Assembly (NCBI RefSeq): GCF_003595525.1 | Contig: NZ_CP022680.1 | Coordinates: forward strand, 1,638,001-1,702,000 | DNA length: 64,000 bases | Origin: Streptococcus respiraculi | GTDB lineage: Bacteria > Bacillota > Bacilli > Lactobacillales > Streptococcaceae | Reading direction: 5' to 3' | Shown: positions 1 to 64,000 of the stretch, piece after piece | How the letters are laid out: each line of letters opens with the position of its first letter | Position numbering within the stretch: the first letter of the stretch is position 1 | Translations under genes and position numbers: made by a program | The notes under the pieces: model-generated | Database searches by the model: none | What the model saw: only the letters and a program-made list of their open reading frames with translations | What the model was told of the DNA's origin: nothing

Positions 1-1
1 A

Positions 2-304
2 GTCGCAAATGATTTCAAGACCAGCCCCCAAAGCTATGCTCAATGGGAAAAAGGCCTGCGCAAACCCTCAAGCGAAAGTTTAGAAAAACTAGCTCAGTAT
101 TTTGATGTCTCAACAGATTACCTCCTTGGAAAAACCGACCTCAAACAACCTACTATAGCTCTCCTTCACGAAGCTGAACAAGCCTTTCTAACTGCAATTG
201 AGACCCATCACCTCTCAGCAGCTGAACAAGAAACCCTCAAACAAGACCTCACCACCTTCATCGAAGAACGAGCTAATGAACTAGCCACAAACAACAAAGC
301 GTGA
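2..304 (+). CDS. XRE-family transcriptional regulator, C-terminal part
   Basis: The reading frame is open from the window edge to the TGA at 302-304; the start lies outside the window. The visible 100 residues begin inside a Cro/C1-type helix-turn-helix (SPQSYAQWEKGLRKPSSESL is the end of the DNA-recognition region) followed by the usual AQYFDVSTDYLLGKTD segment. A helical tail of about 50 residues ends the protein. Such proteins are DNA-binding repressors or activators. The target cannot be told. An intrinsic terminator overlaps the stop codon, and an insertion sequence begins 23 bases later, so this gene forms the left border of the accessory island. Confidence 0.75.
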   Translation, partial: VANDFKTSPQSYAQWEKGLRKPSSESLEKLAQYFDVSTDYLLGKTDLKQPTIALLHEAEQAFLTAIETHHLSAAEQETLKQDLTTFIEERANELATNNKA

Positions 305-324
305 TTCCACCGAACCACGCTTTT
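296..324 (+). terminator. Intrinsic terminator of the XRE gene
   Basis: AAAGCGTG at 296-303 pairs with CACGCTTT at 316-323 around a 12-base loop. The run of T at the 3' side and the overlap with the stop codon of the regulator support a terminator. Confidence 0.65.
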
Positions 325-447
325 CCGGCTCTATAATTTCTGTAGTGGGTAACTCCACTATGGAGATTATAGAGCTTTTTGACTATATCAAAAAGTCCCA
401 TAAGACTTATAATGAAAAGCGACCAAACTATCATTAGAAAGACTCTT

Positions 448-1752
448 ATGGAACACCTCAATAATACCACATTACTCATCTGAATGAAAGACAAAAATAT
501 TACCTTGAATCATGCCATTCAACACGAGACCCATATCGAACTCATCGCTACACTTGATTATCACCCTCCCAAATGTAAATACTGCAAAGGGAAACAAATC
601 AAATACGACTTCCAAAAACCTTCTAAAATCCCCTACTTAGAAACTGCTGGCTACCCGCTACTTATCCGCCTTCGAAAGCGTCGTTTCAAGTGCAAGGAAT
701 GTGGGAAAATGGCGGTCGCTGAATCTCCTCTTGTTAAGAAGAACCATCAAATCTCTGTCGCTGTCAACCAGAAAATCGCACAATTACTCATCGAAAATCA
801 AGCAATGATACATATCGCACACAGACTCTCCATTTCAGCTTCATCTGTAAGTCGAAAGCTAAATGAGTTTAAATTTGAAACGGATTGGGGTAAGCTCCCA
901 GAAGTCATGTCCTGGGATGAGTATGCCTTCAAGAAAGGGAAAATGAGCTTTATTGTTCAAGATTTTGACACAAATAACATCATCGCTATCCTTGATGGGC
1001 GGACGCAGGCGGTCATCCGAAATCACTTTCTGAGATACCCTAGACAGGTTAGAAACCGCGTCAAAGTCATTACCATGGATATGTTTAGCCCCTACTACAA
1101 ATTAGCTAGGCAGCTTTTTCCACATGCTAAAATAGTGCTTGATCGCTTCCACATTGTGCAACGTCTCAGCCGTGCTATGAATCGTGTCCGCATACAAATC
1201 ATGAATGCTTTTGACCGCAAATCGCATGAATACAAGACGCTCAAACGCTACTGGAAACCTCGCTTTTTTATTTCTAGGCTCAGGCTAAATCAGTCCACTG
1301 GACTGATTTACTTCAACAGGACAGTCGAAAACTCAGTGACAAGCGCTTTTACCGCCCTACATTTCGGATGCATTTGACAAACAAGGAAGTAGTCGAACGT
1401 CTTTTGGGCTGCTCTGACGAACTTAGGAGGCATTATGACCTCTACCAGCTCTTGCTTTTCCATTTTCAAGAGAAACAAGCTGACTATTTTTTCGACTTAA
1501 TTGAAGAACAGATAGAGGGGGCAATCCATTCTTTCAGACTGTTTTTAGGACATTCATGAAAGACAGGGACAAAATTGAGAAGGCTTTGGTTTTACCCTAT
1601 TCAAACGCCAAACTGAAGGCTACAAATAACATCATCAAAGTCATCAAGCGTAATGCCTTTGGATTTCGGAAGATGAAAACTTCAAAAAGCGGCTTTTGAT
1701 TGCCATCAACATCAAAAAAGAGAAGACCAAGATGGTCCTCTCTAGATGTTAG
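448..1752 (+). pseudogene. ISL3-family transposase, multiply frameshifted
   Basis: Compared with the copy at 20493-21802 this gene has a stop soon after the expected ATG at 448, a 53-bp insertion at 1258-1310 that shifts frame, and single-base losses near 1520 and 1670. The readable parts include the N-terminal zinc-finger-like CxxC pairs (CKYC, CKEC), a helix-turn-helix (HRLSISASSVSRKL) and the DDE core segments MSWDEYAF and VITMDMFSPYYKLARQLFP. The C-terminal part continues in another frame from 1368 (MHLTNKEVVERLLG). It cannot make an active transposase. Confidence 0.85.
1258..1310 (+). repeat. 53-bp insertion with perfect palindrome inside the ISL3 transposase (copy 1)
   Basis: The insertion separates the codons for YWK from those for LQQDSRKLSDKR, which are contiguous in IS1167-type transposases as I remember them. 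It ends with arms TAAATCAGTCC and GGACTGATTTA around an ACT loop. The same 53 bases sit at the same place in copy 2. Confidence 0.6.
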
Positions 1753-1787
1753 CTGACATCTACCCACTACAGTTGACAAAGAGCCTA

Positions 1788-1852
1788 GAAAGAAAGAGAC
1801 AGCTAGATTCTCTCTCGTATGGGATAGTACATCACCCACTACAGTGGACAAA
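1788..1852 (+). repeat. Remnant right end of a second ISL3-type element
   Basis: Directly after the ISL3 tip at 1785 the sequence again shows a CCCACTACAGTGGACAAAG block at about 1833-1851, closely like the right-end inverted repeat CCCACTACAGTTGACAAAG. The preceding AAAGAGACAGCTAGATTCTC resembles the transposase 3' end of the intact copy. This looks like about 65 bp left from a related, diverged element. Confidence 0.5.
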
Positions 1853-1903
1853 GTACCACGATTACGAAGCATCATATTTTCATGAATCTTTTAAAACCAA
1901 ATC

Positions 1904-3319
1904 TCAAGACATTAGTTTTTTTAGATTCTTATGTGTATCACAGAATGAAGCTTTTTTTACAAGTAAATATGCTCCATAGAAAATTATATATAAAGTAATT
2001 GCTATCATTGGTTGTAAAAACCATCCTGCTAAGATAAATATTATTGTCAAAATGACTTCAAAATAGATATCATGCTTAACGTCTACTTCTAGCTCCCTTG
2101 TGACCACAATTTCTGCTATTATACATCTGAAAGCCAGTAAAACCACTATGCTCACTATCGCTAAATCTAAATTCTTTAATATAAAAGTAGTAAACAGTGT
2201 CAATCCCAAGCTTAAACAAACTGTTCGAATATTAACTCTAAGAATGAATTTCTCCATTCTCAATGCTTTTAAATAGGTATTAATAAGTAAAGACATTTTA
2301 CCTTCATAAATAGCCATTGGAAAAATGAGAACCATGTATTTTATGCTTTCCATATAATGGGGAAGCCAATTTACGAGTACTAATTTTAATGGGTAGTAAA
2401 GGAGCAACATCCCTAACATAAGAGGCATTAATAAATTTCGTAAATTTTTATACAAAAATGGTAATCTACTACGTTCTAAGCGTTTTAACATTGGAAAAAT
2501 TACAATACCAACTGCATTAATAAAAATCATCATGAGATTAGAAATGCTTAAAGTTAACGATACTTTGCCAAAAGTAGCAATATCCCATTGTCTTTCAATT
2601 CCTAAACGTACTATTCCAATAATCAGTAGACTAGCTACATTAGACAGCATTAGGTTACTTCCAACCTTAATATTATCAAACGTCTCAAAATAGTCTAGTT
2701 CAAAATAAGAAAAATTTTTTAATAAAATAGATCGACATAAATAAAGACCATATAATAATGAAATAAATCTCGCAATGACATCTACATAAATCATCATACG
2801 ATAATTTTTTATATCTACTATGATAAAACCAATTAACAAAACTGTATACAGAAATCTATCTAAGATAGTAATTGCTGAACTTTGCTTGATGCGATTAGTT
2901 GTTTGTAAGATATAAATTACAAAAAAACGCAAATTTGTCAATAGCAATGTAATTCCTAATTGTCCAAAAATAAACTTCTTATCACCATCAGTAGTACAAA
3001 TCAAGCCATACAGAAAGATTAAAAAAGCTATAATAGTTTGGAAAAGGGTATACATCACAAACTGCGAATAAAACTGCTTTTTGTCTAAATCTTCAAAATG
3101 GGATCCGCCATACTTTAAATAGATACCATCAATCCAGCCAAGATGAAAGAATCCGACATAACTCACATAAAATAAGTATAGCTGCCAGTAACCATAGCTT
3201 GCTACTCCTATCAACTTTGGCAACACTAAAATAACCAAAGTTGAGACTAGCATACTTAGCAAATTGGAAAATATTGCATAGCCAGAATTGACTAATATTT
3301 TTTTTATTTTATTATTCAT
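1904..3319 (-). CDS. wzx: Polysaccharide flippase (Wzx-like, MATE/MVF superfamily)
   Basis: This 471-residue protein is almost wholly hydrophobic, with about 12-14 membrane segments starting at residue 10 (GYAIFSNLLSMLVSTLVILV). That is the usual layout of Wzx flippases, which turn undecaprenyl-diphosphate-linked repeat units to the outer face of the membrane. It is the last gene of the minus-strand polysaccharide operon and its start overlaps the end of the SDR gene by 8 bases, indicating translational coupling. It is AT-rich like its neighbours. The family diverges fast, so substrate cannot be read. The ISL3 remnant follows its stop within about 50 bases. Confidence 0.85.
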   Translation of the reverse strand: MNNKIKKILVNSGYAIFSNLLSMLVSTLVILVLPKLIGVASYGYWQLYLFYVSYVGFFHLGWIDGIYLKYGGSHFEDLDKKQFYSQFVMYTLFQTIIAFLIFLYGLICTTDGDKKFIFGQLGITLLLTNLRFFVIYILQTTNRIKQSSAITILDRFLYTVLLIGFIIVDIKNYRMMIYVDVIARFISLLYGLYLCRSILLKNFSYFELDYFETFDNIKVGSNLMLSNVASLLIIGIVRLGIERQWDIATFGKVSLTLSISNLMMIFINAVGIVIFPMLKRLERSRLPFLYKNLRNLLMPLMLGMLLLYYPLKLVLVNWLPHYMESIKYMVLIFPMAIYEGKMSLLINTYLKALRMEKFILRVNIRTVCLSLGLTLFTTFILKNLDLAIVSIVVLLAFRCIIAEIVVTRELEVDVKHDIYFEVILTIIFILAGWFLQPMIAITLYIIFYGAYLLVKKASFCDTHKNLKKLMS

Positions 3320-4373
3320 TTTGCTTCACTCGACTGTGTCTCATAGATTGAATCAACCCAGTAAAAATAGTAGGTAAATCAACAGTGGGTTTCCATCCGA
3401 GATTTTCTAACTTTTTAGTCAGCAATTTCAATTTTACCTCGGGATTATAACCAAGCTTATTAATATCTTGGAAATCAAATACTACTTTTGTAGCTGATGA
3501 CTCTTCCAAAGAGGTTACTAATTCTGCCATATCTTTAATTGAAATAAGAGTATTTTCGTTTGCAACATTATACGCTTCTTCACTTTGACCTAAAATCAAT
3601 ACGTATAATATACCAGCAATTGCATCCTTAATAGAACAATAGTTTCTCTCTGTTCTTCCCGCTGTATGCAATACAATATCTTTTTTTTCAATTATGGAAC
3701 GTGCAAACTGTGCGAATACTCTGTTGTCTTCATAGTTCACACCAGGTCCAAAAGTTTGGCACAGTCTAGCAACTTTTACAGGCAAATGATACTGCGTCGC
3801 ATAGGATATACTTAAACTTTCAGCTAAACGCTTTCCCTCCGAATAGCTACTACGAGCATTGGCAGGATTTAAATATCCAAAGTCATCCTCCGAAACATCT
3901 TTTTGACCATCAAAAGAACCATATACTTCCAGTGAAGATAGTAATACAAACCCCGTAATACTTTTTACTTTAGCTAATTCTAACATATTACGAGTACCAT
4001 CAACCACTGTAAAAATAGTATCCACTGGCTTTTGGACAAAATCTAAGGAATTTGTCACGCTTGCTCCATGAATAATGTAATCAATAGGGTCTGCAACTTC
4101 GATTCTATCTCTAACATCCCCTTCTACTACCTGAAGCTCAGCGATATTATCACCAAAAATAGATTTAGCTTTCAATAACGAACGAACCAAGATAGTAATA
4201 CTTATATTCAAATCATACTTCTTATTTGCGGTTAATAACGCAAGGACGATTTGTGAACCAATCAATCCTGTAGCACCTGTTACAAATATTTTTTTCGTAT
4301 GCAAATGCTCAAAAAGATCTTTATTTTCAGACACTAGTGCCTCTATCTCTGTAACTACATATTTATCAAACAT
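3312..4373 (-). CDS. NAD-dependent epimerase/dehydratase (extended SDR), CDP-alditol pathway candidate
   Basis: The 353-residue protein has a Rossmann nucleotide site (FVTGATGLIGSQ at about 30) and the SDR catalytic set, with S in LLSSLEVYG and the YxxxK motif in SSYSEGKRLAE. It ends two bases after the cytidylyltransferase gene, so the pair is almost surely co-translated and acts on one substrate. In streptococcal capsules such pairs make CDP-linked alditols: the cytidylyltransferase activates a sugar phosphate and the dehydrogenase reduces it. Examples are the mnp1/mnp2 (mannitol) and ribitol or arabinitol pathways. Here a LicD transferase is in the same operon, which fits. The exact sugar is not determined; an epimerase for another nucleotide sugar is possible. 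Confidence 0.75.
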   Translation of the reverse strand: MFDKYVVTEIEALVSENKDLFEHLHTKKIFVTGATGLIGSQIVLALLTANKKYDLNISITILVRSLLKAKSIFGDNIAELQVVEGDVRDRIEVADPIDYIIHGASVTNSLDFVQKPVDTIFTVVDGTRNMLELAKVKSITGFVLLSSLEVYGSFDGQKDVSEDDFGYLNPANARSSYSEGKRLAESLSISYATQYHLPVKVARLCQTFGPGVNYEDNRVFAQFARSIIEKKDIVLHTAGRTERNYCSIKDAIAGILYVLILGQSEEAYNVANENTLISIKDMAELVTSLEESSATKVVFDFQDINKLGYNPEVKLKLLTKKLENLGWKPTVDLPTIFTGLIQSMRHSRVKQNE

Positions 4374-4375
4374 TT

Positions 4376-5104
4376 TTATCCAAATACCTGTTCATTTTCT
4401 CTAGAATCATAAATAGCCTTAAAAATATAGAAATCGGAAGGTGTTGTAATTTTAATATTCTCTGCTCCCCCCATTACCGTATGTAATTTCATACCATAAT
4501 GTCGCACCAATGTCGCTGAATCCGTCATATTGAATAGATTATCTTGCTGGGCTTTTAAATGCAATCGAAAAATGTCTTTAAAATAAAAAGTTTGAGGAGC
4601 AACTGCTGTTTGACAACTATCTCGATCAACAACATTCGTAATCGAATTATTTTCATCAACTTGTATTACGGTTTCAATAACAGGCTTAACAGTAACTGTT
4701 GCACCATACTTTCGAACACTTTCGAGGTTTTTACTAATAATGTCCGCATCTATAAGAGGACGAACTCCATCATGGATTAACACAACATCATCATCACTTT
4801 TCACTAATTTTTGAACAGCCTCTAAACCATTAAAGATTGATAATTGCCCGGTTCTACCACCTGATACAATTTCTCTAACTTTTGATATTTGAAATTTAAC
4901 TAATAAACTTCGTAAATAATCATGCCACCCATCTACGCAGACAATAATAATATTATCAATCTTCGGATGATTTTCAAAATGCTCAATCGTATGAATAATA
5001 ATAGGTTTTCCGTGCAACTCGAGAAATTGTTTCGGTTTTGCTGTTATCTTCATTCTTGTACCGGTTCCACCAGCAAAAATAACTACTGAATTACTTCCAT
5101 TCAT
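4376..5104 (-). CDS. IspD/TarI-like cytidylyltransferase
   Basis: At 242 residues this matches the IspD/TarI family. The N-terminal FAGGTGTRM and KPKQFLELHGKPI segments are the CTP-binding loop and lysines, followed by DGVRPLID (metal and substrate site) and RDSCQTAVAPQTFY. Family members transfer CMP onto methylerythritol 4-phosphate, ribitol 5-phosphate or other sugar phosphates. Placement between wzy and an SDR gene in a capsule operon argues for activation of an alditol or ketose phosphate for the polysaccharide rather than isoprenoid synthesis. Its ATG overlaps the wzy stop by 4 bases. Confidence 0.85.
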   Translation of the reverse strand: MNGSNSVVIFAGGTGTRMKITAKPKQFLELHGKPIIIHTIEHFENHPKIDNIIIVCVDGWHDYLRSLLVKFQISKVREIVSGGRTGQLSIFNGLEAVQKLVKSDDDVVLIHDGVRPLIDADIISKNLESVRKYGATVTVKPVIETVIQVDENNSITNVVDRDSCQTAVAPQTFYFKDIFRLHLKAQQDNLFNMTDSATLVRHYGMKLHTVMGGAENIKITTPSDFYIFKAIYDSRENEQVFG

Positions 5105-6402
5105 TTGTCTCCTCCTTCAGATACTCTTCTTTTTCGAATATACCAATAAAAAATAGCTACCCATCCAATTTCATAAAGTGATCCTAAATGAAATCTATTA
5201 AAAAATTGTTCTAAAATAGTGAAGTAGGCTAATGGATAAATAGTTAGAGAATAAAAAATCCATGAAAACATATACTGAGTTTTTCGAGTCCATGAATACA
5301 GCGTTTCAAAAAATAAGCCCATAATAAATGGAAAGATTACCGTTCCAAAATAACCAAAATCCTCTACAAAAGGACGCATAGCTGAGTAAATATTGGACTC
5401 ATAAACAAAGCCTGTTTTAGATTTATAGATAATAAATTCAGAAAAAACAGAGCCTTTATACACTAGACTTTCTATTCCCAATCTTCCTAAGACACCTAAA
5501 AATGAACGAAAAGTTACCAATCCAAATTTATAATCTATTGGTAATGACTTATCAAGATAAAGATTGAAATTATACAAACCTGACCCACCATAAAGACTGA
5601 TAGCACGACTAAAATCTGATTTATAGCCCTTTAATTTACCAAAGATATAAAAAATACCTACAGCCAATACTATATAAAATGCCAATTTTACCAGTAGTCT
5701 GAAGTGAGCTCGAGTTATTTTTCCCTTATTAGTAGCTGTAAAAAACAGTATCCAAAGTACAATACAATAAATAAAAAAGCGTAATAGTATATTGCGATCA
5801 GTTGAGATAGCAGCCATTAATAAAAATATGCTAATAACAACAAAATGGAGCAACTGGCTTTTACTTGTTTTTACTACATATTTATCCAATAAAAATTGAA
5901 AAAAACTAATATTTGCAAGAGCTGTTAAAATTTTTACTAACTGATTAACTATAAAAGTATTTGAACCACTATGCTCAACGTTTCTATCATAAATTTGACG
6001 TAGCATAAAGCTAAAATCCGTTGATAACTGAATTCCTCTAAAAATAAGAAGGACATAGACTATCATAGCAATTATGGTTATCCAAAATAGCAACTTACTA
6101 GGACTAGCCACGATAAATAAGCTGCTATCCTTAGAGCTTTCCGGTATAACAAGAGACTTCTTCCTTGCATTAAAATAATCTATGACGAGAGTTCCTATAT
6201 AAAAAGACAAAATCGCAGTCACAGTATAAATCATGAAACGATTATTCAAAGCTACATCCCAGTTTTTCTGATTAACCATTATAATGCTAGAAGCTAAAAT
6301 AAACGATAACAAAAAAATAATGTTCGGCCTTATTAAGCTTCTCCACTTATAGAAATCGATTCCTAACAAAACAAAGGATACTATTAATAATAGATAAATC
6401 AT
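5101..6402 (-). CDS. wzy: Polysaccharide polymerase (Wzy-like)
   Basis: The 433-residue integral membrane protein has about 11-12 hydrophobic segments and a larger outside loop in the second half (roughly residues 265-345, from GYKSDFSRAISLYGG to SNIYSAMRPFVEDFG). This is the layout of Wzy polymerases, which join repeat units on the outer membrane face. There is no conserved short motif, so the call rests on topology, length and position between glycosyltransferase and flippase genes. It overlaps the cytidylyltransferase start. The segment is clearly more AT-rich than the core genes in the right half of the window. Confidence 0.75.
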   Translation of the reverse strand: MIYLLLIVSFVLLGIDFYKWRSLIRPNIIFLLSFILASSIIMVNQKNWDVALNNRFMIYTVTAILSFYIGTLVIDYFNARKKSLVIPESSKDSSLFIVASPSKLLFWITIIAMIVYVLLIFRGIQLSTDFSFMLRQIYDRNVEHSGSNTFIVNQLVKILTALANISFFQFLLDKYVVKTSKSQLLHFVVISIFLLMAAISTDRNILLRFFIYCIVLWILFFTATNKGKITRAHFRLLVKLAFYIVLAVGIFYIFGKLKGYKSDFSRAISLYGGSGLYNFNLYLDKSLPIDYKFGLVTFRSFLGVLGRLGIESLVYKGSVFSEFIIYKSKTGFVYESNIYSAMRPFVEDFGYFGTVIFPFIMGLFFETLYSWTRKTQYMFSWIFYSLTIYPLAYFTILEQFFNRFHLGSLYEIGWVAIFYWYIRKRRVSEGGDK

Positions 6403-6450
6403 AATTCTCCTTACAACCTAAAATTTTATTCAAATATATTTATATGTGCT

Positions 6451-7377
6451 CTAAATCAGATTGAAGATAATTTTTAATCTGATTGCCCACTTAGGCTCAT
6501 TAGATAAGGAAAATAAACGACTATTTCTTATCAAAGCCAGTTTAGATGAGAAATCCTGTTGGTAGCCACTTAATATTTTTAAATCTGATAGAATCGTTCT
6601 CTCCATCATATCTTCAAATTTCTCAACTAATTCCGTCGCTAGTAGACTTCTGCCATTTCTTTTTGATTTATTGCGTAACTTTTTACACCAGTTAATATAA
6701 ATATTTTCTTTTTTGACCCCTACTACATTATTTTCATGTTGTCGATAATAAATAAAGGCATCCGTGTCATATATTATTTTGCCGATAAGACTAGCAACCA
6801 TGGCAACCCAAACATCATGAATCCTAACTTTTAGTAAATCGCTCGATGGCCTACGTTCCTTAGCAATTAAAGTAGTTTGAAGTGGTTTATTCCACACCAT
6901 CGTACAGCCTGTTACTAGATTATTCGTTAAAATTTGAAGACTACTTATATTTATCAACTGCTGATGTCTCAGTCCAATAACACGTGTCTCTTGATCAACT
7001 AAAGTTTGATTTGAGCAATATAATATTGGTTTTTGTGTTTCTACATTATCTATAGCTTTTATAGCCTCAAACAATTTCTCTGGTAACCATATATCATCTT
7101 GGTCGCAAAAAGCATAATAATCATAATCTATCCCAGCCTGATATAACACTTCCATAAAACTATTACCAACTCCAAGATTAAGCCCATCATTCTTTACAAA
7201 AATGAGCCTATCCGCATAAGACTCTAATATCTCTAACGTTGTATCTTGAGAACAATCATCTCTAACAAAAATGCTTACCTCAACTCCTTCTTGTTGCAAT
7301 AAACTATCTATTTGTTCTCTTAAATAGTTTTCGCCATTGTAGGTACTCATGATAATGGCAACTTTTGGTTTATTCAT
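6451..7377 (-). CDS. GT2 glycosyltransferase, rhamnosyltransferase-like
   Basis: The 308-residue protein opens with the GT-A fold motif VAIIMSTYNGENYLREQIDS, followed by RDDCSQDTT and the catalytic-site motif FCDQDDIWLPEKL (DxD-like). This ordering is typical of the family-2 group that includes RgpB/WchF-type rhamnosyltransferases. It lacks obvious membrane segments and should work at the inner membrane face on the lipid-linked repeat unit. It lies 3 bases after licD. Donor and acceptor sugars cannot be read. Confidence 0.85.
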   Translation of the reverse strand: MNKPKVAIIMSTYNGENYLREQIDSLLQQEGVEVSIFVRDDCSQDTTLEILESYADRLIFVKNDGLNLGVGNSFMEVLYQAGIDYDYYAFCDQDDIWLPEKLFEAIKAIDNVETQKPILYCSNQTLVDQETRVIGLRHQQLINISSLQILTNNLVTGCTMVWNKPLQTTLIAKERRPSSDLLKVRIHDVWVAMVASLIGKIIYDTDAFIYYRQHENNVVGVKKENIYINWCKKLRNKSKRNGRSLLATELVEKFEDMMERTILSDLKILSGYQQDFSSKLALIRNSRLFSLSNEPKWAIRLKIIFNLI

Positions 7378-7380
7378 GTA

Positions 7381-8193
7381 TTATCTCCAATAGTATTGTG
7401 ACCTATGGTGCGAAACTTGCTGGTCTATAGGGGGTAGATGCATATAGTTTCCATAATGTTTAGTCAAGTAAGCATCATAGTCCAAAATGATGTCGAAATC
7501 ATATCCTTCAAATTGAATAGTTTGGTAGTCCTTAAACGTAGAGGCTAGCATAATCTCCTTCTCACGATAGACCCCACTAATACAGCCTGCAAAGCGAGAA
7601 GTCTCAAAGTCATTTAGTTGACAAGTTGCATCTACTGACTGACATAGCTTTTGCTTATTCACAAATCTACTTATAAAAAAGAAGAACATGCGCACGGGCT
7701 CAAATACAATCGATCTTGTTTCACTTCTAAAGTACTTTTTCCATTTTGAAGCAACTAATAATTCTCTTTTAAAGCGTCCCTTATTAAAGTTTCTTAAAGC
7801 GATAGAATCATTATTACCTAAACCATCAATTGGAAAAATATCAATGCTAACCCCCATCTTATAATCTATCTCGCGTGAGTCATCGACAAGACATGTTCTT
7901 CTATCACTAATTCTAGTAAATAAATCAAAATAATCTTCTGTATAATTCAATGATAAACAGTCAAACCCACAATTATGATGATGGCAATATTCTAAAAATT
8001 TTTCATAATCAACGCGAGGCATCATAATATCAATATCATCATCCCACGGAATAAAACCTCCATGGCGGATAGCTCCTAAAAGTGTCCCTCCCCCTAATGA
8101 ATAACGAAAAGAATTTTCTTTACAAATCTTATTAAATTCAATTAGTAAGTCAAGAGCAACTCTCTGTACTTCCTTTAGCTCTAGTTCTGCCAT
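7381..8193 (-). CDS. licD: LicD-family phosphotransferase
   Basis: The 270-residue protein shows the LicD/FKTN signature: YSLGGGTLLGAIRHGGFIP followed by the metal-binding WDDDIDIMMPR, and a later SIDIFPIDG. LicD proteins transfer phosphocholine, or in capsule loci ribitol, mannitol or other CDP-linked phosphates, onto glycans. No choline kinase or uptake genes (licA, licB, licC) are present here. The operon does contain a CDP-sugar cytidylyltransferase and SDR pair, so alditol-phosphate transfer is the better guess. About 100 bp without an ORF separate it from the next upstream gene. Confidence 0.85.
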   Translation of the reverse strand: MAELELKEVQRVALDLLIEFNKICKENSFRYSLGGGTLLGAIRHGGFIPWDDDIDIMMPRVDYEKFLEYCHHHNCGFDCLSLNYTEDYFDLFTRISDRRTCLVDDSREIDYKMGVSIDIFPIDGLGNNDSIALRNFNKGRFKRELLVASKWKKYFRSETRSIVFEPVRMFFFFISRFVNKQKLCQSVDATCQLNDFETSRFAGCISGVYREKEIMLASTFKDYQTIQFEGYDFDIILDYDAYLTKHYGNYMHLPPIDQQVSHHRSQYYWR

Positions 8194-8292
8194 TATTAAC
8201 TGATACCTTCTTACATTCTCTACTATTTTTATAATTTCATTTTTATATATAATATTAAATATATTATTCTAGTGTTACATGTTTTACCTACT

Positions 8293-9144
8293 CTATAGCT
8301 CTGATAATTCATTTTTGTTACGCAATAATTTTGTAAAAATCCACAAACGGATTTCATTAGGAACCAGTGCTACAATTGTTTGAATCGCAACAGTTTTATA
8401 ATAATCAAAATGACTAATAAACCCTGTTTCTAAAATCTTTTTACGGCCGTTACAATATTTTTTCAGATATGCAAAACCGCCACGTCTTTCAATCATACCA
8501 GCGCCTGTTCGGACATCGACTAGATAGTCATCAATGTTCATACCTTTAGCTCCTGAAAGTAACATTCTTACCCAGAGCATATCATCCTCCATCAGAGGAG
8601 CATCTTCATAATTTCCTGCTTTTAAAACGCTACTCTTCTTAAACATGACTGTTACATGATTAAATGCACTTCTGCTCTTTTGATAGCGCATAATCTCATC
8701 ATGCTCTAAAGGAACCTTACGGACCGCGTTAGGTTGCTGAGGATCTGTATCAAACTCAAGTATGTGACTGCCACAAATGTCTAGTCCAGTATCCTTCTCA
8801 AAGCATGCCAACTGCTTTTCAAATCGATCTTTATGCGCAATATCATCCGTATCCATCCGCGCAACCAATTCATAGCTACAATGCAACATCCCTTCTCTCA
8901 AGGCCAATCCTAGACCAACATTCCGCTCAAGTGGCACCCGTTTGATGAGCCCTGGATATCGGTCCTGATAGTTATCCAATACCTGGTACAATTCTTGTGA
9001 CAGTGGTCCATCTTCTACAATAACCCACTCCGCAGCAGGCAAAGTTTGGATCAATAAACTATCAAAACACTCCTGCAAATAGCGAGGATTTTCTTTTATA
9101 TACAAAGACAGTAAGACACTAAACTTTTTTCCTATTCCTATCAT
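8293..9144 (-). CDS. GT2 glycosyltransferase
   Basis: The 283-residue protein carries the family-2 GT-A core: FSVLLSLYIKENPRYLQECF, EWVIVEDGP, NVGLGLALREGM and the donor-binding MDTDDIA. A later EDDMLWVRML segment holds the usual catalytic acidic residues. The relation is closest to capsular galactosyl- or N-acetylgalactosaminyl-type transferases, but the donor is unknown. It starts 2 bases after the aminotransferase stop and so probably adds the second sugar to the amino-sugar primer made by the preceding genes. Confidence 0.85.
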   Translation of the reverse strand: MIGIGKKFSVLLSLYIKENPRYLQECFDSLLIQTLPAAEWVIVEDGPLSQELYQVLDNYQDRYPGLIKRVPLERNVGLGLALREGMLHCSYELVARMDTDDIAHKDRFEKQLACFEKDTGLDICGSHILEFDTDPQQPNAVRKVPLEHDEIMRYQKSRSAFNHVTVMFKKSSVLKAGNYEDAPLMEDDMLWVRMLLSGAKGMNIDDYLVDVRTGAGMIERRGGFAYLKKYCNGRKKILETGFISHFDYYKTVAIQTIVALVPNEIRLWIFTKLLRNKNELSEL

Positions 9145-9145
9145 A

Positions 9146-10366
9146 TCATACGGTTCCTTTCACACTCGCCACAATCCGATTTAGATTGTCTGTAATATAC
9201 TCTACATCTTCATCACTTAGTTGGGTATGGAGTGGTAGAGTGAGTGTCTGTTCAAAATAATGGTAGGCATTTGGATACTCTTTGATGTCAAATCCCATAT
9301 TAGCATAGGCTGTTAGAAGTGGTAAGGGTTTATAATGTACATTGCAAGCAATACCTGCTTCTGCCATTTTCTCAATAATTTGATTGCGTTCTTCCATTGT
9401 AATGCCTTCAATATAAGTGATGTACAAGTGCATTGAAGAAACATAATCATCGTGAAAATGATCTAAGGAATGAATAGCTGTTCCCTCAAATGCTTGATTA
9501 TAGGCTGCAACAATTTCTGCTCGACGCTCTAGCAATCCTTCATAGCGTTTCAACTGAGCTAAACCAATAGAGGCCATGATATCTGTCATGTTGCATTTAA
9601 ATCCTGGAATCACAATGTCATACTCCCACGCTCCTAGCTTAGTCTTAGCCAAGGCATCCTTGGTTTGCCCATGAAGCGAGAAAATTTGAAATTGGCGATA
9701 CAAGTCTTCATCATCTAAGTTTGGATGAGATTTCCAGGTCACCGCTCCACCTTCTGCCGTCGTCAAATTTTTAACAGCATGGAATGAAAAGGCAGTAAAG
9801 TCTGCAACATTTCCAATCTTTCTTCCCTTATAAGAAGCACCAAAAGCGTGTGCACTATCTGACAGTACAACAATGCGTCCAAAGACTTCTTGAAGGGGAG
9901 ATTCAGCTACGAATGTGGAACGATATTTCTCAACTATCTCAAAAATCCGATTATGGTCGCATGGAATCCCTGCTAACTCAACTGGAATGATGACTTTTGT
10001 GTGACTCGTAATGGATTTTTCTACAGCAGCATAATCCATTTCAAAATGGTCTGCTTGAATATCAACAATCACAGGTCTTGCACCGACATGTTCAATCACA
10101 CTACATGACGCAGTATAAGTCATGGCTGGAACAATGACCTCATCTCCAGGTCCGACTCCTAAAACACGCAGTACCAGTTCCAAGCCCGCAGTCGCTGAAT
10201 TGAGGCAGACTGTTTTATTTGTTCCAGTATAATGTGATAATTCTTGTTCAAATTTTTTGGTTTTCGGTCCCGTTGTAATCCAACCTGATTTTAGGGCATC
10301 GACAACCTCTGCAATTTCTTCCTCTGTAATATCTGGAGGAGAAAAGGGGATATTTTTCTTTTTCAT
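9146..10366 (-). CDS. DegT/DnrJ/EryC1-type PLP sugar aminotransferase
   Basis: The 406-residue product begins MKKKNIPFSPPDITEEEI; I prefer the ATG at 10366 (AAGTGAG lies upstream) over a GTG at 10378 that overlaps the previous stop. The PLP lysine is in FSFHAVKNLTTAEGG and the substrate strands include GDEVIVPAMTYTAS. The family puts an amino group on C4 of UDP-4-keto-6-deoxy-HexNAc. The preceding dehydratase makes that keto sugar and the small phosphoglycosyltransferase would use the product. No N-acetyltransferase is encoded nearby, so the amine is probably left free, as in 2-acetamido-4-amino-2,4,6-trideoxygalactose. Confidence 0.88.
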   Translation of the reverse strand: MKKKNIPFSPPDITEEEIAEVVDALKSGWITTGPKTKKFEQELSHYTGTNKTVCLNSATAGLELVLRVLGVGPGDEVIVPAMTYTASCSVIEHVGARPVIVDIQADHFEMDYAAVEKSITSHTKVIIPVELAGIPCDHNRIFEIVEKYRSTFVAESPLQEVFGRIVVLSDSAHAFGASYKGRKIGNVADFTAFSFHAVKNLTTAEGGAVTWKSHPNLDDEDLYRQFQIFSLHGQTKDALAKTKLGAWEYDIVIPGFKCNMTDIMASIGLAQLKRYEGLLERRAEIVAAYNQAFEGTAIHSLDHFHDDYVSSMHLYITYIEGITMEERNQIIEKMAEAGIACNVHYKPLPLLTAYANMGFDIKEYPNAYHYFEQTLTLPLHTQLSDEDVEYITDNLNRIVASVKGTV

Positions 10367-10374
10367 TCTTTGTC

Positions 10375-11064
10375 TCACTTTACTACTTTAATGACGGTCT
10401 GAAACATAATCTGAATATCATTCCAAAACGAGAACGTTCGAATATAGTCTAAGTTATAGACCATCTTGTCAGGCAATACCTTCTGCACATAGGCTTCATC
10501 CGCTGTCATCCCAAGATCCATGTATTTTTCCATGAGCATATCTTCATCGCTATAGGCGATACTTGCTGGCGAGGTAATCCCTGCTGGCAATAGCAGGGTC
10601 GCATTCATCTCATCTGTGTAACAATCTGTATATTTTTCAACTTCAGGTCTGACACCGACAAAGCTCATATCTCCGGTCAACACATTAAAGAGTTGTGGAA
10701 TTTCATCCAGGCGGTATTTCCGAATCAAGTTACCTACTCGGGTAATCCGACTATCATTTCCGACTGTCACTAAACTGCCTTTTTTATCGGCATCTGCCAC
10801 CATTGTCCGAAATTTATAAATTTTAAATTTTCTTCCATGTTGGGTAATGCGCTCTTGGCGATAGAAAACAGATCCCGGACTGTCGAGTTTTATCCAAACA
10901 GCAAAAAATAATAACATAGGTGAAAATAGGATAATCAAGAGGATGGCCATCACTCTATCGAATAGGTATTTACAAGCCAAATCAACTTTTTTCCCTGCAA
11001 GAATCGTTCGATAGGGAGCCAATACATCCTTCTCTTCTTTAACCATCAACGTTTCATTAATCAT
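10375..11064 (-). CDS. Monotopic phosphoglycosyltransferase (PglC/WcfS-like) initiating the repeat unit
   Basis: The 229-residue protein has one membrane segment (about residues 35-57), then the small-PGT core [20 protein letters not shown] with the catalytic D/E pair in [13 protein letters not shown] and the signature [10 protein letters not shown]. These enzymes move a sugar phosphate from a UDP donor to undecaprenyl phosphate. It is much shorter than WchA/CpsE proteins, lacking their N-terminal multi-span domain; that domain is instead present on the neighbouring dehydratase. The stop overlaps the upstream-most possible start of the aminotransferase, and it starts 2 bases after the dehydratase, so the three form one coupled unit. 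Confidence 0.88.
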
Positions 11065-11066
11065 CC

Positions 11067-12869
11067 TTACTCCTGTTTTGCGAATTCTAATAGTCTGTCT
11101 TTTAGCGTTTCGGGATCGTCATCCAACAAGGTGCTGATAAATTCTTCAATTTCTTCTGGTTTTTTATAGGCAACGCGTCCTACAAAAATTTTCTCATAGA
11201 TTTGATCTGTTGTGCGTTCCTTGGTCGCTAAAAGCTCTTCATAGAGCTTTTCTCCTGGTCGAATACCGCTCTCAACAATTCCAATCTCCTCTTCTGAGTA
11301 ACCACTGAGTGAAATAATCTTCTTAGCCAAATCAAGAATTTTGACAGGTTCTCCCATGTCCAAAATGAAAATCTCTCCACCGTTCATCAAGGCTCCTGCC
11401 TGGATTACCAAGCGACTGGCCTCGGGAATCGTCATGAAAAAGCGTGTCATACGAAAATCAGTCACTGTCACTGGACCACCTTTGGCTATTTGCTCTTTAA
11501 ATAGTGGAACCACACTACCACGACTTCCTAAGACATTTCCAAAACGAACAGCTGCAAAGCGGGTTTTACCGGGCTCATTAAGGCTAGTCACAATCATTTC
11601 GGCTACCCGTTTGGTTGCTCCCATGATATTAGGCGGATTCACAGCCTTATCTGTAGAAATCATGACAAATTTTTCAACGCCATATTCCTTGGCTGCCTCA
11701 GCCACATTCTTTGTCCCATAGATATTATTTTTTACTGCTTCTTTTGGATTATATTCCATCAGAGGTACATGCTTGTGTGCTGCTGCATGATAGACCCTGT
11801 CTGGATGATATTGAGCCATGATTTGGAAAATTCGATCTCGATCTTGAATATCTGCAATAACAGGAATAATTTCAATATTATTGCGATAGCTCATCGATAG
11901 TTCTTTATGGATTAAATAGATCGAATTTTCCCCATGTCCCAAGAGCAACATTCTAGCAGGTGAAAAGCGAATCAACTGACGGCACAGTTCTGAACCAATG
12001 GAGCCTCCAGCACCCGTTACCAAGATGGTTTTCCCTTGGATGTTCGAGTAGAGACTAGATTGATCCAGCTCAACCTCTTGACGACCTAGCAAATCAACAA
12101 TATCAATTTCACGTAGTTTGCTGACGCTCACTTGCCCAGACAAAATATCTTCTTGCCTTGGAATAGAATAAACTTTGACTTTTGTTTTTTTACAAATATC
12201 ATATACCCGTGCATACTCTTCTGAGTTCAGCGACGGGATTGCAATGACGATTTGATCGATTTCATAATTTTTGACAATCTCTGGTATCTTCTCTTCCGCT
12301 CCTAGAACTCGGACACCATGCAGCAAGGTGTGCCACTTGGCTGAATCTTTATCAACAATTCCTATGATATCCATATCTTTAAAAGAGCGAATCGCCGTTT
12401 TTAAAAATAAATCAGCTCCCTGTCCCGCTCCGACTACCAAGGTTCGTTTTGCCTTAGCAGACTTACGTCTCATCAAGTCAACATCCTTCAATTCATAGGT
12501 CATCCGCCAAATCAAGCGTGACGCACCAATGAGTAATAGGGAGAAAATATAGCTAAGCAAAACAAAGCGATAGCTAAATACAATCTTCTGACTAAAGATA
12601 ACAAGTACTGAGATAGCATAACTCACCAAGAGGTTCTTTGCCATTTGCCAAAGTGCGATGTAATCTGTAAAACGATTCAAAATAGAATAGACATGTGTCA
12701 CATAGCCACATATTAGATAAACCAACCAAATCGCTGTTAAGAACACCAACATTCGTTGTAAGGATAAATCGATATAATTATCTAAGAAAAACTGAGTGAT
12801 AAAACCACTCGTATAGATAATTAGAGCATCTACCATGATTAAAATAAAACGTTTTTGACCACGTGTCAA
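11067..12869 (-). CDS. UDP-sugar 4,6-dehydratase, FlaA1/CapD/PglF family
   Basis: The 600-residue protein has four N-terminal membrane segments, a first Rossmann-like region (TLVVGAGQGADLFLK at about 143) and the catalytic SDR domain (ILVTGAGGSIGSELCRQL at about 282). The variant triad is in MISTDKAVNPPNIMGATKR, where M replaces the usual Y as in PglF/FlaA1. It converts UDP-GlcNAc to the 4-keto-6-deoxy sugar. The ORF starts with TTG, supported by a strong AGGGGG 8 bases upstream. With the aminotransferase and the PglC-like enzyme it forms a complete set for making an amino-sugar primer on undecaprenyl phosphate. Confidence 0.9.
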   Translation of the reverse strand: MTRGQKRFILIMVDALIIYTSGFITQFFLDNYIDLSLQRMLVFLTAIWLVYLICGYVTHVYSILNRFTDYIALWQMAKNLLVSYAISVLVIFSQKIVFSYRFVLLSYIFSLLLIGASRLIWRMTYELKDVDLMRRKSAKAKRTLVVGAGQGADLFLKTAIRSFKDMDIIGIVDKDSAKWHTLLHGVRVLGAEEKIPEIVKNYEIDQIVIAIPSLNSEEYARVYDICKKTKVKVYSIPRQEDILSGQVSVSKLREIDIVDLLGRQEVELDQSSLYSNIQGKTILVTGAGGSIGSELCRQLIRFSPARMLLLGHGENSIYLIHKELSMSYRNNIEIIPVIADIQDRDRIFQIMAQYHPDRVYHAAAHKHVPLMEYNPKEAVKNNIYGTKNVAEAAKEYGVEKFVMISTDKAVNPPNIMGATKRVAEMIVTSLNEPGKTRFAAVRFGNVLGSRGSVVPLFKEQIAKGGPVTVTDFRMTRFFMTIPEASRLVIQAGALMNGGEIFILDMGEPVKILDLAKKIISLSGYSEEEIGIVESGIRPGEKLYEELLATKERTTDQIYEKIFVGRVAYKKPEEIEEFISTLLDDDPETLKDRLLEFAKQE

Positions 12870-13033
12870 TTTGTATTCCCCCTCTTACAGTTTGAGGAAA
12901 CTTTCCAAAATCCTCTAAGGCTCACTTGATAATAGGCCTCCTGTAATGTTAAACGAACCGCTTCTAAAATTTTCTTTTCGAAAACCATTCATTTTTTCTA
13001 TTTATATAGTTCGTTATCAATTTCATATCAGAT

Positions 13034-13068
13034 GAGTTCAACTTCCCATTTTCAGGAAAGTTGAACTC
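13034..13068. terminator. Inverted repeat between the LCP gene and the dehydratase operon
   Basis: GAGTTCAACTT at 13034-13044 is matched by AAGTTGAACTC at 13058-13068 around a 13-base loop. No T-tract follows on the minus strand, so it may be an attenuator or mRNA-stability element rather than a strong terminator. It lies 60 bp downstream of the LCP stop. Otherwise the 258-bp interval 12870-13127 shows no ORF and no trace of wzd, wze or wzh. Confidence 0.5.
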
Positions 13069-13127
13069 AATATCTTTCTCTAACTGGTAAATCTATGATT
13101 TCTCCAGCTTCTTATTTGTGTCATATC

Positions 13128-14585
13128 CTACTTACCAGCCATAACATCTTGGATAGCCGCTTTTGTAGCGTTCAGGCTTTCCTGATCAATTTGCATCATA
13201 TAAAGAGTGGCATCAGGCATGGCATAAGATGGCAAGCCCATAACACCTGTTCCCGTTAAGGCTTGTGAAGTGACACTATAGCTTCCGCCAGATTCCAATT
13301 GACTATTGATTAGACTAATCATTGTTTCAAGACTCATGTTGGTTTGAACCGAATCTTGAATACCATCTAAAATTTCATTGTAATTTTTCAAGACAGCAGG
13401 CGAACTTAATTTCTTAATTAAGCCTGCAATGACTTTCTCCTGATTTTTACCACGGTCATTATCACCACCTTGGAGAGAGTAGCGTTCTCGGACAAACTCC
13501 AATGCTTGGTTCGAATTCAGATGTACTTCTCCTACTGGGAAGAATGTGCCGTCATAACCTGTAAATTCTTGGTCATTTGTGACATCTACCCCTCCAACCA
13601 CATCAATGAGTTTTAGGAAGGATGTAAAGTTTAAACGAACATAGTAGTTTGTCTTAATATCATAAAGATTTTCAAGTGTGTGAATCGATGCTTCTACCCC
13701 ATAGATACCAGCATGAGTCAATTTATCGTTTTGGTCATTTCCGCCATCAGCAATTGGAACATAGGCATCGCGCGGAGTTGTAGTCAACAAGACTTTCTTG
13801 GTCTTACGATTGACCGTCATGATGATGTTCACGTCTGAACGGGAAACCGAAGAAATTGGTCCGTAGGTGTCGATACCGCTGACATAAATATTGAAAGCAT
13901 CACCACTGATTTCTGTTCCTTGGATATTTTCTACTTTCTTGCTCACTTTAAGAGTATAAAGTTTTTTAATTTTTGATGCATCATAATCTGCAATGATGTT
14001 TTCAAATACACTATTTAAAACAATCACTTTTGCTTCACCGTTCATCAAGGATTGGTAAGCAGATAAATAAGATGGAGCAGCGTCTACTGTCAGAGATACT
14101 TGCTTCTCCTGTTGGAGACTTTCTGTTAGTTTGGTGATATTTTCTCCATCTGTTCCAGTTGGAGCCAAGACATTGGTCACCTGACTAATATCAGTAATGT
14201 CGCTGTCTGCTAATGTAATGACACTCATCTCGTATTCTGAATAGTCAACAGTTGAGTTGAGCTTCGCAGAAAAGTTCGTTACTTCTCGGATAGCAAACAG
14301 GGTTGCACCACTCACTAGAATGGATAGAATCAGAAAAATCAACGTAAAACGTGGTGCTTTCTTTTTGAAAGCCAAACCACCAAATAGTAATACAGCAAGA
14401 ATTAAGATAGCTGTTATGATAATATTCAGCTTGCGGAAATCCAGTAGATTATAGCGGAAAATGGCAAAGAGAATGATGGCTGCCATCACCGTAAAGATAA
14501 CTGCAAGTATACGGTTGACAATACTGAGTTTGCCACCTACTTGTTTTTCTTTTTGTTTTGTTGCTCTTCTCGAACGCTGTTCCAT
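13128..14585 (-). CDS. wzg: LCP (LytR-CpsA-Psr) family polysaccharide ligase, Wzg/CpsA-like
   Basis: From the ATG at 14585, which has GGAGG 9 bases upstream, the product is 485 residues. A positively charged N-terminus precedes three membrane segments (about residues 24-110), then an extracellular accessory domain and the LCP catalytic domain. That domain has [10 protein letters not shown], the pyrophosphate-binding arginines in [21 protein letters not shown], and the aspartate in VDVTNDQEF. These enzymes attach capsule or other phosphopolymers to peptidoglycan. It is the first gene of the locus as wzg/cpsA is elsewhere, but it is not followed by the Wzd/Wze kinase or Wzh phosphatase genes that normally accompany it. 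Confidence 0.9.
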
Positions 14586-14618
14586 TTTTAACCTCCAAAA
14601 CAGTATCTCATTAGTATG

Positions 14619-14647
14619 AGTATACCATAATCTTGCTTCCATTCATA
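14619..14647 (-). promoter_or_regulatory. Extended -10 promoter for the polysaccharide operon
   Basis: Reading the minus strand, TATGGTATACT (hexamer at 14619-14624 with the TG extension) lies 34 bases before the wzg ATG. The -35 position holds only a weak TATGAA. It is the best promoter candidate between the IS30 element and wzg. Confidence 0.5.
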
Positions 14648-14820
14648 TGCTAAAACAGGGCATTCCCCTGACTAGATATTGAAACCATTGGTATTTTATC
14701 ATATTTTATAGTTTTTTTCCACTCCCAACTTATTTTTAAAAAGGGGGTAGGATATGGTAATTTCCCAAAGTAAGTTCCACTTTAATTTTCGAATCGGAAG
14801 TTAGTCTAAAACGGATTTTT

Positions 14821-16087
14821 ATGGTGGAATTAAGTCTGAGACGTTTGAGTTAGAAATGAGCCCTTACGATGACAAAATACAAACATCTTGCCCTATCAGA
14901 CCGCAATGACATCCAGCTAGGCTTAGAACGAGGAGAATCCTTCAAAACCATCGCACAATTCATCCTTAAAGATCCTACTACTGTTTCCAAAGAAGTCAAA
15001 TGTAACAGACAGTTCAGGACGTCTACTAGTGATGGGCTTCCTTGCCCTCTCCTTAATAAAGCTCCTTGTGTCTGTAACGCTTGCCCTAAGAGAAGACAAA
15101 ATTGTGGCTATAAAAAATATTCTACTTCGCTAAACATGCTCAAAAACAATACAAACAAACTCTCGTTGAAGCCCGTGAAGGGACTCCCTCCTCAATTCTC
15201 AAACGTTCTGGTACATGGATAAAATCATTTCAGATGGAGTGAGAAAGGGACAAGACATCTATCACATCCTTAAAACTCATAATCTGGATGTCAGCTCCTC
15301 AACCGTCTATCGACACATCCGTAAAGGATATCTTTCTATCGCTCCTATTGATCTCGCTAGGGCCGTAAAATTCAAAGAAAGACGCAAATCGACACTACCT
15401 TCTACCCCTAAAGAAGCTAAAAAAGAACGGTCTATATGAGGAATTCCAAAAGTATTTGATGCATAACCAACTAACTTCATGGTTAGAAATGGACACGGTT
15501 ATGGGCCGGTTCGGTGGGAAACTACTCCTCACCTTCAATGTCTCTTTCTGTAACTTTATCTTCGCTAGACTTCTGGACAATAAAACAGCTCTTGAAGTCG
15601 CTAAACACTTCTATGCCATCAAGAACACTCTTTATGAAGCTGAGAGGGATTTCTTTGAAGTCTTCCCTGTCATTCTTACTGACAATGGTGGGGAATTCGC
15701 TAGAGTCGATGACATTGAAATGGACGTGAGAGGAGAGGTAAAACTCTTCTTCTGTGACCCTAACCGGTCTGACCAGAAAGCAAGAATCGAGAAAAATCAT
15801 ACCCTCATGCGAGATATTCTCCCTAAAGGAACGAGCTTTGATACCTTAACTCAGGACGATATCAACCTGGTCTGTTCGCATGTCAATAGCGTGAAACGCG
15901 CTGCTTTGAATGGAAAGTCAGCTTATGAACTTTTTACTTTTACCTATGACGAAGAACTGGCTAAGCTTCTCGGTATTTCCCTAATTCCCGCTGAAGACGT
16001 CTGCCAGTCTCCTAAAGTATTGCAACATAAAGCCTAAAAACGAACTGAATAAAACCCACTCAAACGTCTCACACTAACTTCCACCAT
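14821..16087 (+). mobile_element. IS30-family insertion sequence, degenerate
   Basis: Imperfect terminal inverted repeats are visible: ATGGTGGAATTAAGTCTGAG at 14821 and, on the other strand, ATGGTGGAAGTTAGTGTGAG ending at 16087. Both continue into GACGTTTGAGT. The 1267-bp length and the transposase type fit IS30. It separates the minus-strand polysaccharide operon from the plus-strand O-acetylation genes. Confidence 0.8.
14869..16037 (+). pseudogene. IS30-family transposase, frameshifted
   Basis: Three partly overlapping frames carry one protein. The first, from 14869, has the N-terminal HTH (HLALSDRNDIQLGLERGESF, DPTTVSKEV) and a cysteine cluster (CNACPKRRQNCGY). It shifts near 15120-15215. 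The middle part, from 15215, has a second HTH (SSSTVYRHIRKGYLS) and shifts again near 15430. The last part carries the DDE core, with D in LEMDTVMGR, D in VILTDNGGEF and E in KARIEKNHTLMRDILPKGTS. At least two indels make it non-functional. Confidence 0.85.
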
Positions 16088-16094
16088 AGCGGAA

Positions 16095-16121
16095 CTTCAT
16101 CTGAAACTCTTTCAGATGAAG
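16095..16121. terminator. Perfect 12-bp hairpin just right of the IS30 element
   Basis: CTTCATCTGAAA and TTTCAGATGAAG flank a 3-base loop. Only GGATTTT follows on the plus strand, so terminator strength is uncertain. Confidence 0.45.
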
Positions 16122-16192
16122 GGATTTTGTGCGCTCATTTTTTCAACTAACATTCGCCTAAAAAAGCAATGAAGTCAACAATTATAAAAAAA

Positions 16193-16230
16193 CAGTGGAA
16201 TTTACCCTCACATGGATTTCCACTGGTTTT
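16193..16230 (+). terminator. Terminator-like hairpin
   Basis: CAGTGGAA at 16193 pairs with TTCCACTG at 16218, followed by GTTTTT. It lies before the O-acetylation promoter and may insulate it from IS transcription. Confidence 0.45.
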
Positions 16231-16455
16231 TAGCGGTTTTATCAGACTAAATGCCACTTTAAGAGGCAATGGAAGTTAGTTTGGGAATTTAGCGAGGGTA
16301 GGATGTCATAGTGATTCGCTTCCTTCATCACTTCATTTTGCTCGATTTTTACAATCGACTCATTCTAATACTACATATCGTGCTAGTACGTTAGACAGAG
16401 ACAGCTTTCCCTGTATAGCCCTGTGTAGCGCTCCTGTTCTCTCTCCTTGGTATAC

Positions 16456-16484
16456 TTGACATCTAGAGGTAGAACTGTCATAAT
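16456..16484 (+). promoter_or_regulatory. Sigma-A-type promoter for the O-acetylation genes
   Basis: TTGACA at 16456-16461 and CATAAT at 16479-16484 are 17 bases apart, close to consensus. The start codon of the MBOAT gene is 78 bases downstream. A second TTGACA occurs at 16527 within a repeated TACTTGACATC but has no good -10 at the right spacing. Confidence 0.6.
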
Positions 16485-16561
16485 AAACAAGTGGCGGGTG
16501 CGCTCTTGCTTTTAACAAGATTGTACTTGACATCAATTATCCGAATTATCGAGGCCTATCT

Positions 16562-18070
16562 ATGTTGTTTACAACGCAAATATTTTTATTTATCTTTTTC
16601 CCACTCTCTGTGTTGGGCTATACTATCATCAATGGACTAATCTCTCTCAGAAGCGTTCGTGGTCTGTTTGGTAAGAATGAAATCTATTCGATGTATATAA
16701 GAAACCTATTTCTGATAGGATGTAGTCTTTTCTTTTATATGTGGTCTTCATTTGATAATGTATTCCGATTTTTATTTTATGTCGTTGTTGTCTATCTTAT
16801 CGCTTTATGGATTGAGAAGACAAGGGTGAAAGGATATTATCTGAACATTTATCAATCTTCCATCAACCAAAAACGCTTCTATTTGACACTCTTGCCACTA
16901 TGGATTGGGATATTCCTTACAACTTTCGCTTTAATTTACTATAATTATTCCAATTTTCTGATTCAGTGTTGGAACCTGTTGTTTGGAGACAATATTCCTC
17001 CTAAATCCTTACTCACTCCTCTCGGAATATCTTTCATCACCTTTTCTAGTATCTCCTATTTGACAGATATTTACCGAGGACAGGCGTCAGCAGGTCATTT
17101 TCTTGATTGTCTTCTTTATCTTTCCTTTTTTCCAAAAGTAATTTCAGGTCCCATTATTTTATGGAAAGATTTTCAGAAACAGATTGGAAAAAATACGCTA
17201 TCCCTGACCTTGGCTACAGACGGTATCAATCGTATAATGGTTGGTTTTGCTAAAAAAGTGATTCTAGCAGATACCTTTGGTGCTTGTTTAGCTCAAATTT
17301 CAATCTCTGCAATGGATCAAGTGACGGCACTTGGAACTCTTGTACTCTATATGTTACAAATTTATTATGATTTTTCAGGATATTCAGATATTGCCATTGG
17401 TATTGCTAAAATCTTTGGATTTGAATTCAAGGAAAATTTCAATTTCCCATATCGTTCTACCTCTATTTCTGAATTTTGGAGACGTTGGCATATTTCCTTA
17501 GGAAGCTGGTTTAGAGAATATATCTATATCTCTTTAGGAGGAAGCCGTAAAGGACAGCGACAAACGTTACGTAATTTAATCGTTGTTTTTGCTTTAACAG
17601 GGATTTGGCATGGTGCAGGATTCAACTATATTCTTTGGGGTGGCATCAATGCACTATTTGTTGTGACCGAGCGCATTATTCGCGATAAGGACTTCTACAA
17701 GAAAACGCCCACGATTATAAAATACATTATTACAATGGGAGTTGTCTTACTATCTTGGCAATTATTCCGATTCCAAAAACTTTCTGACATTTCCATCGTA
17801 TTACATGCAGTATTTGGAAAAGAGACAGGCCAGCCTATAGCCTATAGTTGGCAGCATTATTATGATTTAAAAATCATCGCACTCACTATGGTCGGCATAG
17901 TCGGAGCAACCTTGCTAGGATATCAGAGATTGAAAAACTGGTATCATAATGTAACTTCTACCTCTATTGGTTACTTACTGCAGGAAATAGTCTTATTGGC
18001 CATTTTTATCATTGCAATCTTGTTTATGGTCAATTCAACCTACAGTCCATTTATCTATTTCCAATATTAA
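16562..18070 (+). CDS. MBOAT-family membrane O-acyltransferase (AlgI/DltB-like)
   Basis: The 502-residue polytopic protein contains MBOAT landmarks: FPKVISGPIILW, FRFQKL, FWRRWHISLGSWFREYIYISLGGSRKG, and the presumed catalytic histidine in GIWHGAGFNYILWGG. Such proteins carry acyl groups, usually acetate, across the membrane for modification of polysaccharide or teichoic acid. The next gene, 15 bp on, encodes an exported SGNH-like partner, giving the two-component arrangement of AlgI/AlgJ or PatA/PatB. Its ATG has GAGG 9 bases upstream. Divergent placement and its own promoter suggest separate control from the glycosyltransferase operon; capsule acetylation is the likely role. Confidence 0.9.
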   Translation: MLFTTQIFLFIFFPLSVLGYTIINGLISLRSVRGLFGKNEIYSMYIRNLFLIGCSLFFYMWSSFDNVFRFLFYVVVVYLIALWIEKTRVKGYYLNIYQSSINQKRFYLTLLPLWIGIFLTTFALIYYNYSNFLIQCWNLLFGDNIPPKSLLTPLGISFITFSSISYLTDIYRGQASAGHFLDCLLYLSFFPKVISGPIILWKDFQKQIGKNTLSLTLATDGINRIMVGFAKKVILADTFGACLAQISISAMDQVTALGTLVLYMLQIYYDFSGYSDIAIGIAKIFGFEFKENFNFPYRSTSISEFWRRWHISLGSWFREYIYISLGGSRKGQRQTLRNLIVVFALTGIWHGAGFNYILWGGINALFVVTERIIRDKDFYKKTPTIIKYIITMGVVLLSWQLFRFQKLSDISIVLHAVFGKETGQPIAYSWQHYYDLKIIALTMVGIVGATLLGYQRLKNWYHNVTSTSIGYLLQEIVLLAIFIIAILFMVNSTYSPFIYFQY

Positions 18071-18088
18071 ATAGAAACGGAGAGATTG

Positions 18089-19498
18089 ATGAAAATTATA
18101 AAGCTTCTTACAATAACTGTATTTTCAATGATTGTGCTTGTCCCCGTTGCGACTTTTCGCTTTGCACCACATATTTCCTCTGAGATCGATAACCGAATGT
18201 TGATGGAAAACCCATTTTCAACAGAGGCAAAGCAAGACGGCAAGACAGATCTAACAGATAATATTGAAAACTATGTCAATGACCGAATTGGCTTTCGAGA
18301 TGAAATGATTCTAGGATATACCCTCTTAAACGATCGTTTGTTTCATAAGATGGTCCATCCTAGTTACCAGTATGGAAAAGATGGCTACGTCTTTGGCTCC
18401 GGCCTTACCACATCGACCTATCAATATTCTGACTATCACGAGACATTTGCAGATATGGTCAAGGCTGTACAGGACTATTGCAATGAGAGAGACATTCCCT
18501 TCTTGTTTGTTTTAAATCCAGCAAAGCCTGCTGTGTTAACAGACCATCTCCCTGCTGGTATTAACTACAATCGCGATTGGGTAGAAAAATTCCTTGCCGC
18601 TCTTGATAAACGCAAGGTTCGGTATGTGGATAATACCGTCACTCTTCGTGCAGAGACCCAAGAAGGTAAAGCTGTCTTTAATCAAAAATATGATGCTAAC
18701 CATTGGAACGATTTGGGAGCTTTTTACGGGACTAATGCCATTTTGTCTGAGGTAAAACATGACTTTCCTAACGTGCAATTAAATCAACTCGAAAAGCTTG
18801 ATGTGTCTAGTCGGTTAGAAGTCACTTTACCCGTATCTCAGTTTCCAATCCACGAAGAGGTTCCTGTTATCCAAGTCCCTGCTGGAGATATTACAAGCGC
18901 TAAAACCGATGCATTCAAAGATGAATTGCAATTTGACCCAGCCTACCATACCTTTGCTTACTACCAAAATCGCTCTAAAATGAACACAAAAACACCAAAG
19001 GTGCTCATGTTCCAAGGAAGCTATATGAATAACTTTGGTCACAAATATTTAGCCAATGCTTTAGGGGAATACATCACTATTCAGGATTATCAAAATATTT
19101 TAAACTTTCCCTATTATTACAATATTTTCAAACCTGACATGGTCATCTTTGAAGTTGCTGAATATACTTTTTCAAATACCTACTTTAACTATGACAAGAT
19201 GAAACAAGTGGATTTCAATCCTGTACTTTCCGCCATCAATCATACCGAAGACTCTACAACTAAACAGGCTTTACCAACCAATCAACTGAGCATTGACAAA
19301 GGAGAAGCCCTTACTAAGATAAGCTGGAGAACCAATGCCGCTTACCAGTATGTGTGGCTAACATTAGATGAGAAAGTATATGATATGGAAAAAACCGAGA
19401 ACGGATATGTTACAACACTTCCAACTGAAACTCTCTCTGAAACTCCCAAAATAGAAATCATTTCGCAAGATGAGCAAGATATCTTATGGTACCAATAA
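18089..19498 (+). CDS. AlgJ/AlgX/DHHW-like exported O-acetylation partner
   Basis: I start at the ATG at 18089, with GGAGAG upstream, giving 469 residues. An N-terminal membrane anchor (about residues 6-25) precedes an outside domain. The domain has ENYVNDRIGFRDEMI near the N-terminus, an aspartate- and histidine-bearing YDANHWNDLGAFYG at about 200 and the serine-type segment LMFQGSYMNNFGH at about 310. These resemble the Ser/His/Asp sites of AlgX/AlgJ and the DHHW family, enzymes that place acetyl groups delivered by an MBOAT protein onto glycans. A strong terminator follows, so the pair forms a two-gene operon. The acceptor polymer is inferred from location only. Confidence 0.8.
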   Translation: MKIIKLLTITVFSMIVLVPVATFRFAPHISSEIDNRMLMENPFSTEAKQDGKTDLTDNIENYVNDRIGFRDEMILGYTLLNDRLFHKMVHPSYQYGKDGYVFGSGLTTSTYQYSDYHETFADMVKAVQDYCNERDIPFLFVLNPAKPAVLTDHLPAGINYNRDWVEKFLAALDKRKVRYVDNTVTLRAETQEGKAVFNQKYDANHWNDLGAFYGTNAILSEVKHDFPNVQLNQLEKLDVSSRLEVTLPVSQFPIHEEVPVIQVPAGDITSAKTDAFKDELQFDPAYHTFAYYQNRSKMNTKTPKVLMFQGSYMNNFGHKYLANALGEYITIQDYQNILNFPYYYNIFKPDMVIFEVAEYTFSNTYFNYDKMKQVDFNPVLSAINHTEDSTTKQALPTNQLSIDKGEALTKISWRTNAAYQYVWLTLDEKVYDMEKTENGYVTTLPTETLSETPKIEIISQDEQDILWYQ

Positions 19499-19570
19499 AC
19501 CCCTACTGAAAAGTATACCTAGTCCATCATAGACAAATAATCATCTTTAATCTTTGAAATATTTCAAGTT

Positions 19571-19620
19571 GAGCTTGTTAGTGATTCAAAAGCTGCATCA
19601 CTAACAAGCTCACTTTTTTT
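19571..19620 (+). terminator. Strong terminator of the O-acetylation operon
   Basis: GAGCTTGTTAGTGAT at 19571-19585 pairs perfectly with ATCACTAACAAGCTC at 19597-19611, followed by ACTTTTTTT. Confidence 0.9.
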
Positions 19621-19758
19621 ATGGTTTCAAGCCAGTTCTTCTCGCAGAGAAGAACAAGAAAACCACCAGCTAAGCTGGTGGCTAACAAGGCTTCTAGCTT
19701 TCATTTATTTTTCCTAGTATAATCTAATTGTTCAGGTTAGACAAAGGAGGAAAAATAA

Positions 19759-20232
19759 ATGACTAAAAGTAGTTATAGTTTATCATACACCAAATGGATG
19801 TGCAAATATCATATTGTCTTCACACCGAAGTACCGAAGAAAAGCCATATACTACAAAATTAGGCAGGATTTAATCGATATTTTCCGTCATCTATGCCAAT
19901 ATAAAGGAGTTGAAATTATTGAAGGTCACATGATGTCAGATCATGTTCACATGTTAGTTCTCATTCCTCCAAAACTTGCGATTTCTGAATTTATGGGCTA
20001 TCTGAAAAGTAAAAGTGCCTTAATGATATTTGATAAACATGCGAATTTAAAATATAAGTATGGAAATCGCAAATTTTGGGCAAGAGGCTATTACGTCAGT
20101 ACGGTAGGATTAAACGAGAAAACTGTTGCGAAGTATATCCGTGAGCAGGAAAAAACTGACATCGCTCTTGATAAGTTGAGTGTTAAAGAGTATGAAGATC
20201 CATTTTCAGATGGAGGTTTTAGAACAAGATAA
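19759..20232 (+). CDS. tnpA: IS200-family Y1 (HUH) transposase TnpA
   Basis: The 157-residue protein is full length for the family. It has the HUH pair in SDHVHMLVLIPPK (HVH at about 60) and a catalytic tyrosine candidate in VAKYIREQEK near residue 127. The N-terminus YHIVFTPKYRRK is typical. It cuts and joins single-stranded element ends recognised as hairpins. AGGAGG lies 9 bases before the ATG. A small hairpin, GCCCGT/ACGGGC at 20235-20250, follows the stop. No tnpB gene accompanies it. Confidence 0.93.
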   Translation: MTKSSYSLSYTKWMCKYHIVFTPKYRRKAIYYKIRQDLIDIFRHLCQYKGVEIIEGHMMSDHVHMLVLIPPKLAISEFMGYLKSKSALMIFDKHANLKYKYGNRKFWARGYYVSTVGLNEKTVAKYIREQEKTDIALDKLSVKEYEDPFSDGGFRTR

Positions 20233-20274
20233 AAGCCCGTTGTTACGGGCATTAGTCAAGTAATAGAAGCTAAC

Positions 20275-20362
20275 CTGAACGAAGTTCAGCGAGCGTCTTT
20301 AGACGCCCGCTGGAGGGAAACGGCTTATAGCCGGTGTACAAGCCACCCGTTTTCACGGGTGG
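20275..20362 (+). ncRNA. Four-hairpin structured segment at the IS200 right end (possible omega-RNA-like remnant)
   Basis: Four hairpins follow each other. CTGAAC/GTTCAG has a GAA loop. CAGCG-A-GCGTCT pairs with AGACGC-C-CGCTG. CGGCT/AGCCG has a TAT loop. CCACCCGT/ACGGGTGG has a TTTC loop. Dense folding at the right end is what RE-derived guide RNAs of TnpB systems look like, but no TnpB is encoded here. It may simply be the DNA recognition structure plus tnpA 3' RNA. Confidence 0.35.
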
Positions 20363-20492
20363 TTATGACTGCTCTATAATTTCTGTAGTGGGTAACTCCA
20401 CCGCAGAGGTTATAGAGCTTTTTGACTATATCAAAAAGTCCCATATGACCTATAATGAAAAGCGACAAAACTATCATTTTAGAAAGACTCAT

Positions 20493-21802
20493 ATGGAACA
20501 AACTCATTTTATCACACAACTGCTGGGAATTAAAGACCCTAATATCCTATTCGACAAGGAAATACTCGATATAAGAACCCATAAGGAATTGAAGGCAATC
20601 TTAGATTACCTTGCACCGCCTTGCCCTTACTATCAAGGACAGATGGGAAAATACGATTTCCAGCGTGAATCTAAGCTTCCTTTTCTTGATTGTGCTGGCT
20701 ATAGGATTTTGATTCGTCTCAAAAAGCGTCGTTTCAAGTGCAAAGACTGTGGAAAAATCGCTGTCACAGAGACTTCGCTTGTCCCTAAAAATCATCAGAT
20801 TCCAACCATCGTCAAACAGAAAGTTACCCAGCTTCTCATCGAGAAAGTATCCATGACTGAAATAGCCGACAGACTTTCCATCTCAACATCTACAGTTATT
20901 CGAAAACTCAATGAGTTCACGTTCAAGACTAACTTGAATCGTTTGCCTGAAGTGATGAGCTGGGACGAGTATCCCTTCAAGAAGGGAAAGATGAGCTTTA
21001 TTGTTCAAGATTTTGACACAAATAACATCATCGCTATCCTTGATGGGCGGACACAAGCAACCATCCGAAACCACTTTCTGCGTTATCCTAGAAAGGTTAG
21101 AAATCGGGTCAAAGTCATTACCATGGATATGTTTAGCCCCTACTACAAATTGGCTAGACAGCTTTTTCCACATGCTAAAATAGTGCTTGATCGCTTCCAT
21201 ATTGTACAGCATTTAGCTCGTGCTATGAACCGTGTCCGTACCCAAATCATGAATCAATTCGATAGAAAATCTCTTGAGTATCGAGCCTTGAAACGCTACT
21301 GGAAACCTCGCTTTTTTATTTCTAGGCTCAGGCTAAATCAGTCCACTGGACTGATTTACTTCAACAGGACAGTCGAAAACTCAGTGACAAGCGCTTTTAC
21401 CGCCCTACATTTCGGATGCATTTGACAAACAAGGAAGTAGTCGAACGTCTTTTGGGCTGCTCTGACGAACTTAGGAGGCATTATGACCTCTACCAGCTCT
21501 TGCTTTTCCATTTTCAAGAGAAACAAGCTGACTATTTTTTCGACTTAATTGAAGAACAGATAGAGGGTGTCAATCCATTCTTTCAGACTGTTTTTAGGAC
21601 ATTCATGAAAGACAGGGACAAATTTGAGAAGGCTTTGGTTTTACCCTATTCAAAAGCCAAACTGAAGGCTACAAATAACATCATCAAAATCATCAAGCGT
21701 AATGCCTTTGGATTTCGGAACTTTGAAAACTTCAAAAAGCGGATTTTGATTGCCATCAATATCAAAAAAGAGAAGACCAAGCTGGTCCTCTCTAGATGTT
21801 AG
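20493..21802 (+). pseudogene. ISL3-family transposase split by the 53-bp insertion
   Basis: Translation from the ATG at 20493 gives the N-terminal region (MEQTHFITQLLGIKDPN), an incomplete zinc finger in which CPYY replaces the usual CxxC, the later CKDC pair, the HTH and most of the DDE domain. Reading frame is lost at the insertion 21306-21358 and the first ORF ends at 21425. The remaining 128 codons, from 21416, hold LTNKEVVERLLG, YSKAKLKATNNIIKIIKRNAFGF and the C-terminus VLSRC. Apart from the insertion the gene looks intact, so a frameshift or in-trans supply would be needed for activity. Confidence 0.8.
21306..21358 (+). repeat. 53-bp palindrome-bearing insertion in ISL3 copy 2
   Basis: This is identical in sequence and position to the insertion at 1258-1310, with 11-bp arms TAAATCAGTCC and GGACTGATTTA at its end. 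Confidence 0.65.
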
Positions 21803-21933
21803 CTTTTCATCTACCTACTACAATTGACAAAGAGCCAGAAAATTGTCCAAAATGGACTTTTTCTTCAATCTGATGTATCTGCTGATTTGATGATGACATC
21901 ATCAAACTCACCATTAAAGTCTCAGAAATCGAA

Positions 21934-24900
21934 TTATTTTTCGTCTTCTGATTTCTTCTTGCCGAGTCCGAGAAAAGCCGCAAATCCTAACGCAGCAACG
22001 CCGTATGCAAATGCAGCATTTCCTGGAGTATCACCTGTGCGTGGCAATTTTCCTTTCGCTACTCCTACTGGTTTTTCTGGCGTTGGTGGAACCTGTGTTG
22101 TTGGTGGTGTTATTGGAGGTACTGGTATAGTTGGCTTCTTCTTGTACACATAGGTAACTTTCTTCTCACCATTGATGTAGCGACCGTTTGGCTCATCATC
22201 TTCTACACGTACCAATTCATAGCCATCAATCTCTTTTGGAGTTGTTGTATATGGATCATTTGGTTTACCTTTACTCTTATCTTGTGGTGCTAATGGAGTA
22301 CCATTTTCATCCACATAGTTAACTTCAAGTTCACCTTTTTCAATAACTGGTGTAGATTTCAAGCGGTAGATATAGGTAACATTTGTAATACCTCTTACAA
22401 CTTTACCATTTTCCACATCGCCGTCTTTCACTTTGACAAGTTCATAGACTTTGCCACCTTCCCCTGGGATTTCCTTTGGAATTTCCTTACCATTTTCGTT
22501 CGTGTGGTACTCAGTTCCAACTGGTGATGTTGGCGTATCAACGGTTGAATTTTTAATGACATTTCCGTCTTCGTCTACATAATGAACAGTGACTGAACCT
22601 GTTGGTACATAAGGAATTGGTGTATCTTCCTTCGGATTCTCTGGTGTTGGTGGGACATATTTTCCATTAGGATCTTTTGGCAATGGCTTGCTTGGATCTT
22701 TTGGATCGACTGGTACAAATCCATCAATATCTGGTAAACGTGGATCGTCATTTGGATCCTCTGGAGTCTCATCATAATCCACTGGTGGGATATTTTCACC
22801 AGTATTTGGATTTACTGGAGGAGTTAGTGGGTCATTTGGATCTGTTGGCTTAGATGGATCCACTGGGATGTATGGGATGTACTTACCTGGTTTATCCGTA
22901 GGTGTCTCACGTTTCTTGTACTCGTATTGGATTACTTGTTTGCCTTGGGCTACCTTGCCTGTAGACTTCGCTGAGCCGGCTTTCACCTTTGGAGCTCCAT
23001 CCGCATTTCTTACAAGAATGTATTCTACTCCTTTTTCGTCAAATAGGCTTTCTGGAGCTTCGTCTGCGTAGGCTGTGCCAACTGGGGTGTCTTGGGGTTG
23101 GACTACTTTATCTGTTTTGTTTTTGTAGTCTTTGTATAGACGTGTTTCACTGCCTTCTACGAAGTATTGAGCTGTTACTTCGCCACCAAGTTCTTCGTAG
23201 ACATAGGTAACTTCTGTCGTTCCTGGTGTAACTTTACCGTCTTCCTTTCCTTGAGTCAAGTTTGGTACAAGTCTATACTTCTTGCCGTCGTCTGTGGTGA
23301 TTTCGGTCGGACGGTTATCAGTCGTTGTATAGTCTGTTCCTGTATCTGAAGATGGAGTGTCAATTACTGTACCTTTTAGTTCTGGCCCCTTCTTATCATC
23401 TTCCTTGTCTTCGGTAACTGAAGTCGAGATATTGCCAATTGTTTTGCCATTGTTTCCAACTCCTGTGAGCGGATTGCCTTCTTTATCAACATAGTGAACG
23501 ATGACATCACCTTTTTGAAGTTCGTAGTAGTACACAACACGAGTAGTACCTTCTACGACTGTTCCAGTTTCTTTTCCAGAAACTCCTTCGGTTCCTTCGA
23601 CTCGTTTGTAGACCTTGCCATCGTCTGTGGTGATGGTTTCTGGGTGATTATCAGCCGTTGTATAGTCTTCACCAGTTGATGAAGCGGGGGTGTCAATGAC
23701 TGCTCCCTCCCATGTTGTGCGCTCAGTATCATCCTTCTTATCTTGGGTATCCGAGGTTGAGACATTTCCGATTTTTTGGCCCTTGTCTCCAGTTCCTGTG
23801 ATTGGTGTTCCTGTCCCCTTTTCACGGTAGAGAATCACAACATCACCCTTGACTTCACGATATACATAGGTGATTTTCTTAATCTTATCTGCTGCAATAT
23901 CACCAGTTGGGGCATCTGTCCCTAAGGCTGTCTTTGTCTCTGTCAATGCACCATTGGTTACTTTTCCTACTGGATAATCACCAGTTGGGACAAGTTCATA
24001 GGTTTTCCCTTCCGTTTTTCCTTCAGGAGCAGGCGTTTTGACAATTTTTGGATGGTAATCCTCTGTATCTGTATTGTAAGGGGTGTTTGCTTTTCCATCT
24101 GTAACAACTTTTTGGTTACCTTCGATAAGCTCATCTCCCTTTTTAAAGATCAATGGGTTTCCATCTTCATCCACATAGTTGACAATGACTGAACCTGGTT
24201 TTGCTTGGTAGTAGTAATAAACAGCAGAACCGATTGACCAGCTATTTCGGAGTGCAGTAGTTACTTCAGATGTGCTTAAAATAAAATTAGTTGTATTGTC
24301 TTTTCCACGAAGAATCGGGCTAGCAACACGATATGGTTTTCCTACTTCAACAACAGTACTATTTGGCAAGTCCGCATACTTTTCAACAGCAAAATCACCG
24401 TTTGAAAGAGCTCTAGACTTATCTTCAAATCTCCCACGGAAGTAGCGGGTATTGTCTTTACTAATCAGAAACGCTAATTCAGGTTTTGCTACTACATCCG
24501 CATCTGAATAATTTCGAGGGTCGTACAGCTTGTTCTCTTCAATCGAAAACTCCTCTAAATGGTTAAAGAAATACTCTGCTTCTGCTTTTTTCTTAGCCTC
24601 TGCCACTGTAGCTAAGGCTGCTTCTTTTTCTGGACCATCTACTAAAGCTTTTGCTACTTCTTCTTGCCTTTTTAGCTTAAGCTCTATATTATCTGGCAAC
24701 ACATAGGCTTCTACTTCCATTGTTCCATTATTATCAAGATAGGTTATTTTTCGATAAAGCGTAATATTTCCAGTTTTTTCTTGTCCTGTAGTTTCATCTA
24801 TTTCTCTAATTCCTGAAGGCCCCCTTACGACATTGCGGAGATACTGAACAGAACCTTTTCTTAAATCTCTAGTCGGAATCAAATCTCCCGAAGGATTACC

Positions 24901-26106
24901 TACTGTGTTGACATAATCGTAACCTTCGATGGTGATTGGGACTGTCTTATAATCAGAACCTCGCCAACCATATTGATTATACGGAGGGTGAATCTCCTCA
25001 TTTGTATCAATATCAAAATAACGGGACGGCTGTACCAACCATTCTGGCGCAGCAGTGACAACCTCCCTTGCCCAATTTATGTTACCAGATGAATTCACAC
25101 TAAAAGATCTACCAACAAAATAAGTTGAATTAGCACTGGTTGCAGCGATATCACCGTCTTTCACCGTGAAGTTAACCGTAAAATTATCAACCGTCAGTGG
25201 TACAACTGTCGTAGAATCAGAAAGGTCGAGTGTGGCATTGCCAACAGGCTTACCGTCCTTGAAGGCTGTAATATAGATTTTGCTTGGTTTTCCATCATCA
25301 GACTTTGGATCTTCCGCATCAACAGAATAAGTGAATTTTATCGGATGTTCTGTATCTCCATGGGCCTCTTTTAATCCTAGAATAGCCGTAGTGTAGCGAG
25401 ATGGTTCTGGGTCTTTCGGATCCGCTTCATTGACTGGCTTAACAGAGTAATCCGTTTTCCACTCTGGCGCTCCTTCTTCTACACCATTTTGGTTGGTTGC
25501 TCGTAAGGCCGAAGTTCCTGAAGTTACAAATGGTTGACCTTGGTTTGGAAAGGCTTCTTCTCTGCTCGGTGCTTTTGGCCAGCTTGCACGTCTTTCCGAT
25601 TCATTGCTTTCAGCGACTGGTTTTGTATCATTTGCAGAATCCTCTGAAGTAGGCTCTACCCCACGAACTTCCACTACTTCAGCACTTGTCAGACGACCGA
25701 CAAGGACACTATTTTCTAATACCGTGACTGAACCATCGCTATCTACAAGAACTTGAAAGCCTTCTGTTAAGTTATTATCTGAACGAACAGTCGCTACAAC
25801 AGCTGCTTTCTCAGCTTCGCTGAGATTAGCTACGTCCAGTACTTTCACTTTTTTCTGAACAGCTAACTGACGATCGGTTGAATTCACTTCTTCCACCGGG
25901 GAGGCTACAATATTTGTCCTATCTGTAACATCCGCATCTGATGTCTCATCTCCTCTTTGCTCTAGTGCTGGAGAAAACACTTCAATTGAGGCTTCTTCAG
26001 CCGCTACCTGATCTAAGCCTGCTATGAATACTGTCCCTAAAAGAACCGAACACGTACCAATCGTAAACTTGCGAATTGAAAACCGTTGTTTTTTCTTGAA
26101 AAACAT
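21934..26106 (-). CDS. LPXTG-anchored surface protein with six MucBP-like repeats
   Basis: The ATG at 26106 with AGAGGA upstream gives 1390 residues. A YSIRK-type signal peptide (FSIRKFTIGTCSVLLGTVFIAG) directs septal secretion. The mature N-terminal 590 residues form a unique region with a helical stretch (KLKRQEEVAKALVDGPEKEA). Six MucBP-like domains start at about residue 636 with motifs of the type VNYVDEDGNPL, VHYVDKEGN and VHYVDEDGN. A Pro/Asp-rich spacer (about 1063-1165) sits between repeats four and five. LPRTG at about 1354 is followed by a hydrophobic stretch and KKKSEDEK for sortase A. A role in adhesion to mucin or other glycans is inferred. It lies 100 bp from ISL3 copy 2, whose transcription converges on it. 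Confidence 0.93.
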   Translation of the reverse strand: MFFKKKQRFSIRKFTIGTCSVLLGTVFIAGLDQVAAEEASIEVFSPALEQRGDETSDADVTDRTNIVASPVEEVNSTDRQLAVQKKVKVLDVANLSEAEKAAVVATVRSDNNLTEGFQVLVDSDGSVTVLENSVLVGRLTSAEVVEVRGVEPTSEDSANDTKPVAESNESERRASWPKAPSREEAFPNQGQPFVTSGTSALRATNQNGVEEGAPEWKTDYSVKPVNEADPKDPEPSRYTTAILGLKEAHGDTEHPIKFTYSVDAEDPKSDDGKPSKIYITAFKDGKPVGNATLDLSDSTTVVPLTVDNFTVNFTVKDGDIAATSANSTYFVGRSFSVNSSGNINWAREVVTAAPEWLVQPSRYFDIDTNEEIHPPYNQYGWRGSDYKTVPITIEGYDYVNTVGNPSGDLIPTRDLRKGSVQYLRNVVRGPSGIREIDETTGQEKTGNITLYRKITYLDNNGTMEVEAYVLPDNIELKLKRQEEVAKALVDGPEKEAALATVAEAKKKAEAEYFFNHLEEFSIEENKLYDPRNYSDADVVAKPELAFLISKDNTRYFRGRFEDKSRALSNGDFAVEKYADLPNSTVVEVGKPYRVASPILRGKDNTTNFILSTSEVTTALRNSWSIGSAVYYYYQAKPGSVIVNYVDEDGNPLIFKKGDELIEGNQKVVTDGKANTPYNTDTEDYHPKIVKTPAPEGKTEGKTYELVPTGDYPVGKVTNGALTETKTALGTDAPTGDIAADKIKKITYVYREVKGDVVILYREKGTGTPITGTGDKGQKIGNVSTSDTQDKKDDTERTTWEGAVIDTPASSTGEDYTTADNHPETITTDDGKVYKRVEGTEGVSGKETGTVVEGTTRVVYYYELQKGDVIVHYVDKEGNPLTGVGNNGKTIGNISTSVTEDKEDDKKGPELKGTVIDTPSSDTGTDYTTTDNRPTEITTDDGKKYRLVPNLTQGKEDGKVTPGTTEVTYVYEELGGEVTAQYFVEGSETRLYKDYKNKTDKVVQPQDTPVGTAYADEAPESLFDEKGVEYILVRNADGAPKVKAGSAKSTGKVAQGKQVIQYEYKKRETPTDKPGKYIPYIPVDPSKPTDPNDPLTPPVNPNTGENIPPVDYDETPEDPNDDPRLPDIDGFVPVDPKDPSKPLPKDPNGKYVPPTPENPKEDTPIPYVPTGSVTVHYVDEDGNVIKNSTVDTPTSPVGTEYHTNENGKEIPKEIPGEGGKVYELVKVKDGDVENGKVVRGITNVTYIYRLKSTPVIEKGELEVNYVDENGTPLAPQDKSKGKPNDPYTTTPKEIDGYELVRVEDDEPNGRYINGEKKVTYVYKKKPTIPVPPITPPTTQVPPTPEKPVGVAKGKLPRTGDTPGNAAFAYGVAALGFAAFLGLGKKKSEDEK

Positions 26107-26191
26107 CCATTTTCCTCTACTTTCTATAAAAATATATCTATCTGACAAGCAGATGTCCCTCTCTGTGTGTCGACAGAAAAGAACCATAGCT

Positions 26192-26220
26192 ATTATAGCA
26201 CCATACCCCGAAAAATACAA
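26192..26220 (-). promoter_or_regulatory. Promoter of the MucBP surface protein
   Basis: On the minus strand TTGTAT (26215-26220) and TATAAT (26192-26197) are spaced 17 bases apart, giving a 5' untranslated region of about 80 bases. Confidence 0.65.
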
Positions 26221-26268
26221 CTATTTGAATTGTAATTTAAAAAATATAATTTCTAGCAGGTTTGAACC

Positions 26269-26314
26269 GCAAGCCATTTGTTAGACAAAAAATCTAACAA
26301 ATGGCTTGCTTTTT
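26269..26314 (+). terminator. Long terminator-like hairpin with no gene to serve
   Basis: GCAAGCCATTTGTTAGA at 26269 pairs perfectly with TCTAACAAATGGCTTGC ending at 26309, followed by TTTTT on the plus strand. No plus-strand gene lies upstream, so it probably remains from a lost gene or arrived with IS DNA. Confidence 0.7.
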
Positions 26315-26344
26315 GATGAAATTAAATTACAAAAATAAACTAAA

Positions 26345-27270
26345 GATATATGAACTTGAGAAAAAATGGGAGGACATGGTCTCGGATTGGTAAGATCTAC
26401 GATGTTAGAGTTTCCGATCTCAAATACATGATAAAACTCATGGCTAGATATGGCATTAAGGCAGGTAGGAAGAGGCTGGGCAAAAAGTCTTAAAAATAGT
26501 CAATGGCTTAGATTAACGTTGTCAAGAAACGTTGATTCTAAGCCATTTTATATTGTCCAGTTTTTAAGAGAGGTTAAAAATTGAGTTTTCGCCCAGCCTC
26601 ATTATTCTCCAGAACTGAAACAGGAAATAATGTATAAAGTTCTTCTTGAAGGCCAATCTCAACTATCCCTCTCTCTTGCCTATGAGCTCCTTAAATACCA
26701 CGATTGGCGTATGGTTAGTCCTCACCCTAAACTCCCTAAAAAAGCAGACGTCAAAACCATCTTAGCGTCTAAAAATAAAATCTTTATTCGAGAAGAGAGC
26801 AAGTAAGCGCTTCATCGCTGAGAAATCCTACCAAAAGACCTGCTTTAGGTATCAAGATACGACAGGATTTGGTCGTATTACTAAACTGGGTTCTTGTTGC
26901 TCACTAAAGAGTTGCCGTCCTCGCGTAGCTAGTCGAGTATCGCTATTCTTATGGTGCTGTAGATGCTCATACAGAAGACTCGCTTTTCATAATAGCAGGT
27001 AGATGTAATAGCCATTGGATAAATGAGCTATCAACGGCCTATCCAGATGATTACCTTATTTTAGTCATGGATAATAAATATCAGACCTTAGCTATCCCTA
27101 AGAATATAGAATTTACCTCCATTTCACCTTATACTCCTGAAATGAAACCTATTGAGCAAGTATGGGTTGAGATTCGAAAACGTGGGTTTAAAAATAAGGT
27201 ATTTAGAACACTAAACGAGGTCATTGATCAACTTCAAGAGGTGATTCAAACCTTGTTCTTTGCCAACTAA
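26345..27270 (+). pseudogene. Degraded IS3 (OrfA) and IS630 transposase remnants
   Basis: Conceptual translation in broken frames gives GKIYDVRVSDLKYMIKLMAR and YSPELKQEIMYKVLLEGQSQ, typical of an IS3-family OrfA. It passes into ELLKYHDWRMVSPHPKLPKK and then the C-terminal IS630 DDE segment DDYLILVMDN, with ISPYTPEMKPIEQVWVEIRK at 27130-27185. Several stops and shifts interrupt it; only the last 67 codons (27067-27270) form an open frame. The join between IS3 and IS630 parts suggests deletion between two elements. The interval to 27404 holds another GAGGCTGGG motif at 27286 and no gene. Confidence 0.7.
26472..26600. repeat. Small palindromic (MITE-like) element, 129 bp
   Basis: It is bounded by GAGGCTGGGCAAAAAG at 26472 and its near-complement ending GCCCAGCCTC at 26600. 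The inner arms TGGCTTAGA...AACGTT fold into a long hairpin at 26504-26545. It interrupts the IS3 OrfA remnant. GAGGCTGGG-ended repeats are common in streptococci. Confidence 0.65.
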
Positions 27271-27404
27271 ATTTGATTGTACACAGAGGCTGGGTGACCG
27301 CTATTTTTGATTTTGGGTGAGTATTACTAACAGTATACTGGAAAAATGACGATCTCGGTAGATACCTCGTTATGGCGATTACGCTCATTATTTGTGAAAG
27401 ACAG

Positions 27405-27436
27405 AAAAAATCTGGAGACATTCCCTCCAGATTTTT
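27405..27436 (-). terminator. Terminator of nox
   Basis: AAATCTGGAG and CTCCAGATTT form the stem; on the minus strand it ends in TTTTTT directly downstream of the nox stop. Confidence 0.85.
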
Positions 27437-27443
27437 GGATTCC

Positions 27444-28814
27444 TTATTCCGCACCCAAGGCTGCCATTGTGATGTAGTTGTATGGCTTGTTGAAGTGTGG
27501 CAAGAAGAAGATATCAAGAAGCGCTAAGCGTTCGATTGTTACTTTTTCTTGGATAGCTAATGAGAACATGTGGATACCCATTGACATGTCTTCTTTCGAA
27601 GCCATTTGCGCTCCAAGAACAACACGTGTATCCTTATCATAAACGATTTTAAGGGTTACTGGGAAGTTATCATGTTCGATAAATTCTGGTTTTTGGTTAT
27701 CTGTAAATTCAGTAACAGCTGGATTGTAACCAAAGCGTTGCGCTTTTTCAAATGTCAAACCAGTTGAAACCATCTTAAGATCATAGATTGCAATACCATT
27801 TGAACCTTGAACACCGATTGATTCAAGTTCAGTTCCACATGCATTGTGAGCTGCTACGATACCTGAGCGAACAGCGTTTGTTGCAAGAGCAATGTAGTTT
27901 GTATCACCGATTGAGTTGTCATAGACAGTTGCACAGTCACCGATTGCATAGACATCTTTCAAGCTAGTTTCTTGTTTTTTGTTTACAAGGAAGGCACCAT
28001 TGCGGAAGAGTTCAATCTTACCATCGCCAAGACCAGTATTTGGACGGAAACCAACAGCCAAGATGACCATATCTACATCAAATGTTTCTTTGTCTGTTAC
28101 GATACGTTCTACTTTGCCGTCACCTTCAATTGCTTGTACAGTTTGACCAAATGCCAATTGGATACCGTGGTCTTCAAGGTTCTTGCTCATCATATCTGTC
28201 AAATCACGGTCGTAGTAACCTGCCAAGCAAGTGTCCACAACATCGATCAAGATGACTTCTTTCCCTTTGCGTTCAAAAGCTTCTGCAAGTTCAACACCGA
28301 TATAACCTGCACCAACAACTGCTACACGCTTAATTTCTTCATCTTTCAATTTCTCAATTACATCTGCTGAGTTTTGGTACAACTTAACAAATTGAAGATT
28401 TTTAAGAGTCGCTTCAAATTCACGTGAACCTTCTTTGATTTCAGCACCTTTGATTGGTGGCAAGATTGGTTGTGAACCAGTTGCAAAAATCAATTTGTCG
28501 TAGCTTTCAACATGTTTGCTACCATCTTCTAAAAGAACATGTACTTCTTTTTTGTCATAGTCTACAGACTCAACTGGTGAGTTCATGTATACTTTTGCGC
28601 CAAGGCTTTCCAATTGCTCTTTGTCAGAATAGAACAAGCCTTCTGGGCCAGAGATTTGCTCACCAATCCATAGCGCCATTCCGCAACCGAGGAAAGAAAT
28701 ATTTGAGTTTTGGTCAAATACAACAATCTCGTTATCCGCACCATAGTTTGTTAACATAGTTTTGATACAAGCTGTACCAGCGTGGTTTGCACCAACAACA
28801 ACGATTTTAGACAT
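27444..28814 (-). CDS. nox: NADH oxidase, water-forming
   Basis: The 456-residue flavoprotein has the FAD-binding start [15 protein letters not shown] (His11), the single redox cysteine C44 in FLGCGMALW, a central NAD-binding [20 protein letters not shown], and [12 protein letters not shown]. These are diagnostic of the Nox/CoA-disulfide reductase family with a cysteine-sulfenic acid that reduces O2 by four electrons to water while regenerating NAD+. In streptococci it supports aerobic fermentation balance and lowers oxygen stress. It is monocistronic with its own promoter and terminator. Confidence 0.95.
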
Positions 28815-28858
28815 AAGTAAATCTCACTTTCCTAAAAAATATTTTTTTACAAGTTACA

Positions 28859-28887
28859 TTATACTATATCTTTGGTACCGATTACAA
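28859..28887 (-). promoter_or_regulatory. Promoter of nox
   Basis: TTGTAA (28882-28887) and TATAAT (28859-28864) on the minus strand are separated by 17 bases, 45 bases before the start codon. Confidence 0.65.
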
Positions 28888-28935
28888 TAATTATGCTCAG
28901 AAATTCACAACATTTTTTTAATAGGCTATCTCCAT

Positions 28936-28958
28936 AAAAAATACCCCTTGCGGGGTAT
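28936..28958 (-). terminator. Terminator of the CsbD-like gene
   Basis: ATACCCC/GGGGTAT with a 4-base loop, followed by TTTTT on the minus strand, 20 bp after the stop. Confidence 0.85.
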
Positions 28959-28978
28959 TAGGTGATCATCATAATTGA

Positions 28979-29215
28979 TTATTTACCAAAAACATTTTTA
29001 AGACCTTCTACAGCGCCTTCTACTGCACCTTTTGCATCATCTGCAAGATCTTTGGCTTTATCTGTTGCTTCATCGGCTAATTCTTTTGCTTTACCAGCAG
29101 TTTTTTCAATAAGGCCTTCAACTTCTGTTTTCTTATCACCAACGACTTTTCCAGCTGCTTCTTTCAAACCACCTGTTACTTGGTCCAATTTTGCTGACAA
29201 TTTTTCTTCTGACAT
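28979..29215 (-). CDS. CsbD-like small stress protein
   Basis: The 78-residue, charged, Cys-free protein starts [20 protein letters not shown] and continues with Lys/Ala/Asp-rich heptad-like sequence ([20 protein letters not shown]). This fits the CsbD family, small hydrophilic helical proteins induced by general stress in Firmicutes. Biochemical role is unknown. It is a single-gene unit with GGAGG upstream and its own terminator. Confidence 0.85.
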
Positions 29216-29332
29216 ATGGCTGTCCTCCTTTTATTTTATAGTTATTATAATAACATAATATCGGAATCGCTTCAACTATTCTGCTCACTATGCCCTATTT
29301 TTAAACAGTTTCCCATGAAATGTCCAAAAAAT

Positions 29333-31027
29333 TTACTTTTTAGGAAAGAATAACGAGATAGCTGTGTGAGAATCCTTACGAGAATCAATCTCCATACGAT
29401 AATCCTTACCAAACTGTAGTCGCAAGCGTTGGTCCACATTTTTTAAGCCGACACCGCCGAGTTTTACAAGAAGATTTTCAGTCGTATCATGCGCAATAAA
29501 GCCACGACCATTATCATAGATAGACACGACAAGAAAATCTCCTCTTTCTTCAACGAGCACACGCACCAAGCCCTGTCCCTTGACTTCTTTAATCCCATGG
29601 TAAATCGCATTTTCCACCAAGGGCTGCAAAACCAGCTTAGGCAGTTGAAAATCATCAAATCGTGCGTCTTCTTTGATTTCATAGGTCAACTTGTCCCCGT
29701 AGCGCTGTTTTTGGATAAAAAGATACTGACGCACATGGTCAATCTCATCTTTTAACGCAATCTGCTCATTCCCCTGATTCAGCGCCAAACGGAAATACTT
29801 GGCTAGCGATTTGGTCACCTCAACTACTTTCTCACTATTATTAAACTCCGCCATCCAAACAATTGTGTCTAAGGTATTGTACAGGAAATGAGGATTGATT
29901 TGACTGGAGAGAGCTTGTAGCTCGTATTTGCGGACATTTTGCTCTTCTTCTTTGACTGCAAGCATCAATTTGTCAATCTGATTCAACATACGATTAAATT
30001 GACGAGCTAAATCAACCAATTCAGGTGCCCCCTGCTCATTAGCACGTAAACTGGCATTTCCATTTCCAATGGCCAAAATCGTTTCCTGTAAATCCCGCAA
30101 AGGTTTGATCCAGTGGCGCAAGATAAACCAAATCCCCAAGAGACAAATAGCAAGTGCCAAGAAACCTGTCCCTACAAAGGATAGCAGAATCTGCCTTTGC
30201 AAGTCGTGAAGAGTTTCCAGAGAAGCCACTCCAATCATCACCCAATCACTCTGAGGAATCTTGTACTGGTAGACATAGGAGGCTCCTTGATTGACATAGC
30301 CGTTTTTCGCTAAGATGTAAGGCTCCAAGGCTTTCATCTCCTCACTAGATGAATAGACACTCTTTTTGGGATGATAGACAAATTCATGATTGCTATTGAT
30401 AATAAAGGTAAAGCCGTCTTCTCCCAGCTGCAAGCTATCCAAATAGTGCGACAGGGTATCATAAGCAATATCCAAGCGAACAACAGCGAGATTCTCGCCT
30501 TTTTCATCCACCACTTCTTGGGTAATAGAAACTACCCACTTGTCGCTTGATTCTGATAAGTTTTGCCGGGCTGGTGTCAGGACAGGCATAGCATGCTCAT
30601 GGATAGCTGCTTGATACCAAGCCTCTTTCATCATATCGCTAGATGTTTTCATGCTGACCGCCTCATCTGTTGCTACCAAGTGACCTGATTTTGTCACAAG
30701 AACAGCTGAGACCAAGTCGCGGTCGGTTGATAAAATCGTATCAAATAGTTTGCGAAGATTGCCCTCGTTTTGAGCGCTAGAATCTTCTGCGTAAGTCTTT
30801 ACCAAGTCATTCGTAGCAAGACTACTGGTCGTTTCCTTTAACTTTTCCAAATAAGACTGGACGAATTGACCACTTTGAGAAATGGTATGTTGCGTACTTT
30901 GCTCAGTTGTTTCACGAATCACATCCGAACTCGTATGATAATAAACTGCACCAACAATACCCAGAAGCAATAACATGGTAACAGCCACATAAACAACTAA
31001 CTGAACAAAAAGAGAAAACCGCTTCAT
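29333..31027 (-). CDS. YesM-type sensor histidine kinase (TCS09/ZmpS-like)
   Basis: The 564-residue kinase has two membrane segments (about residues 8-29 and 280-300) bracketing an extracellular Cache-like domain. Then come HAMP, the His_kinase domain with the phospho-acceptor in INPHFLYNTLDTIVWM and an ATPase domain with LVENAIYHGIKE and YDNGRGF. It overlaps the response regulator stop by 4 bases. Location next to msrAB, a surface thioredoxin and ccdA is the same as pneumococcal TCS09 (hk09/zmpS), which controls carbohydrate use and surface proteins. The signal is unknown. Confidence 0.9.
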   Translation of the reverse strand: MKRFSLFVQLVVYVAVTMLLLLGIVGAVYYHTSSDVIRETTEQSTQHTISQSGQFVQSYLEKLKETTSSLATNDLVKTYAEDSSAQNEGNLRKLFDTILSTDRDLVSAVLVTKSGHLVATDEAVSMKTSSDMMKEAWYQAAIHEHAMPVLTPARQNLSESSDKWVVSITQEVVDEKGENLAVVRLDIAYDTLSHYLDSLQLGEDGFTFIINSNHEFVYHPKKSVYSSSEEMKALEPYILAKNGYVNQGASYVYQYKIPQSDWVMIGVASLETLHDLQRQILLSFVGTGFLALAICLLGIWFILRHWIKPLRDLQETILAIGNGNASLRANEQGAPELVDLARQFNRMLNQIDKLMLAVKEEEQNVRKYELQALSSQINPHFLYNTLDTIVWMAEFNNSEKVVEVTKSLAKYFRLALNQGNEQIALKDEIDHVRQYLFIQKQRYGDKLTYEIKEDARFDDFQLPKLVLQPLVENAIYHGIKEVKGQGLVRVLVEERGDFLVVSIYDNGRGFIAHDTTENLLVKLGGVGLKNVDQRLRLQFGKDYRMEIDSRKDSHTAISLFFPKK

Positions 31028-31758
31028 CTCTGCTCTCCTTTTTTAAATTGGCGGGGGGTGACACCAACAACCTGTTTGAAACGCTGAGAAAAATAGTTCA
31101 TATCTTCAAAACCGACCTGCTCTGCTATTTCATAGATTTTTAAATCGGTTGTTAACAGTAACAATTTGGCTCTTTTCATCCGCTCTTGAATGAGATAATC
31201 TTGAAAGGGCAGTCCTAATTCTTTTTTAAAAATAACACTGAGGTGTGAGGGACTAAATCCGAGATTCTGAGCCAGAGATTTGAGGGATAAATCTTGGTCT
31301 GCCAAGCGTTCTTGGATGAGTTGTGCGAAACTGGATTCTTCACTTTGCTGAACTAAATCACGAATCTGCTGCCTTTTGTCTTCCCTATCTAGTTTCTCCT
31401 TAACCTTGAGTAACATCTCCTCCACATCTGCTTTGGAAAAAGGTTTGAGAAGATAGTCATCTGCTCCTAACTTAACAGCGGACAGCGCATAGTCAAAATC
31501 ATCATAACCAGTCAGAAAGACAATATGCGTCTCTGGATAATGCTCTTTGACCAGTTGCGCCAATCGGATACCGTTCATGTGCGGCATGTTGATATCGGTA
31601 AGAAGGATGTCTGCCTGCTCTTTCTGAAATAACTCCCAAGCCGCTAGGCCATTTTCAGCTTCTGCCACAACTACCATGCCCAGTTTGTCAAAATCAATCA
31701 AAGACGAAATCCCCTGCCGGACAAGGTATTCATCTTCTACAATCATCATTTTATACAT
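31024..31758 (-). CDS. YesN-type response regulator, AraC-family output (TCS09/ZmpR-like)
   Basis: The 244-residue protein has a receiver domain (MIVEDEYLVRQG, phospho-acceptor in ILLTDINMPHMNGIRLA, K in DDYLLKPFSK). An AraC-type double helix-turn-helix follows at about 145-240 (LGFSPSHLSVIFKKELG, VGFEDMNYFSQRFKQVVG). It forms a two-gene operon with the kinase, overlapping it by 4 bases. Target promoters cannot be identified here; the adjacent methionine-repair operon is one candidate. Confidence 0.92.
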   Translation of the reverse strand: MYKMMIVEDEYLVRQGISSLIDFDKLGMVVVAEAENGLAAWELFQKEQADILLTDINMPHMNGIRLAQLVKEHYPETHIVFLTGYDDFDYALSAVKLGADDYLLKPFSKADVEEMLLKVKEKLDREDKRQQIRDLVQQSEESSFAQLIQERLADQDLSLKSLAQNLGFSPSHLSVIFKKELGLPFQDYLIQERMKRAKLLLLTTDLKIYEIAEQVGFEDMNYFSQRFKQVVGVTPRQFKKGEQR

Positions 31759-31834
31759 AACTTTCTCCTGTTGTCTCTAGTATAGCAGAAAACCGACCAT
31801 CTTCCTATACAGTCTTGTCTATTTTCATATAAAT

Positions 31835-31854
31835 AAGGCGAGTTTCCCCGCCTT
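31835..31854 (-). terminator. Terminator-like hairpin after msrAB
   Basis: AAGGCG/CGCCTT with 8-base loop, followed on the minus strand by ATTTAT. It is about 100 bp after the msrAB stop and separates that operon from the two-component genes. Confidence 0.55.
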
Positions 31855-31954
31855 ACCTTCATATAATCAATTGAAACTGACAATTGTTACGTTGCTAAAA
31901 TTGCAAGCATAATCGGAGTTAGGAAAGATGATGCCTCAGTTTCAAATGAGTATA

Positions 31955-33073
31955 TTACACATAGTTTAAGAGGTAGCCATAGCCTTGACTTTCCATTTCT
32001 GCTTTTGGAATAAACTTGATTGAAAGGCTATTGATACAGTAGCGCAGACCACCTTTATCTTTCGGGCCGTCTGTAAAGACATGACCCAAATGAGAGTCGC
32101 CAACTCGGCTTCTTACCTCAGTCCGCACCATGTTGAAACTGGTATCATCTTTATACGTTGCTACGTCTGGACTGATTGGTTTTGAGAAACTTGGCCAGCC
32201 ACATCCTGAATCATACTTGTCTTTTGAAGAAAAGAGAGGCTCGCCTGTTACAATATCCACGTAGATTCCATCTTCAAATTGATCCCAATAACGGTTTGAG
32301 AAGGCACGTTCTGTGTCATTCTTTTGCGTTACAGCGTACTCTTCTGCCGTGAGCATCTTCTTGATTTCTTCATCACTTGGTTTGTGGTACAAATTTTCAT
32401 CAATGACAGGATAGCTAGCTTGGTTGACGTTAATATGACAGTATCCATTTGGATTTTTCTTGAGGTAATCTTGGTGATATTCTTCTGCTTCTACAAAGTT
32501 TTCCAAAGCACCTTTTTCAACGGCAAGTGGTTTATCAAATTTCTTAGCTTGTTCATTAAAAACTTCTTCAATGACAGCTGAATCGTCCTTATCCGTGTAA
32601 TAAACACCTGTTCGATACTGGGTTCCACGGTCATTTCCTTGTTTGTTGACACTGGTTGGGTCAATGATACGGAAATAGTGGAGCAAGATTTCACGGAGGG
32701 ATACTTGATTCTTATCGTAGGTCACTTTAACTGTTTCAGCATGACCTGTCTGGCTAATCAATTCATACTTGGTGGTGCTTCCTTTACCGTTAGCATAACC
32801 AGATACAGCATCTGTCACTCCCGGAACACGTGAGAAGTATTCTTCTACACCCCAGAAACAACCGCCTGCAAGATAAATTTCTCTAAGATCTTCTTTCATA
32901 TTGTCTTTTTTATCCTTTCTTGTGACTTCGTTGGTCTGGCTCATGGCTGCATCTTTAATTTGCGAAGTAGATGATGTGGAAGATCCAGTCAACAAACGAC
33001 TTCCCAATACAAAGGCTACAACCACAATCAACACACTGCCAAGGATGAGGAATAATTTGGACTTATCTTCCAT
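31955..33073 (-). CDS. msrAB: Membrane-anchored methionine sulfoxide reductase MsrA/MsrB fusion
   Basis: The 372-residue protein has an N-terminal membrane anchor ([18 protein letters not shown]), so both domains face outside. MsrA follows (about 65-225) with its catalytic cysteine in [17 protein letters not shown], then MsrB (about 235-365) with SGCGWPSF and the catalytic cysteine in [14 protein letters not shown]. It reduces both S- and R-methionine sulfoxide in surface proteins. Electrons should come from the thioredoxin-like lipoprotein encoded 10 bp upstream, which is recharged through CcdA. The arrangement equals the pneumococcal MsrAB1/Etrx1/CcdA1 system. Confidence 0.95.
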
Positions 33074-33083
33074 ATCCTACCTC

Positions 33084-33743
33084 CTACTTGATTTCTTTGA
33101 GCTTGTCTTCGATACCAGCTTTATCCATAAATCCTGGATGGACTTCTACCAAAACGCCATCACTACCGATAAAGGCTGAGGTTGGGTAAGCACGGACACC
33201 GTATTCTTGCAATAATTTTCCGCTTGGGTCAAGAAGGACTGGCATGTGTTTGTAGTCAAGTCCATCATACCATTTTTTGAAATCTTCTGCAGACTTTTCA
33301 CCCATGTGATTAGGAGAAACAACTGTTAAGATGACATAATCCTTACCTTCTTCCTGACTCGCAAGTTCTTCTGTGTCATGCAAGGTTGAAAGACAGATTG
33401 AACACCATGATGCCCAGAATTTCAGATAAACTTTTTTGCCCTTGAAATCAGATAGCTTATAGGTCTTTCCATCTACACCTTCTAAACTAAAATCAGGTGC
33501 TGGTTTCCCATCATTCATCGCTTTTGGTTCTCCTTCTTTCATATCGTCTTTCTTCATGTCCTTGTTGTCATCAGACATCTTGTCATCTTTCATATCTTTC
33601 TTTTCATCGGACATCTTATCTTCTTTTTTCATCATAGCACTATCATCTGTTTTTTTCATATCATCCATCTTCTGGTTGGTTGAGCAGGCAGTTAAAACAC
33701 CTAAACAAATGAGGCTAGTGAGTAGCAGGTTGCGTTTTTTCAT
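33084..33743 (-). CDS. Thioredoxin-like (TlpA-type) lipoprotein, Etrx-like, with Met-rich linker
   Basis: The 219-residue lipoprotein has a signal peptide ending in the lipobox LTAC (Cys20). A charged Met-rich linker (about residues 24-78, with motifs MKKEDKMSDEKKDMKDDKMS) separates it from the TlpA/AhpC-TSA domain (PAPDFSLEGVDGKTYKLSDF) with redox motif WASWCSICLSTL. It should pass electrons from CcdA to MsrAB at the cell surface. The linker is a paralogue of the whole mature sequence of the neighbouring lipoprotein, so the two genes share a duplicated 5' part. It starts 11 bp from the lipoprotein stop. Confidence 0.92.
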   Translation of the reverse strand: MKKRNLLLTSLICLGVLTACSTNQKMDDMKKTDDSAMMKKEDKMSDEKKDMKDDKMSDDNKDMKKDDMKEGEPKAMNDGKPAPDFSLEGVDGKTYKLSDFKGKKVYLKFWASWCSICLSTLHDTEELASQEEGKDYVILTVVSPNHMGEKSAEDFKKWYDGLDYKHMPVLLDPSGKLLQEYGVRAYPTSAFIGSDGVLVEVHPGFMDKAGIEDKLKEIK

Positions 33744-33754
33744 ACTGTCCTCCC

Positions 33755-34132
33755 TTATTTATCCTTGTCGTCCATTTTTTCGTCTTTCATATCCTCTTTG
33801 TCAGACATCTTATCATCTTTCATGTCTTTTTTCTCGTCAGACATGTTATCTTTCATTTCGTCTTTTTTCATGTCATCTTTATCAGACATTTTTTCATCCT
33901 TCATGTCTTTTTTCTCGTCAGACATGTTATCTTTCATTTCGTCTTTTTTCATGTTGTCTTTGTCAGACATTTTTTCATCCTTCATGTCTTTCTTTTCATC
34001 AGACATCTTGTCTTCTTTTTTCATCATCGAGCTGTCATCTGTTTTTTTCATATCGTCTGTCTTTTGAGTAGAGCAAGCAGTTAACAATCCAACTGACAAG
34101 AGGCTAGCGAGTAATAATGTTTTTGTTTTCAT
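33755..34132 (-). CDS. Methionine-rich repeat lipoprotein, putative surface oxidant sink
   Basis: The product is 125 residues. A signal peptide with lipobox LLTAC (Cys20) is followed by a mature chain made almost only of Asp, Glu, Lys, Met, Ser and Asn; I count 18 Met in about 106 mature residues. A 27-residue unit beginning DNMSDEKKDMKDEKMSDKD repeats in tandem. There is no folded domain. It lies in an operon with ccdA, a thioredoxin-like lipoprotein and msrAB. I infer that its methionines are oxidised in place of other surface proteins and are recycled by MsrAB, analogous to methionine-rich MrpX peptides beside MsrP-type systems. Metal (copper) binding by Met is an alternative. Confidence 0.85.
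   Translation of the reverse strand: MKTKTLLLASLLSVGLLTACSTQKTDDMKKTDDSSMMKKEDKMSDEKKDMKDEKMSDKDNMKKDEMKDNMSDEKKDMKDEKMSDKDDMKKDEMKDNMSDEKKDMKDDKMSDKEDMKDEKMDDKDK
33841..34002. repeat. Two tandem 81-bp repeats in the Met-rich lipoprotein gene
   Basis: Units at 33841-33921 and 33922-34002 are nearly identical and in frame (27 codons each), with partial units on both sides. Recombination or slippage would change the protein length without breaking the frame. Confidence 0.8.
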
Positions 34133-34167
34133 GAGATTTCTCCTTTTGTAATGAATGATTTTTTTGT

Positions 34168-34875
34168 TTATCCAAATAGTTGTGTAAAAATGTTTAAATT
34201 GCCTAACATGAGCAAGATTCCCATTAAGATAATGATGGCTCCACCAATTTTCTTCAAGGTCCCCATGTAAGGTTTGAGTTTACTGAAGTAGCGTAAGACA
34301 AATGATGAAGCCAAGGCTACTAATAAGAATGGAAGGGCAAGACCTAATGTGTAGAGCAACATCAAGATTGCTCCCTGCCAAGCACCATCTCCTCCAGATG
34401 CTGCAATGGCAAGCACTGAACTGAGGACCGGTCCGACACATGGCGTCCATCCAAAGCTAAAGGTCAAACCGAGCAAGAAAGCATTGTAGAAATCGTTGCG
34501 TTTTTTATTCTGCTTGAATTGTACACTTTTTTGTTTTTGCAAATGGGCGATATTGATAATCCCCATTTGGTGAATCCCAAGGACAATGACGATTGCTCCA
34601 AGAACATACCGGAACCAGTCAGTATAAAGAAGATTTCCAAGGAAGCCTGCTCCGTAGCCTAAGGTGACAAAGACCATGGATAGTCCTGCGATGAAAAAGA
34701 GAGTCTTGACAATACCATACCAGGCAATCTCAAATCCTAAAATTCTCACGGTTCGCGGTTCATCTGAGTCGAGTAAGACACCAACGTAAACTGGCAAGAG
34801 TGGCAAGATGCAGGGTGAAAAGAAGGATAAGATTCCTGCTAAAAACACCGATAGTAAAAATACAAGTGAGGTCAT
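34168..34875 (-). CDS. ccdA: CcdA-type thiol-disulfide membrane transporter
   Basis: The start is set at the ATG at 34875 (AAGGAG upstream), not the TTG further 5', giving 235 residues. Six membrane segments and the paired cysteines in FFSPCILPLLPVYVG (first) and FGWTPCVGPVLSSV (second) identify the CcdA/DsbD-beta family. It carries electrons from cytosolic thioredoxin to the surface thioredoxin-like lipoprotein. It is the first gene of the four-gene msrAB operon. Confidence 0.93.
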   Translation of the reverse strand: MTSLVFLLSVFLAGILSFFSPCILPLLPVYVGVLLDSDEPRTVRILGFEIAWYGIVKTLFFIAGLSMVFVTLGYGAGFLGNLLYTDWFRYVLGAIVIVLGIHQMGIINIAHLQKQKSVQFKQNKKRNDFYNAFLLGLTFSFGWTPCVGPVLSSVLAIAASGGDGAWQGAILMLLYTLGLALPFLLVALASSFVLRYFSKLKPYMGTLKKIGGAIIILMGILLMLGNLNIFTQLFG

Positions 34876-35008
34876 TTCGTTACTCCTTATCAATTTGTAA
34901 GTCTAGTATAGTCCTATTCCACCCCAAAAACTAGAGAATTTGATGCGGAAAAACTTGAATTTGATAAGATACGAAAAAAATCTACCACTTTCGTGATAGA
35001 TGACGCAA

Positions 35009-36334
35009 TTATTCCATATCAAAACTCTCTGCTGTTTGCCCATCAGGCATACAAATAGAAAATAAAATTCCCACAATTGCTGGTACAAGCCACGGAAGCG
35101 ATGCATCTGCAAATGGCAGAGCAGCAATAAGCTTACCTAATCCGTCCAATTTGAATTGCGCACTGATGATGGTCGCAAAAGCGACAATGGTAACCAAGGA
35201 AATGGTCAGCTGCATACCGATTTTCGAGAGCGGAACCAAGCGATTGACAATGACTAAGAGAACAATGGCAATGGTAATCGGATAAAGAATTTGCAAAACT
35301 GGTACTGAGTAGGCAATAATGGCTGATAGACCGATATTAGCAATTCCAAAGCCAATCAAGGTAAAGAGCGTTGCATAGACCTTATATCCTAAGCGTGGGA
35401 AGGTTTTAACAAAGAACTCCGAAGTTGACACAATCAAGCCAACTGTTGTTGTAAAGCAGGTCATGGTCACCATGATCGCTAGGAAAATCTGCGCACTTGA
35501 ACCAAAGATAGCTTGCGTTGCTTGCGATAGCACATAGACCCCCTTGTTGGAATCAGATGCCATAATCTCTGCCGGAATTGGGAAATGATTGCCCAAGAAC
35601 CCCAGTCCGATATACAGAGCACTGAAACCTAGAGCCACAACGATTCCTACAACCCAAATCGTGGATACATATTCTTTTTTAGAAGCAAAACCAAGCTGGT
35701 TCATGGTTTCTACAGCAATCACACTAAAGGCAACTGAGGCAAGGGCGTCAAGCGTATTATAACCTTCTAAAAATCCTGTTCCAAAGGCCGATGTCACATA
35801 GGTACCTGATGCTGTCATCGGAGTACTACTGCCGTATTTTGTAGCTCCTAAAACAACCAAGACCACAATCAACAAAGCAAAGACCGGTGTCAAAATTCTT
35901 CCTACCAAGTCGAGAATTTTAGAGGGATTGAGCGAAATCAGATAGGCTGCAGTGAAATAGATGAGGGTAAAGATGAGCAAGCCCCACTGACCGTTACCAG
36001 CTAAAAGCGGAGCAACTCCTACTTCATAGGCTGTCGTTGCTGTCCTAGGAATGGCAAAGAATGGTCCAATTGACAAATAAAGGGCCACCAGATAAGTCGT
36101 TGCAAACCACGGCGCAATCTTGCGTGAAATTTCATAGACATAACCTTTAGGATTTAAAGTCCCGATGATGAGAGTCAAGACAGCAATTCCTACACCTGAG
36201 AGGACAAATCCACTAATGGCTGACCAAAAATTCTCGCCTGATAAGGCACCCAGTGTAGGGGGGAAGATTAAATTTCCCGCTCCAAAAAATATACCAAACA
36301 GGAGCAAACCTGTTAAGGAACCCTTTTTAATCAT
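35009..36334 (-). CDS. brnQ: Branched-chain amino acid:cation symporter BrnQ
   Basis: From the ATG at 36334 (AAGGAG at -12) the protein is 441 residues with about 12 membrane segments. The N-terminal GLLLFGIFFGAGNLIFPP is diagnostic of the LIVCS/BrnQ family, which imports Leu, Ile and Val with Na+ or H+. It is monocistronic; no regulatory T-box or leader ORF is visible in the 170 bp upstream. Confidence 0.92.
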   Translation of the reverse strand: MIKKGSLTGLLLFGIFFGAGNLIFPPTLGALSGENFWSAISGFVLSGVGIAVLTLIIGTLNPKGYVYEISRKIAPWFATTYLVALYLSIGPFFAIPRTATTAYEVGVAPLLAGNGQWGLLIFTLIYFTAAYLISLNPSKILDLVGRILTPVFALLIVVLVVLGATKYGSSTPMTASGTYVTSAFGTGFLEGYNTLDALASVAFSVIAVETMNQLGFASKKEYVSTIWVVGIVVALGFSALYIGLGFLGNHFPIPAEIMASDSNKGVYVLSQATQAIFGSSAQIFLAIMVTMTCFTTTVGLIVSTSEFFVKTFPRLGYKVYATLFTLIGFGIANIGLSAIIAYSVPVLQILYPITIAIVLLVIVNRLVPLSKIGMQLTISLVTIVAFATIISAQFKLDGLGKLIAALPFADASLPWLVPAIVGILFSICMPDGQTAESFDME

Positions 36335-36510
36335 GTAAATCTCCTTTTCATTCAATAGTCTCTATTATATCAAAAACTCTCTATCAGATGATACTTCCTT
36401 TCGATTTTTAAAGGTTTTGTCAATTCTGAATTTTCACACAAATTTATTCATTTTATCATTAAACAACAAAATCAAGACTAGACACTTTTGTCTTAGCCTT
36501 GACTCTCTTT

Positions 36511-38337
36511 TTATCGGAAACGCAACAATCTCAAACTATTTAAGATGACCAAAATCGTTGATACTTCATGGAAAAAGACACCTTCTGTCAGATCAAGGAT
36601 TCCTAGAAAATTCAGCAAGATTAAGAGAATGATGACCGTAATCGAAAATCCGATATTAAAACGGGTAATCCTGCCGTATTTCCAGCTAAGTTGGTAGAGC
36701 AAGCTCACATTATCTAAATTGTTGTGAATGATGATAACATCGCTCATCTCAAGCGCCACATCTGTCCCACCACCCATGGCAATTCCAATGTCTGCATGCG
36801 CCAGAATCGGAGCATCATTCAGACCATCACCCATCATACCAACGATTTTTCCTTCTTTCCCATACTCTATCAGATAAGCCACCTTGTCCTCAGGCAGACA
36901 CTGGGCATGGACACCTGTAATCTGCAACTGTTCCGCGACAAATTGGGCTGTCTCTCTCCTATCTCCTGTTAACATGACAACTTCCACCCCTGCTTGTTGC
37001 AAGGCCGTAACTGTCGTACCTGCCTCATCACGTATCGTATCGACTAATTCAATAAACCCGACAATCTGCTTGTCCTGTGCGACAAACAATAAGGTTCCAT
37101 AACTTTCTTTTGACAAATAGCCATGCGGATCAGCAGCATTTCCCATAAACTGCTGACTACCAATCGCAATATCCCCCATTTGGATACCGTGTCCCACGTG
37201 TTCCTTGACTGGTAAGACCGTTTCCGGTGCGCTATGAGATCGATCTTTAAAATAAGCCAAGATTGATTTTGCGAGCGGATGAGCAGATCTACTTTCCATA
37301 TATAAAATAAGGGGCAGCAGCTCTGGATCTTCCAACTGATAGTCATTAAGCCGGAATTCTCCCTTGGTCAGAGTACCTGTTTTATCCGTGCAAAGGACCG
37401 ATAACTGCATCATATTTTCCAAAACTTGACCATTTTTGATTAACACCCCATGCTTCGCACCAAAACTCATGGCGCTCAGCATGGCAGGCGTAATGGAGGC
37501 AATCAAGGCACAAGGACTTGCTACCGTCAACAAAATCATACCACGGTAAAAGGCTTCAACAAAGGATTGCCGTTGAACAAACATTAGGCAAGCAATAAAA
37601 ACTACAACACCAACCAAGACCAGTATGACATACTTCTTTTGAAGCTGGTGAATACGTCTATCCCGTTTACTCTGACTGTTACTAGCTGCTTGGATAAGAG
37701 AAACAATCTGGGCATATCGGCTCTCACTACTTTCTTTTGTAACCTGATAGGTTGCAGTCTCTCCGACATTCAGCGTTCCTGCAAAGACCTGCTCCCCTTT
37801 TTCTTTCATGACAGGAAGACTCTCACCTGTCAAAAGACTTTCATCAACCAGCATTTCTTCCTCAGCCTGTCCGTCTAGGGCAATCTGCTCTCCCTTTGTT
37901 ACTACAAGAATATCATGGAGATGGATCGCTTCAATGTCTTTCAACTCTACTTGTCCGTCACTTTTTAGGACACTAGCCTGCTTAGGAATCTGGGTCATCA
38001 AACTTTCCATAGTAACCATCGATTTACGATAAACATAGTCTTCCAACACCTCAGAAGCTGCAAAGATAAAGAGCAATATGGCTGCCTCACTAAAATAAGC
38101 AATTGCAACCGCTCCAAGGGCTGATAAAATCATCAATAAATCAACCTGAAAATCTCCCGTACCCAGCATTTCTTTGATAACATCTTTTCCAATCGGTCCA
38201 CCAAGCGATACAATCGCTAAACAGAAAAAACCGATACTCCAGCTACTTGAGAGATGCTCCAAGGCTAGTCCTATCCCCAAACTCAGTGTCCCCAGAAGAA
38301 ACAAGATTCCTCTTTGCGTTTTGACAATAGCTTTCAT
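36511..38337 (-). CDS. P1B-type metal-transporting ATPase (PmtA/CadA-like, probable P1B-4 group)
   Basis: The ATG at 38337 with GGAGGAG upstream gives 608 residues. It lacks an N-terminal HMA domain. Motifs in order: TGES in DESLLTGESLPVM, the metal-site SPC in VASPCALIASITPAML, phosphorylation loop DKTGTLTKGE, ESRSAHPLAKS, GDGLNDAPILAHADIG and a final-helix FFHEVSTILVILNSLRLL. SPC plus the HExxT-type last helix and no HMA fit P1B-4 exporters of Fe(II), Co(II) or Zn(II), including streptococcal PmtA. The leader contains a folded region resembling the NiCo/czcD riboswitch and a terminator, which supports export of Co/Ni/Fe. Exact metal is not settled. Confidence 0.88.
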   Translation of the reverse strand: MKAIVKTQRGILFLLGTLSLGIGLALEHLSSSWSIGFFCLAIVSLGGPIGKDVIKEMLGTGDFQVDLLMILSALGAVAIAYFSEAAILLFIFAASEVLEDYVYRKSMVTMESLMTQIPKQASVLKSDGQVELKDIEAIHLHDILVVTKGEQIALDGQAEEEMLVDESLLTGESLPVMKEKGEQVFAGTLNVGETATYQVTKESSESRYAQIVSLIQAASNSQSKRDRRIHQLQKKYVILVLVGVVVFIACLMFVQRQSFVEAFYRGMILLTVASPCALIASITPAMLSAMSFGAKHGVLIKNGQVLENMMQLSVLCTDKTGTLTKGEFRLNDYQLEDPELLPLILYMESRSAHPLAKSILAYFKDRSHSAPETVLPVKEHVGHGIQMGDIAIGSQQFMGNAADPHGYLSKESYGTLLFVAQDKQIVGFIELVDTIRDEAGTTVTALQQAGVEVVMLTGDRRETAQFVAEQLQITGVHAQCLPEDKVAYLIEYGKEGKIVGMMGDGLNDAPILAHADIGIAMGGGTDVALEMSDVIIIHNNLDNVSLLYQLSWKYGRITRFNIGFSITVIILLILLNFLGILDLTEGVFFHEVSTILVILNSLRLLRFR

Positions 38338-38367
38338 TGTTACTCCTCCTCTTTGATATGAAAACCG

Positions 38368-38416
38368 AAAAAAGAGCATACCTATGGACAGTTCGTACTG
38401 TCTCACAGATATGCTC
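38368..38416 (-). terminator. Intrinsic terminator within the leader of the metal ATPase
   Basis: On the minus strand GAGCATATCTGTG-A-GACAGT folds back on ACTGTC and CATAGGTATGCTC (two G-U pairs, one bulged A), followed by TTTTTT. It ends only 30 bases before the ATPase start, so it must be conditionally bypassed for expression. Confidence 0.9.
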
Positions 38417-38505
38417 AGCTAATCACCAAACAAGTTTCTGCTGTCTAAACCCTTATAGACCCGGCTACGCAACTATAGGTTGCTGCTTGTTCATATGCTA
38501 TTTAT
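38395..38505 (-). promoter_or_regulatory. Structured leader RNA, probable NiCo (czcD) riboswitch
   Basis: Between promoter and terminator the minus-strand RNA can form GCAAC/GTTGC and GTCTA/TAGAC helices linked by GTAGCCGGG, with CAGCAGA after the second helix and TCTGTGAGACAG at the 3' end. From memory, the same blocks (GCAGCCGGG, CAACAGA, UCUGUGGGACAG) form the conserved junction of the NiCo riboswitch. The last block is also the 5' arm of the terminator, so metal binding could prevent termination. AGCATA at 38498 can compete for the terminator 3' arm. The P1 helix is not clear, so the class assignment is tentative. Confidence 0.6.
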
Positions 38506-38516
38506 TTTACAAGGCT

Positions 38517-38545
38517 AGTATAGCATAAATTCATAGGACTGTCAA
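38517..38545 (-). promoter_or_regulatory. Promoter of the metal ATPase leader
   Basis: TTGACA (38540-38545) and TATACT (38517-38522) on the minus strand are 17 bases apart: a near-consensus sigma-A promoter, leaving a leader of about 170 bases. Confidence 0.85.
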
Positions 38546-38562
38546 GAATTTCTCAATCTTTC

Positions 38563-39172
38563 TTATTCAAATTGCTCATCAAACTCTGCACATAAATCAT
38601 CAAATTTCGGATTAGCTAATAATGGTTGAACATCCATGCCGCCTTCGTATAATACTGCTCAGTGCCATTTGATAACTCATTGACATAGCCTATTTTCTAC
38701 ATGTTTTAAAAATTGATAAGCAAAAGCCAAATCAAACGGTAAATGTTCCCCTTGAAAATATTCTCGACCCAAAGCTAGACTTATCTTGTAAATCATCCTA
38801 CCAGCTAAGAACGCTCCAATCATCTCCGATTAACTGATAAACCGTACGATGATAATAATAGATAGAAACAGCATGATTTTGAATTCCCACTTCTAGCAGC
38901 CATCTTAAAGTACATCATTGCAAGGGATAAATTTGGTAATACAGATCTTCCATATAGGTAGTAATACCCTAGGTTCGCAAGAGCTTGGTCTTGTCCTAGC
39001 AGTACCGCAATCGATAATATTCAACGGCAAGCGTATAGTTTTCTTCATGATAAAATGATGCACCTTTATTCAATAAATAATCTACGTCAGCCAATTCAAT
39101 CGCATGTAAATCAGCTTCATTCAATACCATCATCTCTTGTTCTATCATACTATCCACTCTTTCTATTTTCAT
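38563..39172 (-). pseudogene. Decayed gene for a TPR/Sel1-like protein
   Basis: On the minus strand an ATG at 39172 opens MKIERVDSMIEQEMMVLNEA and continues through LLNKGASFYHEENYTLAVEYYRL, a tetratricopeptide-like helix pair. Stops and shifts then interrupt it repeatedly. A readable C-terminus (MDVQPLLANPKFDDLCAEFD) ends at the TAA at 38563. The riboswitch promoter begins only 18 bp further. I cannot name the family. The rest of the interval to eno (39173-39432) is AT-rich and shows nothing clear. Confidence 0.55.
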
Positions 39173-39432
39173 CGACTCACTTCAATAGCAGTATCATTAT
39201 CCTTTATTAGTTATCTTCTATACATGTATATTTTTGTATTGCTGTAATATATTTTGAGATGATTGTCAATATCATCATAACAAACTCACATGGACATTTA
39301 GCCATCTATCGAAAGAAAAGGCAAAAAACATTTCACTCTTTGAAATAGCGTCAAAAATCTATACGTAATAAACAGTTGCACTCTTTCAGTATGCAAAAGT
39401 CAGTAACGGATAACTAAAAGGGGATTAAAAAT

Positions 39433-39468
39433 AAAAAAGCACCTTGGGATAGTGCCCCAAAGTGCTTA
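39433..39468 (-). terminator. Terminator of eno
   Basis: AGCACCTTGGG and CCCAAAGTGCT (one internal mismatch) form the stem, ending in TTTTTT on the minus strand, 40 bp after eno. Confidence 0.85.
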
Positions 39469-39505
39469 ATATTAAGGCTTTTCAGCCCTTAACTCTCTAA
39501 AGAGA

Positions 39506-40816
<1,311 letters not shown>

Positions 40817-40937
40817 TTACTCTCCTTTGAGTTAATTTTATTTACTAAACCATGTTACCTCAAAAACGCTTTTTTTTCAAGGAAAAACTCGTTTTTTTCG
40901 TATATATTAAAATGATAACGTTTCCTAGTTTCTACTT

Positions 40938-41948
40938 CTAAGCAATTCTGAAACTAAAAATCAATACCAAAGCCATAACCAGTTGAAATACACCAATCAA
41001 GCCCATGTAAACGAGAAATTTCGGGCCTTCTTGAAGGAATTTCTTAAAATCCAATCGAAGACCAATCGCGGCAAGAGCTGTAATTTCAAACCACGTGCTA
41101 AACCATTTTGATCCACCACTGAAAAAGCTCGGTAGTGGTAGGCTGCTGTTTACACAGCAAAGAATTAGAAAAGCGAGAATATACCACGGAATGCTCGCTA
41201 AAACAGACTTGTCCGCAGACTGTTCTGCTGTAAGACTCTGCTTTTTCCGATTCATAAAACGCTCAAAAGTAAAGACGACAACCACTAAAAAGAGAATGCG
41301 TGTAATCTTAAAAAGGGTAGCATACTGGGTGACTGTTTCATTAATCAAACTAGCAGAAGCCACAACCTGACCAACTGACTGCAATACTCCACCTGTCAGA
41401 GCGCTATTTTCCAAGTCTGAAAAAGCAAACAGCTGCACCCCAACCAAGGGCAGGACAAACATTAAAATGGTCCCTAGGAGATTGATGAGGACAATCGCCT
41501 GCCCCTTATCCTTACTGTCTGCCTTAATAGCTGGTGCAATAGCTCCAATCGCTGATGAGCCACAAACTGCATTTCCACCCGCAATCATGAGAGACATTTC
41601 ATCCTTAAAGCCCAATCTTCGGCCTAAAAAATAGGCAAAGAGAATGACACTGGTCATCATGAGGATAATATACATCAATCCTGAAAGACCTAGGTCTCCA
41701 ATGGTCTGAAAGGTCACCGTCAGTCCTAATAAAGCTACTGAAAACTCCAGTAATTTACTTTCTGAAAATTTAGTCCCCTTTTCCAGTCGTTGGCTTCTAC
41801 AAACTGTGTTTCCTAGAACAATCCCAATACAAATAGCCAAACTAGCCGCACCAATACTGGGAAAAAAGGCTGCTAAACCTTTTGCAATGACCGCTACCAG
41901 AAATGATAGAATAAAACCCGGTAGAATATCCCGATTGAATTGTTTCAT
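40938..41948 (-). CDS. YeiH/UPF0324 family membrane protein
   Basis: The ATG at 41948 has GGAGG 7 bases upstream and is preferred over the in-frame ATG 18 bases earlier, giving 336 residues. About ten membrane segments and the family stretch MIAGGNAVCGSSAIGAIAPAIKA identify the YeiH/UPF0324 group. These are putative transporters, with sulfite or sulfonate-type anions suggested for relatives; the substrate is unknown. It diverges from the YueI-like gene over a 115-bp region. Confidence 0.88.
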   Translation of the reverse strand: MKQFNRDILPGFILSFLVAVIAKGLAAFFPSIGAASLAICIGIVLGNTVCRSQRLEKGTKFSESKLLEFSVALLGLTVTFQTIGDLGLSGLMYIILMMTSVILFAYFLGRRLGFKDEMSLMIAGGNAVCGSSAIGAIAPAIKADSKDKGQAIVLINLLGTILMFVLPLVGVQLFAFSDLENSALTGGVLQSVGQVVASASLINETVTQYATLFKITRILFLVVVVFTFERFMNRKKQSLTAEQSADKSVLASIPWYILAFLILCCVNSSLPLPSFFSGGSKWFSTWFEITALAAIGLRLDFKKFLQEGPKFLVYMGLIGVFQLVMALVLIFSFRIA

Positions 41949-42048
41949 AATTGCCTCCTTTGTCATACTTGCCCTTATTGTACCATAGTTTACTCTCTTT
42001 TACTGACTCAAGGCTACAATTCCCTCTATTTCCCAAGCTCTCCTTTTA

Positions 42049-42063
42049 TGGTATACTAGAAGT
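42049..42063 (+). promoter_or_regulatory. Extended -10 promoter placed directly before the start codon
   Basis: TGGTATACT ends at 42057 and the ATG of the next gene is at 42064. Transcription would begin at or next to the A of the ATG, and no Shine-Dalgarno sequence is visible. Confidence 0.55.
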
Positions 42064-42525
42064 ATGAAAGATATCAATGACCTTATTATGCAACAAGCTG
42101 CTGGCGGTTTGAAAATCAATCCTGACGAGCAGCGCACATTTTTAAATACCTTTGAAGAACGTGTGATTGGCTTATGTAGCATTGAAGAAGCCAATTCGCA
42201 ACTACTAGCAGATCATTTCAAGAAAATTCTAGGACAAATAACCCATGACTATAAACCCGTCTTGGTCAAAATCTCGCCCTTTATGGATAGCCAAAAGCAG
42301 ATTTTCTATTTGAAAGCGGCTCAAGAATTGGGCTGTGAAGCTACTATTGTGGCGGAAGACTGCGCAGCTATTTTCGGTCTGGTCATTCACACGGATTGTC
42401 CGAGTCAGGTTGAAAACCAGGAACTGACTACTCAATTCGCAGAAATCCTCTACCCCACTCCTGCAAAAACAGTGAAAAAGTCCTCATTTTGGGAGAAATT
42501 ATTTGGTCAGTCTAGAAAAGACTAG
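42064..42525 (+). CDS. YueI/DUF1694 family protein
   Basis: The 153-residue soluble protein has the family core QQAAGGLKINPDEQRTFLNTFEERVI and a mid-region FYLKAAQELGCEATIVAEDCAAIFGLVIH. The family is common in Firmicutes, usually a single small gene near core functions, and lacks an assigned function. The stop codon lies inside a bidirectional terminator shared with serB. The mRNA may be leaderless, since the -10 element lies 7 bases before the ATG. Confidence 0.85.
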   Translation: MKDINDLIMQQAAGGLKINPDEQRTFLNTFEERVIGLCSIEEANSQLLADHFKKILGQITHDYKPVLVKISPFMDSQKQIFYLKAAQELGCEATIVAEDCAAIFGLVIHTDCPSQVENQELTTQFAEILYPTPAKTVKKSSFWEKLFGQSRKD

Positions 42526-42557
42526 GCAGGAATAGTTCGTTCCTGCCTAGTCTTTTT
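42516..42557. terminator. Bidirectional terminator between the YueI-like gene and serB
   Basis: AAAAGACTAGGCAGGAA and TTCCTGCCTAGTCTTTT form a perfect 17-bp stem with a 7-base loop and T-tracts on both strands. Confidence 0.95.
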
Positions 42558-42566
42558 TACACCTAT

Positions 42567-43208
42567 TCACACATCCTTATCCAATAATTCAAGGACTTTT
42601 AATAGATTTCTTTCATTGATTTGATATGGAGCTTGTTCTTGGACAATGGGCTTAGCGCAAAAGGCAATTCCAAGACCAGCTGTCTGAATCATGGGCAAAT
42701 CATTTGCCCCGTCCCCTACAGCAATGGTCTGCGCCAAGGTTAGACCATTTTCACTCGCCCATTTCTCAAGATAGGCTTTCTTGGTTTCCTTGGTGACCAC
42801 ATCTCCTAAGACACGACCCGTTAGAATGCCCTCCTCTACTTCCATACGGTTGGCTTTTATGTAATCAATTTCTAGCTTTTCAGCCAGCACATCCACCGTT
42901 TCATGGAAGCCACCTGAGACGACCGCAATCTTATAGCCTCTCGCGTGCAATTCTGCAACCAACTCTCTTGCCCCAGAGGTGAAATGAATCTTTTCTAAAA
43001 TTCGGTCAAATACACTTATAGGAAGCCCCTTTAAGAGGGCAACCCGTGCAGCTAATGCCTCTTTGAAATCCAATTCTCCCCTCATGGCACGCTCAGTGAT
43101 ATCTGCAACTTGACTTCCGACGCCTGCTTCTTCTCCAAGCAAATCAATCCCTTCTTCTAAAATCAAGGTGCTGTCCACATCCATGACTAATAACCCTTTT
43201 ACTGTCAT
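42567..43208 (-). CDS. serB: Phosphoserine phosphatase
   Basis: The ATG at 43208 with AAGGAG upstream gives 213 residues. HAD motifs are present: the nucleophile region LLVMDVDSTLILEEGIDLL (MDVDST), VVSGGFHETVDVL, and GDGANDLPMIQTAGLG. It removes phosphate from phosphoserine in the last step of serine synthesis. No other serine genes are adjacent. A small hairpin terminator separates it from ezrA. Confidence 0.94.
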   Translation of the reverse strand: MTVKGLLVMDVDSTLILEEGIDLLGEEAGVGSQVADITERAMRGELDFKEALAARVALLKGLPISVFDRILEKIHFTSGARELVAELHARGYKIAVVSGGFHETVDVLAEKLEIDYIKANRMEVEEGILTGRVLGDVVTKETKKAYLEKWASENGLTLAQTIAVGDGANDLPMIQTAGLGIAFCAKPIVQEQAPYQINERNLLKVLELLDKDV

Positions 43209-43233
43209 TTTCTTCTCCTTATTTGTATAAAAC

Positions 43234-43253
43234 AAAAAGCCCGAGGGCTTTTT
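43234..43253 (-). terminator. Terminator of ezrA
   Basis: AAAAAGCC/GGCTTTTT with a 4-base loop lies directly after the ezrA stop on the minus strand. Confidence 0.75.
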
Positions 43254-43257
43254 ATGT

Positions 43258-44982
43258 TTAGTAACGAATGGCTTCTCTCGTTTTTTCGTAGGAACGTACA
43301 AAGCGCTCTGTTACTCCTGGTTCAACAGCTTCTAAGGCAAATGAAATTTCTTCGAAAGCCGCTTGATAATCGTAGTCCTTCTCAAAAATCGCTAATGCGC
43401 GAGTAAAGGCTTGCTGAATCGAAGCATTTGATGAACGGTAGCGGTTTGAATACTGAAGTAGCTGCTCTGTTAGAGCTGCATTTTGAACGATGGTATAAGC
43501 TACTTCTTCCAATTCATTCATGTCAAATGTCGCATTTTCCAACAAACGATTGACGATTTCAATATTAATCCGTTTATAATCTAACTCTGCCAACAAGGCT
43601 TCCACATGGCCACTCGTTCTGAAGAAGACAGATAGGAAATCTTCTGGAATACCTGGCAAACTACGTTTTTCCATGTAGCGTTTCAAGGTATGCAACTGAT
43701 TGATATAAAGAGTTGCTTTCTTACGCGCATTGGTCTCAGATACTTCTTGGGATTTCAAATAATCCGCTAATACAAGCTGTTCTTCCTCCATTTGTTTGAG
43801 GGTTGTAAGAGCATGCTCTAAACGCTCCTCAAGGATGGAATAGGCAACTTGTGGTGTTTCTAATTCTGCAATGCTGTCATGAACGACCGTTTCCATCGAT
43901 GATAATTTAGTTGCTAGTTTTGAAATACGAGATAGCTTGCTTTCCACCAAAATGTAGGAATGATTGAGGCGTTCTGCTTCTTCTGTCAAAATACCTGTGT
44001 TATGCACAACATGTTCAAGGAATTTTGGCAGGTTTTTGCTAATCTTAACAGCTCCCTTGTGAGCTTCGATTTCACGAGTAAAGATTTGGTATAGGTAATC
44101 AATCTTAGCTTGGATTTCTCCAATTTCTGCCTCAGCAGCATCCAAATCAAATGAGACGATGAGGGCAGTTGTTTCACGAATGGCTACTCGAATTTCTTGG
44201 AAATGAGATTCAACATTTCCTTCTGTAAATAGGTAACCTTCTTCGACTAGTTTGCGATAACCAGCTTCCAAGTCTTCCAATTGATCTGGTAAGGTCTTGT
44301 TAACCTTTTCAATCAAGGCAGGAATGCGATCCATAATTTGATTGAGGGCAATCATGTGCTCTTCTGTCTTATCCAAAATGCCTGCAGCTTCAATTGGGTC
44401 ACCTGATGAGTTGAGCATGACAAATTCAGAAAATTCAACTTCGATATTTTTGAGTTGTTTTTCCAATTCTGGCAAGGTTTCTCCGTATTGCTCAGCCTTT
44501 TCACGGACAGATTCTTGCAAGCTATCAAAGAGATCCAAGGCATGCTTGACACGACCCGAATTTCTCTCTTCTTGTTCCTTTAGGTCTTTTAATCCTTGAC
44601 GGATTGCCATGATATCTTCTTCAATCAAGTCGATTTGGCTTTCGATGCTGTCGATAGCGCTTTTAGCACGAACAAAACGAAAAGAGTTGTTAAAAGCTTC
44701 TGCTTCAAAAATATGATTTTCAATATCTGCAAAAGAATTGAGAGATAAGTCAACCCACTTTTGATTCCACTCACGGAAGGATACCTGACTCTGACCAATC
44801 AAATGCAAGCTTTTTACTGCTTCCACTTCATCGTTGACAGGTAAATTGAATAAATCTTCTTTTCGATCTTCTAATGCAATTAATAAATTATCATTTCGTT
44901 TACGGGCGATAAGGCAAGCAATATAGGCAATAATTAAGATAACAACAATCGCAACGATTAAAATGATTGTTCCTCTAGACAT
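43258..44982 (-). CDS. ezrA: Septation ring formation regulator EzrA
   Basis: The 574-residue protein has one N-terminal membrane helix ([20 protein letters not shown]) and then about 540 residues of spectrin-like coiled coil rich in Glu, Leu and Lys (e.g. [20 protein letters not shown] near the start). Length and architecture equal EzrA, which binds FtsZ and coordinates septal and peripheral cell wall synthesis. It lies between gyrB and serB as in other streptococci. Confidence 0.96.
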
Positions 44983-45070
44983 GTAAATCTCCTTAGATAA
45001 TAGTTTGTACTGGAAAATATCGCTTTATTATATCATACTTTTGGGCGATATGCACTTGTTTTTTCGAAAA

Positions 45071-47080
<2,010 letters not shown>

Positions 47081-47170
47081 TTAGCAGCTATTCTACACAT
47101 CATCTACTCATAATCAGACTAGCTGAACTAGTACCCTTTATTATATCATATTTCTCGCTATATTCCTACA

Positions 47171-47225
47171 AAAAAAGGAGGGAGAATCCGACCTCATCTC
47201 TTCGAAATCGATTTTCTCCACTCCC
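47171..47225 (-). terminator. Terminator region after the DJ-1 gene
   Basis: On the minus strand GGGAGTGGAGAA can pair with TTCTCCCTCC across a long loop, followed by TTTTTTT. The stem is imperfect. Confidence 0.55.
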
Positions 47226-47251
47226 TTATCTGTACAGACAATTATCAATGG

Positions 47252-47791
47252 CTATTGCTTATATACCATCGCTCGGGCTAGGCTATCTCCATCACCACCA
47301 AGAAGATCTACCAACTGATACGCAAAATCTAACGCCGTTCCTGCCCCTCGACTGGTTACAATATTGCCGTCAATGACAACTGTTTCTGTCACATGCCGAC
47401 CTGACGAAATCGTTTCTTCTTGACCAGGATAGCAAGTATAGCGACGCTCCTTTAGAAGCTCTGCTTTTTCTAAAACAATCGGTGCTGCACAAATGGCCGC
47501 CACATATGTATCTTGCCCCGCAACTGCTTGTAAGGCTGCAATCAAACCTGCATGGTCGCGCAAGTTAACAGAACCCGGCATACCACCTGGCAAGACCACC
47601 ATGTCATAGGCTGATAAATCCCCGTCAAAGACCCTATCTGCCTGCACTTTAATACCGTGAGAACCCTCGACTTCTAAGCCTGTCAACCCCACCATATCAC
47701 ACTCCATCGAAGCCCGACGCAGAACATCTACTGGGGTTAAAGCCTCAATTTCTTCAAAGCCATTTGCTAGTATAACTGCTACTTTTTTCAT
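47252..47791 (-). CDS. DJ-1/PfpI family protein (YajL/ThiJ-like)
   Basis: The 179-residue protein contains the glutamate in ANGFEEIEALTPVDVLRR and the nucleophile-elbow cysteine in VAAICAAPIVLEKA. These are the conserved pair of DJ-1/YajL proteins. Relatives act on glyoxal adducts or as oxidative-stress chaperones; the precise role is open. Its start is 7 bp after rodA, so the two are co-transcribed. Confidence 0.92.
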   Translation of the reverse strand: MKKVAVILANGFEEIEALTPVDVLRRASMECDMVGLTGLEVEGSHGIKVQADRVFDGDLSAYDMVVLPGGMPGSVNLRDHAGLIAALQAVAGQDTYVAAICAAPIVLEKAELLKERRYTCYPGQEETISSGRHVTETVVIDGNIVTSRGAGTALDFAYQLVDLLGGDGDSLARAMVYKQ

Positions 47792-47798
47792 AAGACAC

Positions 47799-49025
47799 CT
47801 ATCTTTCTACACGTTTAATCGTGATTTTTTTGTATGCCCGCGACTTATTATAACGCTGTTCGTTGAACAAGGTATATTGGTAACTCATGGATAACATCAA
47901 GCCAACTCCGATGAGATTGGAGATGATGGAGGAGCCACCTTGAGAAATAAAGGGGAGAGGAATCCCTGTCAGAGGAAGAACGCCAATAGCTGCGCCGATA
48001 TTTTCAAAGACATGAAAGAGCAACATCATGATGTAACCTGTCGAGATGTAAGTATAAAAACGATTGTTCGATTGTAGGGTAATCCGCAACATGCGGTAAA
48101 TCAACAAGGTATACAGCCCAATTAGGGTCACCCCACCGATAAATCCAAAGTCTTCTCCAATGACAGTAAAAATCATATCACTCTCCCGAACGGGAACGAG
48201 GAGATTTGTTTTATTAAAGCCTAAACCGGTTAAACCACCGCTGCCAATCGCTACTAAGCTTTGCGCCTGCTGATAGGTCGTTGATTTGGCATTTTTAAAA
48301 GGATCTAGCCAAGCTGCGATACGGTTGATTTTATAGGTATCCATCCCCATATTATGCAAAAAGGTTGTCCCACCTGGAGCGATAAAAAGAAGCAAAAAGC
48401 CCCCTACCAAGACAACCGCAGCAATAAAGGTCGGTAACAATATCTTCCACGACACACCTGATAGTAGGACCATACCGCTAAAAATAGCCAGAAAGACCAG
48501 CGATGTCCCTAAGTCTTTTTGGAAATAAAGGAGTAGCAAGACAGGAACGGTCCAAAGTGTCAAATAACCAATCAGCTGAAAATCTTTTTGAATACTCTTT
48601 ACAGGATACTTCTTCTGAAAGCTAACAATACTGCGGGCCATCATAACAATGTAGGAGATTTTCATAAACTCCGAAGGCTGAAAGAGAGTCACTCCACGAA
48701 TGGTCACCCAGTTCTTGGCTCCAGTTGATGCAACCAGTGCTGGACTATAAAAAAACAAGGGTAAGATCATTAAGCCGAGGCCTAAAACGTATAAAATCGG
48801 CGTTACTGTCCATAAGAATTTAGTGCTAAAGAGCATGACCAAAAAGGCCAGACCAATCCCCAAGAGAATCCAAATCAACTGCTGACCGACAATGGAAGTA
48901 ACATTGGTTGGATAATCTTGACTTACAGCAATATAAACCGAAGCAATTCCAATTAAGAGCAAAAACAACACAGGTAAAATTAAGGCATAGTCAACACGGC
49001 TCTCCAGAGACGGAGTCTTCTTCAT
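47799..49025 (-). CDS. rodA: SEDS peptidoglycan glycosyltransferase RodA
   Basis: The 408-residue protein has about ten membrane segments and SEDS motifs: VTLFQPSEFMKISYIVMMAR, FQKDLGTSLVFLAIFSG, the catalytic-region VRESDMIFTVIGEDFGFIGG and PLPFISQGGSSIISNLIGVG. It polymerises peptidoglycan for peripheral growth together with a class B PBP. Proximity to gyrB and ezrA is conserved among streptococci and fits RodA better than FtsW. Confidence 0.92.
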   Translation of the reverse strand: MKKTPSLESRVDYALILPVLFLLLIGIASVYIAVSQDYPTNVTSIVGQQLIWILLGIGLAFLVMLFSTKFLWTVTPILYVLGLGLMILPLFFYSPALVASTGAKNWVTIRGVTLFQPSEFMKISYIVMMARSIVSFQKKYPVKSIQKDFQLIGYLTLWTVPVLLLLYFQKDLGTSLVFLAIFSGMVLLSGVSWKILLPTFIAAVVLVGGFLLLFIAPGGTTFLHNMGMDTYKINRIAAWLDPFKNAKSTTYQQAQSLVAIGSGGLTGLGFNKTNLLVPVRESDMIFTVIGEDFGFIGGVTLIGLYTLLIYRMLRITLQSNNRFYTYISTGYIMMLLFHVFENIGAAIGVLPLTGIPLPFISQGGSSIISNLIGVGLMLSMSYQYTLFNEQRYNKSRAYKKITIKRVER

Positions 49026-49140
49026 TTTTCATCCTCATACTTTCAATCAATTCACTTTTCCAGTATAGCAGAAAATAGGAAAATTTTGAACTGAGAAGCC
49101 AAAGAAAGTTGAGCAGCATTTTCTGAAAATCATTATTCTA

Positions 49141-49163
49141 AAAAACAACCCATCGGGGTTGTT
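49141..49163 (-). terminator. Terminator at the left edge of the prophage scar
   Basis: AACAACCC/GGGTTGTT with loop ATCG and TTTTT on the minus strand. The interval 49026-49332 holds no other clear feature. Confidence 0.75.
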
Positions 49164-49332
49164 CCAGAACGTAGACAAACCCTATTAGAGATAGAAACAT
49201 GTCGCAACCCTTGGATGACTTGTCACTAAATCAAACTAGCTTTAGCTTTTACTTTATTTTACAAATTAGGGTGTATAAATAAAAAACGGAATGACCACAA
49301 TCAATCCAATCACTTCCATCACCAATCTGAAC

Positions 49333-49557
49333 TTAACATATATTTCCACACTGCCTCCTGTTTTCGAGTACAAAAAAGAACCTAGACTGTTCTAAGCGCT
49401 TATTATTGTAGCGACATAATCGACTGTCTAATTTCTTCAATAATTCTTTCTTCTTCTCTTTAGATACAGAAATAACCTCAATATCTTTTTTCAATTCAGG
49501 CTCATCTGGTTGAGAGAGCCAGAATTTCTCTTCTTCTTTTGTTAAAGTATAAGCCAT
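49333..49557 (-). CDS. Small hypothetical protein, phage-associated
   Basis: The 74-residue charged protein starts MAYTLTKEEEKFWLSQPDEP. AAGGA lies 10 bases before the ATG, inside the end of the preceding reading frame, so translation is coupled. It has no membrane segment; Lys and Arg dominate its second half. I do not recognise it. It lies next to a broken phage-type gene and integrase remnants and is probably a leftover of that element. Confidence 0.5.
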   Translation of the reverse strand: MAYTLTKEEEKFWLSQPDEPELKKDIEVISVSKEKKKELLKKLDSRLCRYNNKRLEQSRFFFVLENRRQCGNIC

Positions 49558-49559
49558 GG

Positions 49560-49918
49560 CTACTCAATCCTTCCAAACTTAAAATCAAACTTTTCGGATA
49601 ATATTTTCAAAGTTTCTTCTTGTACGCTAACTTCAGTATACCCTATCTTCATAAATTTTTCAATAGAATTGAGGTACTCTTGTTCAGCGCTTCTTGGTAT
49701 TCGTTTGTTTGCTCTAGTGTACCAGTAAACACTACCATCATGTCCTGCTGTCAAGCAGTATTTGACTGAGTTCTCTTTGCTATGTTGATGCAGAGAAACT
49801 AAATCGCTCAATGATGATTATGAATTGAAACAAGTCCTTTTTCTGGACTTTCTCTAAAGGCATTTTTTACTTGTTCATTGTAAACAACACCTTTGGTCTT
49901 TCTTGCCTTGTTTGAAAC
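49560..49918 (-). pseudogene. Remnant of a phage minor-structural-type protein with a JAB-like HNHP motif
   Basis: The 83-codon frame to 49811 has no ATG start and a stop just upstream. In the next frame the sequence upstream reads KTKGVVYNEQVKNAFRESPE followed by GLVSIHNH. Restoring one base near 49812 joins these as SIHNHPLSDLVSLHQHSKEN, then LTAGHDGSVYWYTRANKRIP. This matches the JAB-like C-terminal domain of certain phage head-associated proteins. The 5' end is lost at the junction with the integrase remnant. Confidence 0.55.
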
Positions 49919-49934
49919 TGCTACAATCTTATAT

Positions 49935-50547
49935 CAATGCTAACCTAGAGCAAATTATGACGAAGCATAGTCTGAAAAAAATAACTCCTCAGAGTTTAAG
50001 GCATACTCATGCTACCTTGATGATTGAAATTGGAATTGACCTAGTCAACACTGTGCCAAACGATTAGGACATGCAGGTAGCCAAATGACACTTGATACAT
50101 ACAGTCACACAACTAAGGCTGGCGAGAATAACGCTGTCATCTTCCAGACTCCAAAAACGAAAAAGAGCAAGCGGACAATTTCCCTTGACCCTACTACAAT
50201 CAAAATACTAAAGAAATGGCGACAAGAAAGACAATTTTTTAACTTTCCAGCCTGTTTAAAAGATACGGATATTCTTTTCCCGACAGAAAAAGGCATGCCT
50301 AGAAGTTTTGACTTTATCAATTATCATTTTAAAAAGATATTGACCAAATATAAACTACCCTATATCAAGCCCATGGGTTTCGTCATACTCATATTTCGCT
50401 ATTATTTGAAGCTGGAGCAAGTCTAAAAGAAGTCCAAGAGCGTGTAGGCATGAAGATATTAAAACGACAATGAATATTTACACCCATGTAACCGAAAGTA
50501 TCAAGGAGCAAACGGCGGAAAAATTTGCCCAATTTTTAGGGTCGTAA
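49935..50547 (+). pseudogene. Two fused tyrosine-integrase C-terminal remnants
   Basis: The first part reads NLEQIMTKHSLKKITPQSLR then HTHATLMIEIGIDL and, after a one-base shift near 50050, KRLGHAGSQMTLDTYSHTTK, which is a complete box II with the catalytic tyrosine. The frame then continues directly into a second catalytic domain, QTPKTKKSKRTISLDPTTIK. That part holds KPHGFRHTHISLLFEAGASL (one base missing near 50372) and VGHEDIKTTMNIYTHVTES (another missing near 50450). Two integrase genes have thus been joined by deletion. Neither is functional. Confidence 0.75.
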
Positions 50548-50587
50548 GCCCCACCCGTTACTTTTTCCGTTACTCTTAGAAAAAGAA

Positions 50588-50615
50588 AAGCCATTCCCGA
50601 AAACGGAAATGGCTT
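50588..50615 (-). terminator. Terminator of rpmE2
   Basis: AAGCCATTCCCG and CGGAAATGGCTT (one mismatch) form the stem, read on the minus strand downstream of rpmE2 with a T-rich tail. Confidence 0.8.
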
Positions 50616-50655
50616 AGTATCAACATTTTTAAGTTTAAGCAATAAATGCGGTTGA

Positions 50656-50898
50656 TTATTTGAGACCATATTTTTTGTTGAAACGATCCACACGTCCATC
50701 TGCTTGCGTGAACTTTTGACGTCCTGTGTAGAATGGGTGTGAGTCTGATGAAATTTCCACACGAATCAATGGGTATGTTTCACCTTCAAATTCGATAGTT
50801 TCTTTAGAGTTCTTTGTAGAACCACTAAGGAACTTGTAACCAGTAGTTGTGTCCATGAAGACAACAGTGCGATATTCTGGATGGATATCTTTTTTCAT
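50656..50898 (-). CDS. rpmE2: Ribosomal protein bL31 type B
   Basis: The ATG at 50898, with AAGGA upstream, gives 80 residues: [20 protein letters not shown], then [14 protein letters not shown], the L31 signature. It lacks the CxxC zinc residues of type A, so it is the zinc-independent form. It lies near the DHH-phosphatase and flavodoxin genes as in pneumococcus, with the flavin block inserted between. Confidence 0.95.
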
Positions 50899-51000
50899 TT
50901 TAAAAATTCCTTTCTGCCATGGACTCTTTGTCGAGCCATAGATAATACCAATATAGTCTATCACATTTTACAACACTTGGCAACTATTTTTTTCTATTTT

Positions 51001-52239
51001 TTACTGAATAGAGGCACCTGAATCGGCATCCGTTGACAGTTCTGCTCCAGAACCAGTCTCATCAGTACTAGAAGCTCCTGAATCAGCATCTGTTGCGCCA
51101 TGCACCGTTTGCATTCCTGTACCACCAACCAAGCGTTGGCCAGTTTCTTTTAGGTACCAGTCTAACCAAGGTTTAAAGTTGAAGATAATCTCATTAATGC
51201 CAGCATACGATCCGTCTGGATAATACATTGCTTGATAGTTATGGGTATTAATTACTTCTGGAGGGGTTCCTGGAACAATCGTACGAACATATTCTTGGTT
51301 ACCATTTCGCAAGGTACCCACAACCCATTCCACATTCTTCATACGTGCTGGTGGTAAGGTGCCGTGAACCGTACCAAGGCGATTTCCCACCTGTTCTTTT
51401 ACACGTTTACCTAACATAGTATTTGGATCTGGATGAGCATCGTTATAGTACAAGAATTGGTTGTTATCATCAGCATAGGTCAGTTCAAATGGCATAGCAT
51501 TTAAAAACATATTCAATTGATTAACCGTTAACAAACCATTGTCTAGCTTGACATAGGTATCTCCTTCTACTGCATTGACTTGTTTTGCAGCCTTTTCCAA
51601 CCAGTCTGGATCATCTGGATCAATACCAAGAATAGTTGTATCAATCGCTCCCTTACAATAAAGGTCTTCTGCTTCAATTGGTTTAGGTTTTTTCAAACTA
51701 GACACAACTCCTACGTATTTGATGAAATTGTCAAGGCACATTTCTAGAAATTTCACTGTTCCTTGATCGATAATATTTCCATTTCCGTCAAAGGCTTCTT
51801 TTGCCTTTCCAAGCAAGAACTCATTTCCTGGTAGTGTGAAAGCATTAACTCCTGGAGCATCTAAAATCTTGCGTAAATGCACTTGAGCCCGAGATGTTCC
51901 TTGATCATAATAAGAAGCGCCTACAATCATAACAGGTTTATCTTCGAAAGGATGAACCTTAAAGGACAGCCATTCAAGTACGCTTTTTAGAGCAGCTGTA
52001 ATGGTATGATTGTGTTCTGGTGTCGCAATAATGACACCGTCTGCTCGAGTAATTTTATGATAGAGAAGACGCAATTGGAAACATTCTTCCCAGTTTTCAT
52101 CTTGGTTAAAGATCGGGATATCATCAATTTCCATTACTTCCAATTCAAATTTTACTTTGAATTGTCTTCTGATGAATTCTAATAATTTTCGATTGTATGA
52201 TTCGTCCGCATTTGACCCTACAAGTCCTACAAATTTCAT
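51001..52239 (-). CDS. FMN reductase-PAS fusion with C-terminal flavinylation tags
   Basis: The ATG at 52239 has GGAGT upstream; the product is 412 residues. Residues 1-190 form an NADPH-dependent FMN reductase (flavodoxin-like) domain with VGLVGSNADESYNRKLLEFI, ATPEHNHTITAALKSVLEWL and GTSRAQVHLRKIL. Residues about 240-365 resemble the PAS-type domain of DUF438 proteins (FELTYADDNNQFLYYNDAHP). The tail contains TDADSGASSTD and TDADSGASIQ, two copies of the Dxx(S/T)GA(S/T) site where ApbE attaches FMN; the acceptors would be about Ser390 and Ser410. An apbE gene lies in the same cluster. I infer a soluble multi-flavin electron carrier or reductase; its acceptor is unknown. Confidence 0.85.
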   Translation of the reverse strand: MKFVGLVGSNADESYNRKLLEFIRRQFKVKFELEVMEIDDIPIFNQDENWEECFQLRLLYHKITRADGVIIATPEHNHTITAALKSVLEWLSFKVHPFEDKPVMIVGASYYDQGTSRAQVHLRKILDAPGVNAFTLPGNEFLLGKAKEAFDGNGNIIDQGTVKFLEMCLDNFIKYVGVVSSLKKPKPIEAEDLYCKGAIDTTILGIDPDDPDWLEKAAKQVNAVEGDTYVKLDNGLLTVNQLNMFLNAMPFELTYADDNNQFLYYNDAHPDPNTMLGKRVKEQVGNRLGTVHGTLPPARMKNVEWVVGTLRNGNQEYVRTIVPGTPPEVINTHNYQAMYYPDGSYAGINEIIFNFKPWLDWYLKETGQRLVGGTGMQTVHGATDADSGASSTDETGSGAELSTDADSGASIQ

Positions 52240-52256
52240 GGTTCTACTCCTTTTTC

Positions 52257-52859
52257 CTATAAACTTTCCCAATCAAAATTTTCAGCTTCTTTGTGCAATA
52301 AGGCTTTGGCATTGGATAATTTACCTGTAATTTTCACAAAGAGTCTAAAGTCATCAAACAAGGCTTCCAATTTTTGAATGGTATCTAGATCAATGAGGTC
52401 GCCATCCTGATTAAAGGCTTGAAGAGAATGCGATAATAAAAATTCCTCTGGGATAACATTCGCTTTAATCTCAGGAGCATTCAAGATTTGGCGCAATTGG
52501 AGTTGCGCACGCGATGATCCTAAGGTTCCATAAGAAGCACCTGTAATCATCACAGGTTTATTTAAAAGCGGGAAAATACCATAAGATAACCAAGCAAGAG
52601 CACTCATTAAGACAGCTGGAATAGAATGGTCATATTCTGGTGTTCCAATGATGACGCCATCTGCAGCTGTAATTTTTTCTGCAATTTCCGTCACAATTGG
52701 CGGAACCGTTTTATTGGCAGGCTTATTAAATAAAGGAATATCTTTGATTTCAATCAATTCAATCTCTGCGACATCCGCAAAATGTTTTTGGATGTATTGA
52801 AGTAATTTTCGATTGGTTGATTGGGCAGAATTCGTCCCAACAATAGCAATGAATTTCAT
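52257..52859 (-). CDS. NADPH-dependent FMN reductase
   Basis: The 200-residue protein parallels the N-terminal domain of the following gene: VGTNSAQSTNRKLLQYIQ, then IGTPEYDHSIPAVLMSALAW, and GTLGSSRAQLQLRQILNAPE. It is a flavodoxin-fold NAD(P)H:FMN oxidoreductase. The stop is 17 bp from the start of the fusion protein, so both are made together, presumably after gene duplication. It has no tail and no flavinylation motif. Confidence 0.88.
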   Translation of the reverse strand: MKFIAIVGTNSAQSTNRKLLQYIQKHFADVAEIELIEIKDIPLFNKPANKTVPPIVTEIAEKITAADGVIIGTPEYDHSIPAVLMSALAWLSYGIFPLLNKPVMITGASYGTLGSSRAQLQLRQILNAPEIKANVIPEEFLLSHSLQAFNQDGDLIDLDTIQKLEALFDDFRLFVKITGKLSNAKALLHKEAENFDWESL

Positions 52860-52928
52860 ATTTATACCTTCTTATCTAATATATATTCGTATTCATTTTA
52901 TCACTTTCGCTATTGTTTGTAAACGCTT

Positions 52929-53861
52929 TTATATCACCAGAGCATTTCGCAGACCATCTGTCACTAGCATTTCATTTTTAGTTGTCAGAATAATCGCTTC
53001 AATCCCTTCTTGGTCTTGAACTGTTTGGTAGATTTCTTGGATAGGTCGTCCAAATAAACGAGTGGTCCAGATTTCTCCGTCAACTGATTGTTTGGAAACG
53101 ATGGTCAGACTTGCGACATCACTTGTGACGGGATAACCTGTCTGACTATCAAAGATATGGTGGTAGGTTTTTCCTTCATAGGTAAAGGTCCGTTCGTAGA
53201 TACCTGAGGTGACAACAGAACCGTCTTCAATTTTCACAATGGCAATATTATTTCCTCTTGGAAGGTGTGGATGTTGAATGCCGATATACCACTGACCATC
53301 TGGATTGTGACTAGCGTGACCAAATGTCAGGACATTGCCTCCCAGATTGATAAGACCTTTTGATACGCCAACACGGTGTAGGTGTTCGACAATCCGATCC
53401 GCAATGTAGCCTTTTGCAAGGGCCCCTAAGTCAATAGCCATTCCTTCTTTTTGTAAATAGACGGACTGGGTTTCCTCATCTAATTCAATGTCTTGCGGAT
53501 TGATTAAGGCTAATTTTTCATCAATCTCTGCTTGGCTCGGAACACGCGCATCTGAAAAGCCAATCCGCCAAGCTTGGACCAGGGGACCAATAGTAATATT
53601 TAAACGGCTATTGGGAGCGCAACTATGAAGCTTTCCAAGTGCAATCAATTCAAATAAATCAGTCGCAACAGGAACTGCTTGAACCCCTGCATTATAATTC
53701 ACTTCCATAAGCTCAGATGTTAAATCGTTGGCCGAAAAGCGATCCTTATACAGATATAAGAGCTCCTCTACTTGATCTAAAATTGGCTCCGCCTCTTGGT
53801 GCCAAATTTTAATATCAATGACCGTTCCCATGAGACGAAGTTGTCGACTACTCGCTTGCAT
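52929..53861 (-). CDS. apbE: FAD:protein FMN transferase ApbE (cytosolic form)
   Basis: The 310-residue protein has ApbE motifs RQLRLMGTVIDIKIW, IDLGALAKGYIADRIVEHL, GLINLGGNVLTFG and HHIFDSQTGYPVTSDVASLT. It has no signal peptide or lipobox, so it works in the cytosol. It moves FMN from FAD to a Ser/Thr in target proteins; the only visible target tags in the window are on the reductase two genes downstream. Its start overlaps the nrnA stop by 14 bases. Confidence 0.93.
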   Translation of the reverse strand: MQASSRQLRLMGTVIDIKIWHQEAEPILDQVEELLYLYKDRFSANDLTSELMEVNYNAGVQAVPVATDLFELIALGKLHSCAPNSRLNITIGPLVQAWRIGFSDARVPSQAEIDEKLALINPQDIELDEETQSVYLQKEGMAIDLGALAKGYIADRIVEHLHRVGVSKGLINLGGNVLTFGHASHNPDGQWYIGIQHPHLPRGNNIAIVKIEDGSVVTSGIYERTFTYEGKTYHHIFDSQTGYPVTSDVASLTIVSKQSVDGEIWTTRLFGRPIQEIYQTVQDQEGIEAIILTTKNEMLVTDGLRNALVI

Positions 53862-54786
53862 CTGCTGCCACCTGCTTCAATTCTTGGTAAATTTCCTCAT
53901 TTTCTTCAGTCGAATATGAGTTGGCACCGCTGGCTAAAGGATGACCTCCTCCATGATGGCGCTTGGCAATTTCATTGATAGGAAGAAACTTACTGCGCAA
54001 CCGCACCCGATAAGAACCGTCAGGTTGCTCCACAAAAACACCCCAACTTTTGACCGTGTTGACACGACCTGGTACTCCTACGATAAAAGCGGTATCCGAA
54101 TCTCCAATGCCAAATTCCTTGAGCAAGGCTTGGCTGAGCAGAACACGTGCTGCTCCATTTTCATCAATTTCCAAATGATCATAGACATAGCCAATTAACT
54201 TAGCAACACTATAATCAACTGACTCCATTTGCCGCGAAAGACCTGCAAAATCAAACTCATACTGACGAAGTTTTGCCACGATTTCAAATGTTTTTGCTGA
54301 AGTCGCAGGATACAAAAAGCGTCCTGTATCCCCTACAATACCTGCATAGAGTAAATAGGCAATGTCCGCATCTATTTCCAACCCCATATCAAAGGCAAAC
54401 TGCGCAATCATTTCACTACAAGAGCTAGCATTGGTATTGACCCATGAAAGATTTCCGTAAACTTCATCGTTGGGGTGGTGGTCAATCTTGATGAGAAAAT
54501 CGCCTTGATTATAGCGTTTGTCATCAATTCGCGCCTGATTAGCTGTGTCTGTCACAATGACCAATGAACCCTGGTATTCCTCATCCGCTACCGTTTCCAT
54601 TTGCGCCAACCAAGCAAGATTTGGCTCTGTGTAGCCAGTCACCTTAATCGTTTTTTCTGGAAAATTCTTCTGCAATAAGCGCTGTAATCCAACTTGACTC
54701 CCTAGAGCATCTGGATCCGGCCGCATATGACGGTGAATGATAATGGTTTGGGACTCTTTTATTTTTTCTAACATCATTTCTAGCAT
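53848..54786 (-). CDS. nrnA: DHH-family oligoribonuclease/pAp phosphatase NrnA
   Basis: The ATG at 54786 has GGAGT 7 bases upstream, giving 312 residues. DHH motifs: HRHMRPDPDALGSQ, VTDTANQARIDD, LIKIDHHPNDE, and the DHHA1 GGGHPLASGANSY. It degrades short oligonucleotides, c-di-AMP breakdown products or pAp. It is divergent from flavodoxin across about 100 bp. Confidence 0.93.
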   Translation of the reverse strand: MLEMMLEKIKESQTIIIHRHMRPDPDALGSQVGLQRLLQKNFPEKTIKVTGYTEPNLAWLAQMETVADEEYQGSLVIVTDTANQARIDDKRYNQGDFLIKIDHHPNDEVYGNLSWVNTNASSCSEMIAQFAFDMGLEIDADIAYLLYAGIVGDTGRFLYPATSAKTFEIVAKLRQYEFDFAGLSRQMESVDYSVAKLIGYVYDHLEIDENGAARVLLSQALLKEFGIGDSDTAFIVGVPGRVNTVKSWGVFVEQPDGSYRVRLRSKFLPINEIAKRHHGGGHPLASGANSYSTEENEEIYQELKQVAADASE

Positions 54787-54848
54787 TCTAAGCACTCCTT
54801 TTTTTCATTCTATCATAAAAATGGCGCTTTTGAAAATTTGGAGAATGT

Positions 54849-54856
54849 GGTATACT
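54849..54856 (+). promoter_or_regulatory. Extended -10 promoter of the flavodoxin gene
   Basis: TGGTATACT ends at 54856, 30 bases before the ATG at 54886; GGAGG at 54876 is the ribosome-binding site. Confidence 0.55.
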
Positions 54857-54885
54857 AGTGCTATCATCTATTTTTGGAGGAAACT

Positions 54886-55341
54886 ATGGCACTGGCAAAA
54901 ATTGTCTACGCTAGTATGACAGGCAATACAGAAGAAATTGCCGATATTGTCGCAACAAAACTCGAAGAGCTTGGTCTTGAAGTGCACAATGACGAGTGTA
55001 CTACTGTCGAAACAGAAGAAATCTTAGACGCAGATATTATCATCGTAGCAACCTATACCTATTCTTATGGGGGCGACGGGGAATTGCCAGACGAAATTGT
55101 AGATTTCTATACAGACCTAGCTGATTATGACTTGACAGGAAAAATCTACGGGGTCTGCGGATCTGGCGACACCTTCTATGAAGATTTCTGTAAATCAGTA
55201 GACGATTTTGACCTCATGCTCGCTTCACGTGGGGCAACTAAAGGGGCGGAAAATGTCAAAGTCGATTTAGCAGCCGAGGAAGACGATATTGTAAATCTCG
55301 AAAAATTTGCAACAGACCTCGTTGCAGCTTTGGAAGCTTAG
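54886..55341 (+). CDS. fld: Flavodoxin
   Basis: The ATG at 54886 gives 151 residues. The FMN phosphate loop SMTGNTEEIAD, the ring-binding YSYGGDGELPDEI and CGSGDTFYEDFC are those of short-chain flavodoxins. It is a small acidic electron carrier. Neighbouring flavin-transfer and FMN reductase genes suggest a shared redox role. Confidence 0.95.
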   Translation: MALAKIVYASMTGNTEEIADIVATKLEELGLEVHNDECTTVETEEILDADIIIVATYTYSYGGDGELPDEIVDFYTDLADYDLTGKIYGVCGSGDTFYEDFCKSVDDFDLMLASRGATKGAENVKVDLAAEEDDIVNLEKFATDLVAALEA

Positions 55342-55354
55342 TCATTGTAGAGTA

Positions 55355-55387
55355 AAAAAAGAAGCCTATTGCAATGCTTCTTTTTTA
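55355..55387. terminator. Bidirectional terminator between flavodoxin and the CLC gene
   Basis: AAAAAGAAGC/GCTTCTTTTT with a 10-base loop and T-tracts on both sides. Confidence 0.85.
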
Positions 55388-55388
55388 T

Positions 55389-56615
55389 TTATTTTTCTTC
55401 GATATTTATCGCTTTTTGCAAACTATAAATGGATTGCTTGCGGTTGAGCATGTAGCTGATTATCACTGTAATAGTAAAAAATGGGAGATTGTGAAATCCA
55501 AAGACTTCTCCACCAATCAGAATCGGAGCAAGTAGAGTATTGGTCGCACTGGCAAACACAGCAATATAACCCGCTGCTGCTACTAATTCAATTGGCAAGC
55601 CAACTGTAGGAGCAAGAACAACACCGAGTGAAGCTCCAATCGAAAATAACGGGGTTACTTCGCCACCTTGAAAACCTGCCGCAAGCGTCAAGGTAGTAAA
55701 AAGTAATTTCAGCAAAAAATCATAGCTGTAGATATGGTGAGTAGAAAAACTAGCTTCAATCAAATTCGTCCCAAGACCTGTATAACGCCCTAAATGTGCA
55801 AACCAAAGAACCAAACTAAGTGCACCCCCAATAAGCGCAATCCGCCAATAAGGATTTTTCAAATAATGAATAGCCTGTTTTTTGAAGAAACTTTGTAGGG
55901 AGATAAAGACATTCCCCGTCATCCCAAACAAGAGCCCGAGTAGCAGGCATTTCAGAAATACTTCAACTGTAATGGTCTGCGCGAAAGGAAGAATATGGGA
56001 AAATTTTTCTAATCCCAAGAAATGTGAGAAGCTACTAGCTGTATAGACTGCAAAGAGGCTAGACAGTAAGGCATACAAGTTCAACTGTCCGATAGTCACG
56101 ACCTCCATGGCAAAAAAGAGAGCCGCAAGCGGTGTTTGGAATAATCCAGCAAATCCAGCCGCCATTCCAGTCACCACCAGCACCTGAGAGGAATTGGGAA
56201 AGTGAAAATAGCGATTGAAGCGATGCGAAATAGTGGCTCCTAGCTGAACTGCCACACCCTCACGGCCAGCACTCCCGCCAAAGAGATGCGTCAACCAGGT
56301 CGAAACAACAACCAAGGGAAGCAAACGTAAGGGAATTGCTTCGCGTTCTCCATGCGCCACTTCAAATACCAAGCCCATGCCCTTCTGCGTGTCTTTACCA
56401 AAATGCTGGTAGAAAAAGACAATCAACAGTCCTGCTAATCCTAGAAAGGGCAAGAGGTAAAAAAGCGCAGCTGAGCGTATCTCCCCCACAAGGAGCAAGA
56501 CCCGTCCAAAAATTGTATCCATCATCCCCACAAGAAGACCTATCAACACTCCAACGACTGCCAAGCGCAAACAAAGCCCGTAGGAATACTGATACGTCTC
56601 TTTTATTTGTTTCAT
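55389..56615 (-). CDS. CLC-family transporter, fluoride-type (CLC-F) candidate
   Basis: The ATG at 56615 (GGAG upstream) gives 408 residues with CLC topology. It has GGSAGREGVAVQLGA with the gating Glu, but the canonical GSGIP is replaced (KGMGLVFEVAHGE) and the later motifs are TGLGTNLIEASF and GFQGGEVTPLFSIGASLG. These variants are those of bacterial fluoride/proton antiporters (EriC-F) such as the S. mutans pair. At this place pneumococcus carries crcB fluoride-channel genes, which supports the call. It starts 13 bp after the canonical CLC gene. Confidence 0.8.
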   Translation of the reverse strand: MKQIKETYQYSYGLCLRLAVVGVLIGLLVGMMDTIFGRVLLLVGEIRSAALFYLLPFLGLAGLLIVFFYQHFGKDTQKGMGLVFEVAHGEREAIPLRLLPLVVVSTWLTHLFGGSAGREGVAVQLGATISHRFNRYFHFPNSSQVLVVTGMAAGFAGLFQTPLAALFFAMEVVTIGQLNLYALLSSLFAVYTASSFSHFLGLEKFSHILPFAQTITVEVFLKCLLLGLLFGMTGNVFISLQSFFKKQAIHYLKNPYWRIALIGGALSLVLWFAHLGRYTGLGTNLIEASFSTHHIYSYDFLLKLLFTTLTLAAGFQGGEVTPLFSIGASLGVVLAPTVGLPIELVAAAGYIAVFASATNTLLAPILIGGEVFGFHNLPFFTITVIISYMLNRKQSIYSLQKAINIEEK

Positions 56616-56628
56616 CACCGCTCCTTTT

Positions 56629-58161
56629 TTACATCAATAATTCTTTTACTCTGCCCAATTCTTTTTCATTCACAACCACGAAAATGGTCGCTCCTGCATG
56701 CAGAAGGGTATCCCCGTCCACCAATTCAGACTTCTTATGATGAATCTGGGTCGTAATGAGGATATTTTTCGGTAGGGTCAATTCTCTCACTTTTTTCCCC
56801 GCAATCTTCTCTGAGACAATCAGCTCAATCAAGGTTGGCTCAACAACATCAGTTGTGTGCGCAATGGTCATCTTGGCAAGCATGGCTTCATAAATTGGCT
56901 CCCCTTTTAACAAATCCATGGCAATATAAGCAACCAGAGTTACAACGCCAATCGCCATTAACTGCTTCAAATCACCCACCATTTCCGTTACCAAAATCAT
57001 GGCAGTCAGGGGCGCTTTTGAAATCGCACCGAAATACCCCGCCATTCCCAAGACGATAAAAAGTGGCAAGGCATCTACGGAAATCAGATGAAGCTGGACT
57101 AAAACCAAGCCGAAGGCCATTCCTAAAAGAGATCCCAAGGTCAGCATGGGCAAGAAAATACCGCCCGGCAAACCACTACTGTAGGAAATCATGCTCCAGA
57201 TAAATCGAATAAGAAAATAGAAACAAACTGTGGTCAAAAGCAGGTTTTCCTGAGCCAGAGAAATAATCAGGCGATGCCCGCCACCTAGTAACTGCGGATA
57301 GAAATAGCCAATCGGAATCACGAAGAGAATGCCGATAAACCCATAAGCGTACGGCGGAATCTGGAATTTTCTTCCTAAGAAGTCATAAAAACGGTGGAAG
57401 TTTAAAATCACCTTTTCATAGCCAAAGCCCATAGCCCCCAAAAATATGCCCAGAAGGATAAAAATCCAATATTGCTCTAAGGAAAGAAAAGGCAACTCTT
57501 GATTCATGGAAAGAACAGGGGTCAACCCAAAGATGTTCAAGGAAATAAAGTTGGCCACTAGACTGGCAACCAAGGCTGTCACCCATACCATGCGCGAAAA
57601 ATGGTGATAAATTTCTTCGACAACAAAAAGGAGACCCGCAATTGGAGCATTAAAGGCTGCTGAAAGACCTGCAGCTGCTCCACTTGCAATAAAGGCTCTG
57701 GTTTCCATACGACTAGCTTTCAGAAACTTGGCTATACCTTTTGCCGACATAGCCCCCAACTGAATACTTGGTCCCTCACGTCCGAGCATAAACCCCATTG
57801 AAATCGCACACACTCCTGCAATAAATTTCTTCCAGAGGACACTCCACCAGTCGGTCCGAAGAAGGCCCTTCAATTCTCCCTCAATATGGGGAATACCAGA
57901 CCCCTTGATGTCTGGGTCTGATTTAACCAATAGACCAATCAACCATGCCACAGTAAGACTAATCAAGGTAATTGGGACTAGTAATGCGGGATTTGTCTGA
58001 GCTCTATGGTAGACAGCCGTGACCTCTTCAAAGAGCATTTCAATCGCTAGTCGAAACAGGCTGACCACGACACCCGACACAATCCCCACGATAATACCGC
58101 GCCAGACAAAGCTCATAATAGAACTCACCGAAAAACGGAATTCCCTATGATGATTTTCCAT
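56629..58161 (-). CDS. CLC chloride/proton antiporter with C-terminal TrkA_C domain
   Basis: The ATG at 58161 with GGAGA upstream gives 510 residues. It has the canonical halide-site motifs GSGIPHIEGELKG, MLGREGPSIQLGAM and GLPGGIFLPMLTLGSLLG. A cytosolic TrkA_C (RCK-C) domain closes the protein (about 435-510; AGKKVRELTLPKNILITTQI). It should exchange chloride for protons, with ligand control through TrkA_C. It is co-transcribed with the fluoride-type paralogue. Confidence 0.92.
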   Translation of the reverse strand: MENHHREFRFSVSSIMSFVWRGIIVGIVSGVVVSLFRLAIEMLFEEVTAVYHRAQTNPALLVPITLISLTVAWLIGLLVKSDPDIKGSGIPHIEGELKGLLRTDWWSVLWKKFIAGVCAISMGFMLGREGPSIQLGAMSAKGIAKFLKASRMETRAFIASGAAAGLSAAFNAPIAGLLFVVEEIYHHFSRMVWVTALVASLVANFISLNIFGLTPVLSMNQELPFLSLEQYWIFILLGIFLGAMGFGYEKVILNFHRFYDFLGRKFQIPPYAYGFIGILFVIPIGYFYPQLLGGGHRLIISLAQENLLLTTVCFYFLIRFIWSMISYSSGLPGGIFLPMLTLGSLLGMAFGLVLVQLHLISVDALPLFIVLGMAGYFGAISKAPLTAMILVTEMVGDLKQLMAIGVVTLVAYIAMDLLKGEPIYEAMLAKMTIAHTTDVVEPTLIELIVSEKIAGKKVRELTLPKNILITTQIHHKKSELVDGDTLLHAGATIFVVVNEKELGRVKELLM

Positions 58162-58391
58162 AATCGTTCTCCTCTCTTCATACTCCAAGAAATAACAACG
58201 GCCTTTTTTAAAGAGTACAAACCATCTTCTTTTCCCATTTTATCAAATATAGACAAATTTTTCGAGGGAAAATTGTTACATACATAATGAAAATTATAAC
58301 TAGCCAATCTTTTTATTCAGTAGATTAAAAAAACAATTCTGTCTTTGCTTTTTTAAAATACTCTTTTTGTAGCAATCGTTGTTTTTTCTGA

Positions 58392-58397
58392 TATAAT
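58392..58397 (+). promoter_or_regulatory. Extended -10 promoter of the small peptide gene
   Basis: TGATATAAT is an extended -10 element; the -35 region is weak. The predicted transcript starts about 40 bases before the small ORF. Confidence 0.55.
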
Positions 58398-58443
58398 CAA
58401 ACTGTCGCACTCACGATACTGCGCTAGCAGGAGATGATTCTAT

Positions 58444-58557
58444 ATGCGTGTATTTACCGAACTTGTCTTACTGCCACTATTTATTAATGCGGATTCCCAA
58501 CTCATTGCTGAATGGCTAATTCGTAAGCTAGTAAGCAAACGCAAAACACAACAATAA
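58444..58557 (+). CDS. 37-residue hydrophobic peptide, possible Fst-like type I toxin
   Basis: The short frame MRVFTELVLLPLFINADSQL continues IAEWLIRKLVSKRKTQQ. AGGAG lies 10 bases before the ATG, an extended -10 promoter precedes it and a bidirectional terminator follows 24 bp after the stop. A hydrophobic helix with a central Pro, then WL and a basic, polar tail is the plan of Fst/Ldr-type toxins, whose genes end in a terminator shared with a convergent antisense RNA. The usual VG after the proline is absent here, and no antisense promoter is obvious, so the call is tentative. It could instead be another small membrane peptide. Confidence 0.45.
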   Translation: MRVFTELVLLPLFINADSQLIAEWLIRKLVSKRKTQQ

Positions 58558-58580
58558 GCCTGAATGCCTCGATCAAGCAT

Positions 58581-58616
58581 AAAACCCTCGTAAACACTGA
58601 TGTTACAAGGGTTTTT
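58581..58616. terminator. Bidirectional terminator between the small peptide gene and tRNA-Arg
   Basis: AAAACCCTCGTAA and TTACAAGGGTTTT pair with one mismatch around a 9-base loop, with T-tracts on both strands. Confidence 0.85.
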
Positions 58617-58628
58617 AAAAATTTAATA

Positions 58629-58700
58629 TCTCCCCTGCAGGAATCGAACCTGCAACTAATTCTTAGGAGGAATTTGTTATATCCATTTAACTAAGGGAAG
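58629..58700 (-). tRNA. tRNA-Arg (anticodon CCU)
   Basis: On the minus strand the acceptor CTTCCCT pairs with AGGGGAG (one G-U). The D arm is GTT...AAC, the anticodon arm AATTC-CTCCTAA-GAATT gives anticodon CCT, and the T arm is GCAGG-TTCGATT-CCTGC. The CCA end is not encoded. It reads the rare AGG codon and lies between the small peptide gene and rplS. Confidence 0.95.
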
Positions 58701-58747
58701 GGGTTCTTTTATTGTATCGTAGACGGAGCAAGATTGCAAGCAAAAAT

Positions 58748-58769
58748 GAAAAAGCACCCTTTCGGGTGC
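58748..58769 (-). terminator. Terminator of rplS
   Basis: GCACCC/GGGTGC with a 4-base loop, then TTTTTC on the minus strand. Confidence 0.85.
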
Positions 58770-58804
58770 CCATATCCGTAGTGGATTGAAATACCAACCG
58801 TTGA

Positions 58805-59152
58805 TTAACGACGGATTTCTTTGATACGCGCAGCTTTTCCTTGCAATGCACGTAGGTAGTACAATTTCGCACGACGTACTTTACCGTAACGTACTACTTC
58901 GATTTTATCAACACGTGGAGTGTGAATTGGGAATGTACGTTCTACACCGATACCGCTAGAAATCTTGCGGACTGTGTACATTTCTGAGATTCCTTGACCT
59001 TTACGAGAGATAACAACACCCTCAAAAATCTGGATACGCTCGCGGCTTCCCTCAACAACCTTCGCGTGAACACGCACAGTGTCACCAGGACGGAATGCAG
59101 GGATATCAGTACGTAGTTGACCTTCTGTCAAGCTTTGAATTAATGGATTCAT
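58805..59152 (-). CDS. rplS: Ribosomal protein bL19
   Basis: The 115-residue protein is full length: [40 protein letters not shown] and a basic C-terminus ([20 protein letters not shown]). The untranslated 5' region can form a GGGA/TCCC hairpin about 40 bases before the ATG, which might belong to an L19-type leader, but I cannot confirm this. Confidence 0.98.
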
Positions 59153-59286
59153 GTTTCTTTATTCTCCTATCTTGCCAATCATGGGAGCCTTGTCCCAGCG
59201 GATTAACCGTTTTTTGTGCGTCCATTACACACGCTCTCTATTATATAAAAAGATTCGATAATTGTAAAGCAAAATTGCTGATTATT

Positions 59287-60198
59287 TTATAATTCATCGG
59301 CAATTTTATTGAGTTTACGCAAGCGGTGATTGAGACCACTCTTGGTAATGGGTTTTGTGAGACTGTCTGCCAGCTGCTGAATAGAATAATCTGGATGCGT
59401 TATTCGCAGTTGTGCGACTTCTTGCAGGTCAGACGGCAATTGATCAAGGCCAATCGTTTCCATAATTTTAGAAATGTTGTTAATCGTCTTCATGCTAGCA
59501 GTCACAGTGCGGGCAATGTTAGCGGCTTCTGCGTTGATTGCTCGGTTGAGGTCATTTCGTGTCTCGCGCAGAACTTTAACATTTTCAAATTCGGTCTTAG
59601 CTTCTTCTGCTCCGATAATCAAGAGAAAGTCCATGATATCTTCTGCCCGTTGCAAGTAAGTAATGCTTCCTTTGGAACGTTCGATGACTTTTCCGTCCAA
59701 GAGAAATTTTTGCAGGAGATTGGCTAAATCATAGGCATGATCCTCATAAATAGAGGCGATTTCCAATTGATACTTGCCTGTTTCTGGATCTTTTACAGAA
59801 CCGCTGGCTAAAAAAGCGCCCCGCAGATAGGACTGACTCCAGCTATCATTTTCTAAAATCGCAGGGGCAATTCCTGTTTCCAAGCCAAAAAAGCTATCTG
59901 CTAGATAGAGATCATTTAAAATCTCATTGACCCCATTCTCTAAAAATACGGTATAGACCCGGTTTTTTCGCAGATTGGTCTTTTGGTGGTGACGGATTTC
60001 CGCCTTGACTTGGTAAAACTGATAGAGCATTTCATAGAGATGACGGGCGATTTTTGCATTCTCACTGCTAATCGACAAGGTAAGCCCAGACGAGGCTAGC
60101 CCCAAACTGCCCGATAGCTTAATCATGGCTGCTAATTCACTCTTTTCTGGCCGTCCCTGACTGATAATTTCTTCTTTTACCTGCACACTGAAACTCAT
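59287..60198 (-). CDS. whiA: DNA-binding protein WhiA
   Basis: The 303-residue protein has two LAGLIDADG-like halves ([40 protein letters not shown]) and a C-terminal helix-turn-helix ([20 protein letters not shown]). WhiA proteins affect cell division and chromosome segregation. Its ATG overlaps the yvcK stop by 4 bases in the conserved rapZ-yvcK-whiA operon. Confidence 0.97.
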
Positions 60199-61169
60199 GA
60201 TTTCACCTGCAAGATTTTCAAGAGTTCTTCGACCACTAAATCCCCGTCATGGAAGGCTCCACCATTTTCAAGCCGTAAGAAATTAGAGGAAATAACACGC
60301 TGAGCTTGCGCCTGCAAACCTGGAAAGTCATGCTTGACTTGCACCAAGTATTCGTCAAACTGGTGGGTATTCATGTATTCTTTCGGGACTGGTTCGATAT
60401 TAACCAAGACCATATCGATAAAATTCTCTCCCAAGTGCTTGTTCAAGACTCGCACATGGTCTGCATCGCTGAAAAATTCGGTTTCCCCCCGCTGGGTCAT
60501 GATATTGCAGACGTAGGTCACATCGGCCTTAGTCTCTTTTAAGGCCTGACCGATTTCTGAAATCATCAGATTAGGCAAAATCGAGGTGAAAAGAGAGCCA
60601 GGACCAAGAACAATCATGTCGCTTTCGAGAATGCTTTCAACCACCTTCCGACTGGCAGTCGGCTCATCTTGATTGTAGGAATTGGTCACATAAACATGGT
60701 CGACCATGCCCTTGTATCCTGCAATCTTGCTCTCGCCTACCACCTCATGACCGTCTGTAAACACAGCATGGAGGGTCAGGGCATTTTCGCTTGAGGGATA
60801 AATTTTTCCTGTCGTATGAAAGAACTTGGATAAGAGCTGCATAGCATGATAGGTTGACCCCTGCATTTCAGAGATGCCCGCAATAATCAGATTTCCCAAG
60901 GGATGACCCGCTAATGCTCCGTCTGTCTCTGCAAAACGATACTGAAAAATGCGTTCATATAGCTTGGGCATGTCAGACATGGCAAGCAGGACATTGCGCA
61001 AGTCCCCGGGTGGAGTCATCTGTAAGGCCTGACGGATCTCGCCCGAAGAGCCACCGTCATCTGCTACTGTCACAATAGCGGTAATATCCACATCCTTATC
61101 ACGCAGACTTTTGAGAATCACTGGAATACCTGTTCCACCTCCAATGACTGTAATTCTAGGCTTTCTCAT
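60195..61169 (-). CDS. yvcK: YvcK/GlmR family protein
   Basis: The 324-residue protein begins [20 protein letters not shown], then [20 protein letters not shown] and [10 protein letters not shown], the CofD-like fold of YvcK/GlmR. It binds UDP-GlcNAc and adjusts carbon flow into cell-wall precursors. It sits between rapZ (itself a glucosamine-6-phosphate-pathway regulator in enterobacteria) and whiA, overlapping both by 4 bases. Confidence 0.95.
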
Positions 61170-62053
61170 GAACGATTAACCGTTTCCTTTCGTCTGTCTT
61201 TATCACGGTGACTGAGGTTGACCGTCCAGTCTTTCCCTAAATCGTCCGCTAGGCGCTTGGCAAAAGCAACACTGCGGTGCTGACCGCCCGTGCAGCCAAC
61301 GGCAATGGTGAGGACAGACTTACCTTCCTTTTGATAGCCTGGCAAAATCGGCTCAATCAACCCCAGTAAATGGCGATAAAACTCTTCGGACTCGTCATGC
61401 GCCATAACATAGTTGAAAACCGGCTCATCTAATCCTGTCAGATTCCGCAAATCAACCTGATAGTAGGGATTGGGTAAGAAACGCACATCAAAGACCAAGT
61501 CCGCATCGAGTGGCAAACCATATTTGAATCCAAAAGAGATGACCTCCACACGAAAAGAGGGCTGACTATTTAGACGCGCAAACTGATCTGAAATTTCCTT
61601 ACGAAGATTACGCGGTGTCAATTCTGAGGTATCAATCACATTCTGACTCATGTTTTTGAGCGGTGCAAGCAATTCACGTTCCAATTGAATTCCATCAAGA
61701 ACTCGGCCGTCTGCTGCAAGCGGATGCGAACGACGTGTCTCCTTATATCGAGCCACCAATTCACTATCCGTCGCATCTAAAAAGAGAATTTTAAAGTCCA
61801 GATCATCAGCTGATTCAATCTCGTCTAAGACCTTACGAATTTCCGCAAAAAAGGAACGGCTACGCATATCAACAACAACCGCTACCTTGTCATTGTCTTG
61901 ACTATGGCGCATTAGTTCTAAGAATTTTGGTAAGAGAGCTGGTGGCATGTTATCAACCGTAAAATAGCCTAAATCTTCAAAAGACTGAATAGCTACGGTT
62001 TTCCCAGCACCCGACATTCCTGTGACAATCACAAGATGAAGTTTTTCAGACAT
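61166..62053 (-). CDS. rapZ: RNase adapter/nucleotide-binding protein RapZ
   Basis: The 295-residue protein has Walker A in [37 protein letters not shown], and the C-terminal phosphate-binding [19 protein letters not shown]. In Firmicutes its partner RNA is not known; nucleotide binding and sensing are established for the family. It starts the operon 10 bp after ridA. Confidence 0.95.
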
Positions 62054-62063
62054 GATTTCTCCT

Positions 62064-62444
62064 CTAGTTTTCCACTACTGCAATGACTTCGATTTCCACT
62101 TTAACATCGCGTGGCAGACGAGCCACTTCAACTGCTGACCGTGCTGGAAATTCAGCCGAAAACGCCATTTTATAGACCTCATTAAAGTCTACGAAATCAT
62201 CCATATCACTCAAGAAACAGGTCGTTTTTATCACATGTTCAAAATCTGTTCCTGCTTCTGTTAAAATAGCTTGAATATTTTTCAAAACCTGAGTCGTTTG
62301 TTCCTTAATGGTTGTACCGACAACCTCACCCGTTTCTGGAGACAAGGGTATCTGACCTGATGCAAACAAAAAATTTCCGATAATCTTCCCTTGGACATAA
62401 GGTCCAATGGCTGCTGGTGCTTTATCTGTATGAATCGCTCTCAT
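62064..62444 (-). CDS. ridA: RidA (YjgF/YER057c/UK114) enamine/imine deaminase
   Basis: The 126-residue protein has [20 protein letters not shown], the substrate arginine in [20 protein letters not shown], and the terminal EVIAVVEN. It removes reactive enamines formed by PLP enzymes. It is the first gene in line before rapZ and may be co-transcribed with it. Confidence 0.94.
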
Positions 62445-62540
62445 CTTCCTACCTCTTTTGTTTTTTCTTTATTATAGCACATTTTTAGGAAATGAGAGGC
62501 AAATCGTTCTTATCCACTTCTTTACTTCTTTGGTGTATAA

Positions 62541-62645
62541 TATAGTGGATTGAGAAAGGAATAGGACAAGGCAAGGTGCTACAGATAGAACTGGCGTTCA
62601 TCAAAGTAACTTAACGATGTCCTAACCTTTATTTAAGTCACTATA
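62541..62645. repeat. RUP-like small inverted-repeat element, 105 bp
   Basis: TATAGTGGATTGAGAAAGGA at 62541 is matched on the other strand from 62645 by TATAGTGACTTAAATAAAGG, with similarity continuing inwards (ATAGGACAAGG and TTAGGACATCG). Size and TA-rich ends resemble the RUP elements of pneumococcus, which depend on an IS630-type transposase. It lies in the ridA-osmC divergent region. Confidence 0.5.
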
Positions 62646-62685
62646 AAGTATTGATGAAAAAGATAATGATAATTAGGAGGTTTTG

Positions 62686-63096
62686 ATGCTATATTCCGTC
62701 ACCGCTACCAACCAAGAGGGCATTCATGGACAAGTTACCTTATCCAGCCCAAAATCCGTCCAAACCGCTCATCCCCTCACTGAAGAAGAAGGATTTAATC
62801 CAGAAGAACTCATAGCAACCGCTTGGGCTACTTGCCTCAACGCAACCATTCAAGCTCTCTTGGAAAGCCAGAAACAAAGCAACCAATCACGGGTTGAAGT
62901 GACCTGTGAACTCCACCGAGAAGCTACTATTGGTAAAGGGTACTACTTTCAGGTCAATGCCAAGGCTAGCATTGAAGGATTCTCACTTGAAGAAGCTGAA
63001 AGTCTCGTCCAGCAGGCCCATAGTCGATGTCCCGTTTCAAAACTCATTGCTCAAAGTCAGACTATTGCACTTCAAACCACTGAGTGGAACACATAA
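62686..63096 (+). CDS. OsmC/Ohr-family peroxidase
   Basis: The ATG at 62686 with AGGAGG upstream gives 136 residues. The two reactive cysteines are in LIATAWATCLNATIQALLES and QQAHSRCPVSKLIAQSQ, with EEGFNPEELI before the first. These proteins reduce organic hydroperoxides with a Cys pair. No OhrR-type regulator is adjacent. A terminator shared with asnS follows. Confidence 0.9.
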   Translation: MLYSVTATNQEGIHGQVTLSSPKSVQTAHPLTEEEGFNPEELIATAWATCLNATIQALLESQKQSNQSRVEVTCELHREATIGKGYYFQVNAKASIEGFSLEEAESLVQQAHSRCPVSKLIAQSQTIALQTTEWNT

Positions 63097-63120
63097 AAAA
63101 GCGCTTGAGGCGCTTTTTTT
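63095..63120. terminator. Bidirectional terminator between the OsmC gene and asnS
   Basis: AGCGC/GCGCT with a 5-base loop, flanked by six A and seven T. Confidence 0.85.
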
Positions 63121-63124
63121 GTAT

Positions 63125-64000
63125 TTACGGTTTAATCCGATGCAACATGCGTGGGAATGGAATGGCTTCACGGATGTGCTTGGTACCAGCGACGAAAGTC
63201 ACCATCCGCTCGATACCAATTCCAAATCCTGCGTGGGGAACTGAGCCATATTTACGGAGGTCAAGGTAAAATTCGTACTCTGAACGATCCATGCCAAGAC
63301 TTTCCATTTTGGCAACAAGGGCATCGTAGTCATCTTCACGGACAGAGCCTCCGATGATTTCGCCATAGCCTTCTGGCGCAAGAAGATCCGCACAAAGAAC
63401 GCGGTCTGGATTACCAGGGACTGGTTTCATGTAGAAAGCCTTGAAGCTAGCTGGGTAGTTGACAACAAAGGTCGGTACTCCAAAGTAGTTTGAAATCCAT
63501 GTTTCATGTGGAGAACCAAAGTCATCTCCATGCTCTACGTGCTCATAGTCCGTATCTTCGTCTGCTTCATGCTCTTGTAAAAGACTAATCGCATCATCAT
63601 AAGAGACACGTTTAAATGGCTCTGCAATGTATTTCTTCAAGAGGTCCGTATCCCGTTCCAAGGTCTCAAGCGCCTGCGATGCACGGTCTAGAACACCTTG
63701 GATAAGTGCCTTGACATAGGCTTCTTGCAAATCAAGCGATTCTTCATGCGAAAGGAATGAATACTCGGCATCCATCATCCAGAACTCGGTCAAATGGCGG
63801 CGGGTTTTTGATTTTTCCGCACGGAATACTGGACCAAAGTCAAAGACACGACCGAGCGCCATTGCTCCTGCTTCCAAGTACAACTGACCTGATTGGCTCA
63901 AGTAAGCAGGTGTGCCAAAGTAGTCGGTTTCAAAGAGTTCTGTTGAATCTTCTGCGGCATTTCCAGACAAGATTGGGCTGTCAAACTTAATAAAGCCATT
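63125..64000 (-). CDS. asnS: Asparaginyl-tRNA synthetase, C-terminal part
   Basis: The frame is open to the window edge; about 290 C-terminal residues are visible, starting [20 protein letters not shown]. Class II motifs are present: motif 2 [20 protein letters not shown] and motif 3 [15 protein letters not shown]. It charges tRNA-Asn. The N-terminal anticodon-binding domain lies outside the window. Confidence 0.97.

What the first reader, a model, noticed from the sequence alone, without database searches (positions are those of the whole stretch)
33084..34132. Methionine-rich lipoproteins coupled to MsrAB: a surface oxidant-scavenging cycle
A lipoprotein made almost only of D, E, K, M, S and N, with about 17% Met, lies in one operon with CcdA, an extracellular thioredoxin and MsrAB. 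The thioredoxin's own linker has the same Met-rich sequence. Met side chains can absorb hypochlorite or peroxide and be reduced again by MsrAB, giving a renewable shield. This is analogous to the MrpX/MsrP-type system of some Proteobacteria but built from Gram-positive parts; I do not know of a description in streptococci.
Basis: partly seen in the sequence, partly recalled or inferred. Interest (0 to 1): 0.8.

Follow-up and report, generated by a model that had tools for sequence, protein, structure and literature searches.

The report
Methionine-rich lipoprotein beside streptococcal MsrAB
Many streptococci carry, between the genes of their known surface methionine-repair system, a small unstructured lipoprotein packed with methionines; it is probably a renewable sponge for oxidants, a Gram-positive counterpart of a scheme known from Gram-negative bacteria.

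Summary
A 125-aa lipoprotein gene (here "Mrl"; 34132-33755, minus strand; 18 Met in 106 mature residues) lies between ccdA and etrx, 35 and 11 nt from them, upstream of msrAB. The Etrx stalk has the same sequence type (10 Met in 57 aa). It is not a one-off: 52 of 90 selected streptococcal Etrx loci have a free Mrl. In 48 unique mature forms (4175 aa, lipobox Cys left out) there are 754 Met but 5 I/L/V/F/W/Y, 0 His and 0 Cys. In 8 lineage representatives MxM and MxxM never occur (29.5 expected) and five-residue spacing dominates: against Cu/Ag motifs, and like the MXKDX repeats of MrpX/BcrX. Met columns change less than others in three of four clades, not in the largest. In near relatives the gene appears merged with etrx (clear in four of six). 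The operon has a conserved operator-like promoter element, exact once per genome in 57 of 284 streptococci. Best reading: a dedicated oxidant-scavenging substrate of extracellular MsrAB, recharged by CcdA-Etrx. I found no experiment on this protein. The principle is known (MrpX, BcrX); the Gram-positive, MsrAB-linked form was not described in what the answered searches showed. New variant of a known kind.

The parts
34926..34965 (-). operator-like element, two halves ATCAAATTCAAGTTTTT / ATCAAATTCTCTAGTTTTT; ATCAAATTC repeats 21 bp apart
   Evidence: 76 of 82 ccdA upstream regions carry the first half with at most 3 mismatches (4 of 820 shuffles); a longer exact pattern occurs once per genome in 57 of 284 genomes
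34905..34910 (-). -10-like TATACT
   Evidence: sequence, conserved in the alignment
34168..34875 (-). ccdA, transmembrane thiol electron carrier (likely ATG start at 34875; longer ORF to 34893 listed)
   Evidence: Pfam DsbD_TM PF02683 8.5e-18; AAGGAG before the ATG
33755..34132 (-). mrl, methionine-rich lipoprotein, 125 aa, 18 Met in 106 mature residues
   Evidence: no Pfam/NCBIfam family over cut-off; AlphaFold2 mean pLDDT 53, no residue at 70 or above
33084..33743 (-). etrx, extracellular thioredoxin-like lipoprotein with Met-rich stalk
   Evidence: PF08534 3.7e-22; PDB 4hqs and 4evm as best sequence matches
31955..33073 (-). msrAB, MsrA-MsrB fusion with an N-terminal hydrophobic segment
   Evidence: PF01625 8.7e-57, PF01641 1.1e-47; PDB 3e0m 2.2e-127; N-terminus; only PF01625 match in the genome at E up to 0.001
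31831..31858 (-). hairpin after msrAB, possible terminator
   Evidence: 12-pair stem within 31800-31960, which folds with z = -3.4; not listed by the terminator scan
31024..31758 (-). response regulator with AraC-type output domain, candidate regulator of the operon (inference)
   Evidence: PF00072, PF12833; co-occurrence with the operator
29333..31027 (-). sensor histidine kinase with dCache domain
   Evidence: PF02743, PF06580

Best explanation
Mrl is a dedicated, disordered, lipid-anchored methionine reservoir outside the membrane. Two-electron oxidants (HOCl above all, also peroxide) convert its exposed Met to Met sulfoxide before surface proteins are damaged; membrane-anchored MsrAB reduces it again with electrons that pass NADPH - thioredoxin - CcdA - Etrx. 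The Met-rich Etrx stalk serves the same purpose and may hold substrate, reductase and electron donor together. The operon is probably switched by the neighbouring two-component system through a conserved direct-repeat operator. Shown in relatives by others: the CcdA-Etrx-MsrAB electron path. Shown here by sequence only: the gene, its linkage, its Met conservation, the absence of copper-type Met pairs, the operator. Inferred: scavenging, recycling of this protein, and regulation.
For: Linkage to msrAB in 52 of 90 selected loci plus two outside the genus. Composition: 754 Met against 5 I/L/V/F/W/Y, no His, no Cys beyond the lipobox one, in 4175 aa. Met columns: 12 changes in 66 columns against 144 in 305 non-Met columns, binomial p = 0.0005; 156 amino-acid against 282 synonymous changes by parsimony. 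Met density is kept while the repeat differs (MSDEKKDMKDEK in the window, MKKDDMKDD in L157, TETTMMDSK in L158). Predicted topology fits: Mrl and Etrx have lipoboxes, MsrAB an N-terminal hydrophobic segment. No predicted fold. Papers, passages read: S. gordonii MsrAB is extracytoplasmic and reduced by SdbB/Sgo_1177, which CcdA1/2 reduce (PMC7034828); pneumococcal Etrx1/2 reduce MsrAB2 (PMC3914529); Met-rich, Cys-poor proteins are oxidised especially efficiently by hypochlorite and reduced by Msr (PMC3514235); BcrX, a Met-rich MXKDX-repeat protein, is encoded with MsrQP-like genes and the operon contributes to HOCl resistance (PMC8315932).
Against: No experiment on this protein was found. In the largest clade (22 loci, 'A_sang') Met columns change as often as others (9 in 17 against 39 in 69). 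Whole lineages with the operon lack both Mrl and a Met-rich stalk (20 loci with short stalks of 0-4 Met), so it is dispensable there. The S. gordonii and S. pneumoniae phenotypes in the passages read were explained without it. Spacing and composition statistics are not phylogenetically independent, and the loci were chosen by score, not at random.
Confidence: 0.66

Rival explanations
1. A Cu(I)/Ag(I)- or other metal-binding surface lipoprotein that uses thioether ligands.
For: Met-only ligands bind Cu(I) in known periplasmic copper proteins (recalled); a P1B-type ATPase gene lies about 1.6 kb away (36511-38406), with a transporter gene in between; 1 of 80 ccdA upstream regions has an exact and 2 a one-mismatch match to a CopY-type box (recalled consensus, no shuffle control).
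Against: 0 His and 0 Cys (lipobox apart) in 4175 pooled residues; no MxM or MxxM in 8 lineage representatives (0 against 29.5 expected, 0 of 2000 shuffles as low); over the 48 unique forms MxM 0 against 127, MxxM 16 against 125. The window promoter matches the CopY box no better than 2 mismatches in 8 positions. By contrast, an ORF in another streptococcus that looks like a copper-ATPase N-terminus (judged by eye) is rich in both His and Met (L217).
Confidence: 0.1
2. A redox-signalling or proximity device: the oxidation state of Mrl or of the Etrx stalk is read by the dCache sensor kinase or steers MsrAB to its electron donor, with scavenging secondary.
For: Met-rich segment fused to the electron donor in single-gene relatives; operator and two-component genes occur or are missing together in the loci read.
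Against: The operator and two-component system are present as well in loci without any Met in the stalk and without Mrl (L047-L049), so sensing does not need it. No interaction data.
Confidence: 0.15
3. A low-complexity spacer or charge layer whose Met content is a by-product of repeat expansion.
For: Length and repeat number vary freely (mature 44-110 aa); Met columns drift as much as others in the largest clade.
Against: Met is nearly the only hydrophobic residue throughout, is kept in unlike repeat units, and is conserved more than its neighbours in three of four clades.
Confidence: 0.09

Closest known systems
MrpX (Azospira suillum) / BcrX (Brucella melitensis), MXKDX-repeat Met-rich peptides with YedYZ/MsrPQ
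   Same: Exported, Met-rich repeat protein with Met every five residues (implied by the name MXKDX), encoded with an envelope Met sulfoxide reductase.
   Different: Here a lipoprotein of Gram-positive cells; the reductase is MsrAB fed by CcdA-Etrx, not a molybdoenzyme (no PF00174 match in the genome); the regulator candidate is a two-component system, not an ECF sigma factor; TIGR02953 cut-off not reached. The MrpX paper itself was not held; known through citing papers.
Pneumococcal / S. gordonii CcdA1-Etrx1-MsrAB2 extracellular reducing pathway
   Same: Same families and order ccdA, etrx, msrAB; same role expected for CcdA, Etrx, MsrAB.
   Different: The pneumococcal operon is described as three genes; the S. 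gordonii operon as five genes with no Met-rich gene in the passages read. The window adds mrl and a Met-rich Etrx stalk.
Met-rich proteins used as Msr substrates (MRP4-6 of Pseudomonas, Idiomarina, Saccharophagus)
   Same: With predicted signal peptides, Cys-free after their removal, 21-25% Met; oxidised by hypochlorite and reduced by Msr in vitro.
   Different: Chosen as tools by composition; no operon link to Msr is described in the passages read.

Membership tests
penta_MxKDx, NCBIfam TIGR02953 (taken here as the model of MXKDX/MrpX/BcrX-type proteins; that MrpX and BcrX score in it was not tested) | score at or above the curated cut-off of 41 bits | tested here: not met
   10 Mrl proteins: window protein not listed at E up to 10; listed below cut-off in 5 of 10 (L125 37.1, L092 25.1, L157 18.7, L123 15.5, L064 12.8 bits); 4 of 21 genomes with a match at E up to 1, 0 of 21 over cut-off; the control rings in 3 of 14 genomes, 0 over cut-off.
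MrpX/MsrP-type system | partner MsrP/YedY molybdoenzyme | tested here: not met
   No PF00174 match in the own genome; 9 of 14 control genomes ring.
MrpX-like function | Met oxidised by HOCl and recycled by an envelope Msr | not testable with these tools
   Needs biochemistry.
Streptococcal CcdA-Etrx-MsrAB extracellular reducing operon | ccdA, CSIC thioredoxin lipoprotein and membrane-anchored MsrAB in one gene cluster | tested here: met
Methionine-type copper-binding proteins | MxM/MxxM pairs or Met plus His clusters (recalled definition) | tested here: not met
   Window Mrl: no Met 2 or 3 apart, no His; over 48 unique forms 16 MxxM remain.
Bacterial lipoprotein | signal peptide with lipobox ending in Cys | tested here: met
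   LTAC at residues 17-20 of Mrl; L17, A19, C20 invariant in 20 aligned sequences. Lipidation itself not testable.

The most novel reading that the evidence does not exclude
A swappable Met-sulfoxide substrate module: the same Met-rich segment exists as a free lipoprotein, as the stalk of the electron donor, or both, so that the donor that recharges MsrAB carries its own bait. Oxidised stalks would bring Etrx and MsrAB together and make surface scavenging self-recharging, with the operon under a dedicated two-component switch that senses extracellular oxidant state.
Probability: 0.22. Interest if true: 0.78.

Novelty: new variant of a known kind. Interest (0 to 1): 0.6.

Why it matters
The streptococcal CcdA-Etrx-MsrAB pathway has been studied for peroxide resistance, colonisation and virulence, yet its natural substrate pool is open. 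A co-encoded, nearly pure Met reservoir would be an obvious dedicated substrate, would help to explain what the pathway is for in the species that have it, and gives a directly testable difference between species with and without it. The conserved operator offers a handle on the signal sensed by an adjacent two-component system.

Tried and rejected
Antisense ORFs over mrl and etrx (33556-34071, 33765-34067 plus strand) were set aside: no lipobox, no operon fit. Known regulator boxes (PerR, CopY, Rex, CodY, AdcR, CtsR, CiaR, CIRCE, CcpA, MntR; consensus recalled, no shuffle control) gave no convincing match in the window promoter. G138's TIGR02953 hits lie in a His/Met-rich ORF that looks like a P-type ATPase N-terminus and in a frame overlapping a lipoprotein ORF, not in an Mrl. 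G369's hit is an ORF that looks like a fasciclin-type lipoprotein with DDEM repeats; no Msr genes were found in the 7.5 kb fetched (L159). L124 was dropped (no Etrx). L104's Etrx could not be classed and L083's start is unsure. The short half-site alone is not specific: 30 sites at up to 2 mismatches in the genome against 7 for the reversed control, and 14 at up to 3 mismatches in the window against 8.5 expected; only the exact or longer form stands out. The protein database search with the single Mrl found 8 proteins: 5 Etrx-type proteins with redoxin domains from other sources, the window's own Etrx, and 2 short pieces without domains (92 and 68 aa); no free Mrl of the kind seen in the genomes was identified among them, perhaps through low-complexity handling. 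Structure prediction gave no usable fold, so no fold search was made.

Full report
WHAT IS THERE. The window is G000:C1:1638001-1702000 of a 2.06-Mb Streptococcus genome. The named relatives found by Etrx are S. cuniculi CCUG 65085 (92% identity) and WM131 (84%), S. sp. LYSM12 (80%) and S. acidominimus CCUG 27296 (79%) (records very near the window may be left out there). On the minus strand lie ccdA (34875-34168), mrl (34132-33755), etrx (33743-33084) and msrAB (33073-31955), 10-35 nt apart, then a hairpin and, 196 nt after msrAB, an AraC-type response regulator and a dCache histidine kinase. Mature Mrl has 106 residues: K31 D30 M18 E10 S9 T3 N3 C1 Q1. No Pfam or NCBIfam model reaches its cut-off, no PDB sequence matches at E up to 1, and AlphaFold2 with 20 sequences gives mean pLDDT 53 with no residue at 70 or above, as expected of a disordered chain.

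HOW COMMON. Searching Mrl in 284 Streptococcus genomes gave 63 with a match at 1e-3, some of them only Etrx stalks or chance; the Etrx core is in 197 of 284 at 1e-20. I took 90 regions from these lists, chosen by Etrx or Mrl score, not at random, and read them with the window region: 91 loci, one (L124) without Etrx. Of the 90 loci with Etrx, 52 have a free Mrl between ccdA and etrx (criterion: lipobox, more than 8% Met; the printout was cut around L081-L082). Two further genomes, G032 and G078, have it too (L162, L163), so at least 54 of 284. In a sample of 395 genomes of the order (Streptococcus included), 30 have a match at 1e-6; 4 of these are not Streptococcus. Two of the four (L157, L158), from one genus of another family, carry the whole ccdA-mrl-etrx-msrAB-regulator-kinase block, the genes other than mrl at 75-94% identity to the window, best explained by horizontal transfer; 2 of 4 genomes of that genus have it. 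The other two (L159, L160) show no Etrx or MsrAB match in the 7-7.5 kb fetched.

IS METHIONINE THE POINT? Pooled over 48 unique mature Mrl sequences without the lipobox Cys (4175 aa): D 26.0, K 23.0, S 21.4, M 18.1, E 5.0%; 754 Met against 5 I/L/V/F/W/Y; no His, no Cys. Hydrophilic segments of other frames in the fetched DNA have 4.3-5.6% Met, segments of this system 13.9-15.1%. By parsimony on locus trees, Met columns have 12 changes in 66 columns, other columns 144 in 305 (p = 0.0005), and 156 amino-acid changes stand against 282 synonymous ones. The result is uneven: in the 22-locus clade A Met columns vary as much as others (9 in 17 against 39 in 69); the other three clades together have 3 Met changes among 108 (p = 5e-6). 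The tests treat columns as equal targets and are rough. The Met-bearing repeat differs between lineages while Met stays frequent (L158: TETTMMDSK; L157: MKKDDMKDD). Spacing: in 8 lineage representatives no two Met are 2 or 3 apart (29.5 expected) and 56 neighbouring pairs are 5 apart (9.3 expected). Over all 48 forms MxM 0 against 127 and MxxM 16 against 125 expected. This is unlike MxM/MxxM copper sites and like the MXKDX repeat.

FREE OR FUSED. The free gene and a Met-rich Etrx stalk partly replace each other. With a free Mrl the stalk has 0-4 Met except in the four window-clade loci that have both (6-10 Met). Without it, 17 loci have long stalks (44 aa or more) with 4-16 Met and 20 have short stalks with 0-4 Met; one locus (L104) was not classed. 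In six single-gene relatives of the window (L038, L039, L041, L043, L045, L046) the first 90 nt of etrx resemble the window's mrl leader more than its etrx leader (72-88% against 69-74%; clear in L038, L041, L043, L046, weak in L039 and L045), so the two genes have probably merged by deletion across the shared repeat. Results that fit less well, same call: L038 resembles the etrx leader of L044 (80%) more than the mrl leaders of L042 and L044 (74, 72%), and L045 shows no clear preference against L042 and L044. The 40 nt before the start point to mrl clearly in L038, L041 and L045 (77-89 against 58-61% for the window), hardly at all in L043 and L046 (74 against 73%, with L040's etrx at 78%), and the other way in L039 (56 against 62%). 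Direction and number of events were not tested formally.

REGULATION. Upstream of ccdA stands ATCAAATTCAAGTTTTTCCGCATCAAATTCTCTAGTTTTT, 15 nt before TATACT. The first 16-nt half occurs with at most 3 mismatches in 76 of 82 ccdA upstream regions, against 4 of 820 shuffles; the remaining 6, pneumococcus-like, have a diverged form. The longer pattern CAAATTCAAGTTTTTNNNNAT occurs exactly in 57 of 284 genomes, once in each, with no match of the reversed control in any. For the 45 of these 57 whose Etrx position was listed, all sites are on the operon's strand 965-1440 nt before the Etrx core; the other 12 were not checked. The 10 loci without adjacent ccdA also lack the two-component genes, and no site was found 100-900 nt before Etrx (best 5-6 mismatches); they form one clade and lack ccdA too, so this co-occurrence is one event and is confounded. 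Direct repeats 21 bp apart next to the promoter suit an AraC-type activator; that the neighbouring regulator binds here is inference. Loci without any Met-rich segment share the site, so it belongs to the operon, not to Mrl alone.

MECHANISM. The electron path is established in relatives: S. gordonii CcdA1/2 reduce SdbB and Sgo_1177, which reduce extracytoplasmic MsrAB; mutants are peroxide-sensitive (PMC7034828, abstract and passages). Pneumococcal Etrx1/2 and MsrAB2 work likewise, and the Etrx1 crystal model starts at residue 53, leaving the stalk unseen (PMC3914529, passages). In group A Streptococcus, strains with higher msrAB-operon transcripts survived H2O2 and NaOCl better, and deleting msrAB lowered survival in H2O2 and in macrophages (PMC11238559, passages). 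Met-rich, Cys-poor proteins are oxidised especially efficiently by hypochlorite and reduced by Msr (PMC3514235, passages). Mrl therefore fits a sacrificial, rechargeable substrate. In this genome MsrAB is the only PF01625 match, so MsrA-type repair appears to be extracellular only.

WHAT IS KNOWN. MrpX is described as part of a periplasmic Met-cycling mechanism against hypochlorite (through PMC4623255, one passage; the original not obtained); BcrX is called a Met-rich MXKDX repeat protein and its operon is HOCl-induced (PMC8315932, passages; also PMC10151825, passages). Membership was tested: the TIGR02953 cut-off is not reached (L125 comes nearest, 37.1 of 41 bits) and MsrP is absent. So it works like MrpX but is not filed as one; shared descent or convergence of such repeats cannot be told from sequence. 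PMC8076862, PMC6210949, PMC7464077 and PMC10880999 were seen in passages only and showed nothing on streptococcal Met-rich lipoproteins.

IN PRINT? Searches 'methionine-rich + lipoprotein + streptococcus + MsrAB' (3 papers), MrpX terms (25 of 27 listed), S. gordonii MsrAB (5 papers), S. sanguinis terms (15 of 16 listed) and SGO_1178 (0 papers) showed no description of this gene in the titles, abstract starts and passages seen; SGO_1178 as the gordonii locus tag is my guess. Five further searches failed, and supplementary files were not read, so an unseen description remains possible.

Noticed in passing
window 31955-33073: The extracellular MsrAB is the only MsrA-domain (PF01625) match in this genome; pneumococcus is reported to have an additional intracellular MsrAB1.
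   Followed up: partly
L157 2799-8622 and L158 1-5555: The whole operon with its two-component system occurs in a genus of another family, genes other than mrl at 75-94% identity: likely horizontal transfer.
   Followed up: partly
window 36511-38406: P1B-type metal ATPase with an SPC motif and HEVST near its end, resembling the P1B-4 group (motifs recalled); separated from the operon by a BrnQ-like transporter gene (35009-36355; recalled resemblance).
   Followed up: no
L110 (etrx of G133): Etrx with an unusually long, 107-residue stalk holding 16 Met and many His (KMKKHDKMKSD repeats); may bind metal.
   Followed up: no
L159 2998-3705 (minus): ORF that looks like a fasciclin-type lipoprotein with a (T/A)DDEM repeat stalk in another family of the order.
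   Followed up: no
L057, minus strand, nt 1-315: End of a surface protein with an LPKTG sortase signal and Met-containing PSQEGQMNMKPSTT repeats, some 2 kb upstream of ccdA.
   Followed up: no
L161 (G150) and L116 (G205): Mrl frame interrupted in L161 and MsrAB frame interrupted in L116; intact copies exist in other genomes.
   Followed up: no
window 39427-39490: SpF01 sRNA (RF02425, 61.6 bits), minus strand, just downstream of the enolase-like ORF 39506-40813.
   Followed up: no
window 27067-27270: 67-aa ORF that looks like the end of a transposase (recalled resemblance), probably an insertion-sequence remnant.
   Followed up: no
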